A stretch of DNA of 33,963 nucleotides from Balneolaceae bacterium (GTDB taxonomy: Bacteria > Bacteroidota > Rhodothermia > Balneolales > Balneolaceae): positions 1 through 33,963 of the forward strand of contig SKKO01000260.1 of assembly GCA_007123715.1 (NCBI GenBank). The letters are read 5' to 3'. The notes beneath the pieces were generated by a model. That model was given only the letters and a program-made list of their open reading frames with translations. It had not been told where the DNA came from and made no database searches. Position numbers and translations under genes: made by a program. Each line of letters begins with the position of its first letter. Positions within the stretch are counted from its first letter, which is position 1. Positions 1 to 33,963 of this stretch are shown in pieces.

Positions 1-2
1 AA

Positions 3-2093
3 GCCCTTGATATTGCTCGGAAAGAGGATCTGACTACAGATATTGCAACCATTCTTTTATCACTTGGCGTTTACAAAAGAAATGTTGAAGATGATCCTGA
101 GATTGCGCTGGTTAATTTTTATGAAGCACTTAATCAAGCAGTTCATTATTCAAATTATCAGCAAATTTTCAACTCCTATTTCGAAATTGCACGAACTCAT
201 GTACTTTTAGAGAATTTTGAAACTGCTGAGAACTATATTGAGAAATTAATTGATTATAGCCAATCACGATTAGATCATCGGGGATATATTTTAGCAAATA
301 TTTTTCATGCCAATTCATTCATAAAGTCTGGAAAAAGGGAAGATGCATTTAACATTTTGTCACAATTTACAGCTGAAGACTATCAACAGGTTGTTTTCAA
401 TTTCAGGGTAATGGCGCATAATATCTCAATGCAGATTGGGATAGAAAATGGCAATTATATAGAAATAGCTGAAAAAAGCTCAGACATGATATCGGACATC
501 ATTGATTGGCTAACAGATAGCAGCAACCAGGAAACCGGCCATATGCAAATGGATGATGAATTTTCAGAAGCTTTACGTTTGCATTTGAATATCCTGTACA
601 GGTCAGGCAAGCCAGATGAGGCTTTATATTCTCTAGGTAAATTGAAAAACATTTCCAGGTCCGGTGTTTATAACAATCCTCTTTTGAAGTCACAAATCTT
701 ATCGGATCAAGAGTTGATACTTGACTATGAACTTGGCAAGATGATTCAGCAACTTCGTAGCCAATACATCAATACGGCCGGTGATCAGAAAATTTCTGTT
801 AGCAATCAGCTGATCGCAGCCGTTGCAGAAAGAAACAATTTATTAAACCGGGCTTTACCCGGTTACCGGGAAAACTCGTATCAAAACACACTTCAAAGCT
901 TGCAACGACAACTGGGATCTGACAAGATGGTCTTTTACGTCTCGGTTTTTGAAGGTCAGGTTTTCAGGTTTATCATTACCCGAAATAATCTGGATATGAA
1001 AATCTATCCACAGGATAACCGATACCTGGATGTGGTCAAAAGAGCTACAACTTCATTAGGTAACGGCAACACGAACCTTAAGAATTTATATGAAGTTTAC
1101 ACCACTTTTTTTGAAGGGGAAATTCCAAAATCGATCAACCATATTTATTTTATCCCTGACGGCCAATTTTATATGCTTCCCCTCGAAATATTACCTGTAT
1201 CAGCGCCGGAATCGGATTACAGTTATGATTCAACAACCTATTTTATTGAAAAATATAGTGTGAGTTATGCCAATTCACTTTCTGAAATCGTAAACGGCCA
1301 TTCTAATATAAATCATGACTTTTCATATGATATTGCGGGTTTTGGAATCAGTGACTTCACTGCCGCCGGGCATCCTGATTTAACTAACCTGCCATTTGGC
1401 CCTTATGAAATTGCAAGGAGTACCGAAAATATGAATCGTTTTTCGAAAAAGAGAATCTTCCTTGATAGTGAGAGTACGAAAGAAAATTTCAGGGAAATTG
1501 CCGGTAAGTCCAGAATATTACACATTGCCACACACAGCAAAGTGAATGAAACTAACCCACTGTTTTCAGCGCTTTATATGCATAACGGACATTCCAATAA
1601 TCACAATACTGAATTGACATCCGATGAAAATACCGGCATTTTGTATGCATATGAACTCTTTGACATGAAATTAAATGCGGATTTAATTTTCTTAAGCTCA
1701 TGTGAATCGGGCTCGGGCAGTTATTTACAGGGTACCGGAATCCTGGGTTTTTCCAGGGCTTTTTCTTACGCAGGGGCACAAAGCCTTGCTATAAATTTGT
1801 GGCCAATCCGTGATCAAACGGCTGCCAATATCGCTATTCATTTTTATAAGGAATTGAACTCGGGTAAGAACAAGGCTGAAGCACTTAGATCAGCTCAAAT
1901 CTCTTATCTAAAAAACAATCACAGCGATCCTTACCTGTGGGGGGCATTTGTATTATACGGCAACATTGATCCTATTATTTCAGAAAACGATGCCCATAAG
2001 TATGCGACTATCTTCTTGCTTGTACTGTTACTCGCAGGTGTTATATTGGCAGGAGTTTATTTTAAAAAAAGCTCTTTCAGAACTGTTAATTAA
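3..2093 (+). CDS. TPR-CHAT domain protein, C-terminally membrane-anchored (5' end outside window)
   Basis: The ORF track starts this gene at a TTG at 357, but the same frame is open back to base 3, so the start lies outside the window and 696 residues are visible. The N-terminal two thirds is helical and TPR-like, with repeated AL/A..Y/F patterns such as 'SGKPDEALYSLGKL'. The last third is a CHAT domain, a caspase-like cysteine peptidase fold. The expected catalytic histidine is in 'ILHIATHS' and the cysteine in 'FLSSCESGSG', followed by the family's 'GILGFSRAF.YAGA' and 'DPYLWGAFVLYG' motifs. A single hydrophobic helix (YATIFLLVLLLAGVILAGVYF) and a short basic tail end the protein, suggesting membrane anchoring by the C terminus. 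It converges on the receiver/anti-sigma-like pair. The substrate is unknown. Family assignment is secure; actual proteolysis is inferred only from the intact His/Cys pair. Confidence 0.88.
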   Translation, partial: ALDIARKEDLTTDIATILLSLGVYKRNVEDDPEIALVNFYEALNQAVHYSNYQQIFNSYFEIARTHVLLENFETAENYIEKLIDYSQSRLDHRGYILANIFHANSFIKSGKREDAFNILSQFTAEDYQQVVFNFRVMAHNISMQIGIENGNYIEIAEKSSDMISDIIDWLTDSSNQETGHMQMDDEFSEALRLHLNILYRSGKPDEALYSLGKLKNISRSGVYNNPLLKSQILSDQELILDYELGKMIQQLRSQYINTAGDQKISVSNQLIAAVAERNNLLNRALPGYRENSYQNTLQSLQRQLGSDKMVFYVSVFEGQVFRFIITRNNLDMKIYPQDNRYLDVVKRATTSLGNGNTNLKNLYEVYTTFFEGEIPKSINHIYFIPDGQFYMLPLEILPVSAPESDYSYDSTTYFIEKYSVSYANSLSEIVNGHSNINHDFSYDIAGFGISDFTAAGHPDLTNLPFGPYEIARSTENMNRFSKKRIFLDSESTKENFREIAGKSRILHIATHSKVNETNPLFSALYMHNGHSNNHNTELTSDENTGILYAYELFDMKLNADLIFLSSCESGSGSYLQGTGILGFSRAFSYAGAQSLAINLWPIRDQTAANIAIHFYKELNSGKNKAEALRSAQISYLKNNHSDPYLWGAFVLYGNIDPIISENDAHKYATIFLLVLLLAGVILAGVYFKKSSFRTVN

Positions 2094-2283
2094 ATCGGGA
2101 TCGAAAATGTTTCATTGAGCTTAAACTTAATACTCGTATTGTTCTGACAACATCTGTCTAACCTGTCTGCCTGCCCAATTATTCCCGATTTTATCATTTG
2201 CTATCGGGGGCTCTCTATATGATATGTATTACTGTTTTGGCAGGTAACTATTATGACAAAGAAGGAATGATGTAAAACACGGG

Positions 2284-3045
2284 CTACAGTTTTTCAAGAG
2301 CTATTACGGCGACTCTGCTGAAAGCCCCGTCAATCTCAATTACTTTTTTGATGTTTTCACGGGCATCATTTTCCATACCAAGTTGCAATTGAGCATTGGC
2401 AATGTACCAATATGATTTTTCCAACGTAAGTTTCCCAGGATCCATTTTCAAAACGCTTTCGAACGATTCAATGGCTTCACTGTAATTGCCTGCATTATAA
2501 TAAACAGACCCTTTAACCATGTAAATATCCATGATCTCGCCCGGGTTTAGTGCTTCAGTACTAATTGAGTTAAGAAGGTCAAGAGCGAGGTTTGCATCAC
2601 CAGCCGATGAATACGAAACTGCCGAATTAAGGACCTTTTCGAAATCGTTTGTTTCACCTGCAGATCTCTCAATCTCAAATTCAATCATAGCAATCGGGCT
2701 GAATTCTGACTGGATGACCTGATCACCAAATATATTAAAAAGAATTCCCATGCTAACCAGGAGTACGGCTGCAGCAGCAAGGTAATGTTTTATGTAACCA
2801 CTAAATATTCTATTTGAACCAAAAGGCAGTATCCGGGTTTTGATATTATGATCGAATTGTTTATCAAGAGTTGCGAATTCACCATCATGCCCCATTTTCT
2901 TGAGCGTTGCAAGCGTTTGCATATATTCAAGGTCAACAGGATTCGCAATTAAATGTGCCCATAAGCTGTCAGATTCATCCTCAGAAAGTTTCCCTTCAAC
3001 AAAATCATGTATCAGGTTTACGATATATTCATCATTATTTTTCAT
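2284..3045 (-). CDS. Membrane protein with anti-sigma-like N terminus and periplasmic TPRs
   Basis: The 253-residue protein has three parts. The N-terminal ~85 residues resemble the cytoplasmic part of Bacteroidota anti-sigma factors ('DFVEGKLSEDESDSLWAHL', then 'NPVDLEYMQTL'), but no His/Cys zinc motif is visible. One transmembrane helix follows at about residues 87-107 (HYLAAAAVLLVSMGILFNIFG). The C-terminal part, presumably periplasmic, has at least two TPR-like units ('GSVYYNAGNYSEAIESFESVL', 'YWYIANAQLQLGMENDARENI'). The ATG shares its A with the TAA of the upstream receiver gene (TAATG), so the two are probably translationally coupled. No sigma factor gene lies in the window, so an anti-sigma role is only a possibility; a scaffold that senses envelope state is an alternative. 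Confidence 0.75.
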   Translation of the reverse strand: MKNNDEYIVNLIHDFVEGKLSEDESDSLWAHLIANPVDLEYMQTLATLKKMGHDGEFATLDKQFDHNIKTRILPFGSNRIFSGYIKHYLAAAAVLLVSMGILFNIFGDQVIQSEFSPIAMIEFEIERSAGETNDFEKVLNSAVSYSSAGDANLALDLLNSISTEALNPGEIMDIYMVKGSVYYNAGNYSEAIESFESVLKMDPGKLTLEKSYWYIANAQLQLGMENDARENIKKVIEIDGAFSRVAVIALEKL

Positions 3046-3701
3046 TATACGAATCTCCTGCTCATGTTATGTTCGAGGTGTTTATGGATTTGGTTGAGTG
3101 TACCCAGCAGGAACGACTTGTCAAACGGTTTTTGAATATACGCGTTAATCCTTGACGAAATACATTGTTTTCTAACCTGGCTGTATTCATTGGTGCTCAA
3201 TGCGATAATCGGAATCGAATGGTATTTATGCTCTTCCCTGATCTTACTGCTTGTTTCAAATCCGTCTATTCCTGCCCCAAGATTAATATCCAACAAAATT
3301 AAATCATAGTCATTTTTTCTAAGCACTTTTAATGCTCTTTCGCCGGTTTCAACACTTTCCACTTCAAATTCATTCTTTAGGAAAATGGATACAAGCAACC
3401 TGATTTGAGCGCTGTCGTCAACGTGAAGAAGTTTTGGCTTTTTTCTTAAGTTATTCGCTTCACCATTTCTATTGTGAACAAGTGACAACTTACTTCTTAT
3501 TTTGGATTTTATACCATTTGATGCGGCAAGCTCATCAGGATTCAGATATAATTCATAAGACGAAGGCACATCAAAAGAATGGGCTGCTGAACCATTCAGG
3601 TAATTAAAAGTAAATGCCTTAGGAAATAATACGCATGTCTTCATTACATCATATTTTTTTTTGCAGTTATCGCGACTGTATATAGGATGCATGAAAACCA
3701 T
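3045..3701 (-). CDS. Response regulator receiver protein with unrecognised N-terminal extension
   Basis: Residues ~88-215 form a complete CheY-like receiver domain: acidic pair D95/D96 ('LLHVDDS'), phospho-acceptor D138 ('LILLDINLG'), S169/T170 ('IALST') and K191 in 'IQKPF'. All residues needed for phosphotransfer are present. There is no DNA-binding output domain. About 88 residues of unrecognised sequence precede the receiver; an alternative start at M20 would shorten this, but no ATG lies nearer the receiver. The stop overlaps the start of the membrane TPR gene as TAATG, pointing to a two-gene operon. No histidine kinase is in the window, so the phosphodonor is unknown. The receiver assignment is firm; the start is uncertain. 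Confidence 0.85.
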   Translation of the reverse strand: MVFMHPIYSRDNCKKKYDVMKTCVLFPKAFTFNYLNGSAAHSFDVPSSYELYLNPDELAASNGIKSKIRSKLSLVHNRNGEANNLRKKPKLLHVDDSAQIRLLVSIFLKNEFEVESVETGERALKVLRKNDYDLILLDINLGAGIDGFETSSKIREEHKYHSIPIIALSTNEYSQVRKQCISSRINAYIQKPFDKSFLLGTLNQIHKHLEHNMSRRFV

Positions 3702-4054
3702 ATTTGTTACATTTTTTTTCGAATTTTTTTTTTGCGCCGAATAAATAAATTAAGTCCTTTTATGATGAATATGTGTAAGAGAGGTCAAGGCTATTGGACA
3801 CTTGTCTAATGCCAGCGATGATATGACGGGGAAGTTATCCCATGCGATTTTACTTTTGACATGTCACATGGCAAATAATGCGGCATGTCTGTTGTGTAGT
3901 ATCCCGCATTTGAATTTCTGTACACACATAAATCGGCACAGAGTCTGATTACTATCTTTTAAATAATCTGTCAATTTCTTTTGTCTATTGGTTAAATTTT
4001 AATTGCAGGTTAAATTATATAAGACCAGCTGATATTTAAATCTGTTAAAAGTTT
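3702..4054. other. 353-bp divergent intergenic region
   Basis: This is the only sizeable upstream region for both the receiver operon (minus) and the CoA-binding protein gene (plus), so promoters for both should lie here. It contains long T and A runs near the receiver start and the 10-bp palindrome listed separately. No coding sequence, RNA gene or convincing terminator was seen. Confidence 0.6.
3857..3866. promoter_or_regulatory. Perfect 10-bp palindrome TGACATGTCA, possible operator
   Basis: TGACATGTCA equals its own reverse complement. A related half, GGCATGTCTG, follows about 25 bp downstream. Its place in the middle of a divergent intergenic region fits a regulator site, but a single 10-bp palindrome can also occur by chance and no cognate regulator is identified. 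Confidence 0.25.
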
Positions 4055-4543
4055 ATGTCTGAACTGAAAAAAGCCGCCCTTACATTTTTATCCAATCAAA
4101 AGATTGCTATTGTTGGTGTTTCTTCAAAAGGTGATACCGCTGCAAATTTTATTTACAAGAAACTCAGGGACAGTGGCTACATGGTATTTCCTGTTAATCC
4201 GAATACTGATATTGTGGAGGGAGATGAATGTTTTAAAAACCTCTCATCCATTCCTGTAGCTATTGATGGTGTAATTATCGGCACACATCCTGATGTTACA
4301 CCACAGGTGATAAGAGAATGTGCTGAAAATAAGATCAGACAGGTATGGATTCATCGTTCAATCGGTCAGGGGAGTTATCATCCGGCTGCCATTGAACTTG
4401 CCAAGGAATTGAACATTGCCTTGATTCCGGGTGGCTGCCCCTTAATGTTTAATGAACCTGTTGATCTTGGCCATAAATGTCTGAGATGGTTTCTGATGCG
4501 CAGTAAAAAAGAAAAAACACCCATCGGATTTAATTCTTCATAA
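4055..4543 (+). CDS. CoA-binding domain protein (YccU-like)
   Basis: A 162-residue single-domain protein of the small CoA-binding family, a Rossmann-like fold related to the nucleotide-binding domain of succinyl-CoA synthetase alpha. Visible family features are the 'IAIVGVSSKGDTAANFIYK' dinucleotide-type loop near the N terminus, 'GYMVFPVNPN', 'IDGVIIGTHPDVTPQVI', 'QVWIHRSIGQGS' and a C-terminal 'IPGGCPLMF'. Length matches the family. It is probably cytosolic; the physiological role of these proteins is poorly defined. The ATG is the natural start. It lies 122 bp upstream of a TauE/SafE permease gene on the same strand, so co-transcription is possible. Confidence 0.88.
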   Translation: MSELKKAALTFLSNQKIAIVGVSSKGDTAANFIYKKLRDSGYMVFPVNPNTDIVEGDECFKNLSSIPVAIDGVIIGTHPDVTPQVIRECAENKIRQVWIHRSIGQGSYHPAAIELAKELNIALIPGGCPLMFNEPVDLGHKCLRWFLMRSKKEKTPIGFNSS

Positions 4544-4665
4544 GTATACCACCCATAAAAACAGTTTTACAAAGCCTTCCATAATTTTAAAGAGAAAAAG
4601 CCCGGAACGATCGTAGCCATTCCTGAATTATACCTCATTATTCAAACTATGCAGCAAATTTACTG

Positions 4666-5622
4666 ATGCGAAGAAATATTATCCTGTTTTTAGTACCGGC
4701 TGGCACTGTGTTAATGGGGTGGGCTCTATATATGGCTTCCAATAATTTATGGGGACTCTTTTCAGAAAACTGGTTCATGACGGCGACCATGGCCTTCGGT
4801 TCCTTTATTGCCGGGGCTAGTTCTGAGGGTGGCGGTGCCATCGCCTACCCTGCCATGACCCTTCTTTTCAAAATTGAACCAGATGTTGCCAGAAATTTCA
4901 GTTTTGCCATTCAAAGTGTAGGGATGTCGTTTGCCGCTATATGGATCTTTATTTCCGGGATAAAAATTGAAAAAAACTATCTTCTTCTTGCCGGTACAGG
5001 CGGTTTTATCGGTATCATTTTGGGTTCCTTCTATATTGTACCCCTCATTAAACCCGACTATGCCAAAATGATGTTCGTTTCCTTCTGGCTGAGTTTTGGT
5101 ATCGCACTGGCTGTTGTAAATTTTATCAATCAAAGAAAAAGTATCAATCAGCTTCCCAATCTCTCTTTATTCCAAAAAACCGAGCTTTTTATGGTTGGAA
5201 TACTTGGCGGTTTTTTCAGTTCGGTGCTTGGAAACGGACTCGATATATGCACATTTTCTTATGTGGTGATGAAATATGGCCTTTCAGAAAAAATTGCCAC
5301 CCCTACTTCGGTTATTCTTATGGCATCGAATGCCATTGTCGGATTTATCATACATCTTTTTATTCTGGACACATTCCAAACCGATGCCTATCATTACTGG
5401 CTGGTTTGTATTCCCGTTGTGATTTTTGGTGCACCGCTTGGAGCCTACACCATTACCCTTATAGGCCGGAAAACCATTGCCAGTATCCTTATTGTGATTA
5501 TTGTCGCACAATTTATTACAGCGATGTTTGTCATAAAGCCCGCAATTGAACTGATTCTCTTTTCGACTCTCATATTTGTGACAGGAATATTTATCTTTTT
5601 CGTAATCACCAAAAAGAAATAA
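4666..5622 (+). CDS. TauE/SafE-family membrane permease
   Basis: A 318-residue polytopic protein with about eight hydrophobic helices in two related halves. The family signature is visible in the first half as 'FGSFIAGASSEGGGAIAYPAM' and echoed in the second as 'GILGGFFSSVLGNGLDI'. TauE/SafE proteins are inner-membrane permeases, with members linked to export of sulfite, sulfoacetate or other organic sulfonates; the substrate here cannot be read from sequence. The start ATG overlaps the TGA of a five-codon ATG mini-ORF (4649-4666). It converges on a second, clearly different TauE/SafE gene at 5849-6661. Confidence 0.86.
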   Translation: MRRNIILFLVPAGTVLMGWALYMASNNLWGLFSENWFMTATMAFGSFIAGASSEGGGAIAYPAMTLLFKIEPDVARNFSFAIQSVGMSFAAIWIFISGIKIEKNYLLLAGTGGFIGIILGSFYIVPLIKPDYAKMMFVSFWLSFGIALAVVNFINQRKSINQLPNLSLFQKTELFMVGILGGFFSSVLGNGLDICTFSYVVMKYGLSEKIATPTSVILMASNAIVGFIIHLFILDTFQTDAYHYWLVCIPVVIFGAPLGAYTITLIGRKTIASILIVIIVAQFITAMFVIKPAIELILFSTLIFVTGIFIFFVITKKK

Positions 5623-5752
5623 CCATCTATTGTTGTGTCATCGATGGAATTGACGGTTAAGTCATCCCCTTAGGGAACTGCAAAATATTCCGTAAGTTGC
5701 GAGAAACAAGATACAGACTTGCGGTTGTTGGTACTCCACCCTTGCATACAGA

Positions 5753-5769
5753 TTCCTGCCGAACAGGAA
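5753..5769. terminator. Weak hairpin between two convergent permease genes
   Basis: TTCCTG and CAGGAA form a six-pair stem around the loop CCGAA, in the 226-bp gap between convergent TauE/SafE genes, where a bidirectional terminator would be expected. A T run (ATTTTT) lies about 10 bases downstream rather than directly after the stem, so this is a marginal candidate. Confidence 0.22.
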
Positions 5770-5848
5770 CCCCAACAGGATTTTTCGCGTACTTTGCCAG
5801 GCCCTTGAATACGTATCCCGCATCCTCTTCTATCCGGGAATCATTGGA

Positions 5849-6661
5849 TCAGGAATTAAATAATTGCAGAATCATCAGCGTGGCAATTGCAAGAATTAAC
5901 ACACCAAATCCAATCTGGACAACTATTTGAGAAACCATGTGGCCGATTCTCACACCTGCAAACCCTCCTGCGAAAGCCCCGATTACAAGAGGAAAGCCGG
6001 AACCAAAATCCACATAACCCAGAGTATATGGCGTTATTCCTTCCGGCTCACCAGCCAGCAGTGCAAACTGAATCCATCCGGAAAATGAGATCAGTACAAT
6101 AGCCATTGATGAGATGCTTACTGCTTTTTTCAGGCTTAATTTATAAGCGAGATTCATTATAGGAACCAGAACGATACCACCACCCACTCCCGCCAGGGCA
6201 GCGACAAACCCCCCCACACTTCCGGCTCCGGCAGCCTTGGGGATACTGATGGTGGTTTTTGTAACAAGAAGCGTCAGATCTCCCTGGCTCCGCCGGAAAA
6301 ACAGAATTGCAACAAACACCAGAAGAATCGAAAATATCACAACAAATACATCTTCGGTATAAAACGATGAGGTTACAATCTGTTTGCCTGCAAATACCCC
6401 GATCGTACCAAACAACCCTACGATTACACCTTGCCTCCAATAAAAATTCTTCTCGGTACGCTGCTGAATGGAACTGCTGATGGATGCGGTAAAAGTGCAA
6501 AAAAGTGAAGTGGCAATAGCCCATGTTGCCGGGTTTTCAAGTCCAACTGACGAAAACAGGATAAACAGAATTGGAGTAAACAGTATACCGCCACCTACCC
6601 CAAACAATCCTGCAACGATCCCGGCTGTCAACCCGCAAAGTATCAGAATGATAAAAAGCAT
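5849..6661 (-). CDS. TauE/SafE-family membrane permease, coupled to PhzF-like gene
   Basis: A 270-residue permease with the canonical internal duplication: 'AGLFGVGGGILFTPILF' in the first half and 'AALAGVGGGIVLVPIMN' in the second, each followed by hydrophobic helices. About eight transmembrane segments. It is closer to the classical TauE/SafE pattern than the permease at 4666-5622. Its ATG shares the A of the TGA ending the PhzF-like gene (TGATG), so the two are likely translated together. Exported substrate unknown; sulfite or another small organic anion is a family-based guess. Confidence 0.9.
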   Translation of the reverse strand: MLFIILILCGLTAGIVAGLFGVGGGILFTPILFILFSSVGLENPATWAIATSLFCTFTASISSSIQQRTEKNFYWRQGVIVGLFGTIGVFAGKQIVTSSFYTEDVFVVIFSILLVFVAILFFRRSQGDLTLLVTKTTISIPKAAGAGSVGGFVAALAGVGGGIVLVPIMNLAYKLSLKKAVSISSMAIVLISFSGWIQFALLAGEPEGITPYTLGYVDFGSGFPLVIGAFAGGFAGVRIGHMVSQIVVQIGFGVLILAIATLMILQLFNS

Positions 6662-7443
6662 CAGATGTAAATTTCACCCGTCAGATATGTCACGGCCTGT
6701 CCACCAATTTCAACCCGCTCACCCTTATGAATGCATTCAATATAACCACCCCTTTTTGAAAGCTGTCGGGCAGTCAGATATTTTTTACCCAGACGTTTCG
6801 CCCAAAAAGGGATCAGAAGTGTATGGGCAGAACCGGTTACCGGATCTTCAGGTATACCAACCGATGGTGCAAAAAAACGGCTGACAAAATCGATACCGGA
6901 TTCAGAAGATAGGGCGGTAAGAATCACACCTCTCACGCCCAGCCCCAACAGGAGTGTTAGATCCGGTTTTATTGCCAGAAGGGTATTCTCTTCATTTACC
7001 AGCACAAGGATGTCAGTGTGAATTCCTGTATACACAGGGATCGTACCAATCGCTTCCGGCAGCAGTTTCGGTACTGGTACAGGCTCAGGCGGCCTGGATG
7101 GGAAATTCATCCAGTAGAAATCTCCCCTTCTCTCAACGGTTAGAATCCCGCTTTTGGATTGAAAGGCAATTTCAGGGCCGAAATAACCAAGATGATTGAA
7201 TAAAACATGAGCTGCTGCGAGTGTGGCATGTCCGCACAGATCCACTTCAGTTTCAGGAGTAAACCAACGAATTTCAAAAGATCCATCCACATTTTTTTTG
7301 AAAAATGCCGTTTCTGATAGATTATTTTCTGCGGCAATTTGTTGCATCGCTATTGGGGACAGCCAATTTTCCAGCGGTACAACAGCGGCCGGATTGCCTT
7401 TAAAAACCGTATCGGTGAATGCATCAACCTGGTAAACCTTCAT
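6661..7443 (-). CDS. PhzF-family isomerase-like protein
   Basis: A 260-residue protein with the two-lobed diaminopimelate-epimerase-like fold of the PhzF family. Visible motifs are the N-terminal 'YQVDAFT', 'FKGNPAAV', 'NNLSETAFF' with the family's catalytic glutamate (E44), 'DLCGHATLAAAH' (68-79) and 'EDPVTGSAH' (199-207). PhzF of phenazine-producing pseudomonads isomerises trans-2,3-dihydro-3-hydroxyanthranilate, but most homologues in other bacteria sit outside phenazine clusters and have unknown substrates. No phenazine genes are nearby, so phenazine synthesis should not be inferred. It is the first gene of a coupled pair with a TauE/SafE permease and is divergent from mutS2. Confidence 0.9.
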   Translation of the reverse strand: MKVYQVDAFTDTVFKGNPAAVVPLENWLSPIAMQQIAAENNLSETAFFKKNVDGSFEIRWFTPETEVDLCGHATLAAAHVLFNHLGYFGPEIAFQSKSGILTVERRGDFYWMNFPSRPPEPVPVPKLLPEAIGTIPVYTGIHTDILVLVNEENTLLAIKPDLTLLLGLGVRGVILTALSSESGIDFVSRFFAPSVGIPEDPVTGSAHTLLIPFWAKRLGKKYLTARQLSKRGGYIECIHKGERVEIGGQAVTYLTGEIYI

Positions 7444-7541
7444 TTTTATGTGAATGTAATGATTCCTGATGAGGGTATGAACGGTTTTTTTTGTATGCCT
7501 CGCTAAACCGGTGTCATTTTCCCGTAAAGTTCACGAAATTC

Positions 7542-9956
7542 ATGTCAATGAGCAATAAACTAAACATATATCCCCCTGTAGCAATTCAGAAAATCGGTTA
7601 TGATGCCATTTTGCAGGCTACACTAAGAAAATGTTATACACCATACGGACGGGAATACCTGGAACGGTTATGGGCTTCAGCCGATAAAAAAATTGTAGAA
7701 GAACGGCTGGCTTGTACTTACGAGTGGAAAAAACTATTGGAAAGCGGTACATCTCATCCTTTATCGGCTGCCGAGGATATCAGAGAAGATATTAAACAAA
7801 GCAGGATTTTGGGCAGTGCTTTGCCGTTGGAGAGTTTTGTGATGATATTGCAGAATGCATGGCTGGCTCGTATCATCAAACAATTTTTTTCTAAACAGGA
7901 CGGCATTTATCCTCATTTAGAACAAATCGCAAATTATCTCGAAAACCTTAAACCTCTTGAAGAAGCAATACATAAAGTTGTAACAGATAGGGGTGAAATG
8001 CGTGATAATGCAAGCAGTGAATTAAAACTTATCCGCAGTAAAATAAACAGGGAAAAGAACAGGCTGCGGGATACCATTCAGCGTGTTATGAAAAGAGTAA
8101 TGCAGCAAGGTATGGCTTCAGACGAAGGCGCTACCATACGCAGCGGACGTATGGTAATACCTGTACAGGTGGAATTCAAACGCAAGATTGAAGGCTTTAT
8201 TCATGACGTATCCTCAAGCGGGCAAACCGTTTATATTGAGCCTGTTGAAGCACTGCAGATCAATAATGAAATACGGCAGCTCGAATCCGAAGAAAAACGC
8301 GAAATTGACCGAATTATCCGTGAATTAACTTCCGTTGTGCGTAAATACGCTGACGCTTTATCCATGAATACTGAACAGATTGCATTACTGGATGCTATTC
8401 ATTGCCGTGTGCAGATCGGGCTGGATTTCGAAGGCAGCGTTCCAGTGGTGTCACAGGACATGACACTCCGTCTGATTCATGCACGTAACCCTAACCTGCT
8501 TCTGAAAAATAAGAAAGTAAAGGAAACAGAACCGGTAATACCCTTAAACCTGCATCTTGACAAAGATGAACTCGGACTTATCATTACAGGCCCGAATGCA
8601 GGTGGCAAATCTGTAGCCATGAAAACAGCTGGTTTACTGAGTTGTATGCTGCAATGCGGATATCCAATACCTGTACAGCCTGATTCGGAACTTCCAATCA
8701 TTAATGGAATTTTTGTGGACGTAGGTGATGACCAATCCATAGAGAATGATTTGAGTACTTTTTCATCACGGCTGCTGTGGATGCGCAACACCCTATCGAA
8801 ACTGTTGCCGGGCTCACTGGTATTAATTGATGAGGCGGGTGCCGGAACCGATCCGGAAGAGGGAGGAGCACTTTTTCAGGCATTTGTTGAGGAGGTAATC
8901 AGCCGTAACAGCCGTGTGATTGTGACTACCCATCATGGTTCATTGAAGGTGTTTGCGCATAATCATCCAAATGTGGTAAACGGAGCAATGGAATTTAACC
9001 AGGATAACCTTGCCCCCACCTATCATTTCAAAAAAGGAATTCCTGGCAGCAGCTATGCATTCGAAATTGCTGACCGGATGAATCTGCCGGCAACCCTGAT
9101 GCAAACCGCAAGGACTTTATTGGGCGAAAAAAAGGACAGCATGGGTGACCTTCTCATAACCCTCGAGAAAAAAGTACAGGAATCAGATCTTCTTATTGCC
9201 GATTATCGCAAACGCCTTGCTGAGACTGAAAAACGTGAAAGAAACATTGCTGAACAAACATCCAATATTGAGAACAAACGAAAAAATATTCTTGAAAAAG
9301 CTTATCGCGATGCTGAAGATATACTGAAATCAGCCAACCGCAGAATAGAAGAAGCCGTTGAAAAAGTAGTAACGGAAGGCCGTGAGGACAAAGAAAAAAT
9401 TCGTGAGGCCAGAAATAGTATTAATGAAGCCAAATCAGAAATTCGATCCGGAAAAAAAGAATTCGACATTGAACAAGAAGAAGAAATTGTACGAAGCAAA
9501 GACATACCACATGTTGGTGATTACGTTGTAATTGGCGATGGAAACAGTATCGGAGAACTTGCTGAAATTTCCGGCAATAACGCCACCGTTTTAATGAATG
9601 GAATGCGTATCAAGTCCAAACTGAATAAACTGGTAAAAACGAACCGGCCAAAGAAAAAAGAAAAGATGTACGTCACCCGCAGCTACACAACGACGGGGGA
9701 CCTCGATTTGTCGGTAAAACCGAGATTAGACCTCCGGGGAATGCGTGGAGAGGATGCCATCAATGAACTTACCGTATACCTTGATAAAGCTGTTGCCCGC
9801 GGCCTCAAAACGGCCGAAATTATTCACGGTAAAGGCGAAGGTATTCTTCTGAAACTTGTACACGAGTACCTTGATAACAGAAAAGAAATAGAATCCTTCG
9901 ACATTGCTCCCTGGGAGAGTGGCGGAACTGGCTGTACTGTGGTAAACTTTAAGTAA
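7542..9956 (+). CDS. mutS2: Endonuclease MutS2
   Basis: MutS2 family protein of 804 residues from the ATG at 7542. The ORF track starts at a TTG at 7491; the added 17 residues do not look like family sequence, so an ATG (7542 or 7548) is preferred. Domains in order: core/lever helices, the MutS ATPase with Walker A 'GPNAGGKS' (residues 350-357), the family's 'SRLLWMRNTL' and Walker B 'LVLIDEAGAGTDPEEGGAL', a long charged coiled coil, and a C-terminal Smr domain with 'DLRGMRGEDAINEL' and 'IIHGKGEGIL'. The MutS mismatch-recognition domain is absent, as is normal for MutS2. Members act on branched DNA to limit homologous recombination, or on collided ribosomes; sequence alone does not decide which. 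The next gene begins 12 bp downstream. Confidence 0.96.
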   Translation: MSMSNKLNIYPPVAIQKIGYDAILQATLRKCYTPYGREYLERLWASADKKIVEERLACTYEWKKLLESGTSHPLSAAEDIREDIKQSRILGSALPLESFVMILQNAWLARIIKQFFSKQDGIYPHLEQIANYLENLKPLEEAIHKVVTDRGEMRDNASSELKLIRSKINREKNRLRDTIQRVMKRVMQQGMASDEGATIRSGRMVIPVQVEFKRKIEGFIHDVSSSGQTVYIEPVEALQINNEIRQLESEEKREIDRIIRELTSVVRKYADALSMNTEQIALLDAIHCRVQIGLDFEGSVPVVSQDMTLRLIHARNPNLLLKNKKVKETEPVIPLNLHLDKDELGLIITGPNAGGKSVAMKTAGLLSCMLQCGYPIPVQPDSELPIINGIFVDVGDDQSIENDLSTFSSRLLWMRNTLSKLLPGSLVLIDEAGAGTDPEEGGALFQAFVEEVISRNSRVIVTTHHGSLKVFAHNHPNVVNGAMEFNQDNLAPTYHFKKGIPGSSYAFEIADRMNLPATLMQTARTLLGEKKDSMGDLLITLEKKVQESDLLIADYRKRLAETEKRERNIAEQTSNIENKRKNILEKAYRDAEDILKSANRRIEEAVEKVVTEGREDKEKIREARNSINEAKSEIRSGKKEFDIEQEEEIVRSKDIPHVGDYVVIGDGNSIGELAEISGNNATVLMNGMRIKSKLNKLVKTNRPKKKEKMYVTRSYTTTGDLDLSVKPRLDLRGMRGEDAINELTVYLDKAVARGLKTAEIIHGKGEGILLKLVHEYLDNRKEIESFDIAPWESGGTGCTVVNFK

Positions 9957-9968
9957 GTAAATGATTTA

Positions 9969-10844
9969 ATGAAAGCACTTTTCCTTTTGCTCTTTTCTTT
10001 GCTTCTTACAGATTCCCTGCTTGCACAGCTCGTATCATGGCGGGATCTGATTGAAAGTGACCTGCCGGAACCAACTGTAAGGATACACTATGGAGAAGAC
10101 TCCCTGCAATTTGGTGAGTTATGGCTTCCAAAAGGGCCTGAAACTCACACTACGATTATCCTGATACACGGGGGTTGCTGGCTGAGCATGTACCCCGGCG
10201 TTGAGTTAATGCATCTAATGGCAAATGAACTGAGCAAGCATGGTTTTGCTGTCTGGAATTTAGAATATCGCAGAATCGGCCATGAAGGCGGTGGTTATCC
10301 CGGAACATTTCTCGACATTGCCAGAGGCGCTGATATTTTACCGACACTTGCCGTTGAGTACGGCCTCAATCTTGATCGTGTCATTTCCGCTGGCCACTCC
10401 GCTGGCGGACACCTGGCTACCTGGCTCGGTGCACGTAAAAATATTCCCACAGACAGTGCCCTGTACACGCCGAACCCGCTGGATGTTCATAAAATTATTT
10501 CCTTAGCAGGAATCAATGATTTGGTGAGATATGATTCCTATGGAGCCTCCACGTGTGGACGGGATACAGTAAAGAAACTGGTTGACAATGAACACCGCGG
10601 CGAAACTGCATTCCGGGATACCTCTCCGGCTGAACTACTCCCTCTGGGGGTACCGTTTGTGGAAATCAGCGCAGCCTTTGACACGCCTGTACCCCCATTT
10701 TTTGGGTATCATTTTGTTCATGCTGCAAAACAAAGTGGCGATATGGCAACTTTGATTTTACAAACAGATGCGGGCCATTTTGAAATGATCGCACCCTGGA
10801 GCAACGAATGGAAACAGGTATTGGAAATCTTTCAGTCCTTCTGA
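9969..10844 (+). CDS. Exported alpha/beta hydrolase (kynurenine formamidase/BD-FAE-like)
   Basis: A 291-residue protein with a signal peptide (MKALFLLLFSLLLTDSLLAQ) lacking a lipobox cysteine, so probably periplasmic. It has the 'IHGGCW' oxyanion motif (H67-W71) typical of kynurenine formamidase-like and HSL-like esterases, the nucleophile elbow 'AGHSAGGHLA' with S144, a probable acid at D238 ('AAFDTPVP') and histidine H270 ('DAGHFEM'). The triad is therefore complete. Export argues against a metabolic kynurenine formamidase and for an esterase acting on an extracytoplasmic ester. It starts 12 bp after mutS2 and may be read through from it, though no functional link is evident. Confidence 0.86.
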   Translation: MKALFLLLFSLLLTDSLLAQLVSWRDLIESDLPEPTVRIHYGEDSLQFGELWLPKGPETHTTIILIHGGCWLSMYPGVELMHLMANELSKHGFAVWNLEYRRIGHEGGGYPGTFLDIARGADILPTLAVEYGLNLDRVISAGHSAGGHLATWLGARKNIPTDSALYTPNPLDVHKIISLAGINDLVRYDSYGASTCGRDTVKKLVDNEHRGETAFRDTSPAELLPLGVPFVEISAAFDTPVPPFFGYHFVHAAKQSGDMATLILQTDAGHFEMIAPWSNEWKQVLEIFQSF

Positions 10845-11081
10845 CAGCATTAAAAGATGATGTTTTCAATGTGGATATTCATAACTTTGTAAATTGAACT
10901 ATTTATAAAAAGCTTACCCGACTAATTTTCCGTCTGATTTAATGTTGGTGTTCAATTCAAAATTGAAAAAAATGCATCGGTATCAGCAATGTTCGTATAC
11001 TTTTTTAAATGAAAGTCCGGATATTTCATTACTATTACACCTCTTTAATGTTAAAACTAAATCAAGAATCATTTTATCCTG

Positions 11082-11978
11082 ATGAGAATATCTATTTTCC
11101 TATTTACAGTTATTTTATTCATGAGTTGTTCTACAGAGGAGCATATGCAAGAATTCGATCTTCAGGGGCATCGTGGCGCAAGGGGCTTGCTGCCCGAAAA
11201 TACGATACCCGGTTTTTTGATTGCTATTGATCATGGTGTGAATACCATTGAATTCGACCTCGTTGTAACCAAAGACCGGCAGCTTCTCGTCTCACATGAA
11301 CCGTGGTTTCATCATCACATCAGTACAAAACCGGATGGCACACCGGTTACACCCGAAGAACAAATGGAATTCAACATCTTTGAGATGACTTATGAAGAGA
11401 CCCGCCAGTTTGATGTAGGAAAACGGGGGCACGTAAATTTCCCGGAACAACAGCCCATGGAAGTTACAAAGCCTCTCATGCGGGATGCAATCAGGGCAAT
11501 TGAGGTTTATGTTGAACAGCAGGGATTGGCACCGGTGTTTTATAACATAGAGACTAAAAGCAATCCGGATTTATACGGAATCATGTATCCTTATCCCGAG
11601 GAATATGCACAGTTGTTATATGATGAACTCATTTTCCTAAACCAGGAATTTGACCTCCTCGACCGAATCATCATACAATCATTTGATCCCGCCACACTGA
11701 TTCAATTACGCGGGCTCAATGACCGGATTGCACAGGCAATTCTTGTCTCGGGTGACGATTCCATTCAGAAATTAATCGATGCGCTGGGTTACACGCCGGA
11801 AATATGGAGTCCGAATTACAGATACGTAACCCGGGAAATTGTTACTGAAGCCCATACTAGAGGAATGAAAGTGATACCTTGGACAGTCAACAATATAGCA
11901 GAGATGCGCCTCTTGCTCGAAATGAATGTGGACGGCATCATAACCGATTACCCGGACAGTGCAGCAGTATTGCGTTAA
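11082..11978 (+). CDS. Glycerophosphodiester phosphodiesterase lipoprotein
   Basis: A 298-residue GDPD-family protein. The N terminus is a lipoprotein signal (MRISIFLFTVILFMSC, lipidated Cys16). The catalytic and metal-binding set is present: H30/R31 in 'QGHRGARG', 'LPENT' (37-41), E57/D59 in 'IEFDLVVT' and H72 in 'SHEP'. The C-terminal end shows the expected 'VIPWTVNNIAEMRLLLEMNVDGIITDYP'. It should hydrolyse glycerophosphodiesters to glycerol 3-phosphate and an alcohol, probably outside the cytoplasm. A 237-bp gap with a TAnnTTTG-like element (TAACTTTG at 10882) precedes it, though no matching -33 element was seen. The stop is followed at once by the DUF985 reading frame. Confidence 0.93.
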   Translation: MRISIFLFTVILFMSCSTEEHMQEFDLQGHRGARGLLPENTIPGFLIAIDHGVNTIEFDLVVTKDRQLLVSHEPWFHHHISTKPDGTPVTPEEQMEFNIFEMTYEETRQFDVGKRGHVNFPEQQPMEVTKPLMRDAIRAIEVYVEQQGLAPVFYNIETKSNPDLYGIMYPYPEEYAQLLYDELIFLNQEFDLLDRIIIQSFDPATLIQLRGLNDRIAQAILVSGDDSIQKLIDALGYTPEIWSPNYRYVTREIVTEAHTRGMKVIPWTVNNIAEMRLLLEMNVDGIITDYPDSAAVLR

Positions 11979-12004
11979 TTTTCACCGCTAAAAATTTATT
12001 TATC

Positions 12005-12529
12005 CTGAATCGTAAAGATCAACTAATTCAACAATTGCAGCTGCAGCCACACCCCGAGGGAGGCTATTTTTCAGAATCTTATAGAAGTACAACAACCCTA
12101 CGCAGTGGTGATAAGTTATTCCCGGATGGGCGGTGTTATAGCACCGCAATCTATTACCTTTTAGGCAGCGGTGATATCTCCCGTTTTCACCGCATCAGAT
12201 CAGATGAAGTATGGCACCACTATGAAGGCTCACCCATCACCATTCATATGATTCACGATGACGGGTTTTATGAAGCACAATATCTTGGAAAAGATCTCAT
12301 AAAATCACAGAAACCTCAGCTTGTGGTTCATGCCGGAATCTGGTTTGGCGCAACTGTGGATGAACCTGACAGTTTTGCCCTTTGTGGATGTACCGTTTCA
12401 CCGGGATTTGATTTCGCAGATTTTGAAATGGCCGATCGTAACAAAATGCTTCATGCGTTTCCGGAACATGAATCGATCATCCAGCAGTTACTGCCCGGTA
12501 GATTGAAGAAAAAGATCTTTGTAAACTGA
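12005..12529 (+). CDS. DUF985 (Cupin_5) family protein, non-ATG start
   Basis: The translation carries the clear DUF985/Cupin_5 signature: 'LQPHPEGGYFSESYRST', 'FHRIRSDEVWHHYEGSP', 'VVHAGIWFGAT' and 'GCTVSPGFDFADF'. These are cupin barrels of unknown substrate. The family normally has about ten residues before 'PHPEGGY'. No in-frame ATG or GTG exists there. The ORF-track start (TTG at 11879) would place 100 bp inside the GDPD gene. CTG at 12005 gives a family-like N terminus (174 residues); an ATT at 11978, sharing the A of the GDPD stop codon (TAATT), gives 183. The start given is therefore a best guess. Family assignment is firm, and the gene probably shares the GDPD transcript. Confidence 0.8.
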   Translation: MNRKDQLIQQLQLQPHPEGGYFSESYRSTTTLRSGDKLFPDGRCYSTAIYYLLGSGDISRFHRIRSDEVWHHYEGSPITIHMIHDDGFYEAQYLGKDLIKSQKPQLVVHAGIWFGATVDEPDSFALCGCTVSPGFDFADFEMADRNKMLHAFPEHESIIQQLLPGRLKKKIFVN

Positions 12530-12735
12530 GTCAAATGCTCCATTGTGAGGGATTGTTACGCAAAACATGCATCCCGTACCCCTCAACACTTCCATAACCG
12601 CCAGTTGCTGTCGGTCTGCCCCCCATTAGTTATCCTGCCTTTAAACCCAACACCTGTCCCTTGAAGCTATATCGAAATGTGGGAGTTTTAAACTAATTAG
12701 ACCTTATTTTTTTGCCGATACAAATCAACCTGAAC

Positions 12736-13896
12736 TTAAAAAATATAACCTGCACCAAAATAAATCCTGAAGCTTTCATCCGAAATACCAATATCTCCGC
12801 GGACAAAAAAATCAGGACTGATGATTGATATCACACCACCAACCCCAAAGCTGTGTTTCCAGTTGTCAAACAGGCGGTTATCATCAAACTCGGAGAAAAC
12901 CCGCCCGGAATCCCAGAAAATCTGGGCACCAAGCCGTAACCGGTCATCTAAAAGAGTAAAAAGCCAGCTCCTTAATTCGAGCATATTTAAAACAGAACTG
13001 TCTCCTCTGAACCGGTTCAAATGGTAGCCTCTCAGCCCTTTTTCGTTTCCAATAATAGATTGAGCCCAAAATGGTGCATCACCAAAAATATGCTCTGCTT
13101 TAAAGTAATGGGCTAAAGTTATTCGGGGTATAATTGGAATAAAATGACGAAGTTCGCCGCTTAAACCTGCAAAAGTATAATCACTTCCCACAATCGGAGT
13201 ACTCACATTGAAATCAGCCTGATAACGGATTCCTCTAACAGGAGAAAACTCACTGTTTCGGTTATCGGCCACAACTCCCATTTCCAGTCTATTTACCCAT
13301 TTCTTGTCTGTTCCAAAGGGAGTTTCCTGAGAAAAAAGAGTGGGTTCATCAAGAGGTTTGCTGTTAACATACCAAAGGGTACCACCTCCAATCAGGTCGA
13401 TAATGCCCTTTTGGCCGAACGCCCCAATCGTGTATCTTCCCTGGAACTGTAAATAAATCTCCCTGTTTTCGTAAAAATAAAATTCGTTATCGAATAACTC
13501 ACTTCCAAACCCGGTATTATTCCCTATTCCAAAGTACCTTGCCTGCCGTTCCCTCCTCCCGATAAAATCAATTTTGCTCCGAATGGATGTCCCGAATGTA
13601 CGTACTCTCTCATATTCCATCTGTGAGTTGATGGTGCCTTTGGTCGAAATGGTAAAATCAGCTTTGGTATTACTTAAAAAAGGTAAAACATGAACACCAT
13701 AATTAATCCTCTGTACAAACCCTCCCCCCAAAAAACCCTGGTCTGAGGTATAAGCGGCAAGGGGAAAAACCGAGTAATAACTGCCCACCCTTGAGTCTGT
13801 AGGTTCAGGCCGGCCATTACCGGTTTCAGAGGGGATAACCTGTGAAGATGATACAGCCGGAATAAGGACTAGCATAAAGACAGTCAACAACCTCAT
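12736..13896 (-). CDS. Omp85/surface-antigen (D15)-type outer-membrane barrel without POTRA domains
   Basis: A 386-residue protein with a signal peptide (MRLLTVFMLVLIPAVSSSQ) and alternating-residue beta strands throughout, ending in an aromatic residue ('FGAGYIF'), as expected for a BAM substrate. The Omp85 loop-6 signature is visible as 'LRGYHLNRFRGDS' (from residue 288), preceded by strands such as 'MGVVADNRNSEFSPVRGIRYQADF'. BamA/TamA proteins carry N-terminal POTRA domains, but only ~30 residues separate the signal peptide from the barrel here. It therefore belongs to the short, POTRA-less surface-antigen group, for which transport roles are not settled. Its ATG directly follows the TGA of the AhpD-like gene, with no spacer. 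Confidence 0.88.
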   Translation of the reverse strand: MRLLTVFMLVLIPAVSSSQVIPSETGNGRPEPTDSRVGSYYSVFPLAAYTSDQGFLGGGFVQRINYGVHVLPFLSNTKADFTISTKGTINSQMEYERVRTFGTSIRSKIDFIGRRERQARYFGIGNNTGFGSELFDNEFYFYENREIYLQFQGRYTIGAFGQKGIIDLIGGGTLWYVNSKPLDEPTLFSQETPFGTDKKWVNRLEMGVVADNRNSEFSPVRGIRYQADFNVSTPIVGSDYTFAGLSGELRHFIPIIPRITLAHYFKAEHIFGDAPFWAQSIIGNEKGLRGYHLNRFRGDSSVLNMLELRSWLFTLLDDRLRLGAQIFWDSGRVFSEFDDNRLFDNWKHSFGVGGVISIISPDFFVRGDIGISDESFRIYFGAGYIF

Positions 13897-14259
13897 TCAG
13901 AGCATGCCCTCCTTCTCCAGTATTTCAATGGTTGCCACTGCATGGCGAAAATGGGGAATTACGATGCTTCCCCCTACAATCAGTGCCACATTGAGCGCAT
14001 CCACAATTTCTTCTTTCGAAGAGCCGGTTTTGGCACATTGCTCCAGATGATAATCGATACAGTCATTGCATCTGAGTACTGCGGAAGCCACCAGCCCTAA
14101 AAGTTCTTTTGTTTTTGATGGAAGAGCTCCGTCTTTATATGTATTTGCATCCATGTTGAAAAAACGCTTAATTCCAAGATGATCAAGACCCATCACCTTT
14201 TTATTCATCATTTCGCGATTTTTTCTAAATTCCTGGAGGCTGCTTGTATTTATAGACAT
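13897..14259 (-). CDS. Carboxymuconolactone decarboxylase/AhpD-like protein
   Basis: A 120-residue all-helical protein of the CMD/AhpD family. It has the exact AhpD-type motif E-x11-C-x2-C-x3-H: E52, C64, C67 and H71 in 'ELLGLVASAVLRCNDCIDYH'. This arrangement is the redox/proton-relay site of AhpD-like alkylhydroperoxidases and is absent from true 4-carboxymuconolactone decarboxylases, so a peroxidase or disulfide-relay role is more likely. The downstream barrel gene starts immediately after its stop, suggesting one transcript. No AhpC is in the window. Confidence 0.9.
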   Translation of the reverse strand: MSINTSSLQEFRKNREMMNKKVMGLDHLGIKRFFNMDANTYKDGALPSKTKELLGLVASAVLRCNDCIDYHLEQCAKTGSSKEEIVDALNVALIVGGSIVIPHFRHAVATIEILEKEGML

Positions 14260-14322
14260 ATTCCGCTTTATTTACACAAAACTTTAATTCATTGCACAAG
14301 GCTAAGGTAAGCATTTCAATAA

Positions 14323-15825
14323 TTGTTTCGCAGGGGCAGATCATATAAACACAAACTCGCAGCGATGGGCGATAGTATGGCCCAAGGATTTAAAAATGGG
14401 GGGATCTACAGAACCGACCTCAGCTTCCCTGCGCTTATAGCCCGTTCTATGGGAATAATTCCCGGATTTCAAATACCATCTTTTTCAGCTCAGGCCGGAA
14501 TTCCGATCAATATTGAGATACTGGTGAGATCACTGGCTGAAAAATATGGCAATGAACTTTCTTTAGGTAATTCCGTTTCTGCGGCAAGGGAACTTTACCG
14601 TACTCTCCGCCGAATTAAATCGTACTGGGAAGGTCACTTAAAATCCTTAAAGATTGAACAGCATACCCCTTTTCACAACCAGGCAGTGTGGGGACTCTCA
14701 ATCAGCGATACCATGCTGATGACTGAAAAATATTGCCGTGAGCACATTTTAAATTACAAACCAAAATATTCGGTATTCAATGTGTTACCGGATAATGCTA
14801 TGTATACCACTGCAAGGCTTGTCCTCAATCCAGCTTTCAATCCGTTAATGGAAAACAACTCTATGACAGATAATATCAGGCTGTTAAGTGATGACGGTGG
14901 CATTGAAAACCTGATAGTGTGTATCGGGCACAACAATATTGTTGGTGCAGTAACAAGGCTGGCTATCATCATGTCGGAAGAGAGTGATGTAAACACAATC
15001 TACGAAAATAGAAAATGCACAGTATTTCGTCCCGATCACTTTAAAAGGGAACTGGAGGCACTTTATGTGTGCATTTCAAAAATGAATACCAAACATGTGT
15101 ATGTACCTACAATCCCCTATGTAACCATTCCACCTGCCATTAGGGGTATTCATGCCGACAAAACAAGAAAAGGGCCTGGTTACTTTGACTATTATACCCG
15201 CTTCTGGATTTGGGATGAAGATTTTGACCCGGAAAAACATCCCCATCTAACCAAAGACCAGGCCATCTTTCTGGACCAGGTGGTAGACCGCTATAATGAA
15301 ATCATTCGCAGTCTGGCCTATAAATTTGATTTCTGTGTGGTACCCGTCCACAAATACGTAGCTGCAGCAGCGAGAAGAAGATTGGGAAATATTGAATTAC
15401 AGCCCTACCCTCCTGCTTTTTTGGATGCGCTCAAAAAGAATCCTAAAACAGGCTATATGATAAATGACCAGGGTTTGCCGAAAATATCTACCGATTATCT
15501 CCGGCTCGATAATGAAACGGGACTCATCGATCGGGGGGGTATATTTAGTCTCGACGGTTTGCATCCCAGTACGATTGGATACGGGCTAATCGCTAATATG
15601 TATCAAAATAGTATGGTAAAGCGGGGGGTAAAATTTGACAAGCCATTCGACTGGGATTATGTTATTGAGAATGACACGCTGGTTACAGATCCTCCTCCAC
15701 TTTTGCACAATTTACGGTTACTGCTTCGTTTTTTGGCCATGGGCCGGCAGGAACGCCTCACTTTTCTGGGGAAAAATGTTCTTGAGCTTTTACTTGAATC
15801 TTTTTCCCCGCGCCCAAATATTTAA
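14323..15825 (+). CDS. SGNH/GDSL hydrolase-like protein, TTG start
   Basis: A 500-residue protein with SGNH hydrolase landmarks: the block I nucleophile in 'MGDSMAQGF' (S18), a block III-like 'GHNNI' (N204 or N205), and block V 'SLDGLHPSTIGYG' (D411, H414). The domain is stretched over ~420 residues, much longer than the usual ~200, because of large helical insertions. No signal peptide is visible. The start is a TTG right after an in-frame TAA; the next ATG (residue 15) would remove the first beta strand leading into GDS, so TTG is preferred. A lipid or ester substrate is plausible but unidentified. It is divergent from the AhpD-like gene by 63 bp and converges on hemG. Confidence 0.72.
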   Translation: MFRRGRSYKHKLAAMGDSMAQGFKNGGIYRTDLSFPALIARSMGIIPGFQIPSFSAQAGIPINIEILVRSLAEKYGNELSLGNSVSAARELYRTLRRIKSYWEGHLKSLKIEQHTPFHNQAVWGLSISDTMLMTEKYCREHILNYKPKYSVFNVLPDNAMYTTARLVLNPAFNPLMENNSMTDNIRLLSDDGGIENLIVCIGHNNIVGAVTRLAIIMSEESDVNTIYENRKCTVFRPDHFKRELEALYVCISKMNTKHVYVPTIPYVTIPPAIRGIHADKTRKGPGYFDYYTRFWIWDEDFDPEKHPHLTKDQAIFLDQVVDRYNEIIRSLAYKFDFCVVPVHKYVAAAARRRLGNIELQPYPPAFLDALKKNPKTGYMINDQGLPKISTDYLRLDNETGLIDRGGIFSLDGLHPSTIGYGLIANMYQNSMVKRGVKFDKPFDWDYVIENDTLVTDPPPLLHNLRLLLRFLAMGRQERLTFLGKNVLELLLESFSPRPNI

Positions 15826-15854
15826 TTCTTGACGTACCTTCAACTATTTGGGTA

Positions 15855-17213
15855 TTATATATCAGATTTTGAAAATATTCTCTCCGCCAGAATAAAACCA
15901 TTTTTAATACAATCTGGAACTGAAATCCCATCACGAAAATTACCGGCCAGAAACAAACCGGGATGCCTTGCTTCAATGTTACGGATCGTATCGAGAATGT
16001 CATCATAACCCACATGATACGCGGGTATGGATTTGGGCCAATAGACATGATCTGTAAATACAGGATCACCGGTAATCCCGACAAGTTCTGCTAACTCAGC
16101 AAGCACCACATCCCGTATATCCTCACTGCTTTGGTGTGCAATCTCCGGTTGCCTGCCACCGCCGATGAACACGGTAAGCAGGTGATGCCCGGCTGGTGCC
16201 CTTCCCGGAAACAGAGTCGAAGAAAAAAGGGCGCCCAAAATCTGCCGTTCTTCAGCTTCGGGCACCAAAAAGCCGAACCCATCCAGCGGGTGCATAACCT
16301 GCTCCTTCATAAAACCAAGGTGCATAACAGATAAAGGGGGGAACTGCACACCCCTCAATTTGTTAAATTCATGATCGGTGACCGGAAACAATCCATGGTT
16401 CATCAAATACAGAGGTGAATTAATCACAACCGCGGAAAATGGGCCGAATGTATTTTTTTTAGATGCAAGAAACCATTCATTATTTTCCCTGGTGACCTTG
16501 ACAATTTCCGTGTTATAATGAACTTTTTGTAACCGGGATGCAATTTTCTCAGGAAGCTGTTGCAGGCCATTTTCAAATGAAATCAACTCACGGGAAATGC
16601 GTCCCTCTTTTTTACGCCTTTTTGCTCCCATAACACTACCGATTATGAGAGAACCATATTCATTTTCAAGGCGATGCATTGCAGGAAAAGCATGCCTTAA
16701 AGATAAATCTTCAGGATTATTGGCAAAAATTCCTGCCACAAATGGATTGATGGCGTAATCGAGCATTTCCTTTCCAAGCCTTCTTTCCACAAACTCAGCC
16801 ACCGTCTGATCCGGATTTTGGCTTCTTCTGATAAAGGGCTCTTTCATAACCCTTAATTTGCCTTTCCAGGTGAACAACTCGGTACCAATTGCCGCACTTA
16901 TCGAAGTTGGGAGTGGCTGCAACACACCCTCTCTAACAATATATCTTTTAGATGCACCAGGATTCGCTGTTTGCTTATTTACGTGTAAACCAAGTTCGAG
17001 AAAGAATTCAGAAAGCACCTTGTCTTTTAGAAGAATTGTATTAGGGCCATATTCTGTAAGCCAGCCATCCTGATTTACCGTTTTGATAGACCCCCCTGGT
17101 TCACCTTTCTTCTCAAATAGTGTACAGGTTACACCTTTTTTTTGAAGAGCGTGTGCTACGGTTAAACCCGTAATTCCTGCCCCTATAACCGCTATTTTTT
17201 TATTCTGCAACAT
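15855..17213 (-). CDS. hemG: Protoporphyrinogen oxidase (HemY-type, oxygen-dependent)
   Basis: A 452-residue FAD-dependent amine-oxidase-fold enzyme. The N-terminal FAD-binding motif is 'IAVIGAGITGLTVAHAL' (GxGxxG at 11-16), followed by 'FEKKGEPGGSIKTV'. The PPO-specific pattern 'YGPNTIL', 'INPFVAGIFANNPEDLSLRHAFP' and the C-terminal 'HPGLFLAGNFRDGISVPDCI' are present. It converts protoporphyrinogen IX to protoporphyrin IX, the penultimate step of heme b synthesis, probably at the inner face of the cytoplasmic membrane. Length is normal. It is divergent from a FecA-like receptor gene, and a long inverted repeat of DtxR-box type lies about 34 bp upstream of its start, suggesting metal-responsive control. 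The symbol hemG follows common annotation use; the protein is of the HemY structural type. Confidence 0.93.
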   Translation of the reverse strand: MLQNKKIAVIGAGITGLTVAHALQKKGVTCTLFEKKGEPGGSIKTVNQDGWLTEYGPNTILLKDKVLSEFFLELGLHVNKQTANPGASKRYIVREGVLQPLPTSISAAIGTELFTWKGKLRVMKEPFIRRSQNPDQTVAEFVERRLGKEMLDYAINPFVAGIFANNPEDLSLRHAFPAMHRLENEYGSLIIGSVMGAKRRKKEGRISRELISFENGLQQLPEKIASRLQKVHYNTEIVKVTRENNEWFLASKKNTFGPFSAVVINSPLYLMNHGLFPVTDHEFNKLRGVQFPPLSVMHLGFMKEQVMHPLDGFGFLVPEAEERQILGALFSSTLFPGRAPAGHHLLTVFIGGGRQPEIAHQSSEDIRDVVLAELAELVGITGDPVFTDHVYWPKSIPAYHVGYDDILDTIRNIEARHPGLFLAGNFRDGISVPDCIKNGFILAERIFSKSDI

Positions 17214-17246
17214 TTTCCTGTAAAGTCTGCCGGTAATTCCATAAAG

Positions 17247-17275
17247 ATTTTATTTAGAATTAGTCTAAATAAAAT
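17247..17275. promoter_or_regulatory. DtxR-type operator candidate upstream of hemG
   Basis: Perfect 12-bp inverted repeat, ATTTTATTTAGA and TCTAAATAAAAT, around the spacer ATTAG. The core TTAGA-N5-TCTAA has the same geometry as the second site at 17303-17317 and resembles the classical DtxR/IdeR operator shape (TTAGG-N5-CCTAA). It lies about 34 bp upstream of the hemG start codon. A DtxR-family gene is present at 20859-21527. The AT-rich flanks alone could pair by chance, but the shared core makes this a good candidate. Confidence 0.7.
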
Positions 17276-17302
17276 TTGAATCCTTTTTTCTGGCTTTGTA
17301 AA

Positions 17303-17317
17303 TTAGATTTAATCTAA
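17303..17317. promoter_or_regulatory. DtxR-type operator candidate upstream of the TonB receptor gene
   Basis: A 15-bp perfect inverted repeat with one central base, TTAGATT-T-AATCTAA, again TTAGA-N5-TCTAA. It ends 34 bp before the receptor ATG. Its centre is 49 bp from the centre of the hemG-side site, so each divergent gene appears to have its own operator. Confidence 0.7.
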
Positions 17318-17350
17318 ATAGATGACTAACTCCTAATTTCTAAAGATATC

Positions 17351-19591
17351 ATGAATCTCTCCTTCAGCAAAACATACTTATGTGTTTTTGTAATTCTTTT
17401 ATTCTCCACCAGCGCATTATATGCCCTGCAAGCAGAAGAAGCAAAGGGCGATACAACGGATGTTGCAAACAAAATACTCCTCGATCGAATTATGGTAGTA
17501 GGCGCCCCCGTATGGGTAACACAAATCCCCGGTGCAGCCAGTTACATTAGCTCCGACCAACTTCAAAAACAGGGATATACAGATATTAATCGCGTACTGC
17601 GCAGCGTAAGCGGGGTCAACTTGCAGGAAGAAGATGGTTTTGGCCTGAGACCGAATATCGGACTTAGAGGAGCAGGTGTTGAACGCAGCACAAAAATAAA
17701 CCTTATGGAAGACGGTATCCTTGCCGCACCGGCACCCTATTCCGCACCTGCTGCATACTATTTTCCAAATATTGCCAGAATGAGTTCAGTAGAAGTGAGA
17801 AAGGGATCTTCACAAATTAAATATGGCCCCAATACCACCGGGGGTGCTATCAATCTTATTTCCACACCAATTCCTGCAGAATTATCAGCCCGTGTCGAAT
17901 TGAGTGCCGGTGAAAGAAACGCCAACAAATTCTATGCTAATTTTGGAAATACTCATAAAAATTTTGGCTATCTAATTGAAGGCCTTCATCTTGGCAATGA
18001 CGGTTTTAAACAGCTTGATAACGGTGGCGACACTGGTTTTTCCATAAGGGATATTCAGGCAAAATTCATGCTGCGAACCAATACCGATGCCAGTGTATAT
18101 CAGAGGGTTGATTTCAAATTTGGCTACAATGACCAGGTATCAAACGAAACATACGTGGGGTTAACCCGTGAGGATTTTAAACAAACCCCCTACCGAAGGT
18201 ATGCCGGAACGCAGGCTGACAAAATTAATACAGAACACACTCAATTTATGGCCCGCCATTTTGCTCTTTTCTCTGATAACCTTGACCTTACTACTACATT
18301 TTACCGAAATGATTTTTCCCGCAACTGGTACAAACTTCAAACGGTAAATGGCAGTGCTTTGACAGGTGTTTTTATCAATCCATCCCTTAATGCAGAGGCA
18401 CTGGCAATTTTAAGGGGTGCAGACAGCGAGGAGAATGCGCTCAGGTTACGTGCAAATGATCGTACATATTACACGCAGGGTATTGAATCGATTCTTGGAG
18501 TAAACTTCCTCACCGGTAATCTGGCTAACCAGGTTGAATTGGGAATACGCCTGCACCAAGACCAGGAAGATCGTTTTCAGTTCGAAGATGGTTACCGTAT
18601 GCAAAATGGTAACATGATCCTTACAAATCCCGGAACACCAGGAACCCAGGCTAACAGAATTGGTGAGGCTACCGCACTCTCCGTATACCTCCAAAATAAA
18701 TTCAGATCTGAAAACTGGACCTTTACACCCGGCATCCGTTTTGAAAATATCTGGTTTACTGACAGAAATTTTGGCAGCCAGGATCTTGCAAGAACCGGGA
18801 TAAACCAGGTTTCCAATGAATATACAATTACTGAGTTTATGCCCGGTTTTGGGTTAACTTACCAGCTCACAGACAGTTTCACACTTATCAGTGGTATCCA
18901 TCGCGGTTTCTCACCACCAAGCCCCGGTTCTTCAAGTGATACAAGATCTGAACATAGTGTGAATTATGAACTGGGTTTCAGGAATGCAAACCATCTCATA
19001 CAAATAGAACTGATCGGCTTTTTCAACAATTACAGCAACCTGCTCGGATCCGATCTGGCTGCCGGAGGAGGTGGAGGCACAACCGCCCAGTTTAATGCCG
19101 GAAAAGTTCACGTATCAGGAATCGAGCTAACCGTTAATGCAGATATCTCCGAAATCGCAGAACTTTCCAGAATAAGCATCCCATTTTCAATGAATTATAC
19201 ATTCACAAATGCAGTTTTCCAGACCGATTTTCAGAGCAGTTTTGGACCCTGGGGCACTGTATCGAAAGGTGATGAAATTCCATTTATCCCTCGCCACCAG
19301 CTTAATGCCGCTATTGGTTTTGGCTTAGGTGATTTCTCTGCATACTTCAATTCCGTCTTCTCTCCGGTCATGAGAACAATTGCAGGCAGTGGGAAAGCTG
19401 ATCCAACCTTCAGCACAGACAAATATTTCCTGCTTGATGTAAGTGCTGATTACACTGTTACTTCCTACCTGAATGTTTTCGTAAATATCAGGAATATTCT
19501 CGATCACTCATATATTGTATCCGACCGCCCCGCAGGTGTGCGGCCGGGATTACCGCGAACATTGATGGGTGGCCTCCGGTTTACCATTTAA
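17351..19591 (+). CDS. TonB-dependent receptor, FecA-like (ferric chelate uptake)
   Basis: A 746-residue outer-membrane receptor with a signal peptide (to about residue 28), a plug domain and a 22-strand-type barrel ending in 'GGLRFTI'. The plug carries 'GFGLRPNIGLRGAGVERSTKI' and 'LMEDGILAAPAPYSAPAAYYFP', close to the pattern of ferric dicitrate receptor FecA. It has no N-terminal CarboxypepD-regulatory-like or FecR-signalling domain and no SusD partner, so it looks like a simple metal-chelate transporter. It would use TonB energy to import an iron chelate; the exact ligand is not readable. The DtxR-like box upstream and the divergent hemG gene support a role in iron supply. Confidence 0.93.
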   Translation: MNLSFSKTYLCVFVILLFSTSALYALQAEEAKGDTTDVANKILLDRIMVVGAPVWVTQIPGAASYISSDQLQKQGYTDINRVLRSVSGVNLQEEDGFGLRPNIGLRGAGVERSTKINLMEDGILAAPAPYSAPAAYYFPNIARMSSVEVRKGSSQIKYGPNTTGGAINLISTPIPAELSARVELSAGERNANKFYANFGNTHKNFGYLIEGLHLGNDGFKQLDNGGDTGFSIRDIQAKFMLRTNTDASVYQRVDFKFGYNDQVSNETYVGLTREDFKQTPYRRYAGTQADKINTEHTQFMARHFALFSDNLDLTTTFYRNDFSRNWYKLQTVNGSALTGVFINPSLNAEALAILRGADSEENALRLRANDRTYYTQGIESILGVNFLTGNLANQVELGIRLHQDQEDRFQFEDGYRMQNGNMILTNPGTPGTQANRIGEATALSVYLQNKFRSENWTFTPGIRFENIWFTDRNFGSQDLARTGINQVSNEYTITEFMPGFGLTYQLTDSFTLISGIHRGFSPPSPGSSSDTRSEHSVNYELGFRNANHLIQIELIGFFNNYSNLLGSDLAAGGGGGTTAQFNAGKVHVSGIELTVNADISEIAELSRISIPFSMNYTFTNAVFQTDFQSSFGPWGTVSKGDEIPFIPRHQLNAAIGFGLGDFSAYFNSVFSPVMRTIAGSGKADPTFSTDKYFLLDVSADYTVTSYLNVFVNIRNILDHSYIVSDRPAGVRPGLPRTLMGGLRFTI

Positions 19592-19837
19592 ATCAATGTC
19601 TTACAAAAAGCCACATGTATGTAAGAAATGAATTTGGCTATTTTAATTAATTCTGCCATCTGCTTGTTTAGTTAGTTCTACAGCGCTCCAGCTTTTCACT
19701 TTTCACTTTTCACTTTTCACTCTTACCCCAAATAAATATGTGCTATAAATGTTCCTCCAATCTGATCACTCCAAAGAACTGATTTTACATTTATGGCACG
19801 AAGTGGTTACCTTCATTGCCTAATGATATTTTGAGTT
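19592..19837. other. 246-bp intergenic region with heptamer repeats
   Basis: Directly after the receptor stop, TCTTACA (19599-19605) and TGTAAGA (19620-19626) could form a loose hairpin. A TTTTCAC tandem repeat follows (listed separately). No gene or RNA was recognised. Confidence 0.5.
19693..19720. repeat. Tandem heptamer (TTTTCAC)x4
   Basis: Four perfect copies of TTTTCAC preceded by GCTCCAGC. The same heptamer recurs at 25819, 25867 and 27440, always between genes, and the leader CGCTCCAGC is shared with the 25867 copy. It resembles in kind the short tandem heptamer repeats known from filamentous cyanobacteria. Confidence 0.85.
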
Positions 19838-20656
19838 ATGAATATTTCTGTACTTGGATGCGGATGGCTTGGTTTTCCTCTCGCACAACGCCTCGTAAAA
19901 AATAATTTTTCCGTAAAAGGGTCTACCACATCGGAAAAAAAAATGCTGTTGCTGCACCAGAACGGTATAAAACCCTTCCTAATTCAGCTTCCCGGTTCTT
20001 TTGATAATCCAGCCATAAGACCCTTTTTCGATACTGATATCCTTTTCTTAAATATACCGCCCGGTCGCAGCAATAAAGAAAAGCTGAACGAATACCCGGC
20101 CATTGTAAAGAAAGTTATTGGGGAATGCCTGAAAAATGAGAACTGTTGGACCATTTTTGCAAGTTCCACATCGGTTTATAGTGATACCGGTGGTATTACA
20201 TTCGAAGATGATGCACAAAAGGGCAATGCATGCCGTCCATCCGGAGAAGTCATCCTTGAAACAGAAGAAACTATCAAGCAATCCGGACTTGATTACACCA
20301 TTTTACGATTCGGCGGCCTTTATGGCTATGGAAGACATCCTATTCATTACCTGAGTGGCAAAAAAAACCTGCCCGATCCGTTAAAGCCTGTCAATCTCAT
20401 TCATCAGACAGATTGTTTAAATATCGTTATGGAGATTATCCTTCAGAAAAAAAGAAATGAAATTTATAATGTGGTTTCCGACGGACACCCGCCCCGAAAT
20501 ACTTTTTATCAATCAGCAGCAGCATATTTCGACCTGCCTGAACCGGAATTCCTTGAAAACGGAAATAAAGACTACAGAATCGTCTGCAATAAAAAATTAA
20601 AGGAAGATCTCCTCTACACCTTTTCATACCCAAACCCAATGGATTTCACACCATAG
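19838..20656 (+). CDS. NAD(P)-binding Rossmann-fold protein (YeeZ-like, extended SDR)
   Basis: A 272-residue protein opening with a nucleotide-binding loop 'ISVLGCGWLGFPLAQRLV' in the GCGWLG form typical of the YeeZ-like group. Further epimerase-like features are 'DILFLNIPPG', 'FASSTSVYSDTGG', 'YTILRFGGLYGYGRHPIHYLSG' and 'PVNLIHQTDCLNIV'. The Tyr-x3-Lys catalytic pair of classical SDRs is not evident, so catalysis is uncertain. Cytosolic. The substrate is unknown. It ends in an overlap with a doubtful small ORF on the opposite strand. Confidence 0.85.
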   Translation: MNISVLGCGWLGFPLAQRLVKNNFSVKGSTTSEKKMLLLHQNGIKPFLIQLPGSFDNPAIRPFFDTDILFLNIPPGRSNKEKLNEYPAIVKKVIGECLKNENCWTIFASSTSVYSDTGGITFEDDAQKGNACRPSGEVILETEETIKQSGLDYTILRFGGLYGYGRHPIHYLSGKKNLPDPLKPVNLIHQTDCLNIVMEIILQKKRNEIYNVVSDGHPPRNTFYQSAAAYFDLPEPEFLENGNKDYRIVCNKKLKEDLLYTFSYPNPMDFTP

Positions 20657-20830
20657 CACTCCTACTTCCAAAACAAAAGTGGGATCGATAAATAAATCGA
20701 TAATCTCAGAACCGTGATCGAACATCGTATACACTCTCCCAGAAATACGTTGCGTAATCTTGCCATCACGTTCGGGTGGGTCAACCCACATTCGTAATTT
20801 TTCATTTAAGTAGTTACCAAACCGAAACAT
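20624..20830 (-). CDS. Possible small protein downstream of the DtxR-family gene
   Basis: A 68-codon ORF that begins 28 bp after the DtxR-family stop and fills most of an otherwise empty gap, overlapping only the last 33 bp of the YeeZ-like gene. The translation alternates charged and hydrophobic residues ('RISGRVYTMFDHGSEIIDLF') and looks more protein-like than a random frame, but no family is recognised and no Shine-Dalgarno is visible. It may be a remnant or a chance ORF. Confidence 0.3.
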   Translation of the reverse strand: MFRFGNYLNEKLRMWVDPPERDGKITQRISGRVYTMFDHGSEIIDLFIDPTFVLEVGVLWCEIHWVWV

Positions 20831-20858
20831 AAAAACAACATTCCGGGATCAATTTCAT

Positions 20859-21527
20859 TCACGAAATTTCCACAACATATATATCGTCGGCAATGGCAAA
20901 ACCAATGGTTACAATTTGTTCCTCCACTTTAACTTTAACAGGCCCATTGAAAGGCTCTCTCGATATCACCTCAACTTTGACTCCCGGAATCAATCCCTGC
21001 TTTTCCAGGTATCTGAGCAGTTCCGGATTTTGATTTTTCACTCTTTTAATAATCTGTGGAACACCTTCTTCCATCCTTGACAGTTTTTTTGACCGGATAG
21101 CCGGCATTTTGCCATCTTTAGTCGGGATAGGATCACCATGGGGATCAACTTCGGGGTGATTGAGCATCTCAGCAATCTTGTCTTCGAATTGCTCGGAAAT
21201 GTGATGCTCAAGCTTTTCTGCTTCCTCGTGTACTTCATCCCATGAATATCCGAGCATCTCTTTAAGATACAATTCCAAAAGCCGATGATGACGGATCATC
21301 TCCAGTGCAATTTTTTTTCCGGACTCCGTTAAACTGGTACCGTAATATGACTCATAATTTACAAGCCCCATTTCCGAAAGTCGCTTAAGCATATTTGTTA
21401 CCGATGCATTGGCAACTGCCATTTTTTTGGCCAGCTGGGAAGTGGAAACTCCTCTGTTATCCTCCTTATCAGATTGCAGTTTATATATGGCTTTTAGGTA
21501 GTCTTCAACAGACTGGCTATGCGACAT
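20859..21527 (-). CDS. DtxR/MntR-family metal-dependent transcriptional regulator with FeoA-like domain
   Basis: A 222-residue regulator with three parts. The N-terminal winged helix is 'SVEDYLKAIYKL' through 'VSTSQLAKKMAVANASVTNMLKRL'. The metal-binding dimerisation domain has 'HHRLLELYL' and 'DEVHEEAEKLEHHIS'. A C-terminal SH3/FeoA-like domain covers ~150-222. By alignment to DtxR, H81, E85 and H100 match the ancillary site (H79, E83, H98), while E104, E107 and H108 match C102, E105 and H106 of the primary site. A glutamate replacing Cys102 is the MntR-like state, but K12 stands where MntR has E11, so metal specificity (Fe or Mn) is unclear. It probably represses metal-uptake genes. It is the third gene of a possible operon with the thioredoxin-like and SpoIIE genes, after a 61-bp gap. 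TTAGA-N5-TCTAA sites near hemG are likely targets. Confidence 0.94.
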   Translation of the reverse strand: MSHSQSVEDYLKAIYKLQSDKEDNRGVSTSQLAKKMAVANASVTNMLKRLSEMGLVNYESYYGTSLTESGKKIALEMIRHHRLLELYLKEMLGYSWDEVHEEAEKLEHHISEQFEDKIAEMLNHPEVDPHGDPIPTKDGKMPAIRSKKLSRMEEGVPQIIKRVKNQNPELLRYLEKQGLIPGVKVEVISREPFNGPVKVKVEEQIVTIGFAIADDIYVVEIS

Positions 21528-21588
21528 GTATTTTTTATGAATGATTATTAACGTTCAGGTTCAAACAGTTTAAAGGAGCATGCTTTTG

Positions 21589-22083
21589 TTAACGCTGCTG
21601 CATATATTCCTCGAAAGTACGGTACATAAAAGCATCACTGCCAACAAAATTAAGTAGGCTCGAAAACATTCCCTCCTCTATGTAACCGGGCTGTACGCCA
21701 AGTATTTCCCCGTTCTGGTTCAAAAAATAGGTTGTCGGGACATTACGGTTTTCCAGAGCCCTGGCAAATTCGGATTCGGTCATTTCCGTACCCATAAAAT
21801 TGACTGTATTATCCGATTCCACGTTGATTTTCACCCATAAAAAATGTTCTGAAATAGCCTCAAGTACATCCTGATCGGTATAAACATCAGAATGCATCCT
21901 CTGGCAATACGGGCACCAGGCGGCGTAAACATCGATCAGAATCTTTTTATTCTGTTCAGGTGCCAATCGCAAAGCCTGTTCCAAAGATACAGGTTCAACG
22001 GTATTCGTTTGCCCATACAAACCCGAAGCCGGGATAATAAAAATGAGCGTAATGATGAGAGCGGTTAAAAGAATTTTTTTCAT
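21589..22083 (-). CDS. Exported thioredoxin-fold protein (CPYC active site)
   Basis: A 164-residue thioredoxin-like protein with a signal peptide (MKKILLTALIITLIFIIPASGLYGQ). The active site is C57-P-Y-C60 in 'YAAWCPYCQRMHSDVY', and the cis-proline is P116 in 'NVPTTYF'. The 'W-C-x-x-C-x-x-M' form and following 'DVLEAISEHFLWVKINVE' resemble the C-terminal domain of DsbD and related periplasmic thioredoxins. It probably acts as a periplasmic disulfide reductase or relay. It starts 31 bp after the SpoIIE-type gene ends, so they may be co-transcribed. Confidence 0.9.
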   Translation of the reverse strand: MKKILLTALIITLIFIIPASGLYGQTNTVEPVSLEQALRLAPEQNKKILIDVYAAWCPYCQRMHSDVYTDQDVLEAISEHFLWVKINVESDNTVNFMGTEMTESEFARALENRNVPTTYFLNQNGEILGVQPGYIEEGMFSSLLNFVGSDAFMYRTFEEYMQQR

Positions 22084-22114
22084 AGACTAAAAATAACGAT
22101 CTCGGATGAAAATA

Positions 22115-24697
22115 TTATCTCTTTTTTATGACGATCATTGTCAGGTCATCATGCTGCAGGCCTTGTTTACTGAACTTTGCCAAATCGGTTTCAAGCTTTT
22201 TCACAATTTCACTCGACGGCAAATCGTGGTATTTTATGATAAGCTCACGAAGCCTTTGATCACCATACACTTTGTTCGTTTTGCTGATGGATTCCACCAC
22301 CCCATCTGTGAAAAATATCAGCATATCGTCTTTGTTGAATTGCACACGCTGCTCTCCGATATGCTTTTTAAATAATTCTTCATCTGCCATCCCGATCGCA
22401 AGTCCCTCAGGTTTGAACTCATGTAGTTTTTTGGTTTTACTTTCATAATAGAGTAACGGATTATGCCCGGCTCTTGAAAAGAGAAACGTATTGTTTGATA
22501 CATTCACAACACCGAATATCAGTGAAATAAACGTGCCCTTGTTGGCATTTTTTCTAAAAATTTTATTCGTTTTTGTTAGCACATCAATGGTAGAGGTGTA
22601 GTCATTGCAGAGAGAGTGAAGCACTCCCTTTATGAAGGTCATATAAAAAGCTGCCTGTATCCCTTTACCACTTACATCTCCGATTATTACCGCAAGACGG
22701 CCATCCCGCAGGGTGATCAGGTCATAATAATCGCCTCCGGTTTCATAAGCGGGCTTACAAATGGCTGCAATGTCAAGCCCTTGTATATCAGGAGTTCTCA
22801 CCGGCAAAAACGATTCCTGCACCTTCCGGGCTATTTGCAGTTCCTGTTTCATCCTGTCTTCCTGTGCCAGTTCAAGCACATACTCAGGAACAAAATCGGG
22901 CAGTTCCCTGATCTTTTTTCCCCGGTAAATATTATAACCACCAGTAATGTAACCAGTTAGTATGAGCCCCATAAATATATAAAAGGTAAGGGCATCGGGT
23001 GATGCTTCCACAAGCCATCCCGGTGCAGTATTCACTGTGGTGACAAAAATAATGATTGCAATAAGAGTAGTAAGAAAATCTTCCCTATAATAAATCCAGC
23101 CAAAAGCAAGGCCTACAGAAGATGCGGTAAGCAATTCCGCATTAAAATTGCCCACTTCAAAAGGAAACGGATACATGAGTCCGAATAAGATTGCGGGAGT
23201 GACAACCAGAACAAACGGATTTTTTGTAGAAGCCCGCACCTGACCTGTCAAAATGAGAAAGAATAACTGTACAAGAAGAAGATATAGGGCAATATTACCA
23301 AACAACTCAGCAATAAATGGCAAATATGTTCTATTGGCCTGGAATACATTAGCGTCGAGACTTACATAGCTGCCCGGTAGCGCAAAAAGAGTAATGATCC
23401 AAATTATGACAATAATAAACCCGTAAGAAATTCCCCGTACAAAATTTAGCCCTATTGGTATATTGAAAAACTGGCCAACCCTCAGCAGGTCAACAGTCCT
23501 GATTTTCTCTTCCCAGTGCTGTCGGGTAACGGAATCGGATATAGCTGTTACTGCAAAAAATCCAACAGATACAATCCCGGCTAAAAATCCGATGCTAATT
23601 AACAGTGAAAGAATAAACAAAAAGTTAAAACTGCCAAATCCGTTAAAGTGATTATACGTTTGACCAAGAATAACAAGAAAAGGAACGAGTAAACCTGCCA
23701 GCACAGCTACAAGGGTTGCCGCTTTGATATCAATCAGCCGCATTCTGAATCGGACAAAAAGTAAAACGATAATCCATAAAACAGCGAATAAAATGATCAC
23801 TCCCCTTATATTCGATTTTATCTGAGAAAAACCGACCCCTGCTATCTGATTATTCGGGAAAGTATAGTCCAGTTTTAGCAATGTTCCGGTTGGCAAAACC
23901 ACTACAGAAACTTCTGTCACCTGCGTGGAAAAATCTCCCCTGTGCTCAAAAACAGTCCTTGCTGCCTCTCCTGTTTCCAGTGGATATATGTCCGTTGATT
24001 TTAACTGAAAGTGATGGGCTGGCCAGCCGGATTGTTCCAGGTGGTATAATGCCATTCGGCCGGCAGCATCCCTTCCCAGGTATTGTATACGGCGCTGGGC
24101 AAATGCCGTACTGTCGGCTACCGGATCACTGACCCCCGGAAACTGAAATGCAAGCAGATTATGCGCTTCCGAATCGTCCGGGTCAATATAGTGGAAAAAA
24201 TCGATCTGGTAGGCGCGTGCCAGCGCGTCCGCATTCAGCCTCCTGACCGGCAAAATATTTTGACTATTCTGAAGTGCGATAAACTTTCCATCTTCAGAGA
24301 GCCGGATCTGAATGATGTTGCCGGGAAGTTCAAAAAAACCACTAGCAGATTCCTCTCTGGCTTGTTCTACACGGAACCTGTTCTCCCAATAAAAGACTGG
24401 ATATAAAGCCCGGTGCAACTGGATTCCGTAAAAATCAGGGAAAGACTCGTCTTTTTGCAGTGAATCCAGCAGCGTGCTGTTAGCCCTGAATGTTGTAACT
24501 GGCCCTTCAGAAATAGGATAACCCAACTCTGCGGCAATTTGAGAAGCAGTCTGAACAGATGTAGCATTCCCATAGCTGTGGTCAGCGAAAGATAGCGGAT
24601 GAAATCCGGAATAGAGCCAGAAAAACATCAGTAAAGAAACGGCTCCCGCTATCAGGATAACCAGATCTTGTTTTGCCGTATCGCTACCAGGAATCAA
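22115..24697 (-). CDS. Polytopic membrane PP2C/SpoIIE-type serine phosphatase
   Basis: An 860-residue protein. It opens with one transmembrane helix (ILIAGAVSLLMFFWLYSGF), then ~260 residues probably outside the cytoplasm. A block of about eight further hydrophobic helices follows (~290-600). A short linker with 'ELAQEDRMKQELQIARKVQESFLP' leads into the phosphatase. The C-terminal ~240 residues are a SpoIIE/RsbU-type PP2C domain with metal-binding acidic motifs 'ETGGDYYDL', 'IIGDVSGKG', 'FFTDGVVES' and 'QHDDLTMIVI'. Such enzymes usually dephosphorylate an anti-sigma-factor antagonist in partner-switching. No STAS or HPK-type kinase gene lies in the window, so the target is unknown. The large periplasmic region suggests sensing of an external signal. 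Confidence 0.92.
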   Translation of the reverse strand: MIPGSDTAKQDLVILIAGAVSLLMFFWLYSGFHPLSFADHSYGNATSVQTASQIAAELGYPISEGPVTTFRANSTLLDSLQKDESFPDFYGIQLHRALYPVFYWENRFRVEQAREESASGFFELPGNIIQIRLSEDGKFIALQNSQNILPVRRLNADALARAYQIDFFHYIDPDDSEAHNLLAFQFPGVSDPVADSTAFAQRRIQYLGRDAAGRMALYHLEQSGWPAHHFQLKSTDIYPLETGEAARTVFEHRGDFSTQVTEVSVVVLPTGTLLKLDYTFPNNQIAGVGFSQIKSNIRGVIILFAVLWIIVLLFVRFRMRLIDIKAATLVAVLAGLLVPFLVILGQTYNHFNGFGSFNFLFILSLLISIGFLAGIVSVGFFAVTAISDSVTRQHWEEKIRTVDLLRVGQFFNIPIGLNFVRGISYGFIIVIIWIITLFALPGSYVSLDANVFQANRTYLPFIAELFGNIALYLLLVQLFFLILTGQVRASTKNPFVLVVTPAILFGLMYPFPFEVGNFNAELLTASSVGLAFGWIYYREDFLTTLIAIIIFVTTVNTAPGWLVEASPDALTFYIFMGLILTGYITGGYNIYRGKKIRELPDFVPEYVLELAQEDRMKQELQIARKVQESFLPVRTPDIQGLDIAAICKPAYETGGDYYDLITLRDGRLAVIIGDVSGKGIQAAFYMTFIKGVLHSLCNDYTSTIDVLTKTNKIFRKNANKGTFISLIFGVVNVSNNTFLFSRAGHNPLLYYESKTKKLHEFKPEGLAIGMADEELFKKHIGEQRVQFNKDDMLIFFTDGVVESISKTNKVYGDQRLRELIIKYHDLPSSEIVKKLETDLAKFSKQGLQHDDLTMIVIKKR

Positions 24698-24811
24698 AAG
24701 ACTGGACTTTTTCGGTTAAAGATTCATAACATGTACAGAATTCTTAAGTTACAGCGAAAAAGAGAAAAAAATGTTTCATTTTATTAATTTTCAGTCATCT
24801 TTTCACAAAAT

Positions 24812-25570
24812 ATGTGCCTGATTGTATTTGCAGTTAACGTTCTTCCCGGTTATCCATTCCTTCTTGCAGGAAATCGCGACGAGTTTTACCGCCGCCCGAC
24901 GAAACCAGTACACAGGTGGGATACCGATCCTGTTATCATTGCAGGAAAAGATCTTAAAGCCGGCGGCACCTGGATGGGAATATCAGAGTCGGGCCGCTTT
25001 GCGGCTCTGACCAATTACCGTGCCATGAACGAGATTAAAGAAAATGCGCCGAGCAGGGGCGATATTGTGAAGAATTTTCTGTTGTCTGAAGACCCAATTC
25101 ATACCTATCTTAAAAGATTAGTTGATGATGCAGGCAAATACAATGGCTTCAACCTGTTAGCCGGAGATTTTTCTGAATTATATTATCTGAACGGCTTAAA
25201 GGAATCTGTCCAAAATCTGAAACCTGGATTCTACTCCATCAGCAACGCGTTCCTGAATACACCGTGGCCAAAAACAGAGAAAGCCCTTCACCGGTTCCGG
25301 TCCATTTGTGAAGGTAAAGAGGTTAACGAAGAGGCTATTTTTGAACTGCTCCTCGACCGCGAGCAATTCCCGATCGAACAACTTCCAAAAACCGGACTGA
25401 CGAAAGAGATGGAGAAAGCCGTTTCACCCATTTTTATACAGACAGAGAATTACGGCACCCGCTGTTCCACGATTGTAAGTATGGACAGCCATTCGAAAGT
25501 CTCCCTGGTTGAACGGACCTACACCCCCGGCACCACGGAGATAAAAAAAGAAGCGAGGTTTACCATCTGA
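24812..25570 (+). CDS. TANGO2/NRDE-family protein
   Basis: A 252-residue protein of the NRDE (DUF833, TANGO2) family. It begins MCLIVFAVN, with a cysteine at residue 2 that could act as an Ntn-type nucleophile after Met removal, followed by the defining 'AGNRDEFYRRPTKP' (NRDE at 21-24), 'DLKAGGTWMGIS' and 'FAALTNYR'. The later 'GTRCSTIVSMD' is also typical. Eukaryotic TANGO2 homologues have been linked to heme trafficking; whether bacterial members do the same is open. It is divergent from the SpoIIE-type gene by 114 bp. Confidence 0.92.
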   Translation: MCLIVFAVNVLPGYPFLLAGNRDEFYRRPTKPVHRWDTDPVIIAGKDLKAGGTWMGISESGRFAALTNYRAMNEIKENAPSRGDIVKNFLLSEDPIHTYLKRLVDDAGKYNGFNLLAGDFSELYYLNGLKESVQNLKPGFYSISNAFLNTPWPKTEKALHRFRSICEGKEVNEEAIFELLLDREQFPIEQLPKTGLTKEMEKAVSPIFIQTENYGTRCSTIVSMDSHSKVSLVERTYTPGTTEIKKEARFTI

Positions 25571-25891
25571 TCAACCATAAATATGGTATTTCTATAGTTC
25601 CTAAAACCTGGCTCTGAGTCGAATTAGTTTAAGATGCATGGCCCAGTGCAGCCTCGAATAGAAATTCCATGTTTCACTAGCCACGATTCCCCACACCTCA
25701 ACCCCGCTCAACATCAAACCTACCTACGAGGCAGTACCAAAATCTATCCCGAATACCATGTTTGTTACCAAGGTGTCCCATACAGTCGCTTTTAGTGAAT
25801 CGCTGGCACTGGAAAAACTTTTCACTTTTCATCCCGAGGGGGCGGGACTGTCGCATTCGCTCCAGCTTTTCACTTTTCCCTCCCCATCACG
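25571..25891. other. 321-bp intergenic region with partial heptamer repeats
   Basis: This gap between two convergent genes holds a short palindrome (ACCATA-AA-TATGGT, 25574-25587) just after the NRDE gene, then sequence with no readable ORF, then two heptamer repeat tracts. No RNA gene or mobile-element end was recognised. Confidence 0.5.
25819..25880. repeat. Two short TTTTCAC heptamer tracts
   Basis: TTTTCACTTTTCA at 25819-25831 and TTTTCACTTTTCCC at 25867-25880. The first shares the leader GAAAAAC and upstream GGCACT with the 27440 tract; the second shares CGCTCCAGC with the 19693 tract. They look like decayed members of one dispersed family. Confidence 0.65.
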
Positions 25892-27328
25892 CTAAGCTTC
25901 AGCCTGGCCCCCTTCATCCGCATCCTTCCGCCCAAAGTAAAATATACCCGTAAACATCCATATCAGCATCACAATTAGTGAAAAAAACAGGATACTAACA
26001 GCACCGAACTGGTAGATAAGCGGAATACTCAATACGGTCATTAAACCACCGCCAACAAAAGGTTCAAACATCAGCTGTTTATATCCGAACGCCTCGAGTG
26101 ATTTGGTTTTGCCTTCACTGTCGGCTATTCTTATCAGCATCAAACCGGCAGCTGTCATGCCCATAGACTGGCCAAAATCACCGATACCCCGTTCAAACCA
26201 GTTTTTGGGTATCATTCTTGGGGCAAGAATTATAAAAGCGAAAACATTCCATAAAATACCAGTAACTGCCAGCAGTATAAATACCCAAATATTCTCTCCA
26301 ATTACCTGAAGCGAAAGACTGGCAATTGCAGCAACGATCAGAAGATCGAGGGCCAGCCCCTGTATGCGTTTGATCATTTTGCGGTCAACCAATCCGAAAC
26401 GGTCGTACCGCTCCAGAAATAACTGAAGAATTACACCACCCAGCATGGCTAAAGGGAACAGCGGCAGGTAACCCACAATTACAACTTCACCGGCTGCACC
26501 CCATGTTGAATTTTCCAGAATCAACAGGAGTTCCAGGATGCCCCGGCCAATGAGAACTGCAACTGCAAGCATGCCAAAATGCAGCGCAAGAGGTTCAATG
26601 GACTGTGAGCTAGTGGTCATCAACCCACCATCCTCCCGCTCCTCTTCTTCGATTACACCTCTAAGCTGGTTTTCATCAAACTCACCAGGATCCTCAATAT
26701 AATTTGCCTTGTCTCGACGAGCCGCCCAGTTAATCAGAATAACACCCAGTATTACGCCGCTAACAACACCAACAGTGGCCAAACCGAGTGCAAGATCGAG
26801 GCCTTCCGCAAAACCGACCTCCTCAAAAGTAGCGGCAAGGCCCGAACTGGTACCGTGCCCACCTTCAAAAGCAATTTCGATCAGCGCACCGGCCATTGGA
26901 TTTGCACCAAAAAAAGGTGATAAAATCAGTACACCAAGTGTCAATCCTAAGACATATTGACCCCAGGCAACAGTCTGACCAAATGATACCTGTGGCCCGG
27001 CTATCATCCAGATGTCTTTCACACCGGGAATTTCCTTTCCAAGAAAGAGAGCAGCAAATATCACACTGATCAGCAACCCCGGAAGAATCCGGAATACCCC
27101 GACAATCTCTTCATTCAAAAGACCATACTCAAAATTCGGGAGCCATTCCACAAGTCCGGCGAAGAGTCCCAAAACTTCAGGCCCCACTATTAGCAAAATA
27201 AATCCCGCGATGACCGAGCTGGGTAGGAAAAACTTCAAAAAAACAGTAAAATGAATGCGTACCAATTTACCGGCAATAAGAGAGACCCCCAGTATGAGTA
27301 TACTCAGCCCTACGATTTCTGGACTCAT
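25892..27328 (-). CDS. GltS-like sodium/glutamate symporter family protein
   Basis: A 478-residue inner-membrane protein with about 12 helices in two inverted halves. GltS-family features are 'FLKFFLPSSVIAGFILL', 'GPQVSFGQTVAWGQYVLGL', the pore motif 'IEIAFEGGHGTSSGLAATFEEVG' and 'IGDFGQSMGMTAAGLMLIRIAD'. A ~40-residue acidic loop rich in Glu ('EEEEREDGG') separates the halves. Members use the sodium gradient to take up glutamate; this sequence is divergent enough that another carboxylate substrate is possible. It appears monocistronic. Confidence 0.88.
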   Translation of the reverse strand: MSPEIVGLSILILGVSLIAGKLVRIHFTVFLKFFLPSSVIAGFILLIVGPEVLGLFAGLVEWLPNFEYGLLNEEIVGVFRILPGLLISVIFAALFLGKEIPGVKDIWMIAGPQVSFGQTVAWGQYVLGLTLGVLILSPFFGANPMAGALIEIAFEGGHGTSSGLAATFEEVGFAEGLDLALGLATVGVVSGVILGVILINWAARRDKANYIEDPGEFDENQLRGVIEEEEREDGGLMTTSSQSIEPLALHFGMLAVAVLIGRGILELLLILENSTWGAAGEVVIVGYLPLFPLAMLGGVILQLFLERYDRFGLVDRKMIKRIQGLALDLLIVAAIASLSLQVIGENIWVFILLAVTGILWNVFAFIILAPRMIPKNWFERGIGDFGQSMGMTAAGLMLIRIADSEGKTKSLEAFGYKQLMFEPFVGGGLMTVLSIPLIYQFGAVSILFFSLIVMLIWMFTGIFYFGRKDADEGGQAEA

Positions 27329-27439
27329 ATCTGAACTATTTTTTTAAGTTTCCGGGATTAACAGCCAGATAGTAACATATCGCTCCTGTTTCACACTTTC
27401 AATAAATAACCGGCACTCGCTAATTGGCACTCGAAAAAC

Positions 27440-27460
27440 TTTTCACTTTTCACTTTTCAC
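27440..27460. repeat. Tandem heptamer (TTTTCAC)x3
   Basis: Three perfect copies, followed by a degenerate TTTTGCC, between the GltS-like and GLUG genes. About 28 bp of context (TGGCACT-G-AAAAAC plus the heptamers) is nearly identical to the copy at 25819. Confidence 0.85.
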
Positions 27461-27467
27461 TTTTGCC

Positions 27468-29021
27468 TCACTCACCCCCCTGCCACCTCAACACCGGATA
27501 CCCGGTTGTGGTTCTCCACACGTTTTGCCAGTCAAATTCCGGCATGTTGGCTTGTGCGCCTGGGCCGCTCATCTGCTGCGTAGTGAGGCCGGTAGCGCCT
27601 TCGGGGTCTCCGGCGCCCACACCTTTAGCCTGACCGCTAGCTTCAGCGTCCCAGTAGGAGGAGTTTATGGAGCCTTCATTTTTTCCGATAATGCCACCCA
27701 TTTCAGCATCCTCATCCTCTTCGTAACTGGATACACGACCAGCAGTATATGAGTTATTGATAACCCCATTCTCCTTGTTTAATCCGACTAAACCTCCCGC
27801 AGTGTTTGATTCTTCATAACGAGTAACATAACCTAGCGAAAACGAATCAATTATTTGACCGTCATTGCGACCAACAAGCCCGCCTGATTCTGCAAAGCCT
27901 GCGCTTGAATTGCCAGTAGCATAAGAGGCTTGTATCAGCCCGGTATTGACAGCGGCTAAACCGCCGTTCGTTGACGCGGAACCTACATTGCCTTTTGCAT
28001 ACGAGTTGATAATTTTCCCGCCTAAATTATTCCCCACCAATCCACCTGCCATGCCCAGTGAACTGGCAAACCCGGTGGCATGGGAGTTTTCAATGAGGCC
28101 GGAATTGTATCCTGCCAAACCGCCGCTTAAACTATTTCCTGTAACACTCTTTGTGGCAAACGAATTGAGAATCTCTCCGCCATTATAGCCTACAAGCCCA
28201 CCGATATTGTGTCTTCGCGATCCAATTGATAAAAAAGATTTGCAGTTGTGTATCACTCCGCCGTCATTAAACCCAACCAGGGTGCCTCCGGGTCTGAAAT
28301 TTTCTGAATCTATATCAATGGCAAACGGGTCAGGAGGTGGCAGGTGATCTATGTTTGAAAACATCATTCCCATCTCTTCAGCTTGTTCAAGATGTGTGCT
28401 TGCCAGAGTTACATTCCGGATTTCAGCATCCTTAATATAACCAAACAGCCCCATGAATTTTTCGAACTGGTTATAGGCAAGATCGATGATTTGATAACCA
28501 TTGCCATCATAGGAACCAGTAAATGGATCCTCGCGGGTTCCTATAGGGATAAATCCGCCAAAATCACCAATATCTTCAGATGGGGATGCATCAATATCAT
28601 TGACCTGGATATAATGTTTATCGAGGTAGTTTTTATCTCTCATCGCCATAAGGTCATCAAAGTTGGAAACGGTGTATGGATTACCCGGGCTTCCGTCGCC
28701 CGATGCAAACGGGGCAATACCAAAAATCGCCGTGACCTTCCGGTTTCCAAAAAAGGCAATGGTAACAGGGTTCTCGTCACCAATGATGTCACCCTCCCAG
28801 CCCACAAAAAGGAAGCCATCTGCCGGAACAGCCATAATTTCAAGCCGGGTTCCCTGGTCATAGGAACCGGAGGATGGCGTAACCGTCCCTCCTTCGGCAG
28901 GTTTTGAACTTGTGGTTAACCTGAAATCGCCGGAGCTGTCTGTTGAGCAGCCAAATATCAAAGCTACACTCAACATCAGCGGAATGAAGTAGAAAATTAT
29001 AAATTTTTGTGACCTGATCAT
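27468..29021 (-). CDS. GLUG-repeat lipoprotein with divergent InlB B-repeat
   Basis: A 517-residue lipoprotein. The signal ends in 'SVALIFGC' (lipidated Cys25, Ser at +2), so an outer-membrane or surface position is likely. Residues ~38-100 are a divergent InlB B-repeat/Listeria-Bacteroides domain ('GGTVTPSSGSYDQGTRLEIMAVP', 'GFLFVGWEGD'). After a linker with 'PYTVSNFDDLMAMRD' come about eight GLUG-type repeats of the 'GGLVGYN.G.I.NS.ATG' kind, expected to form a right-handed beta solenoid. The last repeat runs into 'SYWDAEASGQAKG' and 'GLTTQQM', the usual cap of such proteins. A role in surface binding or adhesion is a guess. It lies 71 bp downstream of two small lipoprotein genes on the same strand. 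Confidence 0.9.
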   Translation of the reverse strand: MIRSQKFIIFYFIPLMLSVALIFGCSTDSSGDFRLTTSSKPAEGGTVTPSSGSYDQGTRLEIMAVPADGFLFVGWEGDIIGDENPVTIAFFGNRKVTAIFGIAPFASGDGSPGNPYTVSNFDDLMAMRDKNYLDKHYIQVNDIDASPSEDIGDFGGFIPIGTREDPFTGSYDGNGYQIIDLAYNQFEKFMGLFGYIKDAEIRNVTLASTHLEQAEEMGMMFSNIDHLPPPDPFAIDIDSENFRPGGTLVGFNDGGVIHNCKSFLSIGSRRHNIGGLVGYNGGEILNSFATKSVTGNSLSGGLAGYNSGLIENSHATGFASSLGMAGGLVGNNLGGKIINSYAKGNVGSASTNGGLAAVNTGLIQASYATGNSSAGFAESGGLVGRNDGQIIDSFSLGYVTRYEESNTAGGLVGLNKENGVINNSYTAGRVSSYEEDEDAEMGGIIGKNEGSINSSYWDAEASGQAKGVGAGDPEGATGLTTQQMSGPGAQANMPEFDWQNVWRTTTGYPVLRWQGGE

Positions 29022-29092
29022 GGCTCTGTTGTTTGGACTGCTGACCGGCTTTCATTGGAATTAATCCAATCCGAAGCCAGGTTCTTCAACAG

Positions 29093-29611
29093 CTATTTAC
29101 CTACAATATAACCTTCAAGTATGTAATCTATGCGTTTCGCTCTTCTGTAGTAAGTGGTTTCAAGAGTAATTCGCCCTCTGTCCAATTTTCCTGTCCCTGA
29201 ATAATGGCCGCCGGGCTCAACTATGTTAATTTCGAGTGTTCCATTTTTGTATTTCGCCATACTGCACGTCGGATTATACCTGGGATAGCAAATGTAAAGA
29301 TTTTCTCCATTTACCCCTTCTAACCCAATAACCTGCACCGTGTCTTTCCTGTGAATATTCCGGGGGACCCGTATCTCAAAATGAAATTCGATATTCGTGG
29401 TATCCCTTGACCGGATACCGCAATCCTGCGGCCAGCAAAGCTGCATATCGATTTGTTGTCCGCTTACAAGGTATGTTCCCTCTAATAAATAATCGTTCAG
29501 GTCGGTGGAAACTTCCGAACATCCTGTATTTCCTGTTGCGATAATAATTGCCAGGCTGGTATACAGCAGATTGCAGAAAGTTGATTTATTACTGATTTTG
29601 GTTTGAATCAT
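29093..29611 (-). CDS. Lipoprotein of unrecognised family (tandem paralogue A)
   Basis: The track start at 29728 overlaps the upstream gene and adds sequence unlike a signal peptide. Starting at the ATG at 29611 gives 172 residues beginning with a lipoprotein signal (MIQTKISNKSTFCNLLY...NTGC, Cys31), matching the length of its neighbour. The mature part is mostly beta and contains 'LVSGQQIDMQLCWPQDCG', 'VIGLEGVNGENLYIC', 'EPGGHYSGTG' and 'GRITLETTYYRR'. Four mature cysteines could form disulfides. It is a clear paralogue of the next upstream gene. No family is recognised; the C-terminal pattern could be a ligand-binding or wall-binding beta domain. Confidence 0.75.
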   Translation of the reverse strand: MIQTKISNKSTFCNLLYTSLAIIIATGNTGCSEVSTDLNDYLLEGTYLVSGQQIDMQLCWPQDCGIRSRDTTNIEFHFEIRVPRNIHRKDTVQVIGLEGVNGENLYICYPRYNPTCSMAKYKNGTLEINIVEPGGHYSGTGKLDRGRITLETTYYRRAKRIDYILEGYIVGK

Positions 29612-29705
29612 GATGCAACTTATCATGTTGTTTTTAAAATATAAAAATGTGTAAATCTCATTGAAAATTTTTACCGCAGCCTTCTCTGACTGAAAACCGG
29701 CTTCA

Positions 29706-30203
29706 CTATTTTTTTTCGAGTCCCACATAATGACCCTTTAGTTCATATTCAACATGTATGTTACGCCTGAAATATCTGGTTTGCAGTGTGATCCGGCCAT
29801 TTTCAAGCGTACCCGTTCCCATGTAGTGACCTCCGGGAGTGAGATTATCAAATTCAAGCTCTTTTCCGGACAGCTTTGCATAATTACAGACAACCGGATA
29901 AGTATAGTGACACAAACTCAGCTCGCTTCCATTCAGTCCTTCAAGCCCATATACCCTGATTGTATCCTGCTTCCCCTTTTCCTTCCGGATTTCAATTGTT
30001 AATTCTATCCAGGTTGTGTCAGATGAGATTAACCCGCCCTGTGGCCAAAGCAATCTTTTGTCGATCTGATATCCGCTGACCTTAAAAAAACCTTCGTCAA
30101 ATTTAGTGTTCAAACCGGTGGGCAAATCGGAGCAGCCTGACCACAGAACTGCACAAAAAGTTAAAGCCAGAATGGCTATTTGATGAAATGTTGTCTTTTT
30201 CAT
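29706..30203 (-). CDS. Lipoprotein of unrecognised family (tandem paralogue B)
   Basis: Starting at the ninth codon of the track ORF (ATG at 30203) gives 165 residues with a good lipoprotein signal, MKKTTFHQIAILALTFCAVLWSGC (Cys24). The mature part shares with paralogue A 'VSG.QID..L.WPQ', 'DTT.IE', 'GLEG.NG..L..C', 'C..AK', 'PGGHY.GTG', 'GRITL.T.Y.RR' and a final 'G..VG'. Two mature cysteines ('SLCHYTYPVVCNYA') are conserved between the copies, while the extra 'WPQDCG' cysteine region of paralogue A is absent here. Function unknown. Confidence 0.8.
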   Translation of the reverse strand: MKKTTFHQIAILALTFCAVLWSGCSDLPTGLNTKFDEGFFKVSGYQIDKRLLWPQGGLISSDTTWIELTIEIRKEKGKQDTIRVYGLEGLNGSELSLCHYTYPVVCNYAKLSGKELEFDNLTPGGHYMGTGTLENGRITLQTRYFRRNIHVEYELKGHYVGLEKK

Positions 30204-30554
30204 GGAATCGGGATGTCTAATTATCATCCGGAATCAGGCAAAACCGTATTATTGATTTTCTCTTCATTGAATGAGGTTCATATCCTTCAAAATCCGGATA
30301 CATTCATGAACCACCTGTAACTCAAGATAAGAAAAGAAAAAAAACGATGTGCAAACGTTCTATTGAAAACCTGCCCCGTGTATCGTACGTAAATACGATT
30401 TGTTGAACTGTTGAGTGCTCACTACGTTCGCGTTGAATTGTTAAATTTTGGCTAAGTCCGGTCACTCAATACAGTTCAACAAGTGTCAGCTTACGCCATC
30501 TAATCAATCCCCCTTTACGTTCCTCTGCGGCCTTTGCGGTTACAAAACTTCCGG
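30204..30554. other. 351-bp intergenic region with structured repeat
   Basis: It holds the upstream region of paralogue B, a short inverted repeat (ATCGTA/TACGAT near 30382-30399), the longer imperfect inverted repeat listed separately, and near 30520-30545 a 'CTCTGCGGCCTTTGCGGTTAC' type stretch that resembles common low-complexity intergenic sequence. No gene was seen. Confidence 0.55.
30400..30482. repeat. Imperfect 83-bp inverted repeat
   Basis: TTGTTGAACTG (30400-30410) pairs with CAGTTCAACAA (30472-30482), and the adjoining TTGAGTG (30411-30417) pairs with CACTCAA (30463-30469). Together they make an 18-bp stem with a two-base bulge around a ~45-base centre. It could be a REP/MITE-like element or a structured transcript end. 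Confidence 0.7.
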
Positions 30555-31754
30555 TTATAATGCCCTGAGGCGCTGCCGGGCCTGGCGCGATGCATCGGGT
30601 ACGGCCCTCTGTGCGGCGGCAATCGTATAATACTTTTTCGCTTCATCCTGAAGCCGGAGCTGCTCTGAAGCCCTGCCCGCAAAAAATGCAGCGAGTGTGT
30701 GGGTATCCCGTTCTCTCGAATTAACAAGATCGCTTCCGAGAGCCACTGATCTCGAAAAAGATTCCAGTGAAGCCGGCAACATCCCTGAATAATATTGTGC
30801 CCTGCCGTACCAATACCAGATTTCTGCCTCCATCACTTTGTTTTCAGGAAGATTATTTTCATGCCAGTGCTGCATGGTTTCATCAAAAAACTGCATCATT
30901 TCCCTATATTCAGATAACTGTGCCAGAGTCCTTAAATAAAGGCGCCGGTAATATGGATTGTCCGGAAAGCGGTCTGTGAGGCCTTTATACAAAATCTTTG
31001 CTTTTTCATATTCTCCTTCATAATTCAGATAAATGGTACCCAGAAAATAGGCGGCTTCTTGCCGGGCAAATACAGCTTTTTGGGAGGCTTCTGTGAGGGT
31101 GTCGATACCTCCACGTCTGTCGCCATCGGGCAGAAACCAGGACACGGCACGCACCACGGGATAGTTTTCCGGAATATAAGCAGAATAGTAAAGCTTCATC
31201 CCTTCGGCAAACAGGTTATCAGGCAGATCGGGTGCTACTTCAAGCAGGCGCATATGCGCCTGGTAACCCGCCCGGCCTACCTGCAGGCTCCTCACCCATT
31301 CTTCCCGGTTTGAATGCAGCCTGGCGATATAACTGGTGGAAACTGCTTTAATAATCAACGCATCCTTATGATCCGGCTCCCGCCTCAAAAGCCGGGACGC
31401 TTCAAAATCGGCTTCCATCATTTTTTCGATAAACTTCCTGTCAAGCGAAGTATCAGCGAGATCGTCAAGAACATCCCACCAAAGCTCCATTCCTTCCCAA
31501 AGAAGCCAAATCGGGTGTTCAGGGTAACTCTCCTTCCACGGGTTCATAAGGTACCATGCACCGTCATAATTACGGTTGTAAAGGGAGTCGATGGCCAAAC
31601 GCGCATCAATCTCGAACATTCTGTCGTCAATCAGAACTTTGGTCTGAGCCTGCAGAGATACCGTTTGCAATGTGATTAGAAATGGCAGAAACAGAAACAC
31701 TAACCTGGAAATAAATCTCCGGTTTAATGACAATTTGTAATAATTACGGCTCAT
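30555..31754 (-). CDS. Exported TPR protein
   Basis: The track start at 31784 overlaps the upstream hydrolase gene; the ATG at 31754, 5 bp after that gene's stop, is the better start and gives 399 residues. An N-terminal hydrophobic signal (FISRLVFLFLPFLITLQTVSLQAQ) indicates export. The rest is helical with TPR-like units, most clearly 'AAYFLGTIYLNYEGEYEKAKILYKGL', 'PYYRRLYLRTLAQLSEYREMMQFF' and 'AEIWYWYGRAQYYSGMLPASLESF'. It is rich in Trp and Tyr. No enzymatic domain is present; it may be a periplasmic scaffold. It is the last gene of the pseudouridine synthase/hydrolase operon. Confidence 0.8.
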   Translation of the reverse strand: MSRNYYKLSLNRRFISRLVFLFLPFLITLQTVSLQAQTKVLIDDRMFEIDARLAIDSLYNRNYDGAWYLMNPWKESYPEHPIWLLWEGMELWWDVLDDLADTSLDRKFIEKMMEADFEASRLLRREPDHKDALIIKAVSTSYIARLHSNREEWVRSLQVGRAGYQAHMRLLEVAPDLPDNLFAEGMKLYYSAYIPENYPVVRAVSWFLPDGDRRGGIDTLTEASQKAVFARQEAAYFLGTIYLNYEGEYEKAKILYKGLTDRFPDNPYYRRLYLRTLAQLSEYREMMQFFDETMQHWHENNLPENKVMEAEIWYWYGRAQYYSGMLPASLESFSRSVALGSDLVNSRERDTHTLAAFFAGRASEQLRLQDEAKKYYTIAAAQRAVPDASRQARQRLRAL

Positions 31755-31759
31755 GGCGT

Positions 31760-32635
31760 TTATCTGAGATGATCTAAAAACCAACCCTCCGTCAGATCTA
31801 TCACTTCAGAAAATTCGGTTGGGAAGTCTGTTTCTTCAAACGGATGAGAAACCCCGAAGGTATGTCCCGTATTATCGATAATCCTTAAATCTTTTTCGTC
31901 AGACGGTGAGCTGCGATATAATATTTCGGTATCGGTGCAGGGAACCGATTCATCATCCTTACCTGCTATAAACATCGAAGGGATATAAAGTTCCCTCACA
32001 CGGTTCAGAGCAATCAGTTTTTCTGCATTTTCCAAAGCGTCATCATATCCCAATCGATCGAGTGGCAGTATCTGTCCTGTTCTGCTGTTTTTGATATCGG
32101 TATATCCTTTTTTCAACCAGTCGTTAACCATTTCGCTGCTCCACCGTTTATTGTAATCGGCTACCGCAGCCCATGTTACCAGACACTGGATTTCAGCATA
32201 TTCGGCAGCGGCGGTAACCGCAGTATGACCTCCCCTCGAATGTCCGAATAACCCGATACGGTCGGTATCCAAAACAACTTTCTCACTCTTTATTTCTTTC
32301 GATTTAATAGCCGTAATCACAGATCCCACATCACGGAGGTCCTGGCTTAGTGTCTGCCTTCTAAAAAGTTCCGGCTCATCAAATTCCAGCATACTTTTGC
32401 CTACTCCATTCAGAGAGAGGTTAAAGGCGATCACTGCAAATCCGGCACGTGCAAGTTCTTCGTAAACATCTGGAAATGCACCCCAATCTTTAAACCCCTT
32501 AAAACCGTGCACAAACAGGATTACGGGCAAAACAGTGCCGATACTTGTTACAGGCGTTAGTAAATCGTAATATATAGGGAGTTTTTCGGTTGATAAAATA
32601 TGCCCTTTTTGCTTTGAAATACTGCTAAAACTCAT
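31760..32635 (-). CDS. Alpha/beta hydrolase (dienelactone hydrolase/BAAT-like)
   Basis: A 291-residue cytosolic hydrolase without signal peptide. The oxyanion strand is 'ILFVHGFKGFKDW' (H43-G44), the nucleophile elbow 'LFGHSRGGHTAV' (S133), the acid D228 in 'AGKDDESVP' and the histidine H258 in 'DNTGHTFGV', so the triad is complete. The form resembles dienelactone hydrolase-type and acyl-peptidase-like esterases; the substrate is unknown. Its ATG overlaps the TGA of the pseudouridine synthase gene (ATGA), and the TPR gene starts 5 bp after it. Confidence 0.88.
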   Translation of the reverse strand: MSFSSISKQKGHILSTEKLPIYYDLLTPVTSIGTVLPVILFVHGFKGFKDWGAFPDVYEELARAGFAVIAFNLSLNGVGKSMLEFDEPELFRRQTLSQDLRDVGSVITAIKSKEIKSEKVVLDTDRIGLFGHSRGGHTAVTAAAEYAEIQCLVTWAAVADYNKRWSSEMVNDWLKKGYTDIKNSRTGQILPLDRLGYDDALENAEKLIALNRVRELYIPSMFIAGKDDESVPCTDTEILYRSSPSDEKDLRIIDNTGHTFGVSHPFEETDFPTEFSEVIDLTEGWFLDHLR

Positions 32636-33963
32636 GTTTCCTCTTTGTTAAAGTCTAAAGTATCCAGTTTAACAAGTTTGCGAAGATCGTTGATTTCTTT
32701 TTGCTTCAGATAACGCCATCGGCCAACGCGCAGATCTTTATCAGTCAGGCCGGCATATTGCACCCGCTTCAGCTTCATCACTTCAGCGCCAAAGTGCGAT
32801 GCCATTCTTCTAATAAGATGGTTCCTGCCTTCAAATACAGAAATAGTGACCGAGTTGGGGTCATCGGCCATACGTTTTACCTGCACCGCTTTTACCGGAC
32901 CATCCTCTAGCACAATACCTTTGTGGTATTGTTCAATTTCCTGGTCTGATAATGGTGGGTTTGTAGTAACTTCGTACGTTTTTTTCACCTTGTAGCTGGG
33001 ATGCATCAGTCTGTGCGCAAGGTCACCGTCATTGGTAAGTACAATAATGCCCATGGTGTTGCGGTCGAGTCTGCCGACCGGATAAACACGATGGCCGGTA
33101 GCATCTGCTACCACATCGAGTACGGTATTGCGGTCTTTTTCATCACTGGTGGTGCTGATTGTATCGCGGCCTTTATTGAGTAAAATATAGACAAACGGTT
33201 CAAGTGAAATTCGCTGTTTACCTACCTCCACGCGATCGGTTGCTTTAACCTTTTTACCGAGTTCATTGACAACATTGCCATTCACGCGCACTTCACCGGC
33301 AGTGATGTACTCGTCTGCTTCGCGGCGTGAACAAAACCCAGAGTGGGATATGTATTTATTCAGGCGTATCTCATCTCGCAGGTAATCTTTTTGGTCTACA
33401 CGGCCTGGTTTAGACGGCGACTGATCAGATCGGTTTTTCTGTGTTTTGTCCGGTCGATTTTTCTGCCCTCTTTGTTCCGAACGTGACTTCCATTCCCCTT
33501 TTTTTACCCCCGGCTTCAGACTTTCTTTTTCGGATTTTGACTTAAATCCTCCTTTCCCAGATCGTGACTTAAAACTTCCTTTCTCAGGCCGGGAATCATA
33601 ACCATCTTTATCAGTCCGCGGCTCAAAGCTTCCTTTTTCAGCCCATGACTTAAAACTTCCTTTTTCAGATCGCAGCTTAAAACCTCCTTTCTTAGGCCGG
33701 GTCTCATTGCCATCTCTTTCGGTCCGCGGCTTAAAGTCTCCCTTTTCAGACCGTGACTTAAAGCCTCCTCTGTCAGACCGTGGCTCATTGCCATCTCTTT
33801 CAGTCCGCGGCTTAAAGCCTCCCTTGTCAGACTGTGACTTAAAGCCTCCTTTCTCAGATCGTGGCTTATAACTTCCTTTCTCAGGCCGGGTTTCATTGCC
33901 ATCTCTTTCAGTCCGCGGCTTAAAGCCTCCCTTGTCAGACTGTGACTTAAAGCCTCCTTTCTC
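32632..33963 (-). CDS. RsuA/RluB-family pseudouridine synthase with long N-terminal nonapeptide-repeat tail (5' end outside window)
   Basis: The track starts this gene at a GTG (33291), inside the S4 domain. Reading the same frame upstream gives a complete S4 RNA-binding motif ('RLNKYISHSGFCSRREADEYI') and then an open frame to the window edge, so the gene is truncated here and 443 residues are visible. The catalytic domain has the RsuA/RluB/RluF motif 'YPVGRLDRNTMGIIVLTNDG' with the catalytic aspartate, 'LAHRLMHPSYKVKKTYEV' and 'FEGRNHLIRRM'. It should convert a specific uridine to pseudouridine in rRNA; RluB (23S rRNA) is the closest guess. The N-terminal tail is a chain of nine-residue basic/glycine repeats (33478-33963), probably disordered and RNA-binding. 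It overlaps the hydrolase gene by 4 bp. Confidence 0.92.
   Translation of the reverse strand, partial: EKGGFKSQSDKGGFKPRTERDGNETRPEKGSYKPRSEKGGFKSQSDKGGFKPRTERDGNEPRSDRGGFKSRSEKGDFKPRTERDGNETRPKKGGFKLRSEKGSFKSWAEKGSFEPRTDKDGYDSRPEKGSFKSRSGKGGFKSKSEKESLKPGVKKGEWKSRSEQRGQKNRPDKTQKNRSDQSPSKPGRVDQKDYLRDEIRLNKYISHSGFCSRREADEYITAGEVRVNGNVVNELGKKVKATDRVEVGKQRISLEPFVYILLNKGRDTISTTSDEKDRNTVLDVVADATGHRVYPVGRLDRNTMGIIVLTNDGDLAHRLMHPSYKVKKTYEVTTNPPLSDQEIEQYHKGIVLEDGPVKAVQVKRMADDPNSVTISVFEGRNHLIRRMASHFGAEVMKLKRVQYAGLTDKDLRVGRWRYLKQKEINDLRKLVKLDTLDFNKEET
33478..33963 (-). repeat. 18 tandem 27-bp repeats encoding a KGGFKPRS-type nonapeptide
   Basis: In the pseudouridine synthase frame this stretch reads as 18 consecutive nine-residue units, for example EKGGFKSQS, DKGGFKPRT, ERDGNETRP and EKGSYKPRS. 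Units near the domain are more diverged (EKESLKPGV, KKGEWKSRS), while the outermost ones are nearly identical and show a higher-order 36-residue period. It continues beyond the window. The spurious same-strand ORF at 33516-33902 is another frame of this repeat. Confidence 0.92.

Follow-up and report, generated by a model that had tools for sequence, protein, structure and literature searches.

Several families of bacterial regulators have described operators with which the locus reported here can be compared. The classic DtxR consensus is TTAGG-N9-CCTAA, the Irr box (ICE) of alpha-proteobacteria is approximately TTTAGAA-N3-TTCTAAA, and position -6 is T in PerR boxes and G in Fur boxes. Fur boxes overlap promoters and take the form of 7-1-7 or 9-1-9 inverted repeats, with Arg57 of Fur positioned to contact a G (PMC7536154, PMC11353095). 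In helix H4, Asn marks PerR and Arg marks Fur, and a single-residue switch of box preference has been cited; Irr also has Asn in this helix, and a sensor Asp rather than Glu separates PerR and Irr from Fur-like proteins (PMC8638967). In delta-proteobacteria, the dFUR box WTGAAAATNATTTTCAW is a lineage-specific 7-1-7 repeat found by comparative genomics upstream of feoAB (PMC545781). A few literature searches of limited extent found no described Fur box of Balneolota. Here we describe a candidate lineage-specific Fur-type box from this group, for which we infer both the regulator that binds it and the direction of control.

The window, by which we mean the whole 33,963-nt stretch of DNA that was analysed, is one contig (C106) of a 3.91-Mb, 390-contig genome that is 98% complete. 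We number the families of Balneolales f1, to which this genome belongs, and f2 to f5. The features on which the analysis turns are the following.

15855..17213, minus strand: gene for a hemY-type protoporphyrinogen oxidase of 452 aa (TIGR00562, 314.9 bits, cut-off 97.85).
17247..17275, no strand: predicted hemY-side operator, a 29-bp palindrome ATTTTATTTAGA-N5-TCTAAATAAAAT with core 17254-17268 (PWM score 31.7; core exact in 16 of 16 congener loci).
17276..17306, plus strand: TTG-N20-TAAATTAG, a promoter-like element ahead of the receptor gene (a similar one is present in 15 of 16 congener loci).
17299..17321, no strand: predicted receptor-side operator TAAATTAGATTTAATCTAAATAG with core 17303-17317 (PWM score 27.0; of 16 congener loci, 15 have the exact core and one has a core with a single change).
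17351..19591, plus strand: gene for a TonB-dependent receptor of 746 aa (PF00593 and PF07715).
20859..21527, minus strand: gene for a DtxR-family regulator (HTH, Fe_dep_repr_C and FeoA domains).

The first of these genes had been called hemG in the original prediction; it does encode a protoporphyrinogen oxidase, but one of the FAD-dependent HemY type (315 bits to TIGR00562, cut-off 98), and its product is 77% identical to the homologue in the Balneolaceae MAG DLM2.Bin24, a relative found by the hemY search. The receptor had been described as FecA-like, and FecA is indeed its nearest solved relative (best PDB match, E = 2.5e-27 across the C-terminal half), but the siderophore and FecA profile models score below their cut-offs. 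The DtxR-family gene lies where it had been placed, and the genome encodes exactly one DtxR-family and one Fur-family protein. Convergent with hemY is a 500-aa ORF (14323-15825, plus strand) that lacks any Pfam or NCBIfam match.

The 137-bp gap between hemY and the receptor gene contains two TTAGA-N5-TCTAA palindromes, which are the sole exact matches in the window and have the cores TTAGAATTAGTCTAA (17254-17268) and TTAGATTTAATCTAA (17303-17317). Their centres, at 17261 and 17310, are 49 bp apart. The hemY-side copy extends to 12-bp perfect arms (17247-17275), as read straight from the sequence, and the outer edges of the palindromes are about 33 bp from the nearer start codon (17213 on the minus strand, 17351 on the plus strand), if the edge is taken from the extended arm for hemY and from the core for the receptor gene. 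This arrangement agrees with the original description. Each site is a palindrome around a single base, the symmetrised PWM shows conservation at positions 3-9 of either half, and the predicted box consensus across Balneolales is TTATTTAGA-W-T-N-A-W-TCTAAATAA, a 7-1-7 inverted repeat.

If these palindromes were chance AT-rich repeats without a regulatory role, enrichment of the pattern would not be expected, and genome-wide there is none: the exact pattern has five sites in 3.91 Mb against 14 for the reversed control pattern, and the degenerate pattern (two mismatches) has 338 against 647. Of 200,000 sequences made by mononucleotide shuffling of the 137-bp gap, 147 contained one copy and 0 contained two. 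Among 16 congener loci, most of which had been retrieved by motif and two of which (L252 and L043) have an identical gap sequence, both copies are exact in 15 and the spacing is 49-51 bp; the exception, L073, has one exact copy and one with a single change. Across these 16 loci the maximum base frequency has a mean of 1.00 (rounded) for the 20 columns of the cores and of 0.50 outside the boxes. Such near-complete core conservation and constrained spacing argue strongly against chance. Because most of the congener loci were motif-retrieved, we gathered fbpA and hemH promoters by protein search alone and scored them with the PWM trained on the hemY and receptor-gene sites. Of 28 fbpA promoters, 18 scored above the 99th percentile of shuffled promoters, f3, f4 and f5 being represented among them, as did 14 of 29 hemH promoters; some of the weak hemH cases are distant or truncated loci. 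This recurrence at promoters collected independently of the motif also speaks against chance, an explanation that we regard as extremely improbable; the palindromes look like real operators.

The distribution of the exact sites is informative even though their total falls below the reversed control. A genome scan had been proposed as a check, and four of the five sites are intergenic and upstream of iron or heme genes: two are those at the hemY-receptor pair, one precedes an fbpA/futA-type gene and one precedes hemH-hemA, with the remaining site being intragenic and scoring poorly with the PWM. The third site is centred 37 bp ahead of a gene encoding a protein that matches FutA/FbpA ferric-iron binding proteins of known structure (E = 3.5e-119 to 6g7n). 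The fourth site is 74 bp before the ferrochelatase gene hemH, and the gene that follows is, by its sequence, the glutamyl-tRNA reductase gene hemA. A near-match in the same genome (C86:10083, PWM score 18.5) lies 119 bp upstream of a 214-aa gene.

The longer pattern TTTAGA-N5-TCTAAA has 1-7 copies in most f1 genomes, although single matches include chance ones, the reversed control reaching about 40% of the f1 count. The box in these relatives precedes hemY, the same receptor gene, fbpA (20 loci), other TonB-receptor genes (nine), hemH and others, and in other families feoAB is preceded by it, as is fbpA. A perfect box is found 53 bp upstream of a long-chain flavodoxin gene (L172, genome G031); flavodoxin is a typical iron-stress gene. 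In two congeners (L026 and L064) the box lies 44-46 bp upstream of a gene for a DUF4856 protein, which suggests an iron-related role for that protein.

Which protein reads these boxes? The original prediction saw in them the shape of DtxR/IdeR operators and proposed the nearby DtxR-family protein as the regulator. The shape does not hold, because the classic DtxR consensus has TTAGG half-sites in a 19-bp arrangement and the sites here have TTAGA with N5. A DtxR reading would instead require that the protein encoded at 20859-21527 recognizes these boxes with a spacer preference that has shifted from N6 to N7 in f1. It is the sole DtxR of the window's genome, its recognition helix ASVTNM is found in both f1 and f4, and its gene lies about 4 kb away from hemY and the receptor gene in 15 congeners as well as in the window, which could hint at DtxR. 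The half-site ATTTAG, moreover, is common to the iron box and to the DtxR boxes of f3 and f4, and this counts against a Fur reading.

The two kinds of box nevertheless differ in spacer and in the genes that they precede. In f3 and f4, dtxR heads a metal ABC transporter operon whose promoters carry TTTAG-N6-CTAAA in 14 of 14 cases and an N7 form in one; a second count at dtxR-tro loci gave 25 for N6 and 0 for N7. As loci fetched by the N7 pattern are biased, spacers at iron and heme genes were counted in the gene-based promoter sets, which yielded 12 N7 and 0 N6 boxes at fbpA, and 11 N7 and two N6 boxes at hemH. Both spacers occur within one and the same genome, as seen in f3, at different promoters (feoAB has N7 in G036, G039 and G051, for instance), an arrangement that suggests two regulators. 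Neither an N6 nor an N7 box was found at the dtxR loci of f1, and Nramp promoters, checked as a possible DtxR target, have no box. The f3/f4 operons at L151-L164 include a protein of about 446 aa with an additional DtxR-type domain; their promoters, with one or two TTTAG-N6-CTAAA boxes, are divergent from a gene of about 730-780 aa, assumed to encode a TonB receptor.

The iron box is also present in genomes with no stand-alone DtxR match or with a diverged DtxR. It is kept at fbpA in three genomes in which the search found no stand-alone DtxR, these being incomplete (G042, G047 and G056; completeness 92, 90 and 84%), and G006 has boxes at fbpA (28.0) and hemH (19.2) although the recognition helix of its DtxR has diverged to SLPTVNSM from ASVTNM. 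Two genomes filed in the genus of the window's genome, G006 (L312) and G022 (L170), have strongly diverged DtxR proteins, with helices SLPTVNSM and SLPSVNSM respectively. Given the N6/N7 split and a box that persists where DtxR was not found or has diverged, the DtxR assignment is probably wrong, and we consider a DtxR reader with a shifted spacer unlikely.

An Rrf2-family (RirA/IscR-like) regulator is a further candidate reader, as the box occurs 59-98 bp upstream of an Rrf2 gene in f4 (G040, G049 and G058; L173-L175) and in two f1 genomes (G005 and G011; L088 and L047). An orthologue is, however, absent from the window's genome and from most congeners (best match about 31% identity), in which the boxes are present. 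The Rrf2 gene may simply be a target of the box, and a role for its product as the reader is very unlikely. At the two congener loci, a divergent purL-like gene lies on the other side of the box.

We consider it likely that the palindromes are operators of a Balneolales-wide regulon for iron and heme, most likely read by the single Fur-family protein of the genome, and we infer that Fur binds them, that iron is the signal and that the outcome is repression. A Fur-family protein was found in 59 of 59 genomes, the match being strong in all but one (G045, an f3 genome, 88% complete, which has a box at feoA yet a weak Fur match), and its recognition segment VSRATVYNTLDLL is identical in 30 of 30 proteins examined. 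It is probable, as originally proposed, that one regulator governs both iron import and late heme synthesis, the box recurring at fbpA, feoAB, hemH-hemA, flavodoxin and TonB-receptor genes, but that regulator would probably not be DtxR.

The protein of the window's genome matches PF01475 (103 bits, cut-off 23) but cannot be filed under any one subfamily, since its scores to the Fur, PerR and Irr models of NCBIfam are all below cut-off; the Fur equivalog model NF051892, for instance, gives 77.9 bits against a cut-off of 220. When the protein is aligned with PerR (2fe3) and with Fur of C. jejuni, its ATVYNTL stands opposite ATVYNNL and ATVYRTL, respectively, so that helix H4 has Asn instead of the Arg of classical Fur, as it does in 30 of 30 proteins. 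The sensor position reads VIEF, with Glu, where PerR has IVDF, with Asp. We rejected a PerR identity on account of this Glu, PerR and Irr carrying Asp, and an Irr identity on account of the score to NF045677 (42 bits, cut-off 170). Judged by these alignments, the protein combines a PerR/Irr-type helix with a Fur-type sensor. An Asn in the recognition helix fits T, and not G, at position -6 (TTAGAWT, not TGATAAT). The upstream regions of fur genes have no clear box and hence give no sign of autoregulation.

A sigma-70-type promoter scan of the locus found nothing. The Bacteroidota promoter consensus is TTG / TAnnTTTG, and the element TTG-N20-TAAATTAG ahead of the receptor gene resembles it; its downstream part shares TTAG with the receptor-side box, so a repressor bound there would cover that part of the promoter. 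This overlap of the box with a conserved promoter-like element suggests occlusion, in which metal-loaded Fur would block transcription of the receptor gene when iron is plentiful; repression of this gene in high iron is the plain prediction. On the hemY side no convincing promoter was found; the box there is about as far from the start codon as its receptor-side counterpart. By analogy, this box would couple a late step of heme synthesis to the same signal. At hemY and hemH control could have either sign: these genes might be repressed together with uptake or be subject to an Irr-like action.

The consensus is ready for use in reading the iron regulons of Balneolota, and the results tell apart two look-alike boxes, N6 (DtxR) and N7 (iron regulon), which would easily be confused in a motif scan. 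The choice between Asn and Arg in helix H4, the PerR/Fur specificity switch, has a natural test case in this regulator. Since protoporphyrinogen oxidase and ferrochelatase are here grouped with iron uptake, whether heme synthesis is raised or lowered becomes a question that can be put directly.

Compared with known systems, the box shares its ATTTAG half-site with the DtxR/MntR/TroR boxes (TTTAG-N6-CTAAA at dtxR-tro operons), but theirs has a spacer one base shorter and lies at a metal-ABC-transporter operon, not at iron and heme genes. The Irr box is in the same register as the Balneolales box. Irr likewise controls iron and heme genes and shares the recognition-helix Asn with the Balneolales Fur-family protein (PMC8638967), but the latter falls far short of the Irr model cut-offs and carries Glu in place of the Asp of Irr. 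It is conceivable, and we advance it only tentatively, that a Fur-family regulator with a Fur-type sensor and a PerR/Irr-type helix reads an Irr-like box outside the alpha-proteobacteria and jointly controls iron uptake and late heme synthesis, an Irr-like circuit having arisen separately in Balneolota. The dFUR box has other bases and is also found upstream of fur, where the Balneolales box was not seen (PMC545781). With the E. coli Fur box GATAATGATAATCATTATC (7-1-7 form TGATAAT-N-ATTATCA), the Balneolales box shares a one-base centre, 7-1-7/9-1-9 geometry, AT-richness, overlap with a promoter element and a position upstream of iron uptake genes; it is a one-base-centred inverted repeat sited upstream of fbpA, feoAB, TonB-receptor and flavodoxin genes. 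It differs at -6, where T replaces G, at -4, where G replaces T, and in the weak conservation of its two inner positions. As its half-site is TTAGAWT and the classical TGATAAT is absent, we regard it as a variant of the Fur box and not as a classical Fur box.
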